Below, in pieces: positions 1-64,000 of a stretch of 64,000 nt of DNA. Location: assembly GCF_040784935.1 (NCBI RefSeq), contig NZ_CP160680.1:1789501-1853500 (forward strand), read 5' to 3'. The DNA is from Lewinella sp. LCG006. GTDB taxonomy: Bacteria; Bacteroidota; Bacteroidia; Chitinophagales; Saprospiraceae. Both the position numbers and the translations under genes were made by a program. The notes below the pieces were generated by a model. The model did not search any database. It was not told the DNA's origin and was given only the letters and a program-made list of their open reading frames with translations. How positions within the stretch are numbered: position 1 is the first letter of the stretch; the number at the start of each line of letters is the position of its first letter.

Positions 1-200
1 TAAGGCACATTTTCCAGGCGAAAATAGCCGTCGATATCGGTCACTGTTCCGAGGGTGTGTTCTGCATCCAGCAGTTCAACAGCAGCACCAATCAGCGGCA
101 TCTCGGACTGCTGGTCCACCAGTGTACCTTTGATCGTTTGCTGGGCAGCAAGCGCTACCCCAGAAATCAGGAAAGATAAAATAAATAGTAGTCGTAACAT
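1..200 (-). CDS. N-terminal fragment of an exported protein with a carboxypeptidase-regulatory-like domain (TonB-receptor-like)
   Basis: The reading frame starts with ATG at 200 and runs off the left edge, so only about 66 residues are visible. They show a signal peptide (MLRLLFILSFLISGVALAAQ) followed by the start of a CarboxypepD_reg-like beta-sandwich, with the typical pattern of a GTLVD strand, 'PLIGAAVELLD', 'GTVTDIDGYFRLENVP'. In Bacteroidota this arrangement most often begins SusC/TonB-dependent outer-membrane receptors, but other exported proteins share it. The fragment cannot distinguish these. It lies outside the proposed integrated element and would be the original downstream neighbour of mnmE. 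Confidence 0.75.
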   Translation of the reverse strand, partial: MLRLLFILSFLISGVALAAQQTIKGTLVDQQSEMPLIGAAVELLDAEHTLGTVTDIDGYFRLENVP

Positions 201-319
201 GATAAAGTGAGCTTTAGTAAATTATGATGTACCAAAGCTGCTGCTTATGTGGGTACGACAACAGTGTTTCCTGTTGAATCGTCGGTTTTGCAGGGTGAAT
301 GGGGGTGGTTTTTGGGGGT

Positions 320-334
320 TACTTCCCAATGCAG
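320..334 (+). repeat. Putative attL core (copy of mnmE 3' end)
   Basis: TACTTCCCAATGCAG is identical, in the same orientation, to 34875-34889, which encodes the last residues and stop codon of mnmE. Eight non-matching bases later both sites continue with AAAATATT (343-350 here). A direct repeat at the 3' end of mnmE flanking an integrase-bearing region is the layout of mnmE-targeting genomic islands such as SGI1. Confidence 0.7.
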
Positions 335-604
335 GAAGTGTGAAAATATTATTAATTTATGATTATCAATTAATTATATAAGACAACCTCCTTTAGGGGT
401 ACAAATGAGGTACAAAACAAATATTTATCTTTTACTGAGCCCCAAAGGAGCGATCAGCGAAGCTCATCGGCGTAAGCTAAACAAGCTCTAAATTAACAAC
501 ACATTCTGGATTTTTCGATCTCATTCTAACTTCGCGTTTAGTTTGAATCCTAGTTTTAAGACTACTTTTTAAGTTCGATAACTTACGTTAACATTTTAGA
601 TCAT

Positions 605-613
605 TACCTTTGC
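605..613 (+). promoter_or_regulatory. Candidate Bacteroidota -7 promoter element
   Basis: TACCTTTGC matches the Bacteroidota sigma-ABfr -7 consensus TAnnTTTG and lies about 30 bp upstream of the ATG at 642. No clear TTG -33 element was found at the usual distance. Confidence 0.45.
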
Positions 614-641
614 GCAATTCTAACAAACATCAAACCCTAGT

Positions 642-1592
642 ATGATGAACCTACTTAAGTCAATCTTTTTTGCCCTACTTTGTACACTACCGATACTGAG
701 CTTCACCCAGGAAAGTACCGACGTTATTGAAACTACCGATGATGGGCTGATTAACTGGACCCAAGGATATATTGAAGCGGAAGGCTTTGCTGTTATTGAC
801 ACAAAGTATGAAAATACTCGACAAGCAGAAGCACTAGCGAAGCGTGGTGCTGTAGTGGTTGCTAAAGCCAACTTACTTGAAACAATTAAAGGCGTAACTA
901 TTTCAGGCGAAACTCGCGTACGAGATTTCATGACAGAGAGCTATGTAATCACTGCCAAAGTGGAAGGGGACGTAGTAGGCGCCAGACAGGTTGGTTCGGC
1001 TATAGTGGAGGACGGAGCCGTAGTAGTACGTGTGCGTATGCCGCTCTACGGTGCGGGCAGCCTAGCTGATTTAGTTATTGATGAAGTAAAAGCTAAAAAC
1101 AAGACCACAGGCACGGCTAGTTCTATACCAGAACCGGAGCCTACTCCCGAAGAGTTAGAAGAGTTTACGACTACTGTCTTCAAAACGCTACCTACAGCTA
1201 CAAGTGAGGGAGGAAAAATAGTCCTGGAACGCCCTGCGGATGGCACGCCTGTAAAGGAGGTGCGAATTCCAAAAATCGCTTTCGATTTTAAGGGTGCAAA
1301 AATTGATCCAGCACTTTTCCCTGTGATTGTAGATCAGGATGGGGCGGTACTATTTGACTTTTCTGAGTTGTATGAAAAAGTAAACAGAGAATATGGCCTT
1401 TACCTCAATTTAGCACGTGAAGTACTGGACCAACTACAGGCACAGAAAGGAGTAGAAATCATTGAAGCGGTGCAAACCTCAAGAGGGGTATTCCAAGTAC
1501 GCATTGATGAGAGTACTAAAAAAGGCCGCTTCTGGAAAGGGGTTCTTCGTGTAGGAAAGAAGGTACTACCATGGTTGATTGGGATGATTTAA
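642..1592 (+). CDS. Exported LPP20-like protein of unknown function
   Basis: The 316-residue protein has an N-terminal signal peptide (about 1-22) without a clear lipobox cysteine. Residues about 40-150 resemble the LPP20/FlgT-N type domain: an 'A.G.A' strand, an alanine-rich helix (AEALAKRGAVVVAKANLLE), then 'IKGVTISGETRVRDF' and a later strand reading 'VRMPLYG'. Such domains occur in exported or flagellar-associated proteins, but the specific role here is unknown. The rest, rich in Pro/Glu near 165-180, has no recognised domain; the C-terminus is basic. The start could also be the second ATG, three bases on. It is the first gene inside the proposed attL and is separated from the next gene by a strong hairpin. 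A link to the FGE proteins downstream is possible but rests only on position. Confidence 0.6.
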   Translation: MMNLLKSIFFALLCTLPILSFTQESTDVIETTDDGLINWTQGYIEAEGFAVIDTKYENTRQAEALAKRGAVVVAKANLLETIKGVTISGETRVRDFMTESYVITAKVEGDVVGARQVGSAIVEDGAVVVRVRMPLYGAGSLADLVIDEVKAKNKTTGTASSIPEPEPTPEELEEFTTTVFKTLPTATSEGGKIVLERPADGTPVKEVRIPKIAFDFKGAKIDPALFPVIVDQDGAVLFDFSELYEKVNREYGLYLNLAREVLDQLQAQKGVEIIEAVQTSRGVFQVRIDESTKKGRFWKGVLRVGKKVLPWLIGMI

Positions 1593-1620
1593 TATACATT
1601 CTGTATTTTAAATTATCTTT

Positions 1621-1656
1621 GGCAGAAGCCGTAACCGAATGGTTACGGCTTTTGCC
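1621..1656 (+). terminator. Hairpin, probable transcription terminator
   Basis: Arms 1621-1636 and 1641-1656 form a 16-bp stem with one G-T wobble and a GAAT loop. It lies 29 bp after the stop codon at 1592. No long T-run follows, so it may act as a Rho-assisted terminator or an mRNA-stabilising structure. Confidence 0.55.
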
Positions 1657-1691
1657 GTATGGACATACCTACTTCAGACCTACTTTCTAGT

Positions 1692-3911
1692 ATGAGACAC
1701 TTTTTGTTATCAGCCCTCTTCGTATTTACTTATGCACTAGCTGCACAAAATACTAATTGCTTACCACCTACACCCATTTCGGTCTCTGGTAAGGATATGC
1801 AAGTCGCCCAAATTAAGGACTTACTCCAAGCCAATGGCAATAACGCACTATTTGATGAGCAAAAAATAGAAAAAGCAATTCGCAATGTCGAAACCTGTAA
1901 TCAGGAACGAGCCGGACGCTTGCTTGGTATAGAGAATGAAATCTCCATCCTGACTCATAACTACCAGGAAGTACTGTCCATTCGTGACGTTCAGGGAACG
2001 AAACAACAGATTGAAGACCTTGAAAAAAGTAAAATGGAGACCTTGGCTTCCTTGGAAGAACGTATGCAAAGGTTTCAACGAAAGGGCTTGTATATTGTTT
2101 TTCTACCTGTTACTAGCGTACTAACAGATGTGAAAGAGTTTCAGAATCAAGCTAAACAATCTCTTACTCAACGTGCTATAGAGGAAATAAACGGTACCAG
2201 TATAAGACGAATCAGTGAAGTAATAAATCAACAAGACGTGAGTGACATTATTTCCAGCATTACAGCAGGAGAAGTAACGCTAGACCGGATAATATATGAT
2301 GTCCCTGATTTCAGAAAAGGCCAAGAGTATTACATCTATTTTGCATCGGTTAATGTGACTCCATTGAGCAAAACTACATTTAATGGAATCAGTTTACAAT
2401 CAGAAGCTAGAGCCAGTGTCTTCAACCCAATCGTTGACCATAATTACAACGTTGATCTTCAGAGCCTTGGTGTTGATCCCGTCCACATTACAACCATTCA
2501 GCAATTACTAGGTAATTGGAATGAGAACATTGTGAACCATAACAAGAACATAGATAGTAGTCAACTCCAAATAGCAAGCTCCGGCGAACAACAGGTTCGC
2601 GAAATTGATACGCAAATCAATAATCTACGTGAACAACTAAACCAGCGGAGTAGCCGAATCAATCAATACTGCACTGAAATGGGTATCCGTTTCGATGACA
2701 ACAATCTAAACGGTAGCGCCCAGCGTGTTCTAAATGCGATTCAACAACAGCTACAAAGTAGCCAAAACAACTGGCGTATCACAAAAGACGAAGAGATACT
2801 CTTCAGGAAATCCTCTATTACTATTTCAGGTAATCCACTAGATATCTTAGCGGAAGAAAGTATTAAACTTACCGAACGGCTACGAGCAGATTATACTAAA
2901 GTCACCAAAAATGAGGAAATACTGGATTTGGAAGATTATTCCGTAGCGAACTACCAAAATACCCGCCAGATAGAATTCTACAGGGAGTTAAATAGAGTCT
3001 CTGTGATGTGTGCGGGGCAAGCTAATGGTTCTTTCAATGTGGTCGTGTTTGCCACATTTAAAATAAAGGACGAGGCTACAGAAAGGAATAGGTCGAATAA
3101 CTACTCTTTAAACTCGACTTCCTCTAATTACAAAACGCTGGTAAGTGATAACTTCATACACATCTCTGGTGGCACCTTCCAAATGGGCGACCAATACAAC
3201 GAAGGTGACGACGGCGAAAAGCCTGTACATACCGTAAAAGTGAGTAACTTTTACCTAAGTTCTACAGAGGTGACCTTCGCTGAATATGATGCCTTCTGTA
3301 CCGCTACCAAGCGTAACAAACCTGACGATGAAGGCTGGGGACGGAGCCAGCGCCCCGCCATCAATGTAAGTTGGTGCGACGCGGTAGATTACGCCAACTG
3401 GCTAAGCGAACAGAACAACCTGCAAAAAGTATACAGCGGCAACTGCGACAACATCCGCGCCAACTGGGAGGCCAACGGCTACCGCCTGCCTACCGAGGCG
3501 GAGTGGGAATACGCAGCTCGGCAGGGTGGCCAAGAAGTGCGCTTGGGCAACGGAAAAGATACCGCCGAGTCGGCGGAGATTAATTTTGATGCTTCCCCAG
3601 GCTATAAAATCAGCTATTACCGCGTAGGAACTTATCGCAGACAAACTCTTCCAGTAGGCAGTCTCAATAGCCCAAACAGCCTAGGATTACACGATATGAG
3701 CGGAAATGTATGGGAATGGTGCTGGGATTGGCTTGGCGATTACCCTAGCTCGCCGCAACAAAATCCACGTGGGCCTGGATCGGGCTCTTACCGTACGAAT
3801 CGCGGCGGCAGTTGGCTCATGAATCCGATGTATTGCCGCTCCGCTTTTCGGGGCTGGTTCACGCCGACTTATCGTGACGGCAATGTTGGCTTCCGCTTGG
3901 CCCGCAGTTAG
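1692..3911 (+). CDS. Exported coiled-coil protein with C-terminal FGE-sulfatase (lectin-fold) domain, paralogue 1; possible old DGR target
   Basis: The ATG at 1692 gives a clean signal peptide (MRHFLLSALFVFTYALAAQ); an upstream in-frame ATG at 1659 sits at the foot of the terminator hairpin and is less likely. The 739-residue protein has a helical, coiled-coil-rich exported region (about 30-480) and an FGE-sulfatase/SUMF1 domain (about 485-739) with 'GGTFQMGD', 'YRLPTEAEWEYAARQGG', 'SGNVWEWCWDW', 'RGGSW' and the terminal 'GFRLARS'. The catalytic cysteines of true formylglycine-generating enzymes are not evident; the fold more likely serves as a ligand-binding scaffold. Its last 33 residues have the layout of a DGR variable region, with changes concentrated at the positions usually encoded by AAC/AAT in templates, but its DNA does not match the template at 6996-7095. 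An 82-bp block (3430-3511) is identical to paralogue 2. Confidence 0.75.
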   Translation: MRHFLLSALFVFTYALAAQNTNCLPPTPISVSGKDMQVAQIKDLLQANGNNALFDEQKIEKAIRNVETCNQERAGRLLGIENEISILTHNYQEVLSIRDVQGTKQQIEDLEKSKMETLASLEERMQRFQRKGLYIVFLPVTSVLTDVKEFQNQAKQSLTQRAIEEINGTSIRRISEVINQQDVSDIISSITAGEVTLDRIIYDVPDFRKGQEYYIYFASVNVTPLSKTTFNGISLQSEARASVFNPIVDHNYNVDLQSLGVDPVHITTIQQLLGNWNENIVNHNKNIDSSQLQIASSGEQQVREIDTQINNLREQLNQRSSRINQYCTEMGIRFDDNNLNGSAQRVLNAIQQQLQSSQNNWRITKDEEILFRKSSITISGNPLDILAEESIKLTERLRADYTKVTKNEEILDLEDYSVANYQNTRQIEFYRELNRVSVMCAGQANGSFNVVVFATFKIKDEATERNRSNNYSLNSTSSNYKTLVSDNFIHISGGTFQMGDQYNEGDDGEKPVHTVKVSNFYLSSTEVTFAEYDAFCTATKRNKPDDEGWGRSQRPAINVSWCDAVDYANWLSEQNNLQKVYSGNCDNIRANWEANGYRLPTEAEWEYAARQGGQEVRLGNGKDTAESAEINFDASPGYKISYYRVGTYRRQTLPVGSLNSPNSLGLHDMSGNVWEWCWDWLGDYPSSPQQNPRGPGSGSYRTNRGGSWLMNPMYCRSAFRGWFTPTYRDGNVGFRLARS

Positions 3912-4108
3912 GAGGTATCGCTTAGCGTCTACTTCATGGTGCCCTCTTGCTCTAACTTTTGAGCAATTGCGGACTGCTGCTATGGAAGATGAGGAGTGGT
4001 ACGGAGCTTTAAAGTAAAAACTTCATTCCGATTTAAAACTTAGCTCAAACCAATAACTACAATACAACAACCTAATCTCTACAACTCTTTATCAGCATAA
4101 CACCCAAT

Positions 4109-6286
4109 ATGAAGCATCTTTTCTCCCTCCTCCTCTTTTTATGCAGTGCAGCACTCGGTGCCCAAACCTGCGCCCCGTCTACGCCTATCACCCTTGCTCG
4201 GGCACCCTTTGGGGCACGGCAGATTACCGACATCATTGACCAGAACCGGGCGATCTTTGAACCGTCGGATATAGCTGAAGCCGAGCGCCTCATCCAACGT
4301 TGCCGACTGGAGATGGATGTGGCCCTGACGGACATCGACAACAAGACCAAGCAACTGACCCAGTTGTACCAGGAGGTGCTTACGGTAAGGGATGTAAAGG
4401 GTATGCAACAGCAAATTACAGAGCTGGAAGCCAGTAAGCAAGAAGCCCTTCAGGCCCTGCAAAGCCAACTGAAAAACCAGGGGCAGAGCGGTCTCTTTGT
4501 CGTATATCTGCGAGGGATAGACCCCTTCGGCAATGCGAACGAGTGGCGCCAGGCCGCTCAGCGCGCGCTGGAACTACGGGCCATTGAAGACCTGAACGGC
4601 ACCGTGATCGAACGCCTCACCCGCGTGACCGATCAGCAGCAGGTTCGAGATGTTATCAATGCGCTGACGAAAGGCAAGGTGGAGGCCGAATCAGTACTGC
4701 TAGATGAGGTCAATACCGCCAAGGGCGACTACCTCTATATGGCAAAGGTGAGGGTAACGCCATTGGCACCCGATGAAAATGCCGGTTTGGAGGCCGCAAG
4801 TGGCAATGAACAAGCCTTGGTGATTAACCCTCTACTGGAAACGGAGTTTTCCCGTACCCTGCTGCGCCAAGGGGTAGATGCTGCTGAAATCACCGCCATT
4901 GAAGACCAGGTACTCCTCTGGCAGCGTACCATCGCCGACGCCAACACCAATGCCGATGATAGTCGCCAGCGCTTCATCAGTGCCAGTGAGCGAAACATCC
5001 GCAACCTGGATGCTCAGATTACGGATCTCCGCAGCCAGTATGCCAACCGCAGTCAGAAAATACAGCAATATTGCAACCAATTGAGCCTTTCTTTTGACCG
5101 CAATAACCTTACTCGCAGCGCGGATGATATCTTGCGCCACATCAAAACCCAACTCGCAGAGCTGGAAAAAAACTGGCGCACCACTAAAAGCCGGGAAATT
5201 TTCGTGAAAGATGCTTTTGTTTCTACAGATGGCGATGTAAAAGCCGCCCTGGCCAAAAAAGCAGAGGAACTTACCGAAAACCTGCGCCAATCTCACAGTA
5301 CCACGACCAAACGTATTGAAGCCATTGAAATTGAAGACCTCTCCCTTACGGGCTATAGCAGCACTCGTGAAGTAGAATTGCTGCGTGAATTGCGCCAAAT
5401 ATGGATGATGCCCGTGGGGCGTAGTGGCGGCTTTGAGTTGTACGTTTTTGCCAGCTTTGAGGTAACCGGAGACCAGGTAAGCGGCGGCACCTATGGTGGA
5501 ACCGCCCCCGACAACTTCATCCGCATCCCCGGCGGTACCTTCCAGATGGGCGACCAATACAACGAAGGCGACGACGACGAGAAGCCCGTTCACACCGTAG
5601 AGGTGAGCACTTTCTACCTCAGCCCCACCGAAGTGACCTTTGCCGAATATGATGCCTTCTGCACCGCCACCGGCCGTGACAAACCCAGCGATAGTGGCTG
5701 GGGGCGCGACCAACGCCCCGCCATCAATGTAAGCTGGTGCGACGCGGTGGAGTACGCCAACTGGCTAAGTACAAAAAATGGCCTGCAAACAATATACAGC
5801 GGCAACTGCGACAACATCCGCGCCAACTGGGAGGCCAACGGCTACCGCCTGCCTACCGAGGCGGAGTGGGAATATGCAGCCCGGCAGGGCGGCCAAAAAG
5901 TACGCTTTGGCAACGGCAAGGATATCGCCGATCCGGCGGAGATTAATTTTGATGGCGATCCAGATGAAAAAGAGTCTTATTCACGCTCGGGTGTGTATCG
6001 AGAAAAAAGCGTTCAAGTAGGCAGTCTCAACAGCCCTAACAGTCTCGGATTGCACGACATGAGCGGCAATGTATGGGAATGGTGCTGGGATTGGTTCGCT
6101 AGTGATTATTACAAAAATTCGCCGCGCAACAATCCTCAGGGACCTACTTCGGGCTCCAACCGGGTGCTTCGCGGCGGGTCATGGAACTTCAGCCCGGCCT
6201 ACGTACGTTGCACTAGTCGCGGCGACAATAGCCCCGGCTTTAGGCTCAGCCTTATAGGTTTCCGTCTTGCGAGGGCGGGGCGTTAG
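4109..6286 (+). CDS. Exported FGE-sulfatase (lectin-fold) protein, paralogue 2; DGR target gene
   Basis: The 725-residue protein begins with a signal peptide (MKHLFSLLLFLCSAALGAQ), followed by a helical/coiled-coil region (about 25-450) clearly related to paralogue 1 and by an FGE-sulfatase domain (about 467-725) with 'GGTFQMGD', 'AINVSWCDAVEYANWL', 'YRLPTEAEWEYAARQGG', 'SGNVWEWCWDW' and 'RGGSWNF'. FGE/C-type-lectin folds are the standard display scaffold of DGR targets. The last 34 residues (689-722) are encoded by a variable repeat (6173-6272) that pairs with the template repeat at 6996-7095, with mismatches almost only at template adenines. Surface-exposed or secreted localisation is inferred from the signal peptide. 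The gene is followed by a hairpin and a strong terminator. It is the diversified member of this cassette; the ligand is unknown. Confidence 0.85.
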   Translation: MKHLFSLLLFLCSAALGAQTCAPSTPITLARAPFGARQITDIIDQNRAIFEPSDIAEAERLIQRCRLEMDVALTDIDNKTKQLTQLYQEVLTVRDVKGMQQQITELEASKQEALQALQSQLKNQGQSGLFVVYLRGIDPFGNANEWRQAAQRALELRAIEDLNGTVIERLTRVTDQQQVRDVINALTKGKVEAESVLLDEVNTAKGDYLYMAKVRVTPLAPDENAGLEAASGNEQALVINPLLETEFSRTLLRQGVDAAEITAIEDQVLLWQRTIADANTNADDSRQRFISASERNIRNLDAQITDLRSQYANRSQKIQQYCNQLSLSFDRNNLTRSADDILRHIKTQLAELEKNWRTTKSREIFVKDAFVSTDGDVKAALAKKAEELTENLRQSHSTTTKRIEAIEIEDLSLTGYSSTREVELLRELRQIWMMPVGRSGGFELYVFASFEVTGDQVSGGTYGGTAPDNFIRIPGGTFQMGDQYNEGDDDEKPVHTVEVSTFYLSPTEVTFAEYDAFCTATGRDKPSDSGWGRDQRPAINVSWCDAVEYANWLSTKNGLQTIYSGNCDNIRANWEANGYRLPTEAEWEYAARQGGQKVRFGNGKDIADPAEINFDGDPDEKESYSRSGVYREKSVQVGSLNSPNSLGLHDMSGNVWEWCWDWFASDYYKNSPRNNPQGPTSGSNRVLRGGSWNFSPAYVRCTSRGDNSPGFRLSLIGFRLARAGR
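6173..6272 (+). repeat. DGR variable repeat (VR)
   Basis: This 100-bp stretch at the 3' end of the second FGE gene aligns without gaps to 6996-7095. There are 16 mismatches; 15 are at positions where the template has A (replaced by T, G or C), and one is a template T read as C (CTG to CCG). Ten of twelve template Asn codons (AAC/AAT) are changed. The 3' 19 bp, ending TTTCCGTCTTGCGA, are identical and could be the initiation-of-homing segment. Confidence 0.9.
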
Positions 6287-6330
6287 TTTTTAACCTTTTT
6301 ACCTTATTACCTTTTGCAGGTTTGGGAGGT

Positions 6331-6359
6331 AGGCGGAAACGAGCTTTGCTCGTCCGTCT
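6331..6359 (+). other. Hairpin/cruciform downstream of the VR
   Basis: Arms 6331-6336/6354-6359 and 6339-6344/6348-6353 give a 12-bp stem with an AA bulge and a TTT loop, about 60 bp after the VR. DGR target genes are known to carry a short GC-rich hairpin or cruciform a few tens of bases after the VR that aids retrohoming. Assignment to that role is inferred. Confidence 0.5.
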
Positions 6360-6363
6360 GAAG

Positions 6364-6403
6364 ATGGGTCAGCAGTGCATCAGCAATGCTGACCCATTTT
6401 TTT
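6364..6403 (+). terminator. Rho-independent terminator of the FGE gene
   Basis: ATGGGTCAGCA (6364-6374) pairs perfectly with TGCTGACCCAT (6387-6397) and is followed by six T residues (6398-6403). Confidence 0.85.
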
Positions 6404-6458
6404 GAAAAAAAATATATATACCGAAGGTAAGATTGATATATCCTCAGGGATATAGCCA

Positions 6459-6506
6459 TATATATAGCGCGAAGCGCAAGCGGTTTTTTTTCAATCGCTA
6501 TATATA
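6459..6506. repeat. Inverted repeat in the HRDC leader
   Basis: TATATATAGCG (6459-6469) and CGCTATATATA (6496-6506) are perfect 11-bp inverted copies separated by a GC-rich segment and an 8-T run. The pair sits directly upstream of the HRDC gene start. It may be an operator or a leader structure; the function is unknown. Confidence 0.45.
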
Positions 6507-6525
6507 GGTTAATGCAATCGTATAT

Positions 6526-7080
6526 ATGCAAATCAAGATCATGACCCTGCCCTTTGATGGGAAGACCGAAGGCTTTGATGATGAGCTGGTAGCAGACTTT
6601 TGCCAGAACAAGCAGGTACATCGCATAGAGAGTCACTTTTTCCGGCAGGAAGGGCAGGCGTATTGGTCGGTGGCGATTCATTACGATACCGTCCTACCCA
6701 GGAAGACCGAAAAGGTGCGCGATCTGGACGATGCCCAGCAAATCCTGTTTCAGCGGCTGCGGGAATGGCGCAAAGAACAGGGGGCGAAGGCAGGCATTCC
6801 GGTCTATTTGATTGCCACCAATGCGCAGTTGACCGCTATTATCAAGCAGCCGGTTAAAACGTTGGAAGGCTTCAAGCTAGTCAAAGGATACGGCAAGCAG
6901 CGTATCGAGAAATACGGGCGCACGATTATCAACCTGATCAAAGCTTTTTACGAAGAGCAGGAAAAGCAAGCTCCCGCTCCGCCCATAAATAACGTGGCGG
7001 GTCATGGAACAACAACCTGGCCAACGTACGTTGCACTAATCGCAACAACAATAGCCCCGGCAATAGGAACAACAATATAG
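6526..7080 (+). CDS. HRDC-domain DGR accessory protein
   Basis: The 184-residue protein has an N-terminal alpha/beta part (about 1-70, with 'YWSVAIHY') and an HRDC helical bundle (about 75-155) containing '[15 protein letters not shown]', '[13 protein letters not shown]' and '[14 protein letters not shown]', the signature hairpin region of HRDC domains (helicase and RNase D C-terminal). HRDC proteins are known as the alternative to Avd as accessory factors of many Bacteroidota DGRs, encoded between target gene and template; they are thought to bind nucleic acid during mutagenic retrohoming. The last 28 codons overlap the template repeat in another frame, so the C-terminal tail is probably a by-product. 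In the usual order a reverse transcriptase would follow, but none is present here. Confidence 0.8.
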
Positions 7081-7095
7081 GTTTCCGTCTTGCGA
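6996..7095 (+). repeat. DGR template repeat (TR)
   Basis: This 100-bp sequence, read in the FGE frame, encodes RGGSW-like scaffold residues with twelve Asn codons, many in runs (AAC AAC AAT). Such adenine-rich codons are the substrate for adenine-directed mutagenesis by DGR reverse transcriptases. It matches the VR at 6173-6272 at 84 of 100 positions, with 15 of 16 differences at its adenines. It overlaps the 3' end of the HRDC gene and continues into a non-coding stretch. Confidence 0.9.
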
Positions 7096-7198
7096 ATACA
7101 GAACTTTGTGCAGCAGACAATCCACTACGGTTGGTTGTCCCGTCACTCCCCCTGTCCCGTCGGTGGTGCGGCACGCTTTGAGTAGCGTCAAATAATTC

Positions 7199-7247
7199 AA
7201 AGAAGTGGTGTCGGTAATCATGGTACTGGTGAAGGCACTACTTCTTT
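7199..7247 (+). other. Hairpin 3' of the template repeat, possible part of the DGR RNA
   Basis: Arms 7199-7212 and 7234-7247 can form a 14-bp stem with two G-T wobbles and a 21-nt loop, about 100 bp after the TR. In characterised DGRs the RNA downstream of TR is structured and needed for cDNA priming; that role here is an inference. Confidence 0.4.
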
Positions 7248-7250
7248 TCC

Positions 7251-7331
7251 CTGCCACCCCATCTGCCACCTCTGTCGCTCAAATCCACTTTCCCTGCCAC
7301 CCCTGCCACTCAGAAGGGGTTTCCCTGCCAC
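7251..7331 (+). repeat. Five CTGCCAC direct repeats (iteron-like)
   Basis: CTGCCAC occurs at 7251-7257, 7263-7269, 7294-7300, 7303-7309 and 7325-7331, mostly as CCCTGCCACC. The cluster lies directly upstream of the HTH/BT4734/DUF3987 module and could bind the HTH protein or serve a replication or transfer function. Confidence 0.5.
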
Positions 7332-7406
7332 CGCTATTGTAAAATAACGTTGGTCATCGCTACTTGCAGCCGTTATCCATTTAATAATGCGCTAAAATAG
7401 TGAACT

Positions 7407-7763
7407 ATGATTGACATTAGCCAATTGCCTGAGTGGGCCAAAATTGAGATTAAGAAAGAAGATTTACTGGCCTTTGCCGAGAAGCTGCGGGAAGAAGGAA
7501 TCCCAGGACAAACGCCCCCCTCTAAGACCGAGGAAGACGTCTTTTTTGATTTTCTGGAGATGTGCGACTTCCTGGGGATCGCCCAATCTACGGGGTACCA
7601 ACGGGTAAGTCGGGGAGAGATTCCACATTTCAAGAAAGGACGACGCTTGTACTTCCGCAAGTCGGAACTGCTGGCCTGGGTGGAATCGGGCCGCCGGAAA
7701 ACGACGGAAGATCTCAACGAGATTGCCGAGCAGTACCTGCGGGCTACGAAAACGGGCTTTTAA
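7407..7763 (+). CDS. Helix-turn-helix (excisionase/MerR-type) DNA-binding protein
   Basis: The 118-residue protein carries a C-terminal winged HTH of the excisionase family (about 50-95): 'FLEMCDFLGIAQSTGYQRVS' followed by 'IPHFKKGRRLYFRKSELLAWVESG'. Such proteins are common in Bacteroidota integrative elements, where they act as excision or transfer regulators. The N-terminal 45 residues are charged and helical, with no recognised domain. It is followed after one base by the BT4734-type gene, so the two are probably co-transcribed. The CTGCCAC repeats upstream are a possible binding site. Confidence 0.75.
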   Translation: MIDISQLPEWAKIEIKKEDLLAFAEKLREEGIPGQTPPSKTEEDVFFDFLEMCDFLGIAQSTGYQRVSRGEIPHFKKGRRLYFRKSELLAWVESGRRKTTEDLNEIAEQYLRATKTGF

Positions 7764-7764
7764 G

Positions 7765-8682
7765 ATGCCGTCGCTAGATCAGCTCCGTGATATGGAGCGA
7801 AACATCGTGATGAAACGACGGATCAATACAGCCTGGGAAGATTTTACGGTGGCCGAGGTATTGGCCAACCGTATCTTCCCCAGGGAAATGCAATTGCACC
7901 CGGAAGATAAGGCCAATTTCCCTGCAATGGGCTTCAACCGCCAGCTGGGCAGTTTGAGTAACCAACAGCTTTTTCCTACTTGCTTTGTCATACTGGAACT
8001 CGATACGCCCGAGAAATGGAAAAAGCGGATCAAGGCTGGCGATCAGAAAACCCTGGCCTGTGCCAAGGCGCAAGCGTTCTATTTTTTCTGGCAGTTTCAC
8101 CAACGCGCGGAGCTCCCTTATTACTGGATGTACCTCACGCCGTCGGCTTGCGGAATCCGCTTTGTGCTACGTACCGACCAGCCCGTCATCAACGAGGAGC
8201 ATTACCGACAAGTGGTGCTTGATTACCTGCGGTATTTATACCGAATTACCAATGGCAAGATCAACCCTGACCATCACGATATTCGGGTGCACCAGGCCTG
8301 GTTTGTACCGGTCTTCCAGAAGGAGTTTAGCGCGAAGGAGCAGGATTGGAAAATCTTGCCTTACCAGGAACCGTCTACGCCCTTGCCACCAAGGGAGGGT
8401 GCCATCATTCGCACCCTTCCGAAAACGGAACAGGAGCGCCTGGACTTGGCGGTAAAGTTTACCGAAAGGAACTTCTCCTTTGTGGAAGGTCAGCGCAACG
8501 ATTACCTCCACCACCTAGCTTGCAATTGCAACCGCTTTGGCCTGCTGGAAAGCGAAATAGCCCAGTGGATGGTGGGCGAGTACGAATTACCAGAAAAAGA
8601 AATCCGCGCTACCGTAGCCAGTGCTTACCGTAATAACCGAGCAGAGCATGGTCAGTTTTTAACTAAGGGGTCCTCACTTTGA
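7765..8682 (+). CDS. BT4734/BF3469-family mobile-element protein
   Basis: The ATG at 7765, one base after the preceding stop codon, gives a 305-residue protein. The region about 90-200 ('AFYFFWQFHQRAELPYYWMY', 'TPSACGIRFVLRTDQP', 'DHHDIRVHQAWFVPVF') matches the pattern of the BT4734/BF3469 family, related to the N-terminal VirE region and found next to DUF3987 genes in Bacteroidota integrative elements. In those loci the pair resembles a split primase/helicase, so a role in element replication is likely but unproven. The C-terminal part (about 225-295) is helical, with primase-C-like 'NDYLHHLACNCNRFGL'. Confidence 0.7.
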   Translation: MPSLDQLRDMERNIVMKRRINTAWEDFTVAEVLANRIFPREMQLHPEDKANFPAMGFNRQLGSLSNQQLFPTCFVILELDTPEKWKKRIKAGDQKTLACAKAQAFYFFWQFHQRAELPYYWMYLTPSACGIRFVLRTDQPVINEEHYRQVVLDYLRYLYRITNGKINPDHHDIRVHQAWFVPVFQKEFSAKEQDWKILPYQEPSTPLPPREGAIIRTLPKTEQERLDLAVKFTERNFSFVEGQRNDYLHHLACNCNRFGLLESEIAQWMVGEYELPEKEIRATVASAYRNNRAEHGQFLTKGSSL

Positions 8683-8689
8683 CTTTTTT

Positions 8690-8859
8690 TAGCCACGGAG
8701 GCACAGGGACACGGAGGTTTTTTATTGCGGGTTATCAAGTAGAAACATTTTGACTATTTCTAGTTGGATCTATAGTGATGAAAAGTCTCATAAAAAGGAA
8801 TGATGTCATCTCTGTTTAGCGACCAAAAAAAACTCTGCGCCTCTGCGTCTCTGCGCGAG
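8690..8859. repeat. Dispersed CACGGAGG / CTCTGCG-type repeat, copy 1
   Basis: The segment starts with AGCCACGGAGGCACAGGG then ACACGGAGG (8690-8716) and ends with CTCTGCGCCTCTGCGTCTCTG (8832-8852 region). A related, rearranged copy lies at 34094-34227 in the opposite orientation. Similar phrases recur as intergenic repeats in many bacterial genomes; here they bracket a gap between two mobile-element genes. Confidence 0.6.
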
Positions 8860-8888
8860 ATATACAATCGAGGATAATCAAATACGAT

Positions 8889-10274
8889 ATGCAATATTAT
8901 TTTTCTCCCTTTCCGGTGGATGTTTTCCCGGAGAGCCTGGCGAAGTATGTCCGCAATGTAGCTACCGCCATGGTTTGTCCGGCCGATTTGGTGGGGGCAC
9001 TTCTGCTGGGGACGCTTTCCAGCGCGATCGGTACTTCTCGGGTCGTACAAATAAAAGAGGGGTGGACGGAACCGCCCGTCTTTTACGGAGCTATTGTGGC
9101 ACCACCTTCCTCCAAGAAGTCGCCGGTGTTCAAGGAAGTGCTGAGGCCTGTGAAGAAAAAGCAATTAGCACTTTACCAGGAATATGAGCTAGCACGGACC
9201 CAGTACGAACAAGAGCTGGAGGTTTGGGAAGAAACGGAGCCTAAACAGCGCGGGCCCAAACCCGAGAAGCCTCTCCCGGTGCGGAATTTCTTTTCTGATT
9301 TCACCTTTGAGGCCCTGGCCAAGCTGCTGGAACAAAACCCGAAAGGACTCTTGCTGGGCCTCGATGAAATAGCCGCGTGGGTCAACTCCATGGACCAGTA
9401 CCGCAAAAGTAAAGGTGCGGATCGTGACCACTGGCTTTCCCTGTGGAGCTGTAGTATGATTACGGTGGATCGTTCATCAAGAGAGGAACCCATCGTCATT
9501 CCCCGCCCTTTTGTGAGTGTGATTGGAGGTGTTCAACCCGACCGACTGAAGATTTTCAAAGGCAAAGATCACGACGGGTTTATCGACCGTATCCTCTTTG
9601 CTTACCCCGAAGAGATGGATAATGAGTGGACGGATGAAGTGGTCGCGAAAATCTTGCGCCAGCAGTACCAAGACCTTTACGATCAACTCTACGCATTAGC
9701 GCCAGAACTTACGCCGGAGGGTACATCCCAACCCATTGCCCTGGGTTTCTCCCCCAGCGCCCGCACCGACTTTATCAAAGTGGTCACGATCAATAATGAC
9801 GATATCAATCGGGAGGGAGATCCTTTCTTGAAATCGGCTTTTAGTAAAATGGAGGCTTATTTCTTTCGCTTCACCCTGCTCTTGCAGCTGTGCCATGACC
9901 CCAACAGTCATCAAATAGAGGAGGAGGCCGTACAGGGTGCCATGCTTTTGCTACAGTACTTCAAGGACCAGGCCCGGAAAGTTTACGCTACGATTGAAGG
10001 TAGTGAAGTGAATTCCAAAAACCATCGTGCTCTGGAAGCCCTCAATACCCACGGTGAGCCAATGACCTTACGCGATTGCTACACCAAAAAAGTGGCGGGT
10101 GTAAAAACAGCCGGAGCAGCACGTAAGCTATTCGATGATCTTGAAAAAGAGGGTTACGGAAAAATACGACAACAACAAAACAGCTCGGGTGGCAAACCGA
10201 CGATCACTTTCCACTTGCGGCAGTGCGATTGTGAGAGCTGCAATCAGCAATCACTGCTCAGAAGGGTTAAGTAG
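8889..10274 (+). CDS. DUF3987-family protein (primase/helicase-like ATPase)
   Basis: The 461-residue protein follows the DUF3987 pattern: N-terminal 'YVRNVATAMVCPADLVGALL', a P-loop-like 'GAIVAPPSSKKSPVF' (about 67-81, with a degenerate Walker A), a charged spacer, 'LLLGLDEIAAWVNSMDQY' as Walker B/acidic region (about 154-171) and 'PFVSVIGGVQPDRL' (about 207-220). Members are typical of mobile elements and phages and are thought to be replicative ATPases working with primase-like partners. It follows the BT4734-type gene after a repeat-containing gap. The C-terminal end contains a Cys/His cluster ('CDCESCNQQ'). Confidence 0.75.
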   Translation: MQYYFSPFPVDVFPESLAKYVRNVATAMVCPADLVGALLLGTLSSAIGTSRVVQIKEGWTEPPVFYGAIVAPPSSKKSPVFKEVLRPVKKKQLALYQEYELARTQYEQELEVWEETEPKQRGPKPEKPLPVRNFFSDFTFEALAKLLEQNPKGLLLGLDEIAAWVNSMDQYRKSKGADRDHWLSLWSCSMITVDRSSREEPIVIPRPFVSVIGGVQPDRLKIFKGKDHDGFIDRILFAYPEEMDNEWTDEVVAKILRQQYQDLYDQLYALAPELTPEGTSQPIALGFSPSARTDFIKVVTINNDDINREGDPFLKSAFSKMEAYFFRFTLLLQLCHDPNSHQIEEEAVQGAMLLLQYFKDQARKVYATIEGSEVNSKNHRALEALNTHGEPMTLRDCYTKKVAGVKTAGAARKLFDDLEKEGYGKIRQQQNSSGGKPTITFHLRQCDCESCNQQSLLRRVK

Positions 10275-10438
10275 CTGTTTTTCAACACTTAGTAAGTGTA
10301 GGATCATTACAATACCCAGGCTGCAATCGCTGCAAACAACAAGGTCACTGCTGAAAAAATCGCCTGATTGCAGCAGCTTAAAACAGGTTCAAAAAATTGA
10401 CTATCAACCAATTATACCTGATTGCTGAATGCAGCTTG

Positions 10439-10654
10439 CTATTCCTGTTCCGTATCCTCTACGAGCAAGTCACGAGCGTGGATGCCCAGTAATTCCGCAA
10501 TACGGTAGAGGGTTTCCAGGTCTGGCTGCTGCACATTGCGGCACCAGCGGGAAACGGTAACGTCGTTTTTGTCCAACTGAGCAGCCAACCATTTATTGGT
10601 GCGGCCTTGCTCCCGGAGGACCTCCTTGATACGATTGTATGCTTTTTGCGGCAT
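10439..10654 (-). CDS. XRE-family HTH regulator
   Basis: The 71-residue protein is essentially one HTH_3 domain: 'IKEVLREQGRTNKWLAAQLD' (helices 1-2), 'NDVTVSRWCRNVQQPDLETL' (recognition helix region) and 'RIAELLGIHARDLLV'. Two inverted repeats with a shared AGTC-N7-GACT core lie directly upstream of its ATG (10655-10699), in the space shared with the divergent membrane-protein gene. Autoregulation and control of the divergent gene are likely. Confidence 0.85.
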   Translation of the reverse strand: MPQKAYNRIKEVLREQGRTNKWLAAQLDKNDVTVSRWCRNVQQPDLETLYRIAELLGIHARDLLVEDTEQE

Positions 10655-10699
10655 AAAGTCGTTTAAAGACTTTTAAAATAGTCGACAAAAGACTATTTT
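10655..10699. promoter_or_regulatory. Twin operator sites of the XRE regulator
   Basis: AAAGTC-N7-GACTTT (10655-10673) and AAAATAGTC-N7-GACTATTTT (10675-10699) are perfect inverted repeats with the same 7-base spacer; centres are 23 bp apart. They fill the divergent promoter region between the XRE gene (start 10654) and the gene at 10729. Confidence 0.65.
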
Positions 10700-10728
10700 T
10701 GATTAATGATTAAAAACAAGACCAACTT

Positions 10729-11430
10729 ATGCGCTACGCTACGCAAAAAATATGGCCCGGTGTTTACTCCTCTCACCAACGCTGCACCCAGGCCGTTGGA
10801 CGGTTAAACCTGACGCTGGATGATCAACAACGCCTGTCGAAAGAGGACTATGTAAAGTTGCTCCAATATAGGCTAAAAACGGCAAAAGGAGAAACGCGCA
10901 CCTGCGTGTTGAACAAGCTGCAAACCTTGGGTGCTGTGCCTATTAAAGCAACACCCACCAAAACCCGCGAGACGGGAGATTTGCCCGTAGCGGAGGGTTT
11001 TCCCGCTCCCGCAGTCGATGATAAACCCGCCCTTATTCAGGCCATTGAATCGCTGGCCCGCTGGACGACTTCTCGGGCCGCTATCTTTCTGACCTTGCTG
11101 GGAGCACTGAGCATCCAGATCCACCACCTGGCTTCGCTGGTACACCGCGTGAGCGAAAACGATGGCCTGCTGCTAGGCTACATCTTCGCGACCGTCTCCG
11201 AGTTAACGGCGCTGATGTTAACCGTGCACCAGGCCCGCAAGGGCATGTTAATCATCTTCGCCGTGGTACAATGCTGGATCAACATCCTTTACTACTGTAC
11301 CCTCCCCGATCTGGTGATCCGTTTAACGCTCTCGGCCTTGATCGCCTTCGTGATTTACTCCTACTCCGAGCTGTTTACTACGCTGCAACGCGATAGTTCA
11401 ACAGCCTCCCTCTTCACCAGTTCCCGTTAA
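10729..11430 (+). CDS. Membrane protein of unknown function
   Basis: I do not recognise a family for this 233-residue protein. The N-terminal 100 residues are soluble and basic. From about 118 on there are three or four hydrophobic segments ('AIFLTLLGALSIQIHHL', 'LLLGYIFATVSELTALMLTV', 'MLIIFAVVQCWINILYY', 'LIRLTLSALIAFVIYSYSEL'), so the C-terminal half is probably membrane-embedded. It is divergent from the XRE regulator, shares the twin-operator region, and is followed after two bases by the next gene, so an operon of three small genes (10729-12321) is likely. Confidence 0.6.
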   Translation: MRYATQKIWPGVYSSHQRCTQAVGRLNLTLDDQQRLSKEDYVKLLQYRLKTAKGETRTCVLNKLQTLGAVPIKATPTKTRETGDLPVAEGFPAPAVDDKPALIQAIESLARWTTSRAAIFLTLLGALSIQIHHLASLVHRVSENDGLLLGYIFATVSELTALMLTVHQARKGMLIIFAVVQCWINILYYCTLPDLVIRLTLSALIAFVIYSYSELFTTLQRDSSTASLFTSSR

Positions 11431-11432
11431 AC

Positions 11433-11948
11433 ATGCTAACCCTCATTCAAATACACACGAAGGTGGAAGTGGACACGGCTAGTCCTGGCCCAAAAACACC
11501 CTGGTGGTTTTTATTAGCGGCGATACTCCTCGTCGTATTCGCCGCCAAGGAATTCATCATCACCCAACCCGACGGCTCCACCGAACTCGCCCCCGAGCGA
11601 GCCGCCAAACTCGCCCGCGAGCTGGAAGAACTCAACGAAGCCGAACAGTACGTCCTCATCGCGGCCCGCGACGGGCAATACCCTTGCTTTCATTGTACGC
11701 CAAAAAGTAGTATCTTTCTTCGGCGTGGCAACGTCTGGAAGTACGGCGTCACCCGCAAAGGCGAGCAGGGCCGCTACGGTCGCTGGCACGTAGACAATAA
11801 TTTGCTCTACGTCACCCAGTACGTCGGCCCTTTACAGGAATGTCTGCGGCAGGAGAAGCTCAAAATTTACCATTACGCCCTCCACCCGGAAAACCTGGCC
11901 CGCCCCGTACCCTTGATTCGCCCACCCGGCAACAAACAGGACAATTGA
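11433..11948 (+). CDS. Membrane-anchored protein with a possible GIY-YIG-like domain
   Basis: The 171-residue protein has one transmembrane segment ('WWFLLAAILLVVFAAKEFII', about 24-44) and a C-terminal domain (about 72-165) with 'EQYVLIAARDGQYPCFHC', 'RRGNVWKYGVTRKGEQGRYG' and 'LQECLRQEKLKIYHY'. The order Y-V/L-I ... K-Y-G-V/T ... R-Y is reminiscent of GIY-YIG nucleases, with the usual glycine pattern altered; the assignment is tentative. The two cysteines in 'PCFHC' could bind metal. It lies between two genes of unknown function in a probable operon. Confidence 0.5.
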   Translation: MLTLIQIHTKVEVDTASPGPKTPWWFLLAAILLVVFAAKEFIITQPDGSTELAPERAAKLARELEELNEAEQYVLIAARDGQYPCFHCTPKSSIFLRRGNVWKYGVTRKGEQGRYGRWHVDNNLLYVTQYVGPLQECLRQEKLKIYHYALHPENLARPVPLIRPPGNKQDN

Positions 11949-11949
11949 T

Positions 11950-12321
11950 ATGGAAACTGCTACTGAAAAAGATACCCGTTTATTTCGCTTTGGCGCAGTG
12001 GTGCCGGAGGAGCATCAGGATTTGGCGTTGCGGATTGCAAGTCTGGAAGACTTGCTCAATAGCCGTATTGATCTACACCAATATGCCGCTTCGATTCGTA
12101 CTATTTACTTTATCCCAATCGTAGCCGAAGCCCCAGAAGCAGAAACTTATACGACCTACGAGCCTGAAAATCAAACGGTAGAAATCCGAATCCCCATTCA
12201 TCCTGACGAAGAACCATTACAGGTATTTATTCGGGAATTGACCGCCTTTCTAGAGCAAGTGGAAGGAGATTTTACTGGTTTCTTAGATGCTTTAAGAGAA
12301 GTAAAAAATATCCTAGACTAG
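11950..12321 (+). CDS. Small acidic protein of unknown function
   Basis: I do not recognise this 123-residue protein. It is acidic and soluble, with alternating strand-like stretches ('VEIRIPIHPDEEPLQVFIRE') and a C-terminal helix. It begins one base after the preceding stop codon and is probably co-transcribed with the two genes before it. The convergent ATPase gene ends 22 bp away. Confidence 0.5.
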   Translation: METATEKDTRLFRFGAVVPEEHQDLALRIASLEDLLNSRIDLHQYAASIRTIYFIPIVAEAPEAETYTTYEPENQTVEIRIPIHPDEEPLQVFIRELTAFLEQVEGDFTGFLDALREVKNILD

Positions 12322-12343
12322 TATTACAAATACTGTTAATTAT

Positions 12344-13924
12344 TTATTTTTCAACTTCTTGTTTTAACTCAATTAGATATTGCTCGAACAAATCCAGTAC
12401 TTTTATTTGTAAATAAATAAAATCTTCTGTAGATGATGGATCATTTTTTTTACCTGTCAATAGTTTTAGCATGTCTGCTTTGGACAATTGACCTGATCTA
12501 GCTTGAAAACTATCCATAAGATGCCCCCCTCCTAAGGAATGCCGAAGAATGTCAACAACTTTAACAAACCTATTTTTTCGTTGAAATGCCGTTGGTAAGG
12601 TTTTTAGGTTACCCCCATGACTATCCTTTGTTCTTTCAAAAATTATTTTGTACAAGGAGCTAGCAAAATCCGCAAACAATGCATCTGTGGAACAAAGTGC
12701 TCGTAGGTCATCGAACAATAAGCCATCGTCATTAGTAGGATTAAAAACATACATTCCTGCTCTATTATCCGACGTATTGTTAATTATCGTAATCAACTTA
12801 GTGATTTTTTTAACTCTCTCGCTTACGTTTTGGTGATCTACCTGGTAGGGGGCTGTTTGCTTTCTTTTTGATTCTAAGTATTGGTTAAAAAACTTACTAA
12901 ACAAACGACACAAACCATCATCTTCCCTAACTACTAGACCTTTTCGTTGAAGAAGACCGACGTGGTAACTGTTTTCTTTTTGCTTTTTTTCATAGGAAAG
13001 GCTTTTTATTACTGAATGTTCCTCTATTGAAAGGCTTGGATATATTTCTTCGAAGTAAGATGATAAATTAAGATACGTTGGCCTTTCCTGCCTAACTACC
13101 CATTGTTCACCAATCACCTTTGCGTAGAAAGGAACTCCTCCAGAAGCCTCATATAGAAAACTCATCTCATCAGCTAAGTCAAGTGTCCCAGTATCTACTC
13201 TTTTACATTCAAATTCCCACATTTCAGTAAAGGCCTCTTTTGTTAAAGGAGGAACATATACAGTATCAGATATTACATTTAATTCTCCTGACCCTGTAAT
13301 CGTACACAAATGCTCAAAGGTGTATGCTCCTGAAACAATAAAACCAAAAGGACTTTGTCCATTAGGCAAATGATGGGCAGAAAGGGTACGCATCGCCATG
13401 AATCCCACGGGCTCATCAAATACGTGTCTAAACAAATATTCATATTCATCAAATAAAAAATAGATAGTCTTACCTGATAACTCCGAAAAAAAATAGATAA
13501 CCTCTTTGAAAACAGTTAAAATCCTAACATCCTTATGTTCCTGTAGGTAATCATAACAATCTAGCCAATCGTCCACAGGACTTAAGGCAACTCCTCTAAT
13601 ATCAATATCAGAGCAAAATAATTTTTCATAGGCAAGCTTTTCAACAACTCTAGCAATTAAATATCGATAAACATTACTAGTACCCTTAATCATTGATCCC
13701 TCCTCCTTAAAATCAATATAAAAAGGAATGACCCTGTCACTAACCTCCTTTTTGATTATAGTTTCTAAGCATTTTAGTAACGAAGTTTTTCCGTATCGCC
13801 TTAATCCAATAACTTGAACAATATTATTCCTAGTCACATGACGAATAAGTTGCTGTAACAATAGTTCACGTCCAAATAATTCTTCTGGATTATCAATGAC
13901 CCGTTTGGGGTAAAAACCAACCAT
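12344..13924 (-). CDS. AAA/STAND-like ATPase (ATPase 1 of an adjacent pair)
   Basis: The 526-residue protein begins with 'NPEELFGRELLLQQLIRHV', followed by a Walker A 'GLRRYGKTSL' (about 40-49), a Walker B 'IYFLFDEYEYLF' (about 155-166), and a sensor-like region before a winged-helix-like segment (about 295-345). This layout fits archaeal-type ATPase_2/Orc-like P-loop proteins, many of which belong to the STAND/conflict-system world. The C-terminal 180 residues are helical without a recognised domain. It starts one base after the stop codon of the larger ATPase gene, so the two form an operon, and it is clearly AT-richer than the flanking mobile-element genes. A joint role, possibly in defence, is inferred from the genomic setting only. 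Confidence 0.65.
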   Translation of the reverse strand: MVGFYPKRVIDNPEELFGRELLLQQLIRHVTRNNIVQVIGLRRYGKTSLLKCLETIIKKEVSDRVIPFYIDFKEEGSMIKGTSNVYRYLIARVVEKLAYEKLFCSDIDIRGVALSPVDDWLDCYDYLQEHKDVRILTVFKEVIYFFSELSGKTIYFLFDEYEYLFRHVFDEPVGFMAMRTLSAHHLPNGQSPFGFIVSGAYTFEHLCTITGSGELNVISDTVYVPPLTKEAFTEMWEFECKRVDTGTLDLADEMSFLYEASGGVPFYAKVIGEQWVVRQERPTYLNLSSYFEEIYPSLSIEEHSVIKSLSYEKKQKENSYHVGLLQRKGLVVREDDGLCRLFSKFFNQYLESKRKQTAPYQVDHQNVSERVKKITKLITIINNTSDNRAGMYVFNPTNDDGLLFDDLRALCSTDALFADFASSLYKIIFERTKDSHGGNLKTLPTAFQRKNRFVKVVDILRHSLGGGHLMDSFQARSGQLSKADMLKLLTGKKNDPSSTEDFIYLQIKVLDLFEQYLIELKQEVEK

Positions 13925-13925
13925 A

Positions 13926-16900
13926 TTATTTGTCTTTTAAGGTGTTCAATATTAAGGTAATATCAGAATATCGATAGGACCACCACCTCCGAAACAAGTC
14001 AACAGAAAGTCGATAAGTAGCCATTCCTTCTTCTTCTTTTGATGTTAATATCTTACGTTCGAGAAGTTCCAGTATAGCGGCAGACAATCGAGGACGAAAA
14101 GCAGACAGTTCTCTTTCTCCCCAAAATCGTTCTAACTCCGCAATACTTACTCCACGTGGGTTCTTGACTCCCTTATTAAAGTAGGCAATTGTAGAAAAAA
14201 GGGCAGGGATTTCTGGTGGATCCTGAGGGTTGAACTGATTATTTTGAAAACAACCTTCATGAAGTCTCTGCACCTCAGACTTCCTACTTTCCGGTATCTC
14301 ACCAGTAAGGATTCCAATGATTTTTTCTAACTCTGGATAGCCAATATAGCTTCTCTGGTTTTCAACAGCATAGGTTCCACAATATTTACAGATGATCTGA
14401 ATGAAATAGGGAATATTACCAGACAAGAACTTAATATGCTCAATGGCCTCAGACGTAAAAATAAGTTTATCCTCAATTACCCGGATGAGTTCTTCTGCAT
14501 ATGCTGGCAGAATTTCATTAACCTGCTCTTCCTTAGTATTAACAAGTTGGCCAGTCATCCCGTAACGAGGATCTTTAATTAGTTGTTTGATATCATAAGT
14601 TCCTGCAAAAGCAAAGCTTGCTTGCCCATTCAGTGTATATTGCCTTATGGTGTGAAGAAATGCATTATTAATCGTCCCTTTGTCAATCAAATTTCTCATA
14701 AAAGAAAACTCATCAATAAAGAAAACAGGGTAGTATCCTGCTATTTTTATTAGGTCTAATATCTTACCAAAGTCTTTAAATCTAACCTTACTGCCAAAAG
14801 AATAAGCTGGAGTTTTAAGTCCTCTTTTAGAACAGTGATCAACAAAAGCTTCGTATAAGTTTTCTTTTAATAAGAATTCATAAAACTCCGAAGCATCAGC
14901 TTGACTTGCCGCCTCGGAAAGATCCCACTGAAAGACGACAATTTTTTTTTCTTCTCCATTCAGTCGAATTGTATCTCCTTGTATTTTATCTGCTAAATAC
15001 TTAAGAATAGAACTTTTACCCGTTCTGGTCAAGCCATATAGAATATAGGACTTGTCCCGATTTGGAGAAAGATAATGCTCCGCCAAATCAGTTATTAACT
15101 TCCTTCGTCCCTTAAACATATCCTTAGGAGGAATTGGCCCATCTTTCCAGGGAATATCGTCGTAGGTCAAGCTAGTTTCGGGCTCTGTTTCTAGGGTGAA
15201 TTCGAATACTCTTTCAGGAAGTATTCGTCCTTCTGACTTGGCGTAAACGGTGAATTGGGCTTTAACAGCTTTGGTCTCTGTTAATAAGGAGGGGGTAAGA
15301 CTTATAAGAAATTGCCCTTGTTCACCAGCAGCAATCTCAGTCTCGTCTTCATGAGAATAATCAATCTTGCTTTTGTGATTAGTGGACTCAAATTGAATAT
15401 CCATCTTAAAACCAGTTGAAGTAGACTTACCAGTATTCTCCAACAGTATAGGCAGGACGAAATTTCCCTCTTCTTTTAAAATATAAGGTGGATCTACTTC
15501 GATAGTTATTTCGGGAAGGGCCGATGATATTTTCTTATCAAGAAGTTGGTCCACTTCTCTTTGCCATTTTTTTAGTAGGTCAAAATATAACACACGTCCA
15601 AAATAGGTGGTGTTTTCACGAATATCTTCTAATAAACTGCCAATGTTCTTATTTACTTGAAATAAAAGATTGGTTTTTTCTCCTTCGCTGCGATTCAGGT
15701 AGGGCTGAATTCTATCAATGACCTGATTCATCTCCTCTTGTATTTCCCTATCGGTTTCAAGTAATATCCCGTTAAATTGTTTTAGCTTATTCCATTCAGA
15801 TTTTATGACAGCGAAATTGATAGGTTCGAACTCTATATTCGAAAAAGAGAAAAATTTTGATTTTAACTGTGAAACTTTTTCTTGTCGTGCTTCAAAAACT
15901 TTCTTCAGAAAGGGTCCTGTTTTCAAAGATATATCAAAATCAACGCCTTCCAATTCTTGAATAATTTTAAAAATTCTTTCTCGCCTTTTAGAGATCCTAA
16001 ACTGTCCATATAAACCTTGAGTAGCATGGTTCTTTGCAAGATAATTCCACGTAGAAATACTAGATGCCCCACAGTCAACCAAAACCTTATAGGCAATTCT
16101 TTCTAACTCTTCATCATTATGCTTAATGCAATAATCAAATATCTTCGAAAAAGAATAACCAAGTATTTCTTCTATGTTAAACTTATATTTTCTTTGAACT
16201 AAAAAATACAAAACATGAATTTTAAAATAATTCTCAAGAATACCTTGAAGCTTTTCTCGATCAAGCGGAGAAAAAAGGTTTACAGCTTCGATGAAGTAAC
16301 TACATGCACTATCTTTCAGGCGAGATAGTCTTTTGTTATCGATAGTATTTGAACGAACCTTATTAATAAAATTAGAGAATAATGAATTGCCCTTTAGCAT
16401 AGAGTAATATGCTACTGCTTCATAAAACTCCGTTACATCATAACTGCCCACATTCAATTGACTATAAGCCTTGGCAGCTTCTAGGTACAAAGGGAAAATA
16501 TCGGATTGTTGAGATTTTTGTTTATCTCGAGCTTCTTTCAAAATTCCTTGAGCTCTCGCAGCAGTTGGTGAATAGTCGTTTGAAACAATAATAGGATGAG
16601 TGAAGCGGTGCTCTTCCAAATCGACTGTTATAAGTTCACTTATCGTTCGTTGAGCTTCAGAATAATCATCAATTACTAAACTTTCTATTTCTTCATCATT
16701 TTTATTATTGTTTTCATCAAGGAGATTATTAAGCCCGCCTTCTTGTTTTTTCTTATTCTCTAATCTCTCAAGGAGATTGATCGCAAATTGATTTTCAGGA
16801 TTTTTCTTCTTGGCTCTCTCTAAAGAAGCAATTGCTAAATCTAACTTATTTGGATCAGTAGACTGCAACCGCCCTAATTCAAAATACAGATGACTAATAT

Positions 16901-17867
16901 TATTTAGACTAGCTCCAGTTTTTTCGTTGTATTCAACCAGTTCTTGATAAACGTTTTCAGATTCTAAGGGCTGGTTAAGGGTAGAAAAAAGTTGAGCCTT
17001 TTTAAGTAAAAAACTGCTTTTATACTTTGTGGATAAGTTTTGACCCAACCATTGGTTCAGTAATCTCAGGGCCTCTTGGTATTGGCTTTTTTGAATTAAT
17101 TCATTAACCTTCACCTCTTGTTGGCGAAACTTTTTTATGTCTGATTCATCAAGAAAAGAGGACTCTTCACTACATATAAAATTTAACTTGAGTTTCTTAT
17201 ACTCTGACCAAAATAATTGAGTAAAACTCGAATCAAATACCTCGACGCCCTGGAAAAGGAAAAAGATCCTTGTCGCTTCTTCGTAATGCTTTTTTTTAAT
17301 AAAAATTCGAAAACTTTCTAGCAGGGATTGTACTCTTTGAGGACGCATTGCAACTATTGTGATTGCCCGTCCTCCTTTTTTCCCTTTAAATGAAGCCAAA
17401 ATCGGCACCTTCTTCCCCTCAGATAATTCCTGATCTACATTTTTTTTGATTCCGTAACTGAATATCCTACTAGAGCAGAGAAGCACTTCTGAATACATTG
17501 AACTTTCAACTTCATATCCACCATCTCTCTTCTTACATATATATGCATTTTTCCCTAACACCATATTTAGCTTTTTCTCTTTTGTGTTTTCAAGAACTTT
17601 AACTAACTCTGCTAGAACTAATTCTTTATTGAACCCAATACTTCCTTTATTGTCATCGATCGATACAATTGAAGCATCTTTTTCAACAAGGTTCCATCCT
17701 CCTATTAATTTTTCAAAGAACCTTTGCTTTTCTCCGTCCTCTCCTTCCATTAGTACAAAGCCTTCCCCTATTTCTAGTATTTTACCGAGAGGCTCCTTCC
17801 CTGTTGTTAAGAAGAGCTGAACAGTATCGTTCACACTCACTTCTTCTTTAAATATGTCCAGTATACT
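13926..17867 (-). CDS. Large multidomain protein: TPR-like repeats, Ig-like domain and AAA/STAND ATPase (ATPase 2)
   Basis: I prefer the ATG at 17867 (MSILDIFKEEVSV); an in-frame ATG exists at 17891. The roughly 1313-residue protein starts with a small beta-rich domain (about 10-60), then a long helical region with TPR-like repeats (about 190-380, for example 'YQEALRLLNQWLGQ', 'LDLAIASLERAKKKNPENQF') and more helices to about 790, an Ig-like beta-sandwich (about 790-890), and an AAA domain with Walker A 'YGLTRTGKSSIL' (near 945) and Walker B 'YPVFFIDEFSFM' (near 1050), ending in a winged-helix region. TPR or other sensor repeats fused to a P-loop ATPase resemble STAND signalling proteins. No effector domain is recognised. 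It forms an AT-rich two-gene operon with ATPase 1. Confidence 0.6.
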   Translation of the reverse strand, partial: SILDIFKEEVSVNDTVQLFLTTGKEPLGKILEIGEGFVLMEGEDGEKQRFFEKLIGGWNLVEKDASIVSIDDNKGSIGFNKELVLAELVKVLENTKEKKLNMVLGKNAYICKKRDGGYEVESSMYSEVLLCSSRIFSYGIKKNVDQELSEGKKVPILASFKGKKGGRAITIVAMRPQRVQSLLESFRIFIKKKHYEEATRIFFLFQGVEVFDSSFTQLFWSEYKKLKLNFICSEESSFLDESDIKKFRQQEVKVNELIQKSQYQEALRLLNQWLGQNLSTKYKSSFLLKKAQLFSTLNQPLESENVYQELVEYNEKTGASLNNISHLYFELGRLQSTDPNKLDLAIASLERAKKKNPENQFAINLLERLENKKKQEGGLNNLLDENNNKNDEEIESLVIDDYSEAQRTISELITVDLEEHRFTHPIIVSNDYSPTAARAQGILKEARDKQKSQQSDIFPLYLEAAKAYSQLNVGSYDVTEFYEAVAYYSMLKGNSLFSNFINKVRSNTIDNKRLSRLKDSACSYFIEAVNLFSPLDREKLQGILENYFKIHVLYFLVQRKYKFNIEEILGYSFSKIFDYCIKHNDEELERIAYKVLVDCGASSISTWNYLAKNHATQGLYGQFRISKRRERIFKIIQELEGVDFDISLKTGPFLKKVFEARQEKVSQLKSKFFSFSNIEFEPINFAVIKSEWNKLKQFNGILLETDREIQEEMNQVIDRIQPYLNRSEGEKTNLLFQVNKNIGSLLEDIRENTTYFGRVLYFDLLKKWQREVDQLLDKKISSALPEITIEVDPPYILKEEGNFVLPILLENTGKSTSTGFKMDIQFESTNHKSKIDYSHEDETEIAAGEQGQFLISLTPSLLTETKAVKAQFTVYAKSEGRILPERVFEFTLETEPETSLTYDDIPWKDGPIPPKDMFKGRRKLITDLAEHYLSPNRDKSYILYGLTRTGKSSILKYLADKIQGDTIRLNGEEKKIVVFQWDLSEAASQADASEFYEFLLKENLYEAFVDHCSKRGLKTPAYSFGSKVRFKDFGKILDLIKIAGYYPVFFIDEFSFMRNLIDKGTINNAFLHTIRQYTLNGQASFAFAGTYDIKQLIKDPRYGMTGQLVNTKEEQVNEILPAYAEELIRVIEDKLIFTSEAIEHIKFLSGNIPYFIQIICKYCGTYAVENQRSYIGYPELEKIIGILTGEIPESRKSEVQRLHEGCFQNNQFNPQDPPEIPALFSTIAYFNKGVKNPRGVSIAELERFWGERELSAFRPRLSAAILELLERKILTSKEEEGMATYRLSVDLFRRWWSYRYSDITLILNTLKDK

Positions 17868-18178
17868 CATAATCAATATTTTACAAAGCAAGGTTTATAC
17901 ATTACTCTTAATGTGGCAATTTCAAGAAGTCCACATTTTGGTTATTACTTTCCAATTTTACTTCAGTGAGAGCAATGAGGAAATTAGTGAAAAACATCAT
18001 AAGATCCTGAATGTACTATCCTTTACGGTCATTGTCCTCTTAAAGTTGCAGTCATTAGTTTCTCGATTAACTTGTGTTACTCTCACCTGCTTTTTCACAA
18101 GTGATTTTGTTAATTTATCCGCGCATCGAAAACAATTGACTTTCTGAAACTCCCGCAATTCTCAGTAGCTACCCCCCT
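17868..18178. other. Intergenic region between the ATPase pair and hsdR
   Basis: The stretch lies upstream of the minus-strand ATPase operon and downstream of hsdR. It is AT-rich and should hold the ATPase promoter, but I see no clear element and no convincing gene. Confidence 0.4.
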
Positions 18179-21148
18179 CTAATAATACGCCTTCACATAC
18201 CCATACGCCCGCTCAAACAACACCTGATCTTTGTGCAATTGGTACTTGAGTAATTCTCTGCGAAGTGCTTTCTGAACTTCTCGTTCTCCCACGCTAGTAC
18301 TCTGCCAACCTGGAAAACGTACAACCCTTACGATTTTGTCAATGCCTTCTACTATACGGCCTACTACAGCAGGCGTCTGATCTGTTTTCAGCTCCAAGAA
18401 CAGCTCGGTCAGGGCAGCTACCGGGGTCTTTTCTTGCTGGGCCTCGGCTAACTCTTTTTCGGCTTGCACGGTTTCTTTGGCCAGTTTGCAGAGTTCCTTG
18501 ACGAATTCGATAGAGGTGATCAGTCCTTGCTCGGCTTTATCGCGGAGGGCTTCTAAGCGATCACTTAGCTTGATGAAGGTCGGATCGCCAGCGTGCTTCT
18601 TAAAGCGCTTGATCAGGATCTTTTCTAGCTGCTTGGTTTTCTTGGGGTCAGGGTTATTGAAGATGTCTTCGATCACATCAGCATCCAGGATGAATTCATC
18701 TAGGTGGTGAACGCTACCGACGTGAATGTTTTCGTGGATGAGCTTGGTGGTTTGGGCACCTAGCGAAAACCACAGGAGCTTGCCAATATTATCCGATGCT
18801 GGTCGCACGGATTCGAAGACCTGTGACAACCATTTATAATCTTGATCATAGAGGTTCAATACATTATCAGGAGACAAGGATTCCCAAATCTTCGATAGGT
18901 ATTTGTAATCTTTGGCAAAGGCATCCTTTTTCTCATCGTTGTTGATCGCATCCTGGGCGGCTTCCAGGCCTTCAAAACCTTCGAGGGTACGATCTACGCC
19001 CTCAAAATGCTGCAAAGCATCTCGCATGGCTTGTGGTAACTTCTCGCGCAACTCGGATAAGTTAGAAATCACTCGCTGGATACTTTCTTCATCAAACTGT
19101 AGGGCCTTGGCGGCATCGTCGAAGACGCCAAAGTAATCGACTACCCTGCCAAAATTTTTGTTCGGATACAAGCGATTGGTTCGGCAAACGGCCTGTAGCA
19201 GGGTGTGGTCCTTAAGCGACTTATCCAGGTACATCGTTTGCAGGATGGGCGCATCAAAACCCGTCAGTAGCTTTGCCGTGACGATGATGAATTGCAGGTC
19301 GGAATTGGCATCATTGAATTCGTCTACGATCTTTTCCTGCCGACCTTTATCAACGCCCCATTTTTGCTTGAACTCCAAACTATCATTAGCAGAAGTAGAG
19401 ATTACCACCTTACTCGCTTCTTTCGGTAAGTGCTTGTCCAGCTCTTCTTTGTACTGCACACACGCATAGCGATCTGGCGTTACGATCATCGCTTTGAATC
19501 CGTGGGGCTCCACTTTTTCTTTAAAGTGGTCCGCAATGTCGGCCACTATTTTCGCGACTCGCTCCGGGGCTTTCAGGAAGGCTGCCATCTTTGCCGATTT
19601 CCGGTTGAGGGCATCGGCTTCTTCATCGGTGAGAGCGGCACTATCTTTGAATTCAGCGAAGGCTTTGTCAATCGTATCTTTATCTACGTGCACATCTACC
19701 AGACGAGGTTCGAAGTGGAGGGGTAAGGTCGCATTGTCTCGAATGGAATCGTGGAAGGTGTAACGCGACAGATAACCACCCGTATCTTCTTCGGCACCAA
19801 AAGCCCAGAAGGTGTTTTTGTCGGCTTTATTGACCGGCGTACCCGTTAGGCCAAACAGGAAGGCATTGGGCAAGGCCGCCCGCATCTGCCGCCCCAGATC
19901 GCCTTCTTGCGTCCGGTGCGCTTCATCAACCAGGACGATGATATTATCGCGGGTATTCATATTCGGCTTGGCATCGCGGAATTTGTAGATCATCGAAATG
20001 ATGATCTTGCGGGTATCTCGTTCCAGTAGCCTTTGCAGATCACTGATGCTATCCGTAGTTTCCACATTGGGGATGTCAGCGGCGTTGAAGGTGCCACTGA
20101 TTTGGGTGTCCAGGTCCGTTCGGTCGACGAGCACAATGACCGTCGGGCTTTTGAGTTCGGCCGACTTCCGTAGTTTCTGCGCTGCAAAAACCATTAGCAA
20201 TGATTTTCCCGAGCCCTGAAAATGCCAGATCAAGCCCTTCTTCACCCGGCCTGCTTTCACCCGCTCCACAATCTTATTTGCCCCCTCGTACTGCTGAAAG
20301 CGGCAGATGACCTTGATGCGTTGCTTTTTCTTATTGGTGGTAAACAGCGAGAAATTTTGCAGGATATCCAGCAAACGGGCCGGATGCAGTAAATGAGACA
20401 GCTCTTTCCCGATCTCGGACAACCCCAGCCGCTTGGCCAGTGCATCATCGTCTCCTTCCATGCGCCAGGGCGACCAAAAACCCAGAGGAGTGCGGATAGC
20501 TCCGTAGTACAATTCCTTCCCTTCGGTGGCAAAGGATAAAATATTGGGGACAAAAAGCGCGGGCACACTGTTTTCGTAAATATCATGCACTTCGTGCGCA
20601 CCATCCAACCAACTAATGGAGGGCCGGATCGGCGTTTTTGCTTCGCCTACTACGACGGGGATACCATTGATGAGCATAACCACATCAGGTATCTTGGTCT
20701 CCCTGTTATGCACCCGGTACTGGTTGGTAACTATGTACTCATTGTTGGCCAAATCGTCGAAATCCAGCAGGCGGACGGACACGTGGCGATTGTTTTCGCC
20801 GAAAGGCATCGTTTTCTCCCCCGTTAGCCACTTAAAGAACTCCTCATTGGCTTTGACCAGACCTACCTGGTTGACAGTAATCAAAATGGCGCGCAGCTTG
20901 TAGATGACTTCGTCGGCCAGTTCCGGGCGCTGCTCAATTTCCGGGTTCAACCGAGTCAAAGCAGCCTTTAGGCGGGTTTCGTCCATCACCTCATTCACGC
21001 CGCGTTGGATAGCTGAAGGCGGCGCATACTGCCAGCGAACACCGTTCCCGTAGGATGCCTTGGGTTCCTGAAGGGTAGCATTCAAATTCACTCCACTGAG
21101 TTGGTGGATGATGTAATGCTCTACGCTGTTGAGTTCGTTAAAGGCCAT
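18179..21148 (-). CDS. hsdR: Type I restriction endonuclease subunit R
   Basis: The 989-residue protein is the translocating, DNA-cleaving subunit of a type I restriction-modification system. The N-terminal nuclease domain shows the PD-(D/E)xK motif as 'IPDVVMLI' (Asp155) and 'VVVGEAKTP' (Glu169, Lys171). The helicase motor shows Walker A 'FQGSGKSLL' (about 309-317), the DEAH-like 'VLVDEAHRTQEGDLG', motif III 'FLFGLTGTP' and the late motif 'LLQAVCRTNRLYP'. Length and layout are normal. It is the last gene of the hsd operon and follows the TIR/STAND gene after two bases, so that gene separates it from hsdS. Its base composition matches hsdM, not the AT-rich insert. Confidence 0.92.
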   Translation of the reverse strand: MAFNELNSVEHYIIHQLSGVNLNATLQEPKASYGNGVRWQYAPPSAIQRGVNEVMDETRLKAALTRLNPEIEQRPELADEVIYKLRAILITVNQVGLVKANEEFFKWLTGEKTMPFGENNRHVSVRLLDFDDLANNEYIVTNQYRVHNRETKIPDVVMLINGIPVVVGEAKTPIRPSISWLDGAHEVHDIYENSVPALFVPNILSFATEGKELYYGAIRTPLGFWSPWRMEGDDDALAKRLGLSEIGKELSHLLHPARLLDILQNFSLFTTNKKKQRIKVICRFQQYEGANKIVERVKAGRVKKGLIWHFQGSGKSLLMVFAAQKLRKSAELKSPTVIVLVDRTDLDTQISGTFNAADIPNVETTDSISDLQRLLERDTRKIIISMIYKFRDAKPNMNTRDNIIVLVDEAHRTQEGDLGRQMRAALPNAFLFGLTGTPVNKADKNTFWAFGAEEDTGGYLSRYTFHDSIRDNATLPLHFEPRLVDVHVDKDTIDKAFAEFKDSAALTDEEADALNRKSAKMAAFLKAPERVAKIVADIADHFKEKVEPHGFKAMIVTPDRYACVQYKEELDKHLPKEASKVVISTSANDSLEFKQKWGVDKGRQEKIVDEFNDANSDLQFIIVTAKLLTGFDAPILQTMYLDKSLKDHTLLQAVCRTNRLYPNKNFGRVVDYFGVFDDAAKALQFDEESIQRVISNLSELREKLPQAMRDALQHFEGVDRTLEGFEGLEAAQDAINNDEKKDAFAKDYKYLSKIWESLSPDNVLNLYDQDYKWLSQVFESVRPASDNIGKLLWFSLGAQTTKLIHENIHVGSVHHLDEFILDADVIEDIFNNPDPKKTKQLEKILIKRFKKHAGDPTFIKLSDRLEALRDKAEQGLITSIEFVKELCKLAKETVQAEKELAEAQQEKTPVAALTELFLELKTDQTPAVVGRIVEGIDKIVRVVRFPGWQSTSVGEREVQKALRRELLKYQLHKDQVLFERAYGYVKAYY

Positions 21149-21150
21149 AA

Positions 21151-24100
21151 TTAGATGTCTAATCTGTAATTCTGATCACTTCTTTTTTCTCTCTTAATCC
21201 AATTTTCAAAATAGTCTGCGTTTGCTTTAGCAAATTTTCTTATCTCTTCCTTAGGATGCTCTAGCAATTGTTCCACTAATCTTTTCCTAGATTCTAAAAG
21301 TGGCACTAACGATCCAGACCACGAATAGCTATGTAGATCACTAGATAATTCGCTTAAAAAATCTTCATTCTCATGATATCTATCAAACATTTCAAGAGTA
21401 AGGGGAGACCATTCTTCTTCACCTTCTGGATTAACCATCAATTGAATAAAGCCAATAGCTTTTTGAGGAGCCTCAGTTGGAAATTTATTCATCCACTCCA
21501 AGAGCTTTTTATCGTCAAATCTCTTATATCTCTTCAACAGATCTTTAAGATTATACCAGCCATAATAATCCTTTTTTAGGATATTTGTGCTTATTACAGG
21601 CCAGGTTTCATTCCATTTTTCATCAAAAAGAACATCCAATATATATTGAAAGGAATAGTCTTGAAATAATGAGCTTTCTTTAGAAACTTCTACTATTTTC
21701 TTTGCTAAAAACACTGCAAGTTCACCATCAAAGTTGTTCTTCTTATACTCTTTGAATAGTTCAACAAACTTATGCATTGGAAACAGAGTGTAAGCATTGT
21801 TTCCTGTAAGAATTCCCTCCTTCATCAAGAGCCCTCTAACCAACTTAAGAATTGGTACACTTAATGTATCCATATCTCCCACACGAGTTTGGCAGAAATC
21901 GATAGCTAACCACCACCCGTACGGTTCTATTTCCTTAATCCGGTTGATGAACTCAATAAATTCTTCTTCTGGCAAACTAGTCAAATTAATGTATTGTAAG
22001 CCAGCCGTATATTTAGGGTTCGCTTCAATTAGCTCATAAAGTTTTTGTAAATCACTAATCTCGATTTCTAGCAGCTTTGTCATTCGAATTGCGTGGTGTG
22101 CAATTTCATGTCTAGAGAGATATAGATCAATCGTTTTTCTTTTGAATTCCGTTTCTTCTATTCCTGCCAAATACCCTTCAATCAAACTATTGTTCTGTTT
22201 TTCAACAGGAATTTGACTCAGTTTTTCAATTGTTGCTTGTACTAAACGCTCAAATCCCGGTTGTAATTCAGCTACTTTTTTCCCAAAACCAAAAGTAAAT
22301 CGTTGTTCATTTTGTAATAGAATGTCTATGTGATTTAGCCAGTCTTTATTTTGTGAATTAATGAGCTCCGCTGCAAATTCATTCGCTTTCTCTTCAGATT
22401 TATTAATAAACTCACCATTCGCTCCTTTAGAAGTAGAATAAGGAGCCAAAGCAACATTATATTCAAGTTTCTCTCTTATGGTACTACCTGAATATTTAAC
22501 TGATAGTTTTTCGACTTGCTCAATTATTTCCGGAGTGATTCCTTGACCTCCTTCTATTATGTATGCAAATTGCTGCCGTAAATCCTTATCCAGAGTACCT
22601 TTTTCATCAAGCATTCTTTCTATAGCCTGAATCATAGCCAAGCTATTTCCATTACTTACTTGAGAGCTAAATTTTCTAATCAAGACCTCATATGCTTTGA
22701 GCTGTTCAACAAAATCAATAATTTCCTTCCAATAATTCAGAACTTCCTCATTTGTCTCAGGATGATAATCATGTAATGTCTCACCCGCTTGTTTATCCGC
22801 TCCTCCCATTCTAGTGAAACCTTTTACCATTAAAGCTCGATCAAGAGCTTGTTTGATAATGACTATTTCTGGTTCTGTGGCGTCCTCAACTAAATTATCT
22901 AATAAATCCAACCTGCTTTTCAATGAAACTGTTGTGCCAGGCAAAATGCATTGAAATAGCTGACAAAATTGGAATGTAGCATTATTACTAATGGGTTCAT
23001 TTTCTGCAACTGATAACTTAAAGAGTAGAGTTGCAGCCCCATTAAAGGTCTTTTCTCGATAAACCAATCTCTCTAAAGCCCAGACTATATCCCTTCTCCC
23101 AATGTCCAACCCTTTTAACTCTTCATAGCTTTTATTACCTATTGCAGAATTAAGAAGTTGTAGCACTTTTTCTGGTTCAATTTCCGCCAAGCCTTTTAAC
23201 AGACGTGCTCCTTGGTTAGAATTGATAAACTCATACTGTGTAAGCAAACCACCGTCTTGAGTCAAGACATCAACTAACTTGTGTGTCCCTTCAAGGTTAT
23301 TGAGTTCAATCAAGCGATCACTGAATTGTCTTGACAGATTGAAAGTCTTAATTAAGTCTAAATACGCATTAAGTTCTTCCGTTGCTAAACTATGTAATCG
23401 TTGAAAAGCTAACTCCTCTACAAATACTTCTAGCATTAGGAAATCTCCAGTGATTTTCACAATTCCTTTCTCAGATAATTTGTCAATGATTTGTGCTAAA
23501 GCTTCAATGGATGCGATTCCAGTCCTTTCCAGAATTATTTCTAATTGATATCGATGTCTATCATAATAGCCAATGTGGGTAAATAGGGAAATCTCTTCAA
23601 GTAACCGCAGAACCTGCTCGCTATAAAGATCTACCCCTAGTATTTGCCGCCATTTGACTTGATAATTTGTTGAAAGACCTTCATCCCCTTCAGGAATTTT
23701 ACCGATCATGGCAATAGCATTTCTTAAATTGCCGTTTGAGTTCTCTAGAATAAACCTTGTATTTCTCGGGTTTCCGGTTTCGTTAGACAGCTTTTCTATC
23801 ACTTCATTCACAAAATCCCTATCAATATAATGGCTAGCCCCTTCTCCGTCTTCAGTATTTCCAATAGTTAAGAGACTTACCTTAGAATCATGAGGAAATT
23901 CACTGAACACCTTAGTGTGAATTTTAATAGGGCAATTATCTAGGATGAGAATTTTTCTTTGGTTCAATAGCTGAAGGTCCAACAATTTACTTTCAATAGA
24001 TCTATAATCCCCACCATCTAAATCGTAATACAAGATCTTTTCTAAGCATTCATCCCTCGGTAGCGTTTCATCTATTTCCTTGTACATCTCATACACTAGT

Positions 24101-24843
24101 CTTGTCTTTCCCGAGTTTTTGGGACCTACTATTCTTTGAGCTATCTCGGTATTGTCTAAATCTATTCTTAGTTGTTTGATGATATCCTTTGCAGCTTGGG
24201 TCGGTCGATAGATTGTAGTAAAATCTCTCTGCATCCAATTTTTATGTAATCGTATTGGCTTCCATTTTTCTTGTTGGTATTCAGCTTCAGAAGCTATTGC
24301 GGTTTTAATAGCATCATAAAAATCATTTGCTAAGTCCTTTCGAATTGATTTTCGATCCTCATAATTTGATTCATCTAAATTGTATGTGATTCCCCATCTA
24401 AACCCTTTTAAATCAACAGGCAATTCATCTGGCGATCCATTAGCTACGTTCATCACGGCTAAAGTTCTATACGTTCCTTTTGTAGCCCAAGCATAGCCTG
24501 TTTCCAATAAAACGTTGGGATTTGGTGACAATTTTCGATCTCCGATCGGGATACTGAACCAACGTTCATTAATATCTTCATCAATCAGTTCCGCATTGAA
24601 CCACTCTTTGGAAGAAGTAAATGTCAAATCGACGATCACCATATCAGAATCGGAACTCTTCTTAAGCATCTCTTCAATTAATAAAGGACTTCCGGGTGTT
24701 CCTCGAAAACCAAAATCTAAGGATACTTCTACCCCTTCCGATTTGAATTTTTGAATAGCAATTTCAATAGCTGACTGAATAAACCCTTTACCGAATTTAT
24801 CTTCCGTATCCATTTGGAATGCAAAAAAGACTTTATACCCCAT
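21151..24843 (-). CDS. TIR-like/STAND NTPase protein embedded in the hsd operon
   Basis: The 1230-residue protein has an N-terminal TIR-like nucleotide-binding domain (about 1-155) with 'YKVFFAFQMD', 'DMVIVDLTF' and 'NPNVLLETGYAWATKG', where the Glu (about 114) is in the position of the catalytic Glu of TIR NADases. It is followed by a P-loop domain with Walker A 'GPKNSGKTRL' (about 240-249) and Walker B 'KILILDN' (about 297-303), then a helical, repeat-like C-terminal region of about 800 residues that could be the sensor. This is the architecture of STAND-type immune proteins. The gene is strikingly AT-rich compared with the hsd genes on both sides and sits with gaps of 2-3 bases between hsdS and hsdR. 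An abortive, NAD-depleting or similar backup role is inferred, not shown. Confidence 0.7.
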   Translation of the reverse strand: MGYKVFFAFQMDTEDKFGKGFIQSAIEIAIQKFKSEGVEVSLDFGFRGTPGSPLLIEEMLKKSSDSDMVIVDLTFTSSKEWFNAELIDEDINERWFSIPIGDRKLSPNPNVLLETGYAWATKGTYRTLAVMNVANGSPDELPVDLKGFRWGITYNLDESNYEDRKSIRKDLANDFYDAIKTAIASEAEYQQEKWKPIRLHKNWMQRDFTTIYRPTQAAKDIIKQLRIDLDNTEIAQRIVGPKNSGKTRLVYEMYKEIDETLPRDECLEKILYYDLDGGDYRSIESKLLDLQLLNQRKILILDNCPIKIHTKVFSEFPHDSKVSLLTIGNTEDGEGASHYIDRDFVNEVIEKLSNETGNPRNTRFILENSNGNLRNAIAMIGKIPEGDEGLSTNYQVKWRQILGVDLYSEQVLRLLEEISLFTHIGYYDRHRYQLEIILERTGIASIEALAQIIDKLSEKGIVKITGDFLMLEVFVEELAFQRLHSLATEELNAYLDLIKTFNLSRQFSDRLIELNNLEGTHKLVDVLTQDGGLLTQYEFINSNQGARLLKGLAEIEPEKVLQLLNSAIGNKSYEELKGLDIGRRDIVWALERLVYREKTFNGAATLLFKLSVAENEPISNNATFQFCQLFQCILPGTTVSLKSRLDLLDNLVEDATEPEIVIIKQALDRALMVKGFTRMGGADKQAGETLHDYHPETNEEVLNYWKEIIDFVEQLKAYEVLIRKFSSQVSNGNSLAMIQAIERMLDEKGTLDKDLRQQFAYIIEGGQGITPEIIEQVEKLSVKYSGSTIREKLEYNVALAPYSTSKGANGEFINKSEEKANEFAAELINSQNKDWLNHIDILLQNEQRFTFGFGKKVAELQPGFERLVQATIEKLSQIPVEKQNNSLIEGYLAGIEETEFKRKTIDLYLSRHEIAHHAIRMTKLLEIEISDLQKLYELIEANPKYTAGLQYINLTSLPEEEFIEFINRIKEIEPYGWWLAIDFCQTRVGDMDTLSVPILKLVRGLLMKEGILTGNNAYTLFPMHKFVELFKEYKKNNFDGELAVFLAKKIVEVSKESSLFQDYSFQYILDVLFDEKWNETWPVISTNILKKDYYGWYNLKDLLKRYKRFDDKKLLEWMNKFPTEAPQKAIGFIQLMVNPEGEEEWSPLTLEMFDRYHENEDFLSELSSDLHSYSWSGSLVPLLESRKRLVEQLLEHPKEEIRKFAKANADYFENWIKREKRSDQNYRLDI

Positions 24844-24846
24844 ACT

Positions 24847-26055
24847 TTAGAAGATTTGGTTGATGAGGGATTTTTGGAGGGATTGGCCTTTCTTAATCTT
24901 TGTTACAAGCCCAGACTCATTAGATTCTATTTGATCAATTTCATCCATTAATCTACATTGAAAATTAATATTAGGAAGAGGTATAGGTAGCTTTCTTAAG
25001 CTTTGTGCATTGATGTTGCTTTGACTTACTCCTGGAGTGCGGTACTTTCTGACTTTTGCAAGACCAAATGCACTATTCAGATAGAAATTCAAGAATCTTG
25101 GATCTAATTTCTTTCGATCAACTTTCAAGCGAATCAGGTAAGATGCGAAGCTGTACAAACCTGGCACATTAAAAAGACTCACTTTTCCCACGAGATCGAA
25201 ACTATTAGTCCGATTAAATAGAACATCACCTTCCTCTAAAATAAACTTCTCAAGCTCATCTTCTTGCGGAGTGAAATACTTTAAATCAGTTAAGTCTAAT
25301 TTGCCATCTTGTAGGTTATTCATCCGCAAGATCGGTATTCCTCCATGTTCATCTAAACTTTCAGAAATACCATATTGCAACTCATCCAATGCAGTACCAA
25401 GCTTAACTACGCGAAATTTAGAGGACCACTTTCCATATTGATTATCATGCTCATCAGCTTCTCTGAAAATCTCATTTCTGAACTTTGATTTCTTAAGTTG
25501 TACCAGATCGCGCAACACCTCCCTTTCCCTTTCCACCACCTCATCCATCGCCCAGAGCAGTTCGGCGAGTTGGGCTTGTTGGTCTTTGGGGGGGAGGAGG
25601 AATTCGTAGTTGGCGAGGTCTTTGAATTTCACCCTTGGAGATAGACCGCCCGCAGAGTGCTTCACGGCGTAGTCGAAGAATTTATCGTTGTTTACTACAA
25701 AGGGTAAGAGCTCAGGTAACAGTCCTTTCCCCTTTACGCGCATAACAGTAATGTCGCCAGAACAGATACCCGCAAAAGGAGCTTGTGCTGCTTTTTTCAA
25801 ATAAGCTCTCCTACGGCCAAAAAGGAGATCCCCTACGGCAAATTTCTTGGTAAAGGTCGTTGATTCATCAATCCCAGCAGAGCGCCGTAAATGAATATTC
25901 TCGGCATCTATATGCTCCAAGCCCACAATATGCGTTAGGCCTTCCCCCGCAGCATCCTTCGTAGATTCGCGCACTTCGGCCACAACATCTCCAAATCTCA
26001 CGAGTGTCCAATCCGACTTATCAAGGTTGAGTTCTTCTTTCAATTGTACTTCCAT
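24847..26055 (-). CDS. hsdS: Type I restriction-modification specificity subunit S
   Basis: The 402-residue protein determines the target sequence of the complex. It has two target-recognition domains (about 17-165 and 212-370), each followed by a conserved helix: 'QLAELLWAMDEVVEREREVL' in the middle and a C-terminal coiled helix ending 'KGQSLQKSLINQIF'. Its start overlaps the hsdM stop by one base (TAATG). The DNA of the second half, from about 25490 down to 24847, is visibly AT-richer than the first half, as if the second recognition domain had been exchanged. Confidence 0.9.
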   Translation of the reverse strand: MEVQLKEELNLDKSDWTLVRFGDVVAEVRESTKDAAGEGLTHIVGLEHIDAENIHLRRSAGIDESTTFTKKFAVGDLLFGRRRAYLKKAAQAPFAGICSGDITVMRVKGKGLLPELLPFVVNNDKFFDYAVKHSAGGLSPRVKFKDLANYEFLLPPKDQQAQLAELLWAMDEVVEREREVLRDLVQLKKSKFRNEIFREADEHDNQYGKWSSKFRVVKLGTALDELQYGISESLDEHGGIPILRMNNLQDGKLDLTDLKYFTPQEDELEKFILEEGDVLFNRTNSFDLVGKVSLFNVPGLYSFASYLIRLKVDRKKLDPRFLNFYLNSAFGLAKVRKYRTPGVSQSNINAQSLRKLPIPLPNINFQCRLMDEIDQIESNESGLVTKIKKGQSLQKSLINQIF

Positions 26056-27521
26056 TATTCTTCCAACACTTGGAACAGTTCTTTCATTGATTCTTTCAGC
26101 TTTCTAGAGCTTTCCTTCCAGTTTTCGTAAGCTTCCGTGAAACCGACTTGGTCTTCTTCCTTCAATTCATCGGGACGTGCATAAAGGCTAATGGACAAAT
26201 TGCCCTTGTTAACAATGATATCTTCGGTGCTCACCAAAGCTGCGAAACCTTCCACGCTCTTGAAATTTTGGTAAGTCTTGAAAATTTTATCAACGTGTTT
26301 ATCCGTCAGGAAACCCATTGTTTTCTCCTGCTTCACCTCCTTCACCGCATTGATGATTAAAACCTTACCCCGCTTGGAATCCTCTTTTTTCGTTTTGGTA
26401 ATCAACAAACAGGCTTCCATGGGTGAGTTGTAAAACAGATTCGGCCCCAGGCCAATCACACACTCCACCAGGTCTTCCTCAATCATCTTGCGCCGCATGT
26501 CCGCTTCCGCATCCCGAAACAGGATGCCGTGCGGCCAGAGGGAGATAGAGCGGCCGTTATTCTCGTCCAGGCTCTTCTGAATATGCTGCTGAAAAGCATA
26601 ATCCGCACAGCCCTGCGGTGGTGTGCCCCAGATATTGCGGCCGTAGGGATCATTGGCAAAACGGTCGCGGTCCCAGGCTTTGATGGAGTAGGGCGGATTG
26701 GCGAGGATAACATTGAATTTCTTCAACTCATCCTGGTGCAGGAAGGCCGGATTTTGCAAGGTATCGCCGCGCACGATGCTAAACTCTTCGATGCCGTGCA
26801 TAAACATGTTCATACGCGCAATGGCCGAGGTGATGAGGTTGATCTCCTGCCCGTAGAGTTTCAGTGTGCGGTATTCCTTGCCTTCTTCCTTTAGGTGCAG
26901 CGCACAGTTCAGCAGCAGGCCACCCGAGCCACAGGTAGGGTCGTAGACACTTTCACCGGGTTGTGGGTCCATGATCTTGGTCATGAGTTTCACCACCGTG
27001 CGGTTGGTATAAAATTCGGCGGCGGTGTGGCCGCTATCGTCCGCAAATTCTTTGATCAGGTATTCGTAGGCGTTGCCCAGCTTATCATCGGCTACATTAG
27101 CCAGGTTCAGCTTATGCTGCGAGTAGTGCTCGATGAGGTTGAGGAGGGTTTCGTCGCTCAGTCGGTTTTTATTCGTCCAGCTGGCATCGCCAAAGATCCC
27201 GTAAAGGGTATCCGGGTTAGCCTTCTCAATGGCCCGCATGGCATCTTGTAGCGCCATGCCTACGTTGGTGGTCACGGCCCGCACGTCTTCCCAGTGCGCC
27301 CCCTTGGGTACCTGAAAATGGTGGTGCTCGGCAAACTCCGCGTACTCTATATCACCGTCACTATCGGCCATGGCCTGGGCGTACTCCTCATCATACACAT
27401 CACAGATGCGCTTGAAGAACAGCAGCGGAAAGATGTACTGCTTGTAGTCGCCAGCGTCGATGGTGCCGCGCAGGGCGGTGGCGGCACCCCAGAGGTATTT
27501 TTCTAGTTCGCGTTGGGTCAT
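26055..27521 (-). CDS. hsdM: Type I restriction-modification methyltransferase subunit M (copy 1)
   Basis: The 488-residue protein has the HsdM N-terminal helical domain ('GDYKQYIFPLLFFKRICDVY', 'LYGIFGD') and an N6-adenine methyltransferase domain with motif I 'DPTCGSGG' (194-201) and motif IV 'NPPY' (275-278). The usual EFYTPR is EFYTNR here. It is followed directly by hsdS and is therefore the likely partner of that specificity subunit. Its start overlaps the stop of the PD-(D/E)xK-like gene by four bases. Confidence 0.9.
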   Translation of the reverse strand: MTQRELEKYLWGAATALRGTIDAGDYKQYIFPLLFFKRICDVYDEEYAQAMADSDGDIEYAEFAEHHHFQVPKGAHWEDVRAVTTNVGMALQDAMRAIEKANPDTLYGIFGDASWTNKNRLSDETLLNLIEHYSQHKLNLANVADDKLGNAYEYLIKEFADDSGHTAAEFYTNRTVVKLMTKIMDPQPGESVYDPTCGSGGLLLNCALHLKEEGKEYRTLKLYGQEINLITSAIARMNMFMHGIEEFSIVRGDTLQNPAFLHQDELKKFNVILANPPYSIKAWDRDRFANDPYGRNIWGTPPQGCADYAFQQHIQKSLDENNGRSISLWPHGILFRDAEADMRRKMIEEDLVECVIGLGPNLFYNSPMEACLLITKTKKEDSKRGKVLIINAVKEVKQEKTMGFLTDKHVDKIFKTYQNFKSVEGFAALVSTEDIIVNKGNLSISLYARPDELKEEDQVGFTEAYENWKESSRKLKESMKELFQVLEE

Positions 27522-28174
27522 AAAAGATTCGATTTCATGTCTTTAAAAAGCACGTCAAATTGATCATCATTGATAGTAATCTCATCCTTGGTCTTTTTCC
27601 CACTATTTGGATGAATCCCCCCTGATAAATAATAAATATTGATCCAATCCAAAGGGGATATTGTATCAATCAAGTCTAACCTATTCGAACTTTTACCTTC
27701 ATTTTTCTCACTAATCACTACAATTTGATTGATAATATTATTGTGCGTTTTAAGTCCTACCTCATTCCCATGAGATTTATAGGTTATCTTTTTGTATTCG
27801 CCATTCCGAAGAATTGTCATTTTCTTTTCCTCCTTTTTGAATTCAGGTGTTTCATGGAACCGTCTTTTATATCCCATATCCATTTTCATATCAAGGATAT
27901 GGGTAATAACCCCCTTCTTCACAATGGCTAGGTCAGGTCTAAACGAAATATTTTTTCCCTCCAGCGTTTCTATACTCATGGTCTTGTCAATAATAAACTC
28001 AAGAGAATCATCATTTAATTCTCTTGCAACAAACAATGCGAATAGGTCCTCTGCCAAGCCTGAAACAGATCTGCTTACGCCTCTCCAAATTGTATATGGT
28101 TGATGATCAAAATTCAGTTTTTTAGCACCTTGATACATTTCAATAATTGCGTCTATGAATTGTCTATTCGTCAT
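27518..28174 (-). CDS. PD-(D/E)xK-like protein between two hsdM genes
   Basis: I do not recognise a named family. The 218-residue protein contains 'FRPDLAIVKKGVITHILDMK' (about 78-97), which fits a PD-(D/E)xK nuclease core, with PD at the start and D-x-K (LDMK) after a beta-hairpin. The gene overlaps hsdM copy 1 by four bases and hsdM copy 2 by one base, so it is translated within the operon. It is AT-rich unlike its two neighbours, which suggests insertion. Possible roles are an extra nuclease or a defence accessory; both are inference. Confidence 0.5.
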   Translation of the reverse strand: MTNRQFIDAIIEMYQGAKKLNFDHQPYTIWRGVSRSVSGLAEDLFALFVARELNDDSLEFIIDKTMSIETLEGKNISFRPDLAIVKKGVITHILDMKMDMGYKRRFHETPEFKKEEKKMTILRNGEYKKITYKSHGNEVGLKTHNNIINQIVVISEKNEGKSSNRLDLIDTISPLDWINIYYLSGGIHPNSGKKTKDEITINDDQFDVLFKDMKSNLL

Positions 28175-29655
28175 TATATAAATTCGTTTAATATTTTCTT
28201 AAATCGCTCCTCCGCCTCCTGACTAGCCTGCCAAGCTATTTTCAAATCAACCAAGGCTTCTTCCACCGTTGGCAGATCATCTTCAATGATCTTTTCTACG
28301 TAGAGCGGAATATTTAGATTGAAGTCGTTTTCCTGCAATTCCTCCAGGGTCGCCACTTTTACGTAGTTGTCGACATCGGCAAACTCCTGGTACCAGGTGT
28401 AGATTTGTTTTACGTGCTCGGGTTCCAAAAAGTTCTGGGCGCGTCCCGTCCGGATTTGGTCGGAGGCATCAATGAAAAGGACTTTCCCTTTATGCGCTGC
28501 GGCCTTCTGTTGTTTAAACACCATTACACAAGCCGCCAATTGGGTGCCATAGAAAATGTTAGACCCCAGTCCGATAACCGCCTCCAGCAAGTCTGCTTCG
28601 AGCAACGCTTGGCGGATACGCCCTTCGGCCCCTTTGCGGAACAGTGCCCCGTGAGGAAGTACCACCGTCATGCGGCCCGTACTGTTCATGGATTTGATCA
28701 TGTGCTGCACCCAGGCCATATCGCCGTTGCCATTGGGGGGCACGCCAGCAATGTTGCGTCCGTAGGGATCGTTGGCCCAATTCTCCGCTCCCCAATCCTT
28801 GAGGGAGAAGGGCGGGTTGGCAATCACACAATCAAACGTCTTCAAGCCATCAGCGGCAAAGAAGGCCGGGTTGCGTAAGGTATCTCCCCGCACAATCTGG
28901 AAATCCTCAATGCCGTGCAGAAACATGTTCATGCGTGCGATGGAGCTAGAGGTCAGGTTTTTCTCCTGCCCGTAAAGTTTGAGCGTACGGTAATCCTGAT
29001 CTTTCTCCTGCAAGTGGTCTACACATTCCAGCAACATCCCGCCGGTACCACAGGCAGGGTCGTAAATGCTTTCTCCCTCGTGCGGATCAAGTATCAGTCC
29101 CAGCAAATGGACCACCGAGCGCGGCGTATAGAATTCGCCGGCCTTCTTATTGGTAAGGTCCGCAAAATGCTTGATCAGGTATTCGTAGGCTTGTCCGAGG
29201 ATGTCGGTATCCACGTTACTATTGGCGAGGTTGTGCTGGGAGAAGTGTTCAACCAGGTCTACCAGCAGCCGGTCGGATAGTTTGTTTTTATTGCTCCACT
29301 GCGCATCGCCAAAGATGCCGTACAGCTTTTCTTGATTGCCCTGCTCAATGCCTCGCAAGGCATTTTGGATGGCCATTCCCACATTCGTGGTTTGCTCCCG
29401 CACATCCTTCCAGTGGCAGCCTTCCGGTATTTCAAAACGGTGAAGCTCAGGCAGGGTCGCATACTCTTCGTCTCCTTCTGATTCTTCCAGTGCCAGCTGG
29501 TATTCCTCATCGTACACATCCGAGATCCGCTTAAAGAACAGCAGCGGAAAGATGTACACTTTGAAGTCAGAGGCATCGACTGGGCCCTTGAGTATCCAGG
29601 CAGCTTTAGCGAGATACTGTTCGAGTTGAGAGAGGGTTAGTTTTGTTGGGGTCAT
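28174..29655 (-). CDS. hsdM: Type I restriction-modification methyltransferase subunit M (copy 2)
   Basis: The ATG at 29655 starts 'MTPTKLTLSQLEQYLAKAAW', which aligns with the start of copy 1; an upstream in-frame ATG at 29739 adds 28 unrelated residues and is rejected. The 493-residue protein has motif I 'DPACGTGG' (199-206), the canonical 'GEFYTPRSVVHLL' and motif IV 'NPPF' (about 281). It is clearly paralogous to copy 1 along the full length. It is the first gene of the hsd operon and has no specificity gene of its own next to it, so it may form a mixed complex, serve a lost HsdS, or methylate with the shared one. Confidence 0.88.
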   Translation of the reverse strand: MTPTKLTLSQLEQYLAKAAWILKGPVDASDFKVYIFPLLFFKRISDVYDEEYQLALEESEGDEEYATLPELHRFEIPEGCHWKDVREQTTNVGMAIQNALRGIEQGNQEKLYGIFGDAQWSNKNKLSDRLLVDLVEHFSQHNLANSNVDTDILGQAYEYLIKHFADLTNKKAGEFYTPRSVVHLLGLILDPHEGESIYDPACGTGGMLLECVDHLQEKDQDYRTLKLYGQEKNLTSSSIARMNMFLHGIEDFQIVRGDTLRNPAFFAADGLKTFDCVIANPPFSLKDWGAENWANDPYGRNIAGVPPNGNGDMAWVQHMIKSMNSTGRMTVVLPHGALFRKGAEGRIRQALLEADLLEAVIGLGSNIFYGTQLAACVMVFKQQKAAAHKGKVLFIDASDQIRTGRAQNFLEPEHVKQIYTWYQEFADVDNYVKVATLEELQENDFNLNIPLYVEKIIEDDLPTVEEALVDLKIAWQASQEAEERFKKILNEFI

Positions 29656-29807
29656 GGGGTGAAGGTAAGATTTTACGCAAAAATTTAAGCAAGCTTGAAG
29701 GTAGTAATGAATGGAATAGTTAGCCAAATGGGCAGTCACAATATTTTATTGGTCCTTCGAACAAGTTAAAAGAAAAGTCGTATAATAGCCGAGCTTTTAT
29801 TGTTTTT

Positions 29808-29822
29808 GTTACCGGGTAACAG
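29808..29822. promoter_or_regulatory. Palindromic operator candidate upstream of the toxin-antitoxin genes
   Basis: TGTTACCGGGTAACA is a near-perfect palindrome (7-bp arms around one base) about 35 bp upstream of the putative toxin gene and in the divergent space to hsdM copy 2. HTH antitoxins usually repress their own operons through such sites. Coordinates may be off by one base. Confidence 0.5.
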
Positions 29823-29854
29823 AGGACGCTTAACAAAGTTTTCTCTAATATTCT

Positions 29855-30433
29855 TTGACAGCTTCCAATAAAAAACAGAAAAATAATGCGCAAAACTTTG
29901 AACTTAACTCAAAAGTGAATAGTTTTATACTCGAAATATTCGATGAGGGCTTCCCTCTTGTTACCTTCTACACCGTTAAAAAGGAGGGAGAGGACGTCAG
30001 CGAAACAGAAAAGTTTGTCAGAAGATTCTATCAACATGAGGAATTCAAAGAAGATTATAATCAAATCGCGTACCTGCTACAACTTATGGGAGAAGAAGAA
30101 GGCGCAAATGACGATTTCTTCACTCGACACGAAGACGAGGCAAGTGCACTCCCCCCTAAAAAGGTCTATTTTTTAGACATCCCCTTTCACACAAATAGAT
30201 TAAGGCTCTACTGTGTTAAAGTTTGTGATACGGTAGTCGTATTATTCAACGGCGGGGAAAAGTCTGCGCAAACAGCTCAGCAAAGTCCAGATGTACAAGC
30301 TAAATTCAGAGATGCCAAGCGATTTGCGCAAAAAATCTGGGCAGAAATTCAGGATCAGCAAATCGAGGTTGACGAAGCCAGGCACTGCCTAAAGAGCTTC
30401 GATGGCAAGCAGGATGAAATAATAATTTACTAA
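29855..30433 (+). CDS. Probable RelE/HigB-like toxin of a toxin-antitoxin-chaperone module
   Basis: The 192-residue reading has a TTG start; an internal GTG 20 codons later (before 'NSFILEIFDEGFP') is a possible alternative, as the first residues are low-complexity Lys/Asn. The C-terminal half contains 'HTNRLRLYCVKVCDTVVVLFNGG', split here as 'HTNRLRLYCVKV' and 'DTVVVLFNGG', which resembles the central strands of RelE/HigB-type mRNA interferases (R-L-x-Y ... V-V-L-x-G). It is followed one base later by an XRE-type antitoxin gene, the HigBA order. The sequence is longer than typical HigB, and the catalytic residues cannot be pinned down by eye. Confidence 0.55.
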   Translation: MTASNKKQKNNAQNFELNSKVNSFILEIFDEGFPLVTFYTVKKEGEDVSETEKFVRRFYQHEEFKEDYNQIAYLLQLMGEEEGANDDFFTRHEDEASALPPKKVYFLDIPFHTNRLRLYCVKVCDTVVVLFNGGEKSAQTAQQSPDVQAKFRDAKRFAQKIWAEIQDQQIEVDEARHCLKSFDGKQDEIIIY

Positions 30434-30434
30434 G

Positions 30435-30860
30435 ATGGCTAAGAGGAACACATTTTTCCGGGAAACCCTAACGACAATACCAGAAGATACCAAAATCTTT
30501 GTTCGTCGCCAGATAGAATTACTAAAGCGCATCAGGTACCTGATGGAAATTCAGCATCTTACCCAAAAAGATCTCGCTACAAAAATGGAGAAACGAGAAT
30601 CCGAGATTAGCAAGTGGTTAAGTGGCGGACATAATCTCACTTGGAAATCATTAGCAAAACTTGAAGCTGCCTTAGGAGCGCCTATTATAGAAATACCCAA
30701 AGTTCCTACTCCTAAAAAGGAAGGATGGCGCAAAGTGGGTGGGATTAATCATTTCACAGTAGCCGTTCAACGTGCATCTGAGATATCAGATGAAGCGGAA
30801 TTTACTGAAGCTGCGATTGAAAAAGCCCCATCTCTAAATGTCAAAAATGCCGTTGCGTGA
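30435..30860 (+). CDS. XRE-family antitoxin (HigA-like)
   Basis: The 141-residue protein carries an HTH_3 domain in its first half ('QHLTQKDLATKMEKRESEIS', 'KWLSGGHNLTWKSLAKLEAA') and a C-terminal extension ending in 'SLNVKNAVA'. In toxin-antitoxin-chaperone systems the antitoxin has such an extension as the chaperone-addiction region. It starts one base after the toxin stop and overlaps the next gene by four bases (GTGA), so all three are one operon. It is the likely binder of the palindrome at 29808-29822. Confidence 0.7.
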   Translation: MAKRNTFFRETLTTIPEDTKIFVRRQIELLKRIRYLMEIQHLTQKDLATKMEKRESEISKWLSGGHNLTWKSLAKLEAALGAPIIEIPKVPTPKKEGWRKVGGINHFTVAVQRASEISDEAEFTEAAIEKAPSLNVKNAVA

Positions 30861-31321
30861 GCGATAAAGATTTAAAAATTGATGTTTCACAGTTAATCCT
30901 AGAACAGGTTCAACTTGAGCAAGCTTCTGTTTATCATCCAGAAGCTTTTGATGACTCACAGATTGCTTCTTTTGTTCAAGATGTCACCCATGAACTTGCC
31001 CTCAACGAGCAGGATAAACGCTATCGTGTGCGCTTATCTTTTTCGATCAAGACAGCAATGAAAGATAATTCAGAACCTGCTGAGGGCAGGTTTACTTTGC
31101 AATTTTTTTTTCTGGTAAAAGACCTTGACCGTTGGTTAACCGCTACAGAAGACAAAGGTGTTGCAGTTGAGAGCATACTAGCCAGTACCTTGGCTGGAAT
31201 TTCTTATTCTACAGCTAGAGGCATCTTACTTACCCGTTTTCAAGGCACAGCTTTTCAGAATATTATCTTACCAATTATTAGCCCTATGCAGATGGTGTTT
31301 TCTGCCGTTGAACATAGGTGA
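30857..31321 (+). CDS. SecB-like chaperone of the toxin-antitoxin-chaperone module
   Basis: The 154-residue protein starts at a GTG that overlaps the antitoxin stop. Its C-terminal part 'GISYSTARGILLTRFQGTAF' followed by 'LPIISPMQMVF' resembles the end of SecB ('YARE.I......G.FP.L.L.PVNF..LF'), and the strand-rich middle ('KRYRVRLSFSIKTA', 'GRFTLQFFFLVKDL') fits the SecB fold. SecB-like proteins of toxin-antitoxin-chaperone systems, best known from Mycobacterium tuberculosis, protect the antitoxin. The assignment rests on this pattern and on the gene order toxin, antitoxin, chaperone. Confidence 0.6.
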   Translation: MSDKDLKIDVSQLILEQVQLEQASVYHPEAFDDSQIASFVQDVTHELALNEQDKRYRVRLSFSIKTAMKDNSEPAEGRFTLQFFFLVKDLDRWLTATEDKGVAVESILASTLAGISYSTARGILLTRFQGTAFQNIILPIISPMQMVFSAVEHR

Positions 31322-31379
31322 TAGAAAACAAAAACACTTCTGTTTTCTATGAAAATCTCCATTGCCGGTAGCGTAATTA

Positions 31380-32570
31380 CTAGCCCAAATATGCCTCCAA
31401 CTTAAACTCACGCCCCAGCCCTACTGGCTTTCTGTTACGAATATTATTTTGAATAGTTTTTAAGTCCAAATCTTTAAAATTAGTAAATCGGCGCTTCAGG
31501 AACAAGGCAAAATGCTCTTTATAGTCCGCCTCAGCATCACTCTTAGGGTGTTTTTGGTATAAATGGTAGAACATATAATACACTAGCCCCTTCGACAACT
31601 TAGTAGAAACCTGTAAGGTAAACATGTTCGATACAGCTTGCTCTTCCGGCGGATAAGCAAAACCATGCGCTAATAATTGCTCCGTTTCCTCACGTGAAAG
31701 TAGGGTAGGTCCATTGGTAACTCCATTCGTTTCTAAGTAAAGAAAGGAGAAAAACTGCCCAATGTCTTTTTCTTTTAAAAGCCCAGGAATACTTACCCAT
31801 CCTTTTGGCACCCGCGATTCAGGCAGGTAATTAGGCTTGTTTTCTTTAGAAGATTGATTGGTAAGCCATTCTTCACAAACGTCTTTTTGTTTTCGCGAGA
31901 TGGTCTCGTGTTGGGGATCATCCGCTAGAATAAAACGCACGAATTTCAGGTAATCTTTTCTATAGTACCGCTGGTGGTAATTAAGAAAATCATCAATCCT
32001 TTCCAGCGAGGTTTGACGAAGAGTAAGGGCAAAATAAAAACCATACTCAGGATCATCCTGGTCTTCGCCACGGTATATCTGAGCAAATACCCTTCGGTAC
32101 TTAGCACTAAAAGGCTGGAACACAAATCCAGGTCCGTACTGGTCTAAGAAACCAAGTAGCTTGACTTTTGTCTGCTTAGTCAAATAAGTAATAAAAGTAG
32201 GGTGTTTCTCTTGAGAATCCCTGGAGAAAAGTTCCAAAAGCACTAAGTAGAATCGATTTATTCGAAAAGGATGACGGGAGATATGCTCAAATACATCTGG
32301 CAAACTATTCAGGTGGCTATATAGCATTTGAAAAGTATCAATATTATACATCGAACGGGGAAATTCTTCCCACAACATGTATCTTTTTCGGATCTCCTCA
32401 AAGAGTACTTTGCCTTCCGGCAAACGGAGCAAAGCAATATTAGAAGACAACCGTTGCCTTACTTTAGAAATGTCATCGCCTAAACTAAACAATGAAGTTA
32501 TCAGGGAAGGTAATTGATCCACTGGTCGTAGTTTTTGTTCACCTGCTGTATCGAACAAAGATAAAAACAA
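31380..32570 (-). CDS. Protein of unknown function
   Basis: I do not recognise a family for this 396-residue soluble protein. It is rich in helices and aromatic residues, with a repetitive basic/aromatic character ('LNYHQRYYRKDYLKFVRFIL', 'KLSKGLVYYMFYHLYQKHPK') and no P-loop, no reverse-transcriptase YxDD motif and no transmembrane segment. It converges with the toxin-antitoxin-chaperone operon and lies next to the integrase, so it may be part of the element's accessory cargo. The 212 bp upstream to the integrase gene hold a TGTAATT/AATTACA inverted pair and no other gene. Confidence 0.5.
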   Translation of the reverse strand: MFLSLFDTAGEQKLRPVDQLPSLITSLFSLGDDISKVRQRLSSNIALLRLPEGKVLFEEIRKRYMLWEEFPRSMYNIDTFQMLYSHLNSLPDVFEHISRHPFRINRFYLVLLELFSRDSQEKHPTFITYLTKQTKVKLLGFLDQYGPGFVFQPFSAKYRRVFAQIYRGEDQDDPEYGFYFALTLRQTSLERIDDFLNYHQRYYRKDYLKFVRFILADDPQHETISRKQKDVCEEWLTNQSSKENKPNYLPESRVPKGWVSIPGLLKEKDIGQFFSFLYLETNGVTNGPTLLSREETEQLLAHGFAYPPEEQAVSNMFTLQVSTKLSKGLVYYMFYHLYQKHPKSDAEADYKEHFALFLKRRFTNFKDLDLKTIQNNIRNRKPVGLGREFKLEAYLG

Positions 32571-32782
32571 ATAATTTTAAATTAAACTAATTTGTTTCAT
32601 TCAAATACTGGTCAACTTCACCCATCAAAACCCTTCCTCAATGCAACCCACTACAAACCAAACAATTACACTTAAAAATAAAATCACCCTGTATTGTAAT
32701 TAATTAATCATCAGTCAATTACATTTTTTCTCAAAAACTATCTTCTTTACGCTCTTGGTGACAAATCACTAGTAAGTTATAC

Positions 32783-33907
32783 TTACAACTCCAGCTCCGG
32801 AATCCGATTCACCGCCGCCTTCTTCCGCTCATCAATTACCCGTGCGTAAATCTGGGTGGTCTTTACATCCCTTTGGCCTAAGAGATCCTTCAAGGTGTAG
32901 ATGTCTGTCCCGTTGGTAATTTGTAGCGTTGCATAAGTGTGTCGAAATGCATGAAAAGTGATGTGCCGATTGATACCCGCCTTGCTCAACCAGTTCTTAA
33001 GAAGATCCGTCGTTTTATTGCCGTAGTGTAAGCCTTGAAACACTAAAGTATCCTTCTCTTGCACCTCTCCCAGAAGCGACCGTGCCTGCTCCGAAATAAA
33101 CATCATCTCAAAACGACCCGATTTTTTGATCTGCTTTCTTAAGAAATGACCTTCTTTTTCCGAGTACCTTACTTCCTTCCACTTCAGGCTAAGGACATCA
33201 CCAAAGCGCAGGCCTGTCAAGGCCGAAAAGATGGCCGCTTTCTTTAGAACCGGATCTTCACAATCGGCCTTCACCGCCGCTTGTAATTCTTCGTAAGTAA
33301 GGAATTCCCGTTCCGGCTGCCGGTAAGGGATACTTTTGACGTACAGCGCCACATTCTTCTTAAGAAGTTTTTCCTTGTGCGCTTCTCTTACCGCTTCTTT
33401 AAACACGTCAAAATAACCCGCTGCCGAGTTTTGATGTAGCGGTCTCTTAGTGTTTAAACACTCCGCTTCTAAGAAATACTTCCGGAAGCGTTCGCAAAAC
33501 AGCTCATCCAGATTACTAAGTAACAGCGAACCTTCGGTAAAGCGATAAAGGTGCAGGTAAGTACTTCGCCACGACTGGTAATTGACCCTACTTACCGCTC
33601 GTTCTTCCACTTTCAGTTTCAGCCAGTCTAAGAAGTTTTCCCGCCCGCTGTACTTAGAAAGAAAGTCGTACTCCCCAGCCTGGATATCCAATTGTCGCTT
33701 CGCACGAATGGCCTCTGCAATCTTCTTGGTTTCCTTGTTGTGGGTGCGTTCCGTTTCTTTAGAAGCCGGCTTGTACAAATACAGTTTTAAAAACTCTCGT
33801 CGCGTCAACTTACCAGTATCAGGATGTGGAATAGGTGGGTAAAAGTCCAGGTAAATCCGTTCACGGTTACCTTTTAAGGTTTTCGTTCTAAGTGTTACTT
33901 TGCTCAT
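32783..33907 (-). CDS. Tyrosine recombinase (integrase) of the element
   Basis: The 374-residue protein has the Bacteroidota-type N-terminal arm-binding and SAM-like core-binding regions (about 1-190) and a catalytic domain with 'TGLRFGDVLSLKW' (Arg234), a Lys in the beta-hairpin (about 262), 'HAFRHTYATL' (His319, Arg322) and the nucleophile in 'TQIYARV' (Tyr354). The usual His/Trp before the Tyr is Arg346 ('LGQRDVKTT'). It sits near the mnmE end with the excisionase-like gene upstream, as expected for an integrase that recombines at the mnmE attachment site. Confidence 0.92.
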   Translation of the reverse strand: MSKVTLRTKTLKGNRERIYLDFYPPIPHPDTGKLTRREFLKLYLYKPASKETERTHNKETKKIAEAIRAKRQLDIQAGEYDFLSKYSGRENFLDWLKLKVEERAVSRVNYQSWRSTYLHLYRFTEGSLLLSNLDELFCERFRKYFLEAECLNTKRPLHQNSAAGYFDVFKEAVREAHKEKLLKKNVALYVKSIPYRQPEREFLTYEELQAAVKADCEDPVLKKAAIFSALTGLRFGDVLSLKWKEVRYSEKEGHFLRKQIKKSGRFEMMFISEQARSLLGEVQEKDTLVFQGLHYGNKTTDLLKNWLSKAGINRHITFHAFRHTYATLQITNGTDIYTLKDLLGQRDVKTTQIYARVIDERKKAAVNRIPELEL

Positions 33908-33944
33908 GTATTAAACGTTGTTTTTTTCTTAGAAAACTTACCAA

Positions 33945-34001
33945 TTACCTGCTGTTTTAAATGAATTACCTGTTGTTTAACAGGTATACTTACTGTTTTA
34001 A
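33945..34001 (-). repeat. Three phased repeats upstream of the integrase gene
   Basis: TTACCTGCTGTTTTAA (33945-33960), TTACCTGTTGTTTAA (33966-33980) and TTACTGTTTTAA (33990-34001) are spaced 21 and 24 bp, about two helical turns. They could be operator sites or arm-type integrase sites. Confidence 0.45.
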
Positions 34002-34093
34002 ACTTCTTTAGAAACCAGTGCATTACTAAGTAGCTTTTAAAAGCTGTTTGTGGTACGAAAGCTTGTTTTACTTAGTAGCGTGAACGCTTTCGT

Positions 34094-34227
34094 TTTCTAA
34101 GAAAACCTCCGTGCCCCTGCCTGCAAGGCCAGCTTGCTGGCAGGCAGGTCCGCGACTCCGTGGCAAAAAGAACAGCGTATCGGTGGTAACTAAAAAACCT
34201 CCGTGCCTCCGTGTCTCTGCGGCGAGT
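34094..34227. repeat. Dispersed CTCCGTG / CTCTGCGG-type repeat, copy 2
   Basis: The stretch holds CCTCCGTGCCCCTGCCTGC, a nested palindrome around GGCCAGCTTGCTGGC, CGACTCCGTGGC and then CCTCCGTGCCTCCGTGTCTC near 34198-34217. It is related, in opposite orientation, to the copy at 8690-8859. It looks like a compound of two intergenic repeat families. Confidence 0.6.
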
Positions 34228-34256
34228 CTTTCTATTGCTCCCGCCCTGCTCAAAAA

Positions 34257-34622
34257 TCACCCACCAAACAGCCCATTGATCTCTTCCCGCTTCAGTATCG
34301 TTCGCCGTCCAACTTTGTGAGAGGGTAAGGTTCCTTCTGCCATCAATCGGTAGAGGGTACGCTCACTTAGTCCGAGGAGCACGGCTGTCTCTTTAATACT
34401 TAAGAATGCCTTTTGGTCCAGTGCGCCAAAGTCCGCCTCTGGTAATTGCAGTTGCACCACCTTTTGCTGATGCTCATGCTTTTGCAATTTCTCGTCGCGC
34501 TTCCGTTGCTTGTAATGGCGTTGGTTGCATTTATGAGAACAATAGCGCGTCACGGTGGTCTTCGCCGTAAAGGCGTCCCCGCAATATTCGCACTGCCTGC
34601 TGACTTCGATTTTGGTAGACAT
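34257..34622 (-). CDS. Zinc-ribbon plus excisionase-type HTH protein
   Basis: The ATG at 34622 gives 121 residues; an upstream TTG would add six. The N-terminal part has two CxxC-type pairs ('CEYCGDAF' and 'YCSHKCNQRHY') typical of a small zinc-binding motif. The C-terminal half is an excisionase-family HTH ('LSIKETAVLLGLSERTLYRL', 'GTLPSHKVGRRTILKREEIN'). Its position between the integrase and the mnmE attachment site suggests an Xis-like or regulatory role in excision. Confidence 0.8.
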   Translation of the reverse strand: MSTKIEVSRQCEYCGDAFTAKTTVTRYCSHKCNQRHYKQRKRDEKLQKHEHQQKVVQLQLPEADFGALDQKAFLSIKETAVLLGLSERTLYRLMAEGTLPSHKVGRRTILKREEINGLFGG

Positions 34623-34873
34623 ATCTTTGCTTTGTGTCAAGTTCTGCGTTAAAGTGTCAACAAGTGACTATAACTGCCATAAATTCTCTTTTCTCTTAAT
34701 AGATCAAATTTATGGCGATTCCGCAGGTACAAAGATACGAAATAGGTACAAAAAAAGCGTAACTAAAAGACAAACACCTAATAGTGATAGAAATAAATAA
34801 ATCTATTAAAACAATGAAAATCAATTAATTATTACACTATTGAACACCATTGAGCAATGGTTGCTTTCTGCCA

Positions 34874-36769
34874 CTACTTCCCAATGCAGAACTTCCCAAA
34901 AATATTCCCCAACAAATCATCCGTAGAAATTTCTCCAGTAATCTCCCCAAGGTGATGTAGTGACCGCCGGATATCCATCGCTATAAAATCGGAGGTTACG
35001 CCATTGGCCATTCCTTGCAGCACATCCGCCAGGGCTTCATAGGATTTCTCCAAGGCTTCGTAGTGGCGAGCATTGCTTACAATGGTGCTATCGGCGTTCA
35101 CTTTCTCCGAAAGTACGGCTTCGTAGAGCTTGTCTTTCAGGTAAGGAACATTCATGCCCTCACGGGCGATGATGGGTACCCAGTTGTTTTGCTCCACCCC
35201 CGGCCCCTCCTCACGAGGAGGGGAGACAGCTGCGCGATTTTCGTTAGGCAAGGGTGCTTGCAGCGCTTGCCTTATATCATTCAGAACCTCTCCAATGTTA
35301 TTAATGACAGCTTCATTTTTAAAGCGTAGTACTCGGTAGCCCATTCCTTCTAAAATATCAGTCCTTTGCTGATCGCTCAATTGCACTTCCGGAAGTTGGT
35401 GATAGCCACCATCTATTTCCAAAATCAATTTCCGGTCTAGACAAACAAAATCAGGAATGAAATTACCAACAATATGCTGTCGTCTAAACTCACAATTTTC
35501 AATCTGTTCTCTACGCAATTGAATCCACAAAGCCGCCTCTGCCTCAGTAGGATTTTTCCTCATTTCACGCGCCTTTTCTTTTAAAAGCTTATAAATCCTA
35601 CCGCTCGCTGTCTCCCATTTCCCCACTACTACTCCTTCCAAGGAGGAGGAGCCAAAGGCAATCTCCTCCCTAATCTCCCCTCCTCCTGAGGAGGGGCCGG
35701 GGGAGGAGCTATAATCTTCCCACTTAGTATAAGGATTCAAATCCATTTTATTCGCTACTACCAGCACGTGCATCCCCGGCGTCACTAGCTTGGCCAGGTC
35801 GGCCCGAACTTCAGCGGGTTGGGTTTCAATCACATCAAAAACGTAGACGAGTAGGCTGCTCTGTCGTACCTTTTCCATCGTTTTTTCTACACCGATAGCT
35901 TCTATGGCATCTTCAGCTTCGCGAATACCAGCGGTGTCAATCAGTCGAAACTGGATACCTTTTATGTTGAGTACTTCTTCAATGGTGTCGCGGGTAGTAC
36001 CGGCAATTTCGCTCACGATTGCCCGCTCTTCATTCAATAGGGCATTCAGCAGGGTGCTTTTTCCTGCATTGGGGCGGCCCGCAATCACGGTATTGACGCC
36101 TTGCTTGATGACATTGCCCAACTGGAAACTTTGGATCAGCTGCCGCAGTACGCCTTGAATTTTTTCTACCAATATCCGTAGATCATCCCGATTGGCAAAT
36201 TCTACGTCTTCTTCTCCAAAATCCAGCTCCAACTCTATGAGACTCGCAAAATCGATCAGCTGTTGGCGCAAGGCACCAATCTCATTGCTAAAACCTCCTC
36301 GCATCTGCTGCATCGCCAACTCGTGGCTACCCGCCGAACTCGAAGCGATAAGATCGGCTACGGCCTCGGCCTGACTCAAATCCATCTGTCCATTGAGAAA
36401 GGCCCGCATCGTAAACTCCCCAGCTTGAGCCAGACGAGCTCCCCGACGGATAAACAATCGCATCAATTCCTGAATAATAAAGTCAGAGCCATGGCAACTC
36501 ACCTCTACTACATTTTCACCCGTATACGAACGCGGTGCTACAAAAAGGGTCACCAGTACTTCATCCAGCACCTTGTTTTCCTCATCGCGAATCGTTCCAA
36601 AATGCACCGTATGGCTCGGTTGTTCCGCCAAATTTTTGCTTTTGAATACTTCATCGACAATCGTAATCGCTGCTGGCCCCGAAAGCCGGATTACGCCAAT
36701 GGCTCCCACTCCTTGAGGGGTTGCCAGCGCGACAATTGTATCTGATAAATTATGTGCAGAATACCCCAT
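34874..36769 (-). CDS. mnmE: tRNA modification GTPase MnmE with an in-frame DUF559 insertion
   Basis: MnmE, with MnmG, modifies the wobble uridine (position 34) of several tRNAs. The 631-residue protein has the N-terminal folate-binding domain (1-120), the helical domain, and a G domain with G1 'GRPNAGKS' (231-238), G2 'GTTRDT', G3 'DTAG' and G4 'NKMD' (340-343), and the invariant terminal 'FCIGK'. Between G4 and G5 ('IIAREGMNV') there are 173 extra residues (about 354-526) encoded by a 519-bp cassette; without them the protein would have 458 residues, the normal length. The frame is open throughout, so a full-length protein can be made. Function could survive if the insert folds on the surface of the G domain; this is inference. 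The 3' end overlaps the putative attR. Confidence 0.93.
   Translation of the reverse strand: MGYSAHNLSDTIVALATPQGVGAIGVIRLSGPAAITIVDEVFKSKNLAEQPSHTVHFGTIRDEENKVLDEVLVTLFVAPRSYTGENVVEVSCHGSDFIIQELMRLFIRRGARLAQAGEFTMRAFLNGQMDLSQAEAVADLIASSSAGSHELAMQQMRGGFSNEIGALRQQLIDFASLIELELDFGEEDVEFANRDDLRILVEKIQGVLRQLIQSFQLGNVIKQGVNTVIAGRPNAGKSTLLNALLNEERAIVSEIAGTTRDTIEEVLNIKGIQFRLIDTAGIREAEDAIEAIGVEKTMEKVRQSSLLVYVFDVIETQPAEVRADLAKLVTPGMHVLVVANKMDLNPYTKWEDYSSSPGPSSGGGEIREEIAFGSSSLEGVVVGKWETASGRIYKLLKEKAREMRKNPTEAEAALWIQLRREQIENCEFRRQHIVGNFIPDFVCLDRKLILEIDGGYHQLPEVQLSDQQRTDILEGMGYRVLRFKNEAVINNIGEVLNDIRQALQAPLPNENRAAVSPPREEGPGVEQNNWVPIIAREGMNVPYLKDKLYEAVLSEKVNADSTIVSNARHYEALEKSYEALADVLQGMANGVTSDFIAMDIRRSLHHLGEITGEISTDDLLGNIFGKFCIGK
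34875..34889 (+). repeat. Putative attR core in the mnmE 3' end
   Basis: TACTTCCCAATGCAG matches 320-334 exactly and encodes, on the minus strand, the end of the FCIGK motif and the mnmE stop codon. The mnmE reading frame is intact on the integrase side, as expected for an element that restores the gene upon integration. Confidence 0.7.
35191..35709 (-). mobile_element. 519-bp DUF559 cassette with 36-bp terminal inverted repeats, inserted in mnmE
   Basis: The ends 35191-35226 and 35674-35709 are inverted copies that agree at 34 of 36 positions, and each contains an internal palindrome around CCTCCTC...GAGGAGG. The length is exactly 173 codons, so the mnmE frame stays open. The encoded segment includes a DUF559 (Vsr/PD-(D/E)xK-like) endonuclease-type domain (about residues 392-505) with 'EKAREMRKNPTEAEAALW', 'NFIPDFVC' (Asp440) and 'LILEIDG' (Glu451, Asp453). 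No obvious target-site duplication is seen. DUF559 domains are known as free-standing proteins in many Bacteroidota. Confidence 0.8.
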
Positions 36770-36857
36770 AGGGAACTAGATCTTTGTATTTGAGCTAAAA
36801 TTAGAATAAAAATCAGAAGTGAGTAGGACCGGCATGGTGCAAAAGAGGCGAATGACT

Positions 36858-37559
36858 TTAAACACTCACCATGTTTTCCCAGGTTCCTTCCATTCGGTAA
36901 GGCAAAAAACGGGCAAACAACTCCTCTTTGTACCAGCCTAATTCCCGCGTTTTCTGGATTACCTCCTTATGGAAAGGTTGCTGATAAGCATAATCCATCA
37001 TCGCTTGTGAGCTTTCCCAAATGCTGAAAGTTGCCTGCATAAACAAGGGCCACTCGCCAACACCAATGCTCATCCGCTGGCCGGGACGTCCCTTCACATG
37101 TGCGCTCACCCGGGGAACATAACGCCAAAAACCAAGCAAATGTCGCGTTTTTATCGTTGCTCGCGTAATTACGGCTACAGGCGCTTTGATATCATAATTG
37201 GTCGTAATCGTAAAGGGTTGCTCTCCATCCCACTGGCCATGTACGAGGGCTGGTTTGAGATAAAAAGTACAGCGTTCGATAGATTTTTCCTCTGCTCGCT
37301 GCCACCAAGGGTGTTGGGCAAAGAAGGCCTGCGCCGCACTTTCGTCTTCCCAAATAGCTAGTACGCCATAAACACCGAAGTTGGGCCAAATGCTGAAGCC
37401 ATTCCCCGCGCCACTTCCTAATAACTTGAGCAGCTTCAAGCCTGGAATTGCTTTGAGGTACCAGCCACCAATCCCCATTTGAGAAAAAGCCCACCAGCGC
37501 GAGCTTAAGCTTTCGTAGCGGAGTAAACTCATGGTGACAACTTCGGAAGAAACAGACAT
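36858..37559 (-). CDS. CrtA/spheroidene monooxygenase-like protein
   Basis: Starting at the ATG at 37559 (MSVSSEVVTMSLLRY) the protein has 233 residues; an in-frame ATG at 37595 would add 12. It follows the pattern of the spheroidene monooxygenase (CrtA) family: 'SRWWAFSQMGIGG', 'IPGLKLLKLLGSGAGNGFSI', 'NFGVYGVLAIWEDESAAQAF', 'PVAVITRATIKTRHLLGFWR' and 'FSIWESSQAMMDYAYQ'. CrtA acts on carotenoids in phototrophs, but many members of the family occur in non-phototrophic Bacteroidota without a known substrate. No carotenoid genes are nearby. Confidence 0.7.
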   Translation of the reverse strand: MSVSSEVVTMSLLRYESLSSRWWAFSQMGIGGWYLKAIPGLKLLKLLGSGAGNGFSIWPNFGVYGVLAIWEDESAAQAFFAQHPWWQRAEEKSIERCTFYLKPALVHGQWDGEQPFTITTNYDIKAPVAVITRATIKTRHLLGFWRYVPRVSAHVKGRPGQRMSIGVGEWPLFMQATFSIWESSQAMMDYAYQQPFHKEVIQKTRELGWYKEELFARFLPYRMEGTWENMVSV

Positions 37560-37826
37560 AAATAACAAAGGAATTGAATTCAACAGCTTCAACAAGCATA
37601 AAAGAAAAATAGTTGTTGTATCTTTTTTACCATTCCTCCGTTATTAGGTTAAAGTCATCCCTATCCCCAGAAGTACAGCCCAAGATCAAACCCTCTTCCG
37701 TAATGAACGGATTGATCTTGCTGTGCTGTCGAATTTTACACTTATCTTTGAATCTGGCGCAAGCCGTTTGGATGAGACTAAGCATTTGGGCTAAAACAGG
37801 CCCTCTAACAACTTCTGAAGCGGATA

Positions 37827-39488
37827 ATGAAATATTTTTTATTATTGGTTTTGACCCTCAGCATGAGTACACTCGCCTGGAGTCAGAACGAAGAGATTGA
37901 AGAAATAAAACAGGCCCTTGGCGAAGCTGAAAATGCGCACGAGCGCATGATTTTGCGGTACGAATTAGCCGAGGCCTACCTACGCGTTGATGCGGAAGAA
38001 GCCGAGAGCATAGGCAAACAAGCCTATAATGCCGCCAACGACCAAAACAACAATGGCATGGCCGCCAGAGCAGCCTTTCTGGTCGCTAAAGCTTATGAAC
38101 GGCAGCGCGATGATCGCAATACAGAAGTATGGCTGCGCACTACCCTCAACCACGCCAAACGCGCCGGAGATTCCGACTTGATCATGAGTTCGGTAGAAAA
38201 ACGCTCTAGCTTGGCGGTCAAAGACCGAAATTATCGTAGAGCCTACGAAATCAACCAGGAAGCCTTTAATTACTTTAGTGAAAACGGCACCAGTATCAGT
38301 GACCTGGAGGCTAAATTTGAAACGCTACGACGCCAAATTGATCGCGAGAAGAAAAGCCTGGAGCAAGAAAAAGATCAACTGGAATTTCAGGTGCGCAATC
38401 TCCGTCTGGAAACCGACCAGTTGAGTACCGACAAATCAGTGCTCGAACGCCGGACCACCCAATTGAGCGAAGCCAATAAAGCCAAAACCGAAGAAATTCA
38501 GAGCAAAGCTGAAGAACTGGCTAGTGTTTCCGAACAAAAAGAAAGAGCAGAACGGGAAGCTCGGCAGCGCACCCAGGAAGTGAATGCCCTTAGTGAAGAG
38601 GTGGCCAAAGAGCAATTGATTGCCGAAAAGGCTGAGAACGCCAAGATTACGGCTGAACTCCAGGCAAGAGAAGCCGAGGTAAGGGCCAAAAGCCAGGAAA
38701 TTTACCTCTTTGCCGCCGCCGGTATTGCCGGCATTTTACTACTCCTGGCATTGCTCCTTTACAGTCGATTCGCGGCAAAACGACGTACCGCCAAATCTTT
38801 GGAAGAAAAAAATCAGCAAATCGAAGAAGAACGCCAACGCTCTGATGAGCTCCTGCTGAATATTCTTCCGGCTTCGATAGCCGAAGAACTAAAAACCAAT
38901 GGGAAAGCGCAGGCACGGCAATACAAAGAAGCCACCGTCTTCTTTTCTGATTTTATCAATTTTACCAACATTGCTGAAAAACTCAGTCCGCAGGAGTTGG
39001 TACAAGAGCTGGACAAGTGCTTCAAAGCGTTTGACTTTATCATTAGTCAATACGATGATATCGAGAAGATCAAAACCATTGGTGATGCTTATATGTGTGC
39101 GAGCGGCCTGAGTGAGCGGAAATCAATCCCCCACAGCATGGTAAAAGCGGCCCTGGAAATGCAAGCGTTTCTGGAAGAGCAGAAGCAAGAACGTATCCGT
39201 ATCGGTAAGCCTTACTTCGAAGCTCGCATCGGCATCCACACCGGGCCCGTTGTTGCCGGGGTGGTAGGGGTGAAAAAATTCGCCTACGATATCTGGGGAG
39301 ACACCGTAAATACTGCCGCCAGGGTGGAAGCCAACAGCGAAGCAGGCAAGGTGAACATTTCAGAAACGACCTACGGCTTGATCAAGTACGACTTCGAGTG
39401 CATCCACCGCGGCAAGGTGCAGGCCAAAAACAAAGGTCTACTAGATATGTACTACGTACAGCGGGAGCTGGTAGCAGCGGCGGTTTAG
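37827..39488 (+). CDS. Membrane-anchored class III adenylate/guanylate cyclase
   Basis: The 553-residue protein has a signal peptide (MKYFLLLVLTLSMSTLAWSQ), an extracytoplasmic region with helical, TPR-like repeats (about 22-165), a long coiled coil (about 165-290), one transmembrane segment (about 291-313), and a cytoplasmic class III cyclase domain (about 350-550). Metal-binding Asp residues are in 'VFFSDFINF' and 'IGDAYM'; the adenine-selecting Lys in 'KIKTIGDAY' and the Asp in 'YDIWGDTVNTAARVE' favour ATP as substrate. It probably senses an extracytoplasmic signal and makes cAMP; the signal is unknown. It is monocistronic. Confidence 0.85.
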   Translation: MKYFLLLVLTLSMSTLAWSQNEEIEEIKQALGEAENAHERMILRYELAEAYLRVDAEEAESIGKQAYNAANDQNNNGMAARAAFLVAKAYERQRDDRNTEVWLRTTLNHAKRAGDSDLIMSSVEKRSSLAVKDRNYRRAYEINQEAFNYFSENGTSISDLEAKFETLRRQIDREKKSLEQEKDQLEFQVRNLRLETDQLSTDKSVLERRTTQLSEANKAKTEEIQSKAEELASVSEQKERAEREARQRTQEVNALSEEVAKEQLIAEKAENAKITAELQAREAEVRAKSQEIYLFAAAGIAGILLLLALLLYSRFAAKRRTAKSLEEKNQQIEEERQRSDELLLNILPASIAEELKTNGKAQARQYKEATVFFSDFINFTNIAEKLSPQELVQELDKCFKAFDFIISQYDDIEKIKTIGDAYMCASGLSERKSIPHSMVKAALEMQAFLEEQKQERIRIGKPYFEARIGIHTGPVVAGVVGVKKFAYDIWGDTVNTAARVEANSEAGKVNISETTYGLIKYDFECIHRGKVQAKNKGLLDMYYVQRELVAAAV

Positions 39489-39500
39489 GGACTATTGGTA

Positions 39501-40274
39501 CTACTTCCCTTTAAACCGTGCTTCCCTACGTTCCAGGAATGACTTGAACCCCTCGGCGGCATCCTCCGTTTTCATCAGTTGACGGGCTACGGGAAGTAGG
39601 TTTTCCATCGCTTTTTCTTCACCGTCTACCATGGATTCCCGGACGCTGGCAATGGTCGCTTGTACGGCCAGGGGTGCCTGACTGGCAATCGTTTCGGCGA
39701 TAGACAGCGCACGATCAAAAGGATCCTCGGGCGTCATTTCCTGGATCATTCCAATCCGCAGGGCTTCTCTTGCCGAAAACAAATCGCCGGTGAGGAGGTA
39801 ACGCATGGCATTGCCGTAGCCACAACGCTGTACCATCCGTACCGTAGCACCACCAAAAGGTATAAAACCACGCTTGATTTCAATTTGCCCAAAACGGGTA
39901 TTTTCGCTGGCCACAGCAATATCAGCGGCCAGCAAAGTCTCAATACCAATCGTAAGGCAGTAACCTTTGACAGCAAACACCAGCGGTTTGGTGCGCAAGC
40001 GCCCACCCGTCTGAGCGGGGTCAACGAGGTGATCGCCAAATAAAGCACCACCTTCCATAACGGCAGGCCCTACATCTCCTAAATCAAGTCCGGAGGTGAA
40101 GTGCTCACCTTCCGCATATACAAGACCACACCAAATAGCGGGATCATCTTCCATCTGGGTATATGCTTCCGCCAACTCCTGGAGCATTTGGCGATTAAAA
40201 GCATTCATCTTCTCTGGCCGGTTGAGCTTGATGAGTAGGAGATGGTCGCGGATTTCGGTTATTACTAAGGACAT
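39501..40274 (-). CDS. Enoyl-CoA hydratase/isomerase family protein
   Basis: The 257-residue protein is a crotonase-fold enzyme: 'LNRPEKMNAFNRQMLQEL', the oxyanion-hole region 'GEHFTSGLDL', 'KPLVFAVKGYCLTIGIETLL', and 'TRFGQIEIKRGFIPFGGATV'. The residues aligned to the two catalytic glutamates of the hydratase differ or are shifted, so an isomerase or another crotonase reaction is also possible. It stands alone between the cyclase and the DUF434 gene. Confidence 0.85.
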   Translation of the reverse strand: MSLVITEIRDHLLLIKLNRPEKMNAFNRQMLQELAEAYTQMEDDPAIWCGLVYAEGEHFTSGLDLGDVGPAVMEGGALFGDHLVDPAQTGGRLRTKPLVFAVKGYCLTIGIETLLAADIAVASENTRFGQIEIKRGFIPFGGATVRMVQRCGYGNAMRYLLTGDLFSAREALRIGMIQEMTPEDPFDRALSIAETIASQAPLAVQATIASVRESMVDGEEKAMENLLPVARQLMKTEDAAEGFKSFLERREARFKGK

Positions 40275-40315
40275 GGCAAGAAGGATATTAGAAGTCGAAA
40301 GATAGGGGTAATTAT

Positions 40316-41029
40316 TTAGGCTCGGAAAATATTTGCGGCGGGCAAATGATGTTCAATGATATAGGCTCCCAAGTTAAACCATTGTTCGGCCTGGTCGATT
40401 ACCCAGCCGTCGGCGCTTACAACGATATGAGGGCTCACCGCGAGTACTTTGTCGGGGTCGAAACAAAGTTCTACTTCCCAAGGGAAATCATGGTCGGCAC
40501 TGATTTCTTCAAGGAAAACACGCAAGCGCCCACTGTTAGAAATAGGCTGATCCAAGAGCCACTTCACGTGTGCAACTTCCAGCGTTTGCAATACATCTCC
40601 GATCAATTTTATTGCTTCGCTGGTTTGTTGGATGTGTTTATAGCTGCCGTGTACGCTAGAAATGTCGCGTAAGCAGCCATCCCGGCAATGAAAGATATAG
40701 GCACCGGAAAAAGCATTCTCCAGGAGGATGAGCAGATTGAAACCGTCAATGGCAACGGTTGCTCCGTTCATTGCTTGTAGGTTGCAGGTTTTGGCTTGTC
40801 GTTGCGCCGCATCCGAGGGAGCCACACTCATCCTCAAAAGGGCTTGGCGCTGCCGTTTGTTCAAACGATACCGATTGCCTACTATTTCCAAGGCAGAGGT
40901 CGTGCCGTAGCCTCGTTCCAGTAAAAAGGAGTGATCGTCAATGGCTTCTTTGAAAATCGGTGGCCATTTGACACCAAAGAGTTGGTCGTCATTGGGGTGT
41001 TTGCCGCGCTGGCGTGTGGTGGGGTTCAT
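40316..41029 (-). CDS. DUF434-domain protein
   Basis: The 237-residue protein begins with the DUF434 pattern ('RGKHPNDDQLF', 'DHSFLLERGYGTTSALEIVG', 'RYRLNKRQRQALLRM') and continues with a second conserved domain ('ATVAIDGFNLLILLENAFSG', 'WLLDQPISNSGRLRVFL', 'SADGWVIDQA'), a combination seen in Bacteroidota and archaea. The 'DGxN' and late Asp residues are reminiscent of PIN/NYN-type nuclease folds, but the function is not established. It lies 31 bp upstream of dapB in the same orientation. Confidence 0.75.
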   Translation of the reverse strand: MNPTTRQRGKHPNDDQLFGVKWPPIFKEAIDDHSFLLERGYGTTSALEIVGNRYRLNKRQRQALLRMSVAPSDAAQRQAKTCNLQAMNGATVAIDGFNLLILLENAFSGAYIFHCRDGCLRDISSVHGSYKHIQQTSEAIKLIGDVLQTLEVAHVKWLLDQPISNSGRLRVFLEEISADHDFPWEVELCFDPDKVLAVSPHIVVSADGWVIDQAEQWFNLGAYIIEHHLPAANIFRA

Positions 41030-41060
41030 GTACGAAAGATTGACGCTGCTCTTATACTGT

Positions 41061-41786
41061 TTACTTCAACCCCAATACATCCTGCATATTATAAAGTCCT
41101 GCTTGCTGGCTCAATGCCCAACGTGCCGCGACGATCGCTCCCTGTGCAAATATCCTCCGATCACTGGCTTGGTGCTTCAACTCCAGGCGTTCGCCGGGAC
41201 CAGCAAATATAACGGTATGCTCGCCAACTACTTCGCCTCCACGGAGGGAGTGGACACCAATTTCTTCGTCGGGTCGTTCGCCGGTGATACCAGAGCGGCC
41301 GTGGCATACTTTATCAGCCGACCATGCTCGGCCGCGGAGGATAGCTTCCACCAGGTTTTCGGCAGTGCCGCTGGGAGCATCTTTTTTCATACGGTGGTGC
41401 ATTTCCACCACTTCTGGGTGAAAGTCATTGGTGAGGGTGGCTGCTACTTTTTCCGTAAGGTAAAACAACAGATTGACGCCTACTGCGTAATTGCCTGCCC
41501 ATACCATAGGGATGCTGTGCTGGTAGGCCAGAATTGCTGTTTTCTCTCCTGCGGTGTGTCCCGTAGTTCCGATGATAAGTGGCTTGCCCGCTTTGGCCGC
41601 AGCAGCAGCAATGGCTAAGGTAGCCTCGTGGGTACTGAAATCTACGACAACATCACAAGTCTCAATGACCTCCAGCTGTGGCTGCTCTCGCGTAGCCGCA
41701 ACTTCGATAATGGCTTTTTCTTGGGCCGCTATTGCGGAAATAGCCTTGCCCATACGCCCCTCTGCTCCGTTTAAGAATATTTTCAT
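41061..41786 (-). CDS. dapB: 4-hydroxy-tetrahydrodipicolinate reductase
   Basis: DapB reduces the product of DapA with NAD(P)H in the diaminopimelate/lysine pathway. The 241-residue protein has the nucleotide-binding 'LNGAEGRMGKAI' at the N-terminus, 'GTTGHT' and the catalytic 'EMHHRMKKDAPSGTA' (His and Lys). The length is normal. Its start overlaps the dapA stop by four bases, so both are translated from one message. Confidence 0.95.
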   Translation of the reverse strand: MKIFLNGAEGRMGKAISAIAAQEKAIIEVAATREQPQLEVIETCDVVVDFSTHEATLAIAAAAAKAGKPLIIGTTGHTAGEKTAILAYQHSIPMVWAGNYAVGVNLLFYLTEKVAATLTNDFHPEVVEMHHRMKKDAPSGTAENLVEAILRGRAWSADKVCHGRSGITGERPDEEIGVHSLRGGEVVGEHTVIFAGPGERLELKHQASDRRIFAQGAIVAARWALSQQAGLYNMQDVLGLK

Positions 41787-42676
41787 GACAAAAAATCTTG
41801 CAGCAATAAATCCAGTTTTGCTTGATGCTCTAAGGCAGGAGCTACCAATGGTAACCGAACCTGTGAAGTCTCAATTTTACCAGCCTTCTGCAAAGCATAC
41901 TTGATGCAAACCGGATTGGGCTCCAAAGACAACATTTGTGCAAACAAAGGGAAAAACTTCTTGTGGTAAGCTTGCGCTGATACAAAATCATTGGCTAAAG
42001 CTGCTTGTACCATCTTGACCATGCCACTGGGTAAAAGGTTGGAGGTAACACTCACCACACCTTTTGCCCCAACGGACATAAACGGCAAGGTAAGCGCATC
42101 ATCCCCCGAAAGGACCGTGATACTATCCCCCAACTCATGCACCAATTCCGATACTTTATCACATGAGCCACCTGCCTCTTTGATACAATTCACATGTTCA
42201 AAACGAGCTCTTAAACGGGCAACTGTAGACGTATCAATAGCAATACCGCTCCGGCCAGGGATCGAGTACAGCATAATTGGCTTATCAGTGCTATCAGCAA
42301 TACTGGAAAAGTGCTGATAGAGTCCTTCTTGGCTTGGCTTGTTATAATAAGGACCAACTTGCAGAAAACCATCTACGCCTAGCTCGTGGGCCCTGGCGGT
42401 AGTATTCAGTGCAGAGCGGGTGTCATTGGAGCCCGTGCCCGCAATTACCTGAATACGGCCCGCTACTTCTTCCACCGCCGTTTCCACTACTTGCAGGTGC
42501 TCGGTAATGTTGAGGGTAGGAGATTCTCCGGTGGTACCCACCACAACAATCCCTTTTACGCCAGCGGCAATTTGCTCCCGGATCAGTTTCCGAAACCCTT
42601 CATAGTCCACTTCTTCTTGTTTATGAAACGGGGTAACGATGGCGGTGTAGACACCATCCCAGAAATTTTGATCCAT
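41783..42676 (-). CDS. dapA: 4-hydroxy-tetrahydrodipicolinate synthase
   Basis: DapA condenses pyruvate with aspartate semialdehyde, the first committed step of the diaminopimelate/lysine branch that also feeds peptidoglycan. The 297-residue TIM-barrel protein shows 'GTTGESPTL', the 'PYYNKPSQEGLYQHF' segment with the catalytic Tyr, and the Schiff-base Lys in 'CIKEAGGS'. Length and layout are normal. It forms an operon with dapB. Confidence 0.95.
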   Translation of the reverse strand: MDQNFWDGVYTAIVTPFHKQEEVDYEGFRKLIREQIAAGVKGIVVVGTTGESPTLNITEHLQVVETAVEEVAGRIQVIAGTGSNDTRSALNTTARAHELGVDGFLQVGPYYNKPSQEGLYQHFSSIADSTDKPIMLYSIPGRSGIAIDTSTVARLRARFEHVNCIKEAGGSCDKVSELVHELGDSITVLSGDDALTLPFMSVGAKGVVSVTSNLLPSGMVKMVQAALANDFVSAQAYHKKFFPLFAQMLSLEPNPVCIKYALQKAGKIETSQVRLPLVAPALEHQAKLDLLLQDFLS

Positions 42677-42730
42677 GATCTATTTTTGTACTGTTCCTTG
42701 ACGGAAAGTTAAGTAATCTGATGCTGTCGT

Positions 42731-43798
42731 TTAAAAAGCCCCTTGGTCAACATCTTTCAAAAACTTGATCACCCCGGGGAAATAATGCTCGGGATCGTCG
42801 TATTGCGAAAGATGGCTCCCATTAGGGCAGTAAAGGTAACGGCCATTCTGCACTTCTCCTGCCATCCACTTCATGTGTTTGGGGTCCATGGTGTCGTGAG
42901 CTGCTCCAATAACAAGCGTGGGTACCGTAATTTCTTTAAGACGGTCTTTAACATCCCAATCGGCCAGTAAGCCGCGGATACCAAACTCGCTGGGCCCTTG
43001 CATGGGGACATATACTGCGGGATTCATGTGTGCAAAAAGACGGTTGACCGGCTCCGGCCATTCTGCTACTGGAAAACGGATAACATGCTCGGTATAGTGG
43101 TGATTGATCAGGATATCCATGTAGCGAGGATTGCCAAAATCTTCCGCCGCTTCAAAAGCTTTGATTTCCGCAAACAGCGCTGGATCCATTGCCGGCCCCA
43201 GTACTTCCATTGCATAAGCCCCGTATTCCGGACAACTTGCCATCATATTGGAAATAATCAGCCCCTTCAGGTTTTGCTGATATTTCAATGCGTATTCCAT
43301 GCCCAGGATGCCTCCCCAAGATTGGCCCATCAGGTAGAAGTTGTCAGGGCCGAGGCCGAGGGCTTTTCTTACCTGCTCTACTTCTTCCACAAAGCGTTCG
43401 GTGCGCCAGAGGGTACTGTCTTCGGGTTGATCACTGTAATGAGAGCCCAGTTGATCGTAATAATAATATTCGATGGCTTCGCCGGGGAAATAACTATCGC
43501 AAGCCAACCATTCTTCGTGGGTTCCACCAGGGCCTCCGTGCAAGAGCAGTACCTTGATGGTAGGGTTGTTGCCGGTGCGCTTGGTCCAGACATTAAAGGT
43601 GCCGCTGGGTGTCGTAATAGGAATCAGTTTGATTCCACCACTGATGACATCATCTCGCCCACTGTTGTCGAAGTATTCCGCCAGGGAAATGGCTTTGTCA
43701 TCTTCAGGAATCTCTTGGTTGACAGGGGCTTTTTGCTCGCAGGCAAAAGTCAGGGCCAAGATACTTAGTAAAAATAAAGGAAGAATTAGGTTTTTCAT
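42731..43798 (-). CDS. Proline iminopeptidase-like alpha/beta hydrolase lipoprotein
   Basis: The ATG at 43798 gives a 355-residue protein with a lipoprotein signal ('LILPLFLLSILALTFAC', Cys about residue 20); further upstream in-frame ATGs lie in the folA gene region and are rejected. The alpha/beta hydrolase domain shows 'LLHGGPGGTHEEW' (oxyanion HGGPG), the nucleophile elbow 'GQSWGG', an acid-containing 'LVIGAAHDTMD' and a C-terminal His ('NGSHLSQYDD'). This matches proline iminopeptidases (family S33) and tricorn-interacting-factor-like peptidases. It is likely anchored in a membrane facing the periplasm. Confidence 0.85.
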   Translation of the reverse strand: MKNLILPLFLLSILALTFACEQKAPVNQEIPEDDKAISLAEYFDNSGRDDVISGGIKLIPITTPSGTFNVWTKRTGNNPTIKVLLLHGGPGGTHEEWLACDSYFPGEAIEYYYYDQLGSHYSDQPEDSTLWRTERFVEEVEQVRKALGLGPDNFYLMGQSWGGILGMEYALKYQQNLKGLIISNMMASCPEYGAYAMEVLGPAMDPALFAEIKAFEAAEDFGNPRYMDILINHHYTEHVIRFPVAEWPEPVNRLFAHMNPAVYVPMQGPSEFGIRGLLADWDVKDRLKEITVPTLVIGAAHDTMDPKHMKWMAGEVQNGRYLYCPNGSHLSQYDDPEHYFPGVIKFLKDVDQGAF

Positions 43799-43802
43799 TA
43801 GG

Positions 43803-44300
43803 CTAGTTTTTTCTTCTAGAATAAACTTCAAAGACAAAATCATGTTCATCACGCTCACCTGCTTGATGGGCTTCACTACTGATCAGTTCCCATTCATCAG
43901 CGGGCAAATCGGGAAAAACGACTTCCCCTTCTGGTTCTGCCATGACCCGCGTGAGGTACACTTTATCCAGGTAGTGCATACTTTGCTGGTAAATTTCGCC
44001 GCCACCGATGATAAACACCTCTGTTTCATCATTATCGTAAGCAATCGTGAGCGCTTCTTCGATAGAATGTGCCACGAGAATTCCCGTAGCGGTAAACATC
44101 AGGTCTCGGGTGAGCACAACATTGGTACGCTTGGGCAGCGGGCGCCCCATGCTAGCGAAAGTTTTCCGCCCCATGATAACGTGATGTTCAAGGGTTGTCT
44201 GTTTGAAATACTTGAGGTCAGTAGATATTCTCCAGGGGATATCGTTACCATCCCCAATTACATTATTCTTAGCAGCTGCTACAATAGCTGATACAATCAT
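43803..44300 (-). CDS. folA: Dihydrofolate reductase
   Basis: FolA reduces dihydrofolate to tetrahydrofolate. The ATG at 44300 gives 165 residues starting 'MIVSAIVAAAKNNVIG', the usual family start; the ATG at 44324 would add eight. Motifs are 'NDIPWRISTDLKYFKQTT' (with the substrate-binding acid and Trp), 'VIMGRKTFASMG' and 'FIIGGGEIYQQ'. It follows mrdA with a short gap and precedes the hydrolase gene by four bases, so the three may share a transcript. Confidence 0.93.
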   Translation of the reverse strand: MIVSAIVAAAKNNVIGDGNDIPWRISTDLKYFKQTTLEHHVIMGRKTFASMGRPLPKRTNVVLTRDLMFTATGILVAHSIEEALTIAYDNDETEVFIIGGGEIYQQSMHYLDKVYLTRVMAEPEGEVVFPDLPADEWELISSEAHQAGERDEHDFVFEVYSRRKN

Positions 44301-44310
44301 AGGTTGAATT

Positions 44311-46191
44311 TTATGGTTGACCACCGATAAGGTTGGCAGCCTTCATGCGATCTTCTAGCCACTGGCGTTCCGGGGTGATTTCCCCCCGCAGGTATTTTTC
44401 AATCATCAAACTTACAATCGGTGCTGCGTAGCTTCCTCCCCAGCCTCCGTTTTCAATGTAAACGGCGATTGCAATTTTTGGATTTTCCTTTGGTGCAAAA
44501 GCAAAAAAGATAGAGTGGTCTTTGCCTCCACGCTGGGTATTTTCGGCAGTACCCGTTTTTCCACAGATGGGAATATCCGGGATGTAAGCAATGCGGGCAG
44601 TACCTGCTTGTACTACCATTTCCATCCCATCAATGACCGGAATAAAATGCTTGGCATCAATACCTGTTTGCCGCTTTTTCAAGCTTAAAGGGGCTGGGAT
44701 AGGATTCCCTTCAGCGTCTCTTAAGGCACGCGTAAGATGAGGAGTGATGAAGTAGCCACGGTTGGCAATAGCGGCCGCAAGGTTGGCTAATTGCAGGTTG
44801 GTGGTCAGTAATTCCCCTTGACCAATCCCTAAAGATCGAAGCCAAATCGACTTCCATCCCGTTTCGTTGGCGTAGACTTTATCATAGAACGCAGCAGAAG
44901 GGACGTTACCCGGCTGTTCTCCGGGGAAGTCGAGTCCTAACGGGCTGCCCATGCCAAAATTTTCCAGGTAGTTATTAAAATCAGTTAAGCCCTGACGAGG
45001 CGTATTTTCTTCGGGAAAACGATCAACAACTTCGCGAAAAGCCGTCACGAAGTAAGCATTGCAAGAGTACTGAATAGCCGTAGCTACGTCTTTGCAATAA
45101 GGGTGGTTGTGGCAGCCCGTGAGGCGCAGGCCATTAAGGTAATAAGCTCCTTGGCAGCTGATTCCACGATTAGGATCAAGGGTGCCATTTTGCATAGCAA
45201 TCAGTGCCACAATGGGCTTAAACAAAGACCCGGGCGGGTACTGTGCCTGGATACTCCGATTGAAAAAAGGCTGTAGCGAATCGCTTAGCAAGTCGGCATA
45301 ATGCTTGCCACGTTCGGTGCCAATCGCCAGGAGGCTAGGGTCATAAGTAGGCGTACTGATCATCGCCAGAATTTCGCCAGTCTCTGGTTCAATCGCTACG
45401 ATGCTCCCAATTTTATTCTGCATCAATGCTTCGCCATAGGTCTGCAGGTTAAGGTCTATCGTAGAAAAAAGGTCGTCGCCGGCTTCAGGCCTCACGTCCA
45501 GTTCACCACCATTAACACTACCCATAACTCTACCCTGAATGTCTTTTTCTACTCGACGAATACCCTTGGTGCCGCGCAGGTAATATTCGTACTGTTTTTC
45601 CAGTCCGGTAATCCCCATATAGTCCCCCGTATTATAGGCATCGGTAGAGTCTTCCAAAATACTGGGACTCACTTCCCCAATGTACCCCAGCAAGTGGGCA
45701 CTACTGTGATGAGGGTAAGCACGAGCGTTACGCTCCTGGATAAAAAAGCCTGGGAATTCGTATAGACTTTCCTGTAAAGTAGCGTATTGTTCTGGTGCTA
45801 TCCGGGTCAGGAAGGGCTCCATTTTTGACTTAGAATAGCGAGGGTCACGCCATTCTTTATCTAATGCTGCAATGAAATAGTCTTCAGTAACGCCTAGTAA
45901 TCGACAGAATTTGGTGGTATCGAAATCATCTTTGTAGTCTTCGAACTGATTATAAACAAACATCAGATCGTAGATAGGCTTGTTGGTAACCAGGAGTTGT
46001 TTGTTACGATCAAAGACCAAGCCTCGGGAGGGGTATTCTAATTGTTTGCTCGACCCGGCAGCTTCGGCGCGGGTGCGGAAGTTTTTATTCAGTACTTGCA
46101 GGTTGAGCAATTGCCCTACGATCACCAGTGTAATGATGATGAAGAAAACCTGAATAATACTCCCACGGTTTTTGTGATGATCAACGGCCAC
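44311..46191 (-). CDS. mrdA: Penicillin-binding protein 2 (peptidoglycan transpeptidase)
   Basis: This 626-residue class B penicillin-binding protein cross-links peptidoglycan during cell elongation. It has one N-terminal transmembrane helix ('IIQVFFIIITLVIVGQLL'), a pedestal/dimerisation domain (about 40-230) and a transpeptidase domain with SxxK ('PPGSLFKPIVA', catalytic Ser), SxN ('YSCNAYF') and KTG ('CGKTGTAEN'). The length is normal. It is in the mreB-mreC-mreD-mrdA cluster. In many relatives rodA follows; here folA follows instead. Confidence 0.93.
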   Translation of the reverse strand: MAVDHHKNRGSIIQVFFIIITLVIVGQLLNLQVLNKNFRTRAEAAGSSKQLEYPSRGLVFDRNKQLLVTNKPIYDLMFVYNQFEDYKDDFDTTKFCRLLGVTEDYFIAALDKEWRDPRYSKSKMEPFLTRIAPEQYATLQESLYEFPGFFIQERNARAYPHHSSAHLLGYIGEVSPSILEDSTDAYNTGDYMGITGLEKQYEYYLRGTKGIRRVEKDIQGRVMGSVNGGELDVRPEAGDDLFSTIDLNLQTYGEALMQNKIGSIVAIEPETGEILAMISTPTYDPSLLAIGTERGKHYADLLSDSLQPFFNRSIQAQYPPGSLFKPIVALIAMQNGTLDPNRGISCQGAYYLNGLRLTGCHNHPYCKDVATAIQYSCNAYFVTAFREVVDRFPEENTPRQGLTDFNNYLENFGMGSPLGLDFPGEQPGNVPSAAFYDKVYANETGWKSIWLRSLGIGQGELLTTNLQLANLAAAIANRGYFITPHLTRALRDAEGNPIPAPLSLKKRQTGIDAKHFIPVIDGMEMVVQAGTARIAYIPDIPICGKTGTAENTQRGGKDHSIFFAFAPKENPKIAIAVYIENGGWGGSYAAPIVSLMIEKYLRGEITPERQWLEDRMKAANLIGGQP

Positions 46192-46209
46192 AGTACCAGC
46201 TTTAAAAAA

Positions 46210-46731
46210 TTATGCTTCAGGATTGATAGCGTAGATGCTTGCCAAGAGGAAAAACATAGACCCTAACCAACTAAACAATACCTTCAGTAGGATAGATTTG
46301 AAATATACAAAAGTAAATGCTTCCAGAGAAAAGTAGACGAATAAATGAATGAAAATAAGGGTAGCAGCGTATTGGAAAAACCAGGTTTGCCCTAGCGATT
46401 TTTTAGTTGGATGGTCTTTAATACTGTAACCTTCTCGAGGTGTAAGGATGCGCAAGACAAATGCCCGAGCGTAAGCCGTAAAGACCAAAGCACCAGCGTG
46501 CAAACCGGGGCTTTCGTAGAGCCAGTCGATGGCCAAGCCCAGGATAAAACCCAAAAAAATCGTCAAACTGCGCGGCGTTTTGAACGGAAGCAACAAGATG
46601 AAGAGAGGATAAAGAAAAACCTGAAGATAAATGATACCATCCCAACCCCAAACAACTTGCTTTAGCACGAACACCTGGAGGAGCCAAAGTAGAAAAAACC
46701 TGATCGTACTATTGGTGATTGCTTTATCCAT
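46210..46731 (-). CDS. mreD: Rod shape-determining protein MreD
   Basis: The 173-residue protein has about five hydrophobic segments ('IIYLQVFLYPLFILLLPF', 'LTIFLGFILGLAIDWLYESP', 'GALVFTAYARAFVLRIL', 'FFQYAATLIFIHLFVYFSLE', 'LKVLFSWLGSMFFLLASIY'). The 'G...D' in the second segment and the position between mreC and mrdA support MreD, a membrane partner of MreC in the elongasome. It starts directly after the mreC stop. Confidence 0.88.
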   Translation of the reverse strand: MDKAITNSTIRFFLLWLLQVFVLKQVVWGWDGIIYLQVFLYPLFILLLPFKTPRSLTIFLGFILGLAIDWLYESPGLHAGALVFTAYARAFVLRILTPREGYSIKDHPTKKSLGQTWFFQYAATLIFIHLFVYFSLEAFTFVYFKSILLKVLFSWLGSMFFLLASIYAINPEA

Positions 46732-47553
46732 TTATTCCGGGTTGTCGAGTTGATCCAAATCACCTTTCATCAAATCACGAACGATATAAGCATCTTTCAC
46801 CTCGTAGAGATTGTTGAAAAGCTTAACCTCCAACTCTAGGGTATTATCTCCCTCCTTAACGTTCTTTCGGGAAACACTACCAATGGGTACTCCGGTGGGA
46901 AAAATATTAGAATAACCCGTGGTCTCTACGGTGTCTCCTATCGCAACATCAGCATATTCCGGGATAGCGTAGAGCGTTGCTATACGAGTATCGCCGCCGT
47001 TCCAACGCAAAGAACCAAAGAAGTTTTTGTTGCGAAGTCCGGCACTGATGCGCATACTGCGATGGGTAATACTCATGACCCTACAGTGCCGCTGTGCGAC
47101 CTGAACGACAATCCCTACTACACCTTTTCCATTGATGACCCCCAAGTGAGGCTCAACGCCGTGGATGTGCCCCCTGTTTACTACATAAGTAATGTTAGCA
47201 CTCAGCGGGGATTTATTGATGATCTCACCAGCGATATAATTGTACCGTTGCCGCAGGGAATCATTCTGTATCGTATCGTTGTTTAAGGCTTCCGTATAAA
47301 AGGCATTGGGCATTCTGGATAGCAAAGCTGCGTTTTCTTCCCGGAGTTGGTCATTGAGTTGTTCGAGCTTCAAATAATTTTGGGCTTTGCTGGCCCGCTC
47401 CATAACGACTCCCGAGTACATATTCCAGGTAGACGAAGCGACCTCTTGCTGAGGGGTATTGTAAGTGATGATCAGGTAAAGGCATACCACTTCCAGGGTA
47501 GCAAACAGAAAGAATGCTCCTTGACGTGTAAAGAGTTGGAGTAAACTACTCAT
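46732..47553 (-). CDS. mreC: Rod shape-determining protein MreC
   Basis: The 273-residue bitopic membrane protein has an N-terminal transmembrane segment ('GAFFLFATLEVVCLYLIITY'), a coiled coil (about 60-80) and a periplasmic beta-domain with the family pattern 'INKSPLSANITYVVNRG' and 'GVINGKGVVGIVVQVAQRHC'. It links the MreB filament to peptidoglycan synthases. It lies between mreB and mreD. Confidence 0.92.
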   Translation of the reverse strand: MSSLLQLFTRQGAFFLFATLEVVCLYLIITYNTPQQEVASSTWNMYSGVVMERASKAQNYLKLEQLNDQLREENAALLSRMPNAFYTEALNNDTIQNDSLRQRYNYIAGEIINKSPLSANITYVVNRGHIHGVEPHLGVINGKGVVGIVVQVAQRHCRVMSITHRSMRISAGLRNKNFFGSLRWNGGDTRIATLYAIPEYADVAIGDTVETTGYSNIFPTGVPIGSVSRKNVKEGDNTLELEVKLFNNLYEVKDAYIVRDLMKGDLDQLDNPE

Positions 47554-47583
47554 ACCTAACTGATTTCAGACCTGCAAGGTTGA

Positions 47584-48618
47584 TTATACGCTACCCCGAG
47601 GAATTAGAATTGGCATATAGCGATCGGTATCTGCTAGCGCAGCACTAGTACCTCGAACCACCGCCCGAAGCGGATCTTCTGCCACGTGGACAGGAAGCTT
47701 GGTCTTGGAACTGATCCTTTTGTCCAGCCCTCTAAGCAAAGCCCCTCCCCCAGTCAAATAAAGCCCGGTGCGGTAAATGTCACTGGCCAACTCTGGTGGT
47801 GTAGCCTCCAATGCCCGCAGCACTGCCTCTTCGATGGCCGTAATCGATTCATCAATAGCGTGAGCGATCTCCTGGTAGGTCACAAAAATTTGCTTAGGGA
47901 TACCCGTCATCAAATCGCGACCATTGACCGCAAAGTCTGCCGGAGGGTCTTCCAAAACAGGTAATGCCGAACCTACGTGTATTTTGATTTGCTCAGCGGT
48001 ACGTTCTCCGATGAGGATATTGTGCTGCCGCTTCATGTAATTCATGATATCCGTAGTAAGCTCGTCACCAGCGATACGGATCGACTGGTCAGTTACGATA
48101 CCAGAAAGCGCGATTACAGCAATCTCCGTCGTACCTCCACCAATGTCAATAATCATATTACCGATCGGCTCCTCTACGTCAAGGCCAATACCCAAAGCTG
48201 CGGCCATTGGTTCATAGATGAGGTAAGTTTCTTTAGAGTCAACGTGGTCAGCAGAGTCGAATACGGCACGTTTTTCTACTTCTGTAATCCCTGAAGGAAT
48301 ACAGATGACCATTTTGAGATGTGTGAAAAATCGGCGTTTACGGCCGATCATCCGGATCATCCCTTCGATCATATTTTCCGCGGCTTTAAAGTCGGCGATA
48401 ACACCGTCTTTTAAGGGGCGAATGGTTTTTATCTCTTCGTGTGTTTTCTCGTGCATCTGCATAGCCTTCCGGCCAACAGCGATGGTCTCTTCCGAACGTC
48501 GATTGTACGCAACGATAGATGGTTCGTCGACAACAACCACACCGTCTTGGATGATGAGTGTATTGGCCGTTCCCAAGTCAATGGCCAATTCTTGCTTGAA
48601 TAAGCTAAATAGCTTCAT
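47584..48618 (-). CDS. mreB: Rod shape-determining protein MreB (actin homologue)
   Basis: The 344-residue protein shows the actin-fold ATP-binding motifs 'AIDLGTANTLI' (phosphate 1), 'IIDIGGGTTEIAVIALSG' (phosphate 2) and 'LTGGGALLRGLD' (adenosine). MreB filaments guide lateral wall synthesis, which suggests a rod-shaped or filamentous cell. The N-terminus 'MKLFSLFKQ' is the typical amphipathic start. It leads the mreBCD-mrdA cluster. Confidence 0.95.
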   Translation of the reverse strand: MKLFSLFKQELAIDLGTANTLIIQDGVVVVDEPSIVAYNRRSEETIAVGRKAMQMHEKTHEEIKTIRPLKDGVIADFKAAENMIEGMIRMIGRKRRFFTHLKMVICIPSGITEVEKRAVFDSADHVDSKETYLIYEPMAAALGIGLDVEEPIGNMIIDIGGGTTEIAVIALSGIVTDQSIRIAGDELTTDIMNYMKRQHNILIGERTAEQIKIHVGSALPVLEDPPADFAVNGRDLMTGIPKQIFVTYQEIAHAIDESITAIEEAVLRALEATPPELASDIYRTGLYLTGGGALLRGLDKRISSKTKLPVHVAEDPLRAVVRGTSAALADTDRYMPILIPRGSV

Positions 48619-48789
48619 TAATTGTTTATTCTCCTTAGTTTCAAAAGTGGGCGAATGATGTACTACCCTGCTTTAAAAGCTGAAATTACGTAAAATAGTG
48701 TATAGCCTCGGCTATTTTCTACGCTTAATTTATTCTTTCTGCAAAGCAAAGCAAAAAACCGCAAATTTTAGGTCTAAAGCAGTGATTTT

Positions 48790-50052
48790 CTAGGGCCCAA
48801 CCACTACCGTCCACAAGTCTTTGTCTTGCAGATAGTGCTGAGCCAGGCCTTGGATTTCTTCTGGGGTAATTTCTTGCACCGTTTTGATCAGGCCCGCCAG
48901 ATCTTCTTTACCCAATTGTTCCGTGAGCAAGGTGCGCACGGTTTCTGCCCAGTTGAATGGTCCATCGACCATAGTCAGAAAAGAGCCCATTAGGTAATTA
49001 CGCAGCATTTGCATCTCTTCTTCTTCGACCAATTCATCGCGCAAGCGCGCTATTTCATGTTGGATTTCGTGCAGGGTTTGTTGTACGTATTCCGGGCTTA
49101 CTTCCGTATCGATTTGGAAAGTTCCGCCCCAGCGGAAGCTGTCATAAGCAGCTGAAATATTATAAGTGTACCCCTTATCTTCTCGAATGTTTTCCATCAG
49201 ACGGCTTCCGAAATAGCCGCCCAGAAGATTGGCCAAGACGTAACAGCCATTGGCGTCTGGGTGCGTCCGAGGGAAGAGTCGGCGGCCGATTCGTATTGCC
49301 GCTTGACCTCCCTGGGTATGAGGGACTATTATCTTGTGAGGCGCCTGATCAACATCAAGTGTCAGCTTGGGAGATACTGCCGCCCGATTAGGGATACGCG
49401 CCAATTCGCCGTGGATGTAGCTGGTGGTCACTTCGTCAAAACGGCCACTGATGATCGCAAAGCCATTGCCCGCATGAAAGCATCGGTAATGGTGCTCTAC
49501 CAGCCAGGACTGTTGGAGGTTGTTGTAAACTTCTGTGTTGGAATTGTAACCATAGGGGTGATCCTTACCAAAAAAATATTCCGTTATATTGCGATAAGCA
49601 ATCACTTCCGCTTTGCTCAAGTCTTCCTTGAGGCTTTGTTGCTTACGCTTTACATATGCCTGTAGATCAGCTTCCCGCAAAGCGGGTTCACAAAGTATTT
49701 CTACAAAAAGTGGTAATATTTCCGGGAGCTGCTTGTTGAGGCAGTGCATAGCCAAATTACCGGTATCCATTTGAAAAGGAACACTGAGATGCGCTCCGTA
49801 ATAATCAAATTGCTCAGCAATATCACTTCCGGTGCGCCGATGGGTGCCTTCCTTAAGCAGGGCTGCCGTGGTGCGTGCAACCAAAGGATGTTTTTCGTAA
49901 GGCCGACCACCCCAACAGATAAACTCAATGCGAACCAAATCCTGGGTTCCACGATTAATATGATAACAAGGCAAGCCATTGGCAAGCACGTGCTGCTCAA
50001 AATCAGGAAGCTCTATATGGGTAACGGGAAAAATCGGTGGAGGAGCTGGCAT
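48790..50052 (-). CDS. M16-family (pitrilysin-like) subunit without the HxxEH zinc motif
   Basis: The 420-residue protein has the two M16 halves. The first lacks the zinc-binding HxxEH that should appear around 'ARTTAALLKEGT' (about 58-69). The second retains the Arg/Tyr pair 'SRLMENIREDKGYTYNIS' (about 274-291) used by the non-catalytic partner of M16B heterodimers. It therefore probably works with a catalytic subunit encoded elsewhere; no such gene is in this window. No signal peptide is evident, so a cytoplasmic or indirect export route is open. Confidence 0.85.
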   Translation of the reverse strand: MPAPPPIFPVTHIELPDFEQHVLANGLPCYHINRGTQDLVRIEFICWGGRPYEKHPLVARTTAALLKEGTHRRTGSDIAEQFDYYGAHLSVPFQMDTGNLAMHCLNKQLPEILPLFVEILCEPALREADLQAYVKRKQQSLKEDLSKAEVIAYRNITEYFFGKDHPYGYNSNTEVYNNLQQSWLVEHHYRCFHAGNGFAIISGRFDEVTTSYIHGELARIPNRAAVSPKLTLDVDQAPHKIIVPHTQGGQAAIRIGRRLFPRTHPDANGCYVLANLLGGYFGSRLMENIREDKGYTYNISAAYDSFRWGGTFQIDTEVSPEYVQQTLHEIQHEIARLRDELVEEEEMQMLRNYLMGSFLTMVDGPFNWAETVRTLLTEQLGKEDLAGLIKTVQEITPEEIQGLAQHYLQDKDLWTVVVGP

Positions 50053-50119
50053 AAATTTTCGCTAGTGAATAGGGAGCAAAAATTGCTCTGTTATAAAATG
50101 CAAAGCTATAAAAACATAC

Positions 50120-50128
50120 TTATCCACA
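50120..50128 (+). promoter_or_regulatory. Perfect DnaA box upstream of dnaN
   Basis: TTATCCACA is the consensus DnaA-binding 9-mer, 78 bp before the dnaN start. A single box may regulate dnaN; an origin would need a cluster, which is not seen here. Confidence 0.5.
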
Positions 50129-50169
50129 TATTGTTAACATCTTAGTCCGCTTTATCGCTCATTTAATTG

Positions 50170-50177
50170 TATTTTTG
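50170..50177 (+). promoter_or_regulatory. Candidate -7 promoter element of dnaN
   Basis: TATTTTTG fits the Bacteroidota TAnnTTTG consensus and lies 28 bp before the ATG. A TTG about 20 bp upstream is not evident. Confidence 0.4.
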
Positions 50178-50205
50178 CTACTCGCTATCACCATTACAAT
50201 TACCT

Positions 50206-51321
50206 ATGAAGTTTAGTGTATCCTCTAACGATTTACTCAAGCGCCTGCAAGTAGCAGGTGGAGCTATCAGTTCTAATCCGGTACTCCCGATTCTGGAAGA
50301 TTTTCTTTTCCGCATCGAGAACAACCAATTGTCAATTACGGCAACGGATTTGGAAACTTCCATCATTACCTCCATTGAAGTAATGGCCGATAAAGATGGC
50401 ATGGTAGCAGTACCCGCCAAAATCCTGTTGGAAACACTGAAAGCACTTCCCCAGCAGCCCATTACCTTTACGGTAAATGACAGTAATTTTGGTATCGAAA
50501 TTACTTCTGCCTACGGAAAGTACAAACTGGCCGGAGAGAATGGCGAAGATTTCCCCAATGTCCCTGAAGCGGATACGGTTGACACCGTTGCGGTACCTTC
50601 TCGTTCTTTGTTGCAAGGAATCAACAACACCCTTTTTGCCACCAGTTCTGATGAATTGCGGCCAGCCATGACTGGTGTTTACTTCCAGGTAGATTTCAAC
50701 AAGGTAACCTTGGTGGCGACGGATGCCCACAAATTAGTAAAATACGCTTTCAACGATGTGACCAGTGAAGTTTCCACAACCTTCATCGTTCCTAAAAAAG
50801 CCCTCAATTTACTCAAGAGTGCACTGCCCGATGGCGTAGAAGTAACCTTGTCTTTCAATAAAGCCAACGCTTTCTTTAGCTTCGCTGGCACCAGTATGGT
50901 TTGTCGCCTGATTGATGCACGCTATCCCGACTACAATGCCGTTATCCCCGTGGATAATCCAAACGTCTTGAGCGTCTCCCGGACGGACTTCCAAAACTCC
51001 TTGAAGCGGATTGCGATTTACGCAAACAAGACCACCAACCAGGTAATTCTCAGTATCAGTGATGGTAGCCTAACGGTTTCCGCGCAGGATCTTGATTTCT
51101 CCAACGAAGCTACAGAACAACTGACTTGCACCTATGATGGTGACCCGCTAACGATCGGCTTCAACGCTCGTTTCCTGGTAGAAATGCTGGGTATTCTTGA
51201 ATCCGATGAGGTGAAAATTGAGATGAGCTCAGCTACCCGTGCCGGTATCCTTCTGCCTACTGAAGAAACCGAAGGGGAAGAAATCCTGATGCTGGTCATG
51301 CCCGTGATGCTAAGTAACTAA
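50206..51321 (+). CDS. dnaN: DNA polymerase III beta subunit (sliding clamp)
   Basis: DnaN is the ring-shaped processivity clamp of replicative polymerase. The ATG at 50206 starts 'MKFSVSSNDLLKRLQ', the usual family start, giving 371 residues. Three clamp repeats are seen, with 'GENGEDFPNVPEADTV', 'LRPAMTGVYFQV', 'LVATDAHKLVKYAF', 'RLIDARYPDYNAVIP' and the C-terminal 'LMLVMPVMLSN'. dnaA is not adjacent. The stop overlaps the next start by one base. Confidence 0.96.
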   Translation: MKFSVSSNDLLKRLQVAGGAISSNPVLPILEDFLFRIENNQLSITATDLETSIITSIEVMADKDGMVAVPAKILLETLKALPQQPITFTVNDSNFGIEITSAYGKYKLAGENGEDFPNVPEADTVDTVAVPSRSLLQGINNTLFATSSDELRPAMTGVYFQVDFNKVTLVATDAHKLVKYAFNDVTSEVSTTFIVPKKALNLLKSALPDGVEVTLSFNKANAFFSFAGTSMVCRLIDARYPDYNAVIPVDNPNVLSVSRTDFQNSLKRIAIYANKTTNQVILSISDGSLTVSAQDLDFSNEATEQLTCTYDGDPLTIGFNARFLVEMLGILESDEVKIEMSSATRAGILLPTEETEGEEILMLVMPVMLSN

Positions 51322-51761
51322 TGCATCACTACTTCTTTTATGGTGCTTGCTTGTGCTTATTGCTAGGTGCTTGCGCTAAGGCTTCCTCACCAGAACCAGA
51401 AGAGGTGGTCGGGGCTTATATCAACACTCTCCATCGTGGTGATTTCACGGGGGCCGCAGCGTTCTGCACGCCTGCCGGAGCGGCCTATGTGGATGCCCTT
51501 GAGGCCATCATGGCTGATCCAGAGGCTTTGCCTGACACTTCTTCCGTCATCATCAATAGTATTCTTTGCCAACCACTAAGCGGCGATACTTTGTTGCGGT
51601 GTGAGGCGATGATTGACGATGGTTTCGAAGTTTATCCCGAACAGTATCTCCTCCTAAAAGGTGCCGAAGGCTGGCGGGTACATCATCAACCGCAAGACGG
51701 AAAAACCAGTACTTCCGAGGAAGTCATCACTACCGAAGAAACCTCGGCTGCTGAAAACTGA
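51321..51761 (+). CDS. Small lipoprotein (DUF4878-like)
   Basis: The 146-residue protein starts with a lipoprotein signal ('MHHYFFYGACLCLLLGAC', Cys about 18). The mature part has the pattern of small DUF4878/NTF2-like exported domains: 'PEEVVGAYINTLHRGDFTGA' at the start and 'YLLLKGAEGWRVHH' near the end, followed by an acidic Thr/Glu-rich tail. It overlaps dnaN and is followed by nadD four bases later, so the three genes probably share a transcript. The role is unknown. Confidence 0.65.
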   Translation: MHHYFFYGACLCLLLGACAKASSPEPEEVVGAYINTLHRGDFTGAAAFCTPAGAAYVDALEAIMADPEALPDTSSVIINSILCQPLSGDTLLRCEAMIDDGFEVYPEQYLLLKGAEGWRVHHQPQDGKTSTSEEVITTEETSAAEN

Positions 51762-51765
51762 TCCT

Positions 51766-52341
51766 ATGCGTAAAACAGGTCTATTCTTTGGGTCTTTCAA
51801 CCCCGTTCATACCGGCCACATGGTGATTGCGAATTTCATGGCCACCCAAACCGATCTTGATGAGGTCTGGATGATCGTCAGTCCGCAAAATCCGCTGAAA
51901 AACAAAAAGAGCCTAGCACGAGATCACGATCGATTACACCTCGTCCGGCTGGCCATTGGAGAGAATATTCACCTCCGAGCTTCGGATGTAGAATTCTCAC
52001 TTCCACAGCCTTCCTATACGGTCGACACCCTGATCTACCTTCGGGAAAAATACCCCGACCGCGAGTTTGTCCTCATTATGGGCGGAGACAACCTGGGGAC
52101 TTTACACAAGTGGAAAAATTATGAAATCCTCTTACGGGATTACCAAATCTACGTCTACCAGCGCCCCCAATATGAATTAGGCGAATTAGCGGAGCATCCC
52201 AGCATTCATCTTTGGGAAGCTCCGCTCATGCAAATTTCAGCCTCTTATATCCGCCGCTGCCTTCAGGAAGGGTTATCAGTCCAGTACCTGGTGCCAGATG
52301 CCGTGTATGAATACCTGGAAGGGAGTGGTTTGTACAGGTAA
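51766..52341 (+). CDS. nadD: Nicotinate-nucleotide adenylyltransferase
   Basis: NadD makes deamido-NAD from nicotinate mononucleotide. The ATG at 51766 ('MRKTGLFFGSFNPVHTGHM') gives a 191-residue protein with the nucleotidyltransferase motif 'GSFNPVHTGH', 'VWMIVSPQNPLK', the 'FVLIMGGDNL' segment and the late 'ISASYIRRCL' (ISSTxxR-type). An earlier in-frame ATG lies inside the lipoprotein gene and is rejected. The length is normal. Confidence 0.95.
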   Translation: MRKTGLFFGSFNPVHTGHMVIANFMATQTDLDEVWMIVSPQNPLKNKKSLARDHDRLHLVRLAIGENIHLRASDVEFSLPQPSYTVDTLIYLREKYPDREFVLIMGGDNLGTLHKWKNYEILLRDYQIYVYQRPQYELGELAEHPSIHLWEAPLMQISASYIRRCLQEGLSVQYLVPDAVYEYLEGSGLYR

Positions 52342-55300
52342 CTACCTGATTAGGGTCACATCTCCTTTGACTTCCACAATTTCTTCATCTACGAAACGTA
52401 ATTGTGCCAGATAGACGAAAACACCCGGGTTGACGGGCTCGCCGTTGAATTGGCCATCCCAGCCTACTCCTTCATCATTGGGGAAGATGTTGTTCGCTTC
52501 GAACACCAATTCGCCCCAGCGACTGAAAATTTGTAATTTCTCAATGAGTTCTAGCCCTGGTCCGCTGAAAATGGTAAACCCATCATTGCTTCCGTCGTTG
52601 TTCGGGCTAAAGACGTTGGGAATAAAGACCGGCCGATCTTTGATGACCCTAATCGTCACCTCATCGGTAGCCGTACAGCCATTTTCATTGGTGACGAGTA
52701 CCTGATAAGTCGTCGTGCTTGTAGGATCGACCTGCACCAGGCTGCAATCCGGATTGAGGCAACTCAGTGAATCCATTGGCGTCCAGGTATACGTCACGGG
52801 AGAATAATTGGAGACGGCCCTTACCAACGTATCAAAGCCCAGAACAATAAAACGGTCGCCACCAGCATCAACAATCAACTCGAGAGGTTGTGTGACCGTC
52901 GCAGCAACGGTAGCCGTACATCCTTCGGCATCCAATACCGTCACTTCGTAATTCCCGGCGGGCAAATTATCTAATATTGGATCCGTTTGAAACGTAAAAC
53001 CGTCAATGCTATATTCGTAAGGGGGCGAACCACCAACGGCCTCGACTTCAATACTGCCTGCGCTTTCGCCAAAACAAATATTATCAATGACTTCCACCAA
53101 ACCTAGCCCCAAGCTATCGGGCTGTGTAACGATGGCCTCGCCAGTAATCAGACAATTGTTCTCATCGGTCACCTGTAGATCATAAGTACCGGCAATGAGA
53201 TTTCCATTGATAGCCCCGTTTGCTCCATTGCTCCAATTGTAGGCATAACTTCCGAAACCACCAGTGACGAGCGCCTCTACAGTGCCATCACTTTCACCAA
53301 AACAGCTAACATTGTCGATGGCAAAGTCCAGCGTAAGTGGCGGATAATCTTCAACCACCAATTCAAAAAAGCCACTACAGAGATTCGCATCCAGCACATC
53401 TACCTGGTAGGTTCCAGCAGAGATATTGTTCAAGGTGTTATTGGGCGTAAACCCATTCCCATCGTTAAAATTGTACTCGTAAGGAGGCAATCCATTGTTG
53501 ATCACAATCACGATAGAACCATCACTAAACCCAAAACAACTGGGAGGCGTGATCGTCTGTACCGTAGGATCGAGCTGTAGCTCAAGTTCCCTTACGGGTA
53601 AAACCTGGGTAAACTGACAGCCATTGGCATCACGAACGATGACGGTATAATCACCCTGGCTGATATTACTCAGGGTATTGTCAGGTCCGAAGCCCATGTT
53701 CTGCCAGTTGTATTGATAGGGAGGTGTTCCTCCGTTTACCACCAGCGTAACTGCACCATCGGTACCCCCGTTACAGGTAGGCATAACCACCAGGGTATCA
53801 AAAGTAAAAGGGGGAGGGCTGTCTACCACAAAAGAAAACGCATCCTGACAAGTCGCTTCATCTACAACCGTTACCGTGTACACTCCGGGAGCCAGACCAG
53901 TAAGATCCTCGGTATTGGCGCCATTGCTCCAGGCATACCCATAAGGCCCGTAATCGTTGCTCACTAAAAAATCAATCGCGCCATCGGTACTGTCCGGGCA
54001 GTCAACATCACTCACAATAGCACCGGTCGTAAAATGATCATCACAGCAGACCACCTCGGTAGTCAGATTGATACGGGTGACAATACAACCGCGCTCAGAA
54101 GTAACTTCCAGGATAACCGGCTTGATACCTGGCGTATTGTAAACAACTCCGTGCGGGCCTTCCCCGGTAGCCGTACGTGGTACAGCACCTGTGCCAAAAT
54201 CCCAGGTATAACTGTCAATATTGCCAATAAAAGAAGATGCATCCGTAAAGAGGATCGTTTCGCCAATACAAGCAATTGAGGGTTCAAAAACAAAATTAGC
54301 CTCCGGCCCCACGAAGGTGCCCGTGCCGGGGCTCTGATCAAATTCAATTGAAAATCCTGCTCCCGACTGGCTAAAATTATTGACGACCAGTGCGTAGCTG
54401 CGGCCTGCAACCATGTCTACTGCCTGAGCAAAGTTGTTGTTTCCCGGCTGGCAACCACAGGTTTCTCCGATATCCGGATCGGCCAGACTGAGGCCCGTTT
54501 GGCCCGTACAAGGAGCCCACTCCGCAAAAGGAGCACCCACATTTTCGCCAGAAGCCATACATCTAAGGTCTTGTTTTCCGCTACAATCGTCCAGCCCGTT
54601 GGGTAGTTCAAAGACCACAAAATCGAGGTCATCCGCAGGATTCAGAGGGGTGAGCGTAAAGGCCAAGGGGCCACTATCCTGGCAGGTCCATTTGTACCAA
54701 GTGCTACTGGATTCATCAAAAGGACAGGTACCACTACTACAGCTCACATCTCCTATCTCATTAGGCGTATTACCGACACCGAGCACAAAAGCGACCGAAA
54801 ATGGTGATTTATCACAAAGAATTACGGCAGAGTCACAATCGCCATCAGGTGGAGGGACTTCGTTGAAATTGTTGACACACAATTCGAAAGTTCCCGTCTG
54901 GTTGAAGCGAGCGCTGACGCGAATGTAATAAGTTTGGCCAATAGTGAGTCCCGATTCGAAGATCGTTACCTGATCGGCATTGGAGTTGTCTGATGCACAC
55001 GCGATCGCATCGCCAAGATTATCGCAAGTCCCTTCGTAGAGCGCAAACTGTGGATCTTGAATGGTACCTCCATCGTTGACATCCGTTTCTCCGATCACAC
55101 TGATACTGACGATAGGTGCTATTGCCGTGAAAGAGAACCAAACATCAAGAGCATTCTGGTTATTGGGGAAACAGGAGGGGCTGTCTTCCGGCGAGACGGT
55201 CGCATTGACCGTGGTAAAGGCATCCGGAGAAGAACACCACAGCGTGATATCATCCAGTGGGATAGCATTCACACATTCGTCGTTGGAAGGTTGTGCCCAA

Positions 55301-55353
55301 ACGGCAGGTAAATAAAGGATTGAAAATAGGAATAAGAAGTATATTTTGCGCAT
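52342..55353 (-). CDS. Secreted protein with PKD and SprB repeats and a gliding-motility type C-terminal sorting domain
   Basis: The 1003-residue protein has a signal peptide (MRKIYFLFLFSILYLPAVWA), two pre-peptidase-like domains (about 20-350), a PKD domain (about 350-430, 'TDASSFIGNIDSYTWDFGTG'), five or more SprB-type repeats (about 440-830, each with 'CNG..DG......GG.PPY.Y.W' and 'G.Y.V.V.D..GC'), and the gliding-motility-associated C-terminal domain (about 905-1003, 'IPNVFSPNNDGSNDGF', 'IFSRWGELVFEA', 'PGVFVYLA'). That terminal domain is the type B sorting signal for the type IX secretion system, so the protein is secreted or attached to the cell surface. It ends immediately after the convergent nadD gene. 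Confidence 0.9.
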   Translation of the reverse strand: MRKIYFLFLFSILYLPAVWAQPSNDECVNAIPLDDITLWCSSPDAFTTVNATVSPEDSPSCFPNNQNALDVWFSFTAIAPIVSISVIGETDVNDGGTIQDPQFALYEGTCDNLGDAIACASDNSNADQVTIFESGLTIGQTYYIRVSARFNQTGTFELCVNNFNEVPPPDGDCDSAVILCDKSPFSVAFVLGVGNTPNEIGDVSCSSGTCPFDESSSTWYKWTCQDSGPLAFTLTPLNPADDLDFVVFELPNGLDDCSGKQDLRCMASGENVGAPFAEWAPCTGQTGLSLADPDIGETCGCQPGNNNFAQAVDMVAGRSYALVVNNFSQSGAGFSIEFDQSPGTGTFVGPEANFVFEPSIACIGETILFTDASSFIGNIDSYTWDFGTGAVPRTATGEGPHGVVYNTPGIKPVILEVTSERGCIVTRINLTTEVVCCDDHFTTGAIVSDVDCPDSTDGAIDFLVSNDYGPYGYAWSNGANTEDLTGLAPGVYTVTVVDEATCQDAFSFVVDSPPPFTFDTLVVMPTCNGGTDGAVTLVVNGGTPPYQYNWQNMGFGPDNTLSNISQGDYTVIVRDANGCQFTQVLPVRELELQLDPTVQTITPPSCFGFSDGSIVIVINNGLPPYEYNFNDGNGFTPNNTLNNISAGTYQVDVLDANLCSGFFELVVEDYPPLTLDFAIDNVSCFGESDGTVEALVTGGFGSYAYNWSNGANGAINGNLIAGTYDLQVTDENNCLITGEAIVTQPDSLGLGLVEVIDNICFGESAGSIEVEAVGGSPPYEYSIDGFTFQTDPILDNLPAGNYEVTVLDAEGCTATVAATVTQPLELIVDAGGDRFIVLGFDTLVRAVSNYSPVTYTWTPMDSLSCLNPDCSLVQVDPTSTTTYQVLVTNENGCTATDEVTIRVIKDRPVFIPNVFSPNNDGSNDGFTIFSGPGLELIEKLQIFSRWGELVFEANNIFPNDEGVGWDGQFNGEPVNPGVFVYLAQLRFVDEEIVEVKGDVTLIR

Positions 55354-55488
55354 AGTATGCTCATTTGGCTTTTAGTCTAACGTTTAAAAACACAAAAGCG
55401 TAGCTTTTGGTCTTTATATAAGAAGCTTTTGTCTGTTTAGTTGCTGTCTGGAAGTAAGATTTTAACTTTTATTTATCACTTTTGAGGT

Positions 55489-56214
55489 ATGAAACAGATT
55501 CCCAACCTCATTACGCTCGTCAATTTACTGTGTGGCTGTGCGGCTATACTCAGTCTTTTTCAAGGCTGGTACTTTGCCACCGCCGGATGGTTAGCCGCCG
55601 CTGCCCTGGCTGATTTTGCTGACGGCCTTGCGGCGCGCGCACTAAAAGTAAGCTCACCCGTAGGCAAAGAACTCGACAGCCTGGCCGATCTTATCTCTTT
55701 CGGATTGGTGCCGGGAGCGATGCTTTACACCTTAATGGTAGTAGGCGCACATCCTGATTTTTCCAATCCTATGCAAGGCGGTATCCATTGGTTTGCATTT
55801 CCAGCTTTTATTTTGACGGGGGCATCGGCACTACGTCTTGCACGTTTCAACCTGGATGAGCGGCAGACCGAAGGATTTATTGGACTGGCTACGCCAGCTT
55901 GTACCCTGTTTGTCCTTGGCTTATTGATGCTCTACCGGGCTGAAGTTCCTTTCTTTTTAGAAATTATAGAACAACGATTCGTGATGTATGCCCTGATTTT
56001 CGCCCTTTCCTGGCTATTATTGGCGGAAATCCCCATGTTTAGTTTCAAATTTAAGCACTTACGCTGGGAAGGCAACGCCCTGCGGATTATCTTTGCGGCC
56101 TCAGCACTGGTCTTTTTGTTGATCTGGCGTGAAGTGGCGCTCGCACCCATTGTGCTGATTTACATTGTTACCAACATCGTTCGTCACTTTACCACTAACC
56201 GCAGCCTGAGATGA
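55489..56214 (+). CDS. pssA: CDP-diacylglycerol-serine O-phosphatidyltransferase
   Basis: PssA makes phosphatidylserine, the precursor of phosphatidylethanolamine. The 241-residue protein is largely membrane-embedded and has the CDP-alcohol phosphatidyltransferase motif D-G-x2-A-R-x8-G-x3-D-x3-D in 'DGLAARALKVSS' and 'GKELDSLADLISFG'. The first residues 'MKQIPNLITLVNLLCGCAAI' are typical of PssA. It is monocistronic, divergent from the secreted protein gene. Confidence 0.9.
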   Translation: MKQIPNLITLVNLLCGCAAILSLFQGWYFATAGWLAAAALADFADGLAARALKVSSPVGKELDSLADLISFGLVPGAMLYTLMVVGAHPDFSNPMQGGIHWFAFPAFILTGASALRLARFNLDERQTEGFIGLATPACTLFVLGLLMLYRAEVPFFLEIIEQRFVMYALIFALSWLLLAEIPMFSFKFKHLRWEGNALRIIFAASALVFLLIWREVALAPIVLIYIVTNIVRHFTTNRSLR

Positions 56215-56366
56215 ATTTCATTGCTGAAGTATAGGAGAAGATATAGAGACAAACCGACCATCACTGGTTAATTTTGCACGCTCCCCCTCGCAGGGAATTT
56301 TTTAAGCTTTCAACTTGTTGAATCAAGTCAACACCGGTTGACAAATCACGATTACGATTACGCACC

Positions 56367-57416
56367 ATGGCAGAACAGTTATTCGATAAAGTACGTGACC
56401 TGATCAGCGCCATCAAGGCCGCTGCCCCTACTTCGAGTGAAGAACTCGAACAGTTTCGTATTCAATTCCTGGGGAGTAAGAACCAATTGAAGCCGTTGAT
56501 GGGCGAAATCCGCAATGTCATCAACGAGCGCAAAAAAGAATATGGCCAGCTCGTCAACGAAGCCAAGCAAGCCGCAGAGGCTAAGTTTGCCGAACTGAAA
56601 GCCAATCTGGAATCCGCTTCCGAAGCATCTGCCGCTAGTGATCTCGACCTGACCGCACCGGGAGAGCCCCTGGTTTTGGGGTCGCGCCATCCGATTGCGA
56701 CCACGATGAACCGTATTGTGAGCATCTTCGAGCGCATCGGTTTCGCAGTAGCAGAGGGACCTGAAATTGAAGACGACTGGCACAATTTTACGGCACTCAA
56801 CACGCCGGAAGACCACCCGGCCCGCGACATGCAGGATACTTATTACCTGAAAGGCTACGAACCTGGTGCGGGTGCCCAACTGTTGCGTACGCACACCTCT
56901 TCGGTACAGGCACGAACCATGAAAAGTACGCAGCCACCGATTCGTATCATTGCCCCCGGACGGGTCTACCGCAATGAGACTATCTCAGCGCGTTCACACG
57001 CCCAATTCCACCAGGTGGAGGGCTTGTACATCGACGAGAAAGTATCTTTTGCGGATATGCAGCAGACCCTGTTTTACTTCGCTCGTGAGATGTACGGGGA
57101 GAACACGCGCATTCGCTTGCGCCCTTCTTACTTCCCCTTTACGGAACCTAGTGCAGAGATGGATGTTTCCTGTTTCATCTGTAATGCCGAGGGGTGTAAT
57201 ATCTGTAAGTACACCGGGTGGGTAGAAATCCTTGGTTGTGGTATGGTTGACCCCAACGTTTTGGAGGAATGTGGTATTGATTCCGAAAAGTATACCGGAT
57301 TTGCCTTCGGTATGGGGATTGAACGCCAGGCCATGATGTTGTACAATATCACGGACATTCGTCTGATGTTTGAAAACGATGTTCGCTTCTTAAAACAGTT
57401 TACCGGAGTATTGTAG
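56367..57416 (+). CDS. pheS: Phenylalanyl-tRNA synthetase alpha subunit
   Basis: PheS is the catalytic subunit of the alpha2-beta2 synthetase. The 349-residue protein has the N-terminal coiled-coil arm (about 1-100), motif 1 region 'RIGFAVAEGPEIEDDWHNF', motif 2 'RTHTSSVQARTM' and 'RVYRNETISARSHAQFHQVE', and motif 3 'GFAFGMGIERQAM'. The length is normal. pheT is not adjacent. Confidence 0.95.
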   Translation: MAEQLFDKVRDLISAIKAAAPTSSEELEQFRIQFLGSKNQLKPLMGEIRNVINERKKEYGQLVNEAKQAAEAKFAELKANLESASEASAASDLDLTAPGEPLVLGSRHPIATTMNRIVSIFERIGFAVAEGPEIEDDWHNFTALNTPEDHPARDMQDTYYLKGYEPGAGAQLLRTHTSSVQARTMKSTQPPIRIIAPGRVYRNETISARSHAQFHQVEGLYIDEKVSFADMQQTLFYFAREMYGENTRIRLRPSYFPFTEPSAEMDVSCFICNAEGCNICKYTGWVEILGCGMVDPNVLEECGIDSEKYTGFAFGMGIERQAMMLYNITDIRLMFENDVRFLKQFTGVL

Positions 57417-57419
57417 GTG

Positions 57420-57453
57420 AATAACCCTTTGGTTATTGCGCTCAACAATTGAG
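57420..57453. terminator. Two short hairpins between pheS and hisS
   Basis: AATAACC-N4-GGTTATT (57420-57437) and CTCAA-caa-TTGAG (57441-57453) directly follow the pheS stop. There is no T-run, so a terminator role is tentative. Confidence 0.35.
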
Positions 57454-57506
57454 GGCAACGCATCTTTACTTCTACTCCTAAATCTTGATTTTTATTCCAA
57501 TCCTCC

Positions 57507-58862
57507 ATGAAGCCAAGTATTCCAAAAGGCACGCGCGATTTTTTACCCCAACAGGTAAACCGTCGTAATTATATTTTCGAAACCATTCGTAGTGTCTTCG
57601 TCAAGTATGGCTATCAACCCATCGAGACGCCTGTGATGGAGAACCTGAGTACCCTTACGGGGAAATATGGGGAAGAGGGCGACCGGCTTTTGTTCAAAGT
57701 GCTCAACAACGGTGATTTTCTAAACAAAGCTGATGAGCAAGCACTCAAGGAACGGAACTCAACTGCACTGATTCCTTCTATCTCCAAGCGGGGTTTGCGG
57801 TATGATCTTACCGTACCCTTTGCCCGTTATGTAGTGATGTACCAGAATGATTTGTCCTTCCCGTTCAAAAGGTACCAGATTCAGCCTGTCTGGCGGGCCG
57901 ACCGTCCTCAGAAAGGACGCTACCAGGAATTTTACCAGTGTGATGTGGATGTAGTAGGATCGGATTCCTTGAGCTACGAGGCGGAATTGGTACAAATTTA
58001 TGATGAGGTATTCGGTAAATTGGCAATCAAGACCATCACCCGCATCAACAATCGCAAAATCCTGGCTGGTATTGCGGAAGTAGCAGGCATTCCTGACCAG
58101 ATGGTTGACATGACTGTAGCCATCGACAAGTTGGACAAAGTAGGTATTGAGGGTGTTCGTAAAGAACTGGGAGAACGTGGTATTGACCTGGCTGCCATCG
58201 CCAAGATCGAAGAAATTTTGGCCATCAAGGAATTAGCGGATCTAAAAGCAGCCCTTTCCACCAGCGAAACCGGTCTGCTCGGTGTAGAAGAAATTGCTCA
58301 AGTTTTTGCTTACCTGGAAGGGTACGAATTCAAGAACACCTTACAGTTCGATATCACATTGGCCCGTGGCCTCAACTATTACACGGGTTGTATTTTTGAA
58401 GTCAATGTAGATGCTACCGCTCACCCCTCCGTAAAGATGGGCAGCATTGGTGGTGGCGGACGTTACGCCGATCTGACCAGCGTTTTTGGTATGAAGAACA
58501 TGCCGGGTGTAGGTGTTTCTTTTGGTGCAGAACGGGTTTATGATGTTTTGGAAGAACTGGACTTATTCCCTGCCGAAGATGCTGCTGCCCTGAAAGTACT
58601 CTTGATTGCTTTTGATGATGACAGTCACCGCTATGCCTTCCGTTGTCTCAACCAATTGCGCGCGGCCAACATCAACGCCGACCTCTACCCAGAGCCCACC
58701 AAGCTCAAAAAACAGATGAAGTACGCCAATGACCGCAAGGTACCCTACGTGATCCTCATTGGCGAAAATGAGGTCAGCAGCGGTCTACTGAGCTTCAAAA
58801 ACATGGAAAGTGGGGAGCAGGAGAAATTGACGATAGAAAAAATCATTAATAAGTTGCTATAA
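57507..58862 (+). CDS. hisS: Histidyl-tRNA synthetase
   Basis: The 451-residue class II synthetase shows 'KGTRDFLPQQ' at the start, motif 2 'RYQIQPVWRADRPQKGRYQE', the histidine-specific 'GLNYYTGCIFEV' and motif 3 'GVSFGAERV', plus a C-terminal anticodon-binding domain (about 360-451). The length is normal. It is read in the same direction as pheS. Confidence 0.95.
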   Translation: MKPSIPKGTRDFLPQQVNRRNYIFETIRSVFVKYGYQPIETPVMENLSTLTGKYGEEGDRLLFKVLNNGDFLNKADEQALKERNSTALIPSISKRGLRYDLTVPFARYVVMYQNDLSFPFKRYQIQPVWRADRPQKGRYQEFYQCDVDVVGSDSLSYEAELVQIYDEVFGKLAIKTITRINNRKILAGIAEVAGIPDQMVDMTVAIDKLDKVGIEGVRKELGERGIDLAAIAKIEEILAIKELADLKAALSTSETGLLGVEEIAQVFAYLEGYEFKNTLQFDITLARGLNYYTGCIFEVNVDATAHPSVKMGSIGGGGRYADLTSVFGMKNMPGVGVSFGAERVYDVLEELDLFPAEDAAALKVLLIAFDDDSHRYAFRCLNQLRAANINADLYPEPTKLKKQMKYANDRKVPYVILIGENEVSSGLLSFKNMESGEQEKLTIEKIINKLL

Positions 58863-58953
58863 GCCTTCTTTTTAGAAAATCGAATGGCCTTATATTTCTT
58901 ATATGGTTCAATAATACAAATCAATCCCGCATCGGCTAATACCCCACTCCACA

Positions 58954-60375
58954 ATGCCAAAATTTACCAGCTTAGCGGAAGTTCAACAAGCCATCCAACA
59001 AGGAGAACTGACCACCGTCAAGATAGTCGATTATTACCTGGAGCAAATTGCCGCTAGCCAGGACCTGAATATCTACGTAGAAGTTTGGGCAGAAGAAGCA
59101 CGCGCTATTGCCCAACAGCAAGACGAGCGTCGCCAGCGAGGAGAACAACTTGGTCGTTTAGCCGGAATGGTGATCTCCATCAAAGACGTTATCTGTTACG
59201 AAAACCATCAGGTAACCGCGGGTTCGAAAATACTGGAAGGTTTTTCATCGCTGTTTTCAGCCACGGCCATTGAACGTCTTTTAAAAGAAGATGCCATCAT
59301 TATTGGTCGCACCAACTGTGACGAGTTCGCTATGGGATCTACCAACGAGACCTCTATCTATGGTCCTACCCGTAATGCGGCCGACCCTACCCGTATTCCT
59401 GGAGGTTCGTCGGGAGCTGCTGCGGTAGCCGTACAAGCAGATACTTGTCTGGCCGCCCTCGGTAGTGATACCGGAGGATCAGTACGCCAGCCGGCGGCCT
59501 TCTGTGGTGTCATTGGCTTTAAGCCTACTTATGGCCGAATTTCACGGCACGGCCTGCTGGCTTATGGTTCTTCTTTTGATCAAATCGGCACCCTTAGCCA
59601 CAGTGTGCAGGATACCGCTTTGTTGTTGGAAATCATGGCGGGTGCTGATGATTTTGACAGTACTGCCAGCACCATCGAAGTACCCGCCTACAGCAGCAAC
59701 CTTGCTCAGCGCCAACCAGCCCGGATCGCCTATATTCGTCCGGCCTTGGAACATCCTGGCCTTGATGAGGAAGTGCGCGCCAATGCCGAAGCATTTCTCG
59801 ATCAACTCCGAGCGCAGGGACACACTGTGGAAGCAGTAGAATTTGATTTACTGGATTACATTATCCCCGCCTACTACGTCCTTACTACTGCCGAGGCTTC
59901 CAGCAATTTATCGCGCTACGATGGCATCCGCTACGGACACCGGAGCAGTGAAGCAGAAAACCTGCTCGATACTTACCAAAAATCACGTACCGAGGGTTTT
60001 GGTCAGGAGGTGAAACGCCGAATCATGCTGGGTACCTTCGTGCTTAGTGCGGGTTATTACGATGCTTATTATGCGCGTGCCCAGAAAGTGCGACGATTAC
60101 TGGTGGATCGCGTCAACGAAATTTTTGCTGACTACGATTTTATCTGTCTTCCCGCCACTCCTACTCCCGCCTGGCCACTAGGGGAAAGCCTTGAAGATCC
60201 TGTGGCGATGTACCTTTCCGATATTTACACCGTGGCAGCTAACATGGCGGGCTTGCCAGCCATTAGCCTTCCTAGTGGAACACACCAAAGCACCCAACTA
60301 CCGCTGGGCATGCAATTGATGGCACCTGCTTGGGGCGAAGCGTCACTACTGGCTTTTGCTAACAGTGTGGGGTAA
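58954..60375 (+). CDS. gatA: Aspartyl/glutamyl-tRNA amidotransferase subunit A
   Basis: GatA releases ammonia from glutamine in the GatCAB complex, which corrects Glu-tRNA(Gln) and Asp-tRNA(Asn). The 473-residue amidase-signature protein has the catalytic Lys in 'GMVISIKDVI', the cis-Ser and nucleophile Ser in 'GGSSGAAAVAVQAD' and 'GSDTGGSVRQPAAFCG', and 'FKPTYGRISRHGLLAYGSS'. A generic amidase is possible, but the Gat-type 'FAMGSTNETSIYGPTRN' supports GatA. gatB and gatC are not adjacent. Confidence 0.9.
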   Translation: MPKFTSLAEVQQAIQQGELTTVKIVDYYLEQIAASQDLNIYVEVWAEEARAIAQQQDERRQRGEQLGRLAGMVISIKDVICYENHQVTAGSKILEGFSSLFSATAIERLLKEDAIIIGRTNCDEFAMGSTNETSIYGPTRNAADPTRIPGGSSGAAAVAVQADTCLAALGSDTGGSVRQPAAFCGVIGFKPTYGRISRHGLLAYGSSFDQIGTLSHSVQDTALLLEIMAGADDFDSTASTIEVPAYSSNLAQRQPARIAYIRPALEHPGLDEEVRANAEAFLDQLRAQGHTVEAVEFDLLDYIIPAYYVLTTAEASSNLSRYDGIRYGHRSSEAENLLDTYQKSRTEGFGQEVKRRIMLGTFVLSAGYYDAYYARAQKVRRLLVDRVNEIFADYDFICLPATPTPAWPLGESLEDPVAMYLSDIYTVAANMAGLPAISLPSGTHQSTQLPLGMQLMAPAWGEASLLAFANSVG

Positions 60376-60425
60376 AAAAGGCATTCTGCCAGTATCCTCC
60401 GTTTTAAAAATTAATTAATAACTGT

Positions 60426-60746
60426 ATGGACGATTTTTTGACGGAATTAGCTAAACCCTTTTTTATTTTCCTCTTTGGAGCACTAATTGGTATCATTAAA
60501 GCTTGGCTACGAAAATCTCCAATTTCTAAGAAGGAAGAATTTCTTAATTATCATCGCTACCTCAAGCAACCCGTCATTTGGACATTTATAGTAATGTTTC
60601 TGATTTTTCTCCTCATTGGGTTGGGAGTAAATCCTGATAAGGTAGCAGTATTGAAAAGGTCTTTAATTGCAGGCCTATATGCTTCTGCTGCATTGTACGT
60701 CTTTATGATTTGGGCAGCAAATTTGCTCAAAGACGGCAGAAAGTAG
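60426..60746 (+). CDS. Small membrane protein of unknown function
   Basis: The 106-residue protein has three hydrophobic segments ('PFFIFLFGALIGIIKAWL', 'VIWTFIVMFLIFLLIGLGV', 'LIAGLYASAALYVFMIWAAN') with basic stretches between them. I do not recognise a family. It lies between gatA and a methyltransferase gene in the same direction. Confidence 0.6.
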   Translation: MDDFLTELAKPFFIFLFGALIGIIKAWLRKSPISKKEEFLNYHRYLKQPVIWTFIVMFLIFLLIGLGVNPDKVAVLKRSLIAGLYASAALYVFMIWAANLLKDGRK

Positions 60747-60775
60747 CAAGGAGGCTTCGAAAAACTACTGGTATA

Positions 60776-61411
60776 ATGGATAAAACACAAGCTGCCATTT
60801 CAATTTTCAATCGCCATGCCGAAGAATACCAGTCCAAATACATGGACTTGACTAAATACCATGACTCGCTCGATTTGTTTTGTTCTTTAGTCCCTACAGC
60901 ACCTCATCTATTAGACCTTGCCTGCGGGCCAGGAAACATTACTAAATATGTGCTTGATCAACATCCCAGTGCGACGCTGCTAGGTATTGATCTGGCGCCC
61001 AAAATGCTGGATCTGGCGCGCGTTAATAATCCTACCGCTACTTTTAAACGGCTTGATTGCCGGAACATTGGTGAACTACCCGGAAAATACGATGGCATCA
61101 TCTGTGGTTTTTGTTTACCTTATTTATCCAAGAAAGAAAGCGTAAAGCTCATCAACGACGCAGCTGAATTATTGAACCCTGGAGGTGTTTTTTATTTGAG
61201 CACCATGGAGGGAGAGGATGCATTATCGGGCTGGGTGGGTCCTAGCTCTGGTGGCGAAGAGCAGCTTTATATGCATTACCACCAAGAGGACTATCTCGTA
61301 AAAGCGTTGCTCGATAACGGCTTAGTTATTCATCTTGCTCAGCGAATTTCTTCCCCTGTGCCGGGTAAAGCCCCAGTCATAGACTTAATCATCGTTGCAA
61401 AAAAGAGGTAA
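60776..61411 (+). CDS. Class I SAM-dependent methyltransferase
   Basis: The ATG at 60776 starts 'MDKTQAAISIFNRHAEEYQS', which fits the family start, giving 211 residues. The SAM-binding core shows motif I 'LLDLACGPGNITKYV', an acidic end of strand 2 ('LLGIDLAPKMLDLAR') and 'FKRLDCRNIGEL'. The substrate is not predictable. It is followed three bases later by rlmF, so the two may be co-transcribed. Confidence 0.85.
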   Translation: MDKTQAAISIFNRHAEEYQSKYMDLTKYHDSLDLFCSLVPTAPHLLDLACGPGNITKYVLDQHPSATLLGIDLAPKMLDLARVNNPTATFKRLDCRNIGELPGKYDGIICGFCLPYLSKKESVKLINDAAELLNPGGVFYLSTMEGEDALSGWVGPSSGGEEQLYMHYHQEDYLVKALLDNGLVIHLAQRISSPVPGKAPVIDLIIVAKKR

Positions 61412-61413
61412 AT

Positions 61414-62388
61414 ATGTCTGATAAAAAACGCCCCCCTACTGCCTCCAAACAACAGCTGCATCCTCGCAACAAACATCTCCGACCTTATGATTTTGATCAA
61501 CTTAAGGAGACTAATCCAGCCTTGTCTTCTTTTGTAAAGCCAAATAAATTCGGCAACGATAGCATCAATTTCTTTGACCCATTGGCGGTAAAAGCGCTGA
61601 ACAAGGCTTTGCTGAAACAGTATTACGGCATTGATTACTGGGATATTCCCGATGGCTATTTGTGCCCGCCCATTCCTGGCAGGGCCGACTATATCCATTA
61701 TCTGGCCGATTTACTCTACCCCGAGAAATCAAGCCCTGCGACCAAAGCTTATTTCAACGAAAAAATTAAATGCCTAGACATTGGCGTAGGGGCCAACTGC
61801 GTATACCCCATCATTGGTAGTAGTGAATACGGCTGGTCGTTTATCGGCAGCGATGTTGACCAAGTGGCGATAGAGCATGCGCAAAGTATTGTCGAAAATA
61901 ACAAACGCTTGCAAAGCAAAGTTACGCTGCGTCTGCAACCCAACACGGACAGGCTCCTACAAGGAATTCTGCTGGAAAACGAGCGCGTCGAATTGGTTCT
62001 CTGCAATCCTCCTTTCCACGCATCAGCGCAAGAAGCACAGGCCGCCAACCAACGTAAACAAGCCAATTTGAAGGGTAAGCCCAAAGCCAAACCTCATCTC
62101 AATTTTGGCGGACAAAGCAATGAACTCTGGTATCCCGGCGGCGAGAAACAATTCCTGAGCAACCTGATCCAGGAAAGCAAAGCTTTTGCGACTTCCTGTT
62201 TCTGGTTCACCAGTTTGGTTTCGAAAGAAGCACACCTGAAATTCCTTTATCAAACCTTGGAAAAGATCGGCCCCACAGCGGTAAAGACCATCCCCATGGC
62301 GCAAGGCAATAAGACGAGCCGTATCCTCGCCTGGACCTTTCTTACAGCTAAGCAGCGTAAGGCTTGGGAGGCCTATCTTTCCCTTTAA
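61414..62388 (+). CDS. rlmF: 23S rRNA (adenine(1618)-N6)-methyltransferase
   Basis: RlmF methylates A1618 of 23S rRNA. The 324-residue protein shows the family start 'LHPRNKHLRPYDFDQL', 'PPIPGRADYIHYLADLL', the SAM-binding 'CLDIGVGANCVYPIIG', 'FIGSDVDQVAIEHA', the catalytic 'LCNPPFHASAQEA' and 'LNFGGQSNELWYPGGE'. All match RlmF closely and the length is normal. Confidence 0.93.
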   Translation: MSDKKRPPTASKQQLHPRNKHLRPYDFDQLKETNPALSSFVKPNKFGNDSINFFDPLAVKALNKALLKQYYGIDYWDIPDGYLCPPIPGRADYIHYLADLLYPEKSSPATKAYFNEKIKCLDIGVGANCVYPIIGSSEYGWSFIGSDVDQVAIEHAQSIVENNKRLQSKVTLRLQPNTDRLLQGILLENERVELVLCNPPFHASAQEAQAANQRKQANLKGKPKAKPHLNFGGQSNELWYPGGEKQFLSNLIQESKAFATSCFWFTSLVSKEAHLKFLYQTLEKIGPTAVKTIPMAQGNKTSRILAWTFLTAKQRKAWEAYLSL

Positions 62389-62389
62389 T

Positions 62390-62962
62390 CTACTTCGATT
62401 TCTTCACATACTTCGTCAGGATAACAATCTGCTGCCCGTCTACTTTACCTTCGATGTGCTCGGGGTTGTCGTGAACCAAGGAAATTCGGCGTACAGCGGT
62501 ACCCCGTTTGGCCGTGAAGTTGGCCCCTTTTACTTTGAGGTCTTGGATTAGAACGACGGTGTCACCTGCTTCCAGTTCGTTGCCATTGCTATCGATATGC
62601 TTTATAGCGTTTTCGTCGGCGATGCCCTCTTTGGCCCATGCTAGTGTTTCTTCCCCCAGGTAAAGCATTTCCAGCAATTCTCCTGGCCAGCCTTCCGCTC
62701 TTAACTGATGGAGCATACGGTACGCAACAACTTGTACAGCAGGCACTTCACTCCACATACTATCATTGAGGCTCCGCCAGTGGTTGGGATCCACTTGCGC
62801 AGGGTCATCCAATTGAGTACGGCAAGTAGCGCAGGCATATACACAATCAGCAGCCAAGTCCCCGGAACGGGGAGCCACAGGATAGCTAGCTAAGTTCTCG
62901 GGGCTACCACACAACTCACACTGGCTGCCACTACGGGCAATTAATTCTTTTTGAGTACTCAT
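62390..62962 (-). CDS. PhnA-family zinc-ribbon protein
   Basis: The 190-residue protein has an N-terminal zinc ribbon with 'CELCGSPENL' and 'CVYACATCRTQLDD' and a C-terminal PhnA domain (about 120-190): 'DSNGNELEAGDTVVLIQDL', 'VKGANFTAKRGTAVRRI'. PhnA proteins were named for alkylphosphonate uptake, but no phosphonate gene is nearby and the function is uncertain. It converges with rlmF. Confidence 0.88.
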   Translation of the reverse strand: MSTQKELIARSGSQCELCGSPENLASYPVAPRSGDLAADCVYACATCRTQLDDPAQVDPNHWRSLNDSMWSEVPAVQVVAYRMLHQLRAEGWPGELLEMLYLGEETLAWAKEGIADENAIKHIDSNGNELEAGDTVVLIQDLKVKGANFTAKRGTAVRRISLVHDNPEHIEGKVDGQQIVILTKYVKKSK

Positions 62963-63004
62963 TTAAGTTTAGATAGTGATAAAAAAATCTGGCAAATAGC
63001 GAAT

Positions 63005-63042
63005 AAAAAAGCCGCTCCGAAGTAACCTTGGAACGGCTTTTT
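63005..63042 (-). terminator. Terminator downstream of infB
   Basis: AAAAAGCCG-c-TCC and GGA-a-CGGCTTTTT form a 12-bp stem with one mismatch and a loop of 11; on the minus strand it ends in a T-run. It follows the infB stop at 63066. Confidence 0.8.
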
Positions 63043-63065
63043 GTAATATTTCAATCCTGCAAAAT

Positions 63066-64000
63066 TTACAGGGTCAATTTCTGTTTGATTTCTACGATTT
63101 CGTAGGCTTCGATAACGTCGCCCACTTTGAGGTCATTGTAGTTTTTGATCGAAACACCACACTCCATACCGGCGCGAACTTCTTTCACATCGTCTTTGAA
63201 GCGCTTGAGGGCTTTGATTTCGGCTACAACACCTTCTTTCGTTGGGTAAACAACGATACCTTCGCGAATCAGGCGGACATTGTTGTCGCGCAGAATCTTA
63301 CCTTCCGTAACGTAGCTACCGGCAACGGTTCCCACTTTACTGATTTTGAAGATTTCACGAACTTCCAATTGACCGAGGATATTCTCTTCTTTGATCGTAT
63401 CCAACATCCCTTCGATGGCCAACTTGATCTCTTCGATGGCTTCGTAGATGACGGAATAGGTCTTAATTTGAACTCCTTCGCGTTCGGCGAGTTTACGCGC
63501 ACCGGAAGACGGACGAACCTGGAAACCAATGATAATGGCATCCGAAGCCGTTGCCAAGAGAACATCTGATTCGATGATCTGGCCCACAGCCTGGTGAATA
63601 ACATTCACCTTCACCGTTTCCTGTGACAGCTTGATGAGGGAGTCGGCTAGTGCTTCTACCGAACCATCCACATCACCTTTCACAATAAGGTTAAGTTCCT
63701 TAAAGTTACCGAGTGCCAGACGGCGTCCGATTTCATCGAGGCTGATTCGCTTGGTAGCACGGTTGGCCTGTTCGCGAGAGATTTGCGCTCTGCGGTTGGC
63801 AATATCCCGAGCTTCCTGCTCACTTTCTACGACTTTAATACGCTCACCGGCTTGAGGTGCTCCCCCTAGGCCTAAGATCAGTACTGGTGCCGAAGGGCCT
63901 GCTTCTTTGACGCGTTGGTTGCGTTCGTTGAACATCGCTTTAACACGACCAGAGTGCTCGCCAGAAACCATTGGGTCTCCAACTTTTAGCGTACCGGACT
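63066..64000 (-). CDS. infB: Translation initiation factor IF-2, C-terminal part
   Basis: The frame is open to the right edge, so the gene continues beyond the window. About 311 C-terminal residues are visible: '[20 protein letters not shown]' (domain II), '[15 protein letters not shown]', '[18 protein letters not shown]', '[15 protein letters not shown]', and the final initiator-tRNA-binding domain with '[13 protein letters not shown]' and '[18 protein letters not shown]'. IF-2 places fMet-tRNA on the ribosome. The GTPase motifs lie outside the window. Confidence 0.95.

Follow-up and report, generated by a model that had tools for sequence, protein, structure and literature searches.

The 64-kb stretch of Lewinella sp. 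LCG006 DNA analysed here (the window) very probably holds the remains of an HRDC/Avd-type DGR that was disabled fairly recently by one deletion of ~1.4–1.6 kb, judging from its sequence and the gene order of its relatives. Both the template repeat (TR) and the variable repeat (VR) are in place (Table 1), and searches of the window and of the genome, one contig of 7.5 Mb, turned up no DGR-type reverse transcriptase (RT). The locus is a decayed DGR in the sense of a footprint with its RT deleted or truncated; its once-diversified gene now appears frozen, as the search gave no suitable RT, and present-day diversification is not supported.

Table 1. Features of the DGR locus, in window positions
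Feature	Position	Strand	Evidence
FGE paralogue of the target, 48% identical along its length	1659–3911	+	Sequence comparison with target
Target (variable protein) gene, 725 aa, frame open	4109–6286	+	PF03781, 4.1e-59
VR	6173–6272	+	Gapless alignment with TR, adenine-specific mismatches
TATATA-rich leader from target gene to HRDC (putative element)	6412–6530	+	Sequence comparison
HRDC accessory ORF	6526–7080	+	PF00570, 6.4e-14
Probable deletion scar joining HRDC coding sequence to TR 5' edge (breakpoint approximate)	6975–6995	+	Gene order of relatives, no Avd/RT match
TR, with adenine-rich Asn codons	6996–7095	+	Alignment with VR, mismatch test, comparison with TRs of eight relatives
Retained 3' part of TR RNA: TR end, P2 remnant, P3 hairpin, P1 3' arm	7088–7175	+	R1 match
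Two more hairpins 3' of the P1 arm	7176–7250	+	Predicted fold; comparable hairpins noticed by eye in relatives

The repeat pair and its target gene

VR and TR aligned over 100 bp without gaps and with 16 mismatches, of which 15 lie at TR adenines and the remaining one at a T (7018 T versus 6195 C), with none (0/16) at VR adenines. TR contains 32 A per 100 bases, and the hypergeometric probability of at least 15 of 16 mismatches falling at A is 2.9e-8. Ten of the 12 template Asn codons are altered, together with one non-A change (CTG/CCG). This pattern is a DGR footprint, and re-alignment and codon comparison bore out the initial annotation, which had described this pair and its altered codons as a mark of adenine-mutagenic retrohoming, with a direction from TR to VR; neither mismatches spread over all template bases nor ordinary paralogous gene ends, the two outcomes it had set against its own reading, were found. 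At position 7018 the aligned TRs of all eight relatives carry C, as does VR, and the T here is probably a derived C-to-T change that never reached VR.

The target protein has a hydrophobic, signal-like stretch at its N-terminus (by eye), and sequence profiles place an FGE-sulfatase/C-type-lectin fold at its C-terminus, with VR at the C-terminal end of this domain. Its relatives by sequence in the PDB are FGE and Treponema variable protein 1 (2y3c, 1.3e-28), while its N-terminal part was found in 0 of 99 other genomes. The target is probably a secreted binding protein whose VR would now be a fixed allele. Of the earlier proposal of a diversified binder, the fold and the signal-like N-terminus stand but ongoing diversification is not supported, with neither a DGR RT nor Avd found; likewise, VR is indeed at the 3' end of an FGE gene, and the site of TR had to be corrected, as it overlaps the 3' end of the HRDC ORF in another frame. 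Read in the frame of VR, TR matches the end of the FGE profile but contains a stop, as expected of a template copy, and there is no second FGE gene at TR.

No second A-biased pair of at least 60 bp, direct or inverted, was detected in the window using an ungapped finder with 10-base seeds, and a genome search for further TR copies gave the known pair and no third copy. Besides the pair, TR gave 12 matches in the genome, 11 of them only 14–28 bases long; the twelfth, at the end of a different FGE gene, has 66% identity across 95 bases (E 2.3). The FGE profile matched 14 times in the genome, including the target and TR itself, leaving a dozen other FGE genes. Scans L080–L085, which took in five stretches around seven of these genes and the DNA immediately 5' of the window, gave no convincing pair; the 1659–3911 gene was covered by the window scan, and the four genes near 4.42, 6.85, 7.24 and 7.43 Mb lay outside the scans. 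The 3' end of the 1659–3911 gene differs from TR at 23 of 32 A sites and 29 of 68 other sites (Fisher P 0.006), and because it departs more often at TR adenines this gene is perhaps an older DGR target.

Loss of the reverse transcriptase and Avd

Eight HRDC/Avd loci from named records share the order VR, HRDC, Avd, DGR RT and TR, with TR just 3' of RT, whereas in the window HRDC runs directly into TR. The HRDC ORF, which has 52–60% identity to the HRDC of three relatives, has an altered tail: it lacks the (M/L)P(F/Y) C-terminus present in six of eight relatives and continues into TR in another frame. An HRDC alignment yielded no relative among viral contigs. TATATA-type clusters, as in the leader, also lie 3' of the VRs in seven of eight relatives.

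Four RT matches (PF00078, RVT_1) were detected in the genome, all of non-DGR groups. The first is a group II intron RT (393 bits against a cut-off of 300), of which the second is a shorter copy. The third has retron-like scores that stay below cut-off and adjoins a gene that looks cas1-like by eye, and the fourth is Drt2-like (358 bits, cut-off 390). The DGR motif IGxxxSQ is absent from all four, the two that are neither the full-length group II nor the Drt2-like RT being judged by eye. Using the RT of locus L052 as query retrieved just the two group II copies, and the sole match to DGR RT profile A1 was the group II RT; the DGR RT profile finds IGxxxSQ-type frames in 11 of 100 genomes. Avd gave no matches in the window or genome, including with NF033474, for which three other genomes (G004, G017 and G026) passed the cut-off in the same search. 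Using tblastn (E 0.01) no remnant of RT or Avd was found in the window, while the same search does detect an RT remnant in another locus (L056). An RT could conceivably sit on a plasmid that the assembly lacks, or in some other form of this culture.

In three further genomes of the genus no DGR RT was found either (profile search at E 1e-20 and motif reading), giving 0 of 4 genus members. Another species of the genus (G003) carries a different broken DGR, with a transposase and an RT stump; the two species hold remnants that were broken differently, that in the window probably by deletion.

The ancestral locus would have comprised target, HRDC, Avd, RT and TR, from which a single 1.4–1.6 kb deletion would have taken away the end of HRDC, all of Avd and RT, and the 5' arm of the TR-enclosing RNA stem. 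Before this event RT and Avd would have copied the TR RNA, with wrong bases entering opposite adenines and the cDNA replacing VR, the mechanism known for the Bordetella phage DGR; afterwards VR would persist as a fixed allele and TR would begin to drift. A gapless match between TR and VR can be drawn from a point ~20 nt upstream, though with low identity there, which leaves the right edge of the deletion uncertain. With 1 of 16 mismatches off A, the pair is no worse than those of loci that have an RT, so inactivity cannot be deduced from sequence decay by itself and loss of RT would have to be recent. The target and HRDC frames are also open. Over 12 pairs, 243 of 253 VR/TR mismatches lie at TR adenines, a hand-made sum that describes rather than tests, since the finder prefers A mismatches.

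The RNA around the template repeat

A covarying RNA stem encloses TR in all eight of the HRDC/Avd loci, of which seven come from Bacteroidota and the eighth from a Nitrospirae MAG. A covariance model trained on these loci with the window excluded (R1) matched just past TR with 35.4 bits (E 1.4e-6; E 3.8e-5 for the genome), compared with 66–91 bits in the training loci, a contrast that in part follows from training on those same loci; two untrained copies in genome G004, fairer yardsticks although they share a genome with a training locus, scored 79 and 74 bits. The single-sequence fold of 7090–7200 shows P3 but not P2, at an energy no better than shuffles (z -0.33). The 5' arm was undetectable in the window, where a 10/12 pairing exists but is matched by 250 of 2000 shuffles.

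No Rfam family was assigned at gathering thresholds to four loci examined (L119, L051, L052 and L053). Five loci that have an RT with HRDC directly before it (L054, L055 and L057–L059) were not matched by R1, which so covers the HRDC/Avd branch only. Weak matches in three genomes (G001, G019 and G041) had no convincing TR/VR pair, and a fourth weak match was seen in G064. G004 has three RNA matches versus one DGR RT: one extra match is an RNA tail that lacks a TR and precedes an FGE gene, the VR of which fits the C40 TR (17 of 19 mismatches at A), and the other is half a TR with its tail. RT-less satellite cassettes in G004 were considered and dropped, both extra matches looking like duplicated or decayed pieces. 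R1 can detect TR RNAs of this branch, remnants included, where no protein gene is at hand.

Alternative readings and known systems

It is improbable that VR-HRDC-TR is the natural order and that Avd and RT once lay downstream of TR, to be displaced by a mobile island. Island-like genes (HTH_17, primase-like, DUF3987, type I restriction) do start at 7407, ~310 bp past TR, with a tyrosine integrase at 32783–33907, and TR precedes RT in the Treponema and BPP-1 DGRs, according to PMC4891356 and PMC12875486. However, TR follows RT in 8/8 HRDC/Avd loci, retention of the TR RNA 3' part and hairpins after TR leaves little room for a junction there, and no direct or inverted exact repeat of at least 11 bp links 6951–7420 and 31301–34880.

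Slightly less probable still is a DGR active in trans, with TR copied by an RT encoded elsewhere, on an unassembled plasmid, in a phage or among the four other RTs. The clean pair and the partly kept TR RNA would suit this, as would the RT-less loci and probable trans diversification described for Thiohalocapsa PB-PSB1 in PMC10907252, but the single contig yielded no DGR RT or Avd, its other RTs are of different groups, the upstream RNA arm is undetectable and TR holds a base absent from VR. The dozen other FGE genes and the 66% match at one of their ends might suggest a repeat that arose by chance or simply two paralogous gene ends, but TR lies outside any FGE gene, and the excess of mismatches at adenines together with the R1 match rules this reading out.

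Under the preferred reading of a deletion, the locus is a natural experiment in which TR drift and selection on a frozen VR become measurable after RT loss. We consider it a long shot that loss of RT and Avd is a regular, selected step in which, a good binder having been made, target and accessory gene are kept and the variant is locked in. In a bolder variant of this idea, the HRDC-TR unit might still work through some other RT. An adenine signature without a check for RT can overstate present activity, and a one-contig genome lets RT absence be tested.

The HRDC/Avd-type DGRs of Saprospiraceae and their kin, including Phaeodactylibacter xiamenensis (L119), Thermoflexibacter ruber (L121), Bacteroidota/Saprospiraceae MAGs and a Nitrospirae MAG (L122), resemble the window in having the VR gene before HRDC, an Asn-rich TR and RNA after TR, but retain Avd and RT as well as the 5' arm of the RNA, none of which was found here. 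The Treponema denticola DGR (target TvpA) also has an HRDC accessory, and our target is related by sequence to 2y3c. Isolates of that species without RT and TR retain former target genes, as stated in PMC4891356. Those remnants lack TR, whereas the window keeps both TR and VR. The cyanobacterial all3226 remnant, of Nostoc/Anabaena PCC 7120, belongs to another phylum. PMC7517822 reports for it TR-VR homology with no RT gene or pseudogene nearby, similar to the window. In Thiohalocapsa PB-PSB1, DGR 4 and 5 have no RT of their own, MITE-like repeats stand in place of RT, and some loci are best explained by trans activity, again according to PMC10907252. RT-less DGR remnants are already known elsewhere.

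An adenine-biased repeat pair with one copy at the end of an FGE gene

The footprint of a diversity-generating retroelement (DGR) at 6173-7095 is real. Using realignment we reproduced the ungapped 100-bp pair described in the initial annotation, with 16 mismatches, of which 15 fall at adenines of the downstream copy and one at a T (position 7018), a bias with P = 2.9e-8 for at least 15 of 16 given 32 adenines per 100 bases, and codon comparison confirmed that ten of twelve template Asn codons are altered and two retained. Since the mismatches sit at adenines of the downstream copy, with no further A-biased pair of at least 60 bp in the window (ungapped finder) and no third copy found in the genome, we assign this copy as template repeat (TR) and the upstream one as variable repeat (VR). 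The next-best long match to the TR in the genome (66% over 95 bases, E 2.3) is in another formylglycine-generating-enzyme/sulfatase (FGE) gene.

The FGE domain of the target matches formylglycine-generating enzymes by sequence, and likewise Treponema denticola variable protein 1 (2y3c, 1.3e-28). The next ORF encodes an HRDC protein, a DGR accessory known from PMC4891356 and PMC10053308; its 3' end is overlapped by the TR and it is missing the (M/L)P(F/Y) tail present in six of eight relatives. A paralogous FGE gene in the window may carry an older VR at its 3' end. TATATA-containing motif clusters, perhaps a homing or regulatory element, also lie ~85-350 bp after VRs in seven of eight relatives (L051, L052, L053, L118, L119, L120 and L121, not L122) and 3' of extra VRs in L051 and L053. 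Island-like genes start ~310 bp past the TR, and the ends of this stretch were looked for but not found. Further along, a MnmE/TrmE GTPase has an in-frame DUF559 domain between its MMR_HSR1 part and C-terminal end.

Features of the window, the genome and related loci
Feature	Location	Description
VR	window 6173-6272	upstream copy
TR	window 6996-7095	downstream copy
Target protein		725 aa, VR at its end; hydrophobic signal-like N-terminus (by eye); FGE-sulfatase domain PF03781, 4.1e-59
HRDC ORF	window 6526-7080	HRDC match 6.4e-14
TATATA clusters	window 6412-6530	
Paralogous FGE gene	window 1659-3911	
Island-like stretch	window 7407-33907	HTH_17, primase-like, DUF3987, weak ATPase_2 match, type I restriction genes, tyrosine integrase
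MnmE/TrmE GTPase	window 34874-36769 (-)	DUF559 (restriction-endonuclease-like), aa 396-504
L001		group II intron RT, score above cut-off
L002	genome 5435796	RT; profile scores retron-like but below cut-off; adjoins gene read by eye as cas1-like
L003		shorter copy of group II intron RT L001 (by eye)
L004		Drt2-like RT, score just under cut-off
Second broken DGR	G003 (L056) 7825-9748	VR, HRDC, REP-associated transposase, RT stump, TR
RT stump	L056 9293-9544	matches last quarter of DGR RT
Orphan TR RNA tail copies (G004)	L133 775-861; L134 10343-10431	

Search for a reverse transcriptase and Avd

The genome (G000; 7.5 Mb in one contig, completeness 99.78%) has four RVT_1 matches (L001-L004), and a relative's DGR reverse transcriptase (RT) used as query matched only both group II copies. 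A profile of eight DGR RTs, run on 100 genomes including G000 at E 1e-20, matched 28 places, with an IGNxxSQ motif in 14, a QG-type motif in 13 and the motif not covered in one; the IGNxxSQ places fall in 11 genomes (G004, G017, G023, G026, G029, G036, G049, G051, G054, G071 and G099), that in G051 being split into two pieces. By this search a DGR RT is seen in no member of the genus among G000-G003: G001 and G002 had no match, and G000 and G003 each had a QG-type match. Likewise, a genome search for Avd gave no match in G000, while NF033474 (Avd) had no match in G000 or G003, nothing above cut-off in G001 or G002, and clear matches in G004, G017 and G026. Within the window, tblastn with eight RTs and three Avds found no remnant of either at E 0.01. 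The window DGR is most likely a remnant and its target gene is most likely now fixed; the proposal that the FGE gene is a DGR-diversified binder is thus supported for the footprint but not for present diversification, as no DGR RT or Avd was found in G000.

Gene order and template RNA in relatives

An HRDC profile search of genome contigs gave nine loci. In eight (L115-L122, with L115-L117 being the contigs also labelled L051-L053) a VR precedes HRDC, followed by Avd, RT and TR. The remaining locus, L123, matches HRDC in part and has no RT. Across 12 pairs in these eight relatives, 243 of 253 VR/TR mismatches are at TR adenines, a descriptive count as the finder is geared to pairs of this kind. 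The window has HRDC abutting the TR directly, for which a single deletion would be the simplest account; measured by hand on coordinates of L051, L052 and L053 it would span 1.4-1.6 kb, with edges not exactly placed because the TR match to the VR can be drawn ~20 nt further at low identity.

In the eight relatives the bases immediately 5' of the TR form a 12-bp stem, P1, with a segment that lies 53-62 bases past the TR, and P2 and hairpin P3 lie in between. RNAalifold on alignment A4 gave 45 pairs, of which 26 (P1-P3) were used for counts: 92.3% of 208 cells pair and 17 of the 26 pairs have both-sided changes. No shuffle of 500 reached any of five measures, and sliding the partner 1-3 columns lowered pairing to 33-50%, with the cautions that the rows are related and that both controls favour the fold because it was derived from these rows. 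No Rfam family for the TR RNA was found in four loci searched. R1, a covariance model of the 3' part of this RNA built without the window sequence, did not match five RT-bearing loci with HRDC directly before the RT, which places the fold in the HRDC/Avd branch.

R1 matched the window with 35.4 bits (E 1.4e-6 over 286 kb), the sole match in G000 at E <=1 (E 3.8e-5; 150 of 631 candidates scored), and missed it with stricter filters; training loci scored 66-91 bits, partly by construction, and two untrained G004 copies 79 and 74 bits. P3 has the same shape in the window as in relatives, while the four possible P2 pairs left (by eye) are absent from the fold of 7090-7200, whose overall energy does not beat that of shuffled sequences (z -0.33). 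The P1 5' arm was not detectable above shuffles in either register: the 10 of 12 pairs in the expected register were matched by 250/2000 shuffles versus 0-14/2000 in relatives, and the free register by 14/200 versus 0-4/200. A Nature 2025 paper reportedly found both TR flanks to be required in the Bordetella phage DGR RNA. In the same DGR, according to PMC12875486, the RNA 3' of the TR folds up and brings in RT and Avd, while a motif 5' of the TR ends reverse transcription.

At position 7018 the TR carries T, whereas the VR and, in each of the eight relatives, the aligned TR carry C, so the TR probably changed after the last writing of the VR. The rest of the pair is clean and the target and HRDC frames are both open, suggesting either a recent loss or genes that are still in use.

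Other DGR fragments and known remnants

In the second broken DGR, in same-genus genome G003, a transposase (NF047646, 58 bits versus a cut-off of 80) replaces most of the RT. Its VR/TR mismatches are at A in 10/10 and 7/10 cases in two pieces, with more differences between the pieces. Its HRDC protein is only 30% identical to that of the window, so judged by sequence the two losses were probably independent. G004 has one RNA tail without a TR and one half TR with a tail; one of these orphan tails adjoins a remote target gene, and the VR of that gene agrees with the TR on another contig, 17/19 mismatches being at A. DGR parts seem to be often gained and lost in Saprospiraceae.

This kind of locus is already known, since RT-less remnants are described in a cyanobacterium (PMC7517822) and Treponema (PMC4891356), and RT-less DGR loci in Thiohalocapsa (PMC10907252). 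To these the window adds an absence of RT and Avd tested in a one-contig genome, a likely lesion of the DGR in the form of a deletion, and a covarying RNA arm that this lesion seemingly removed.
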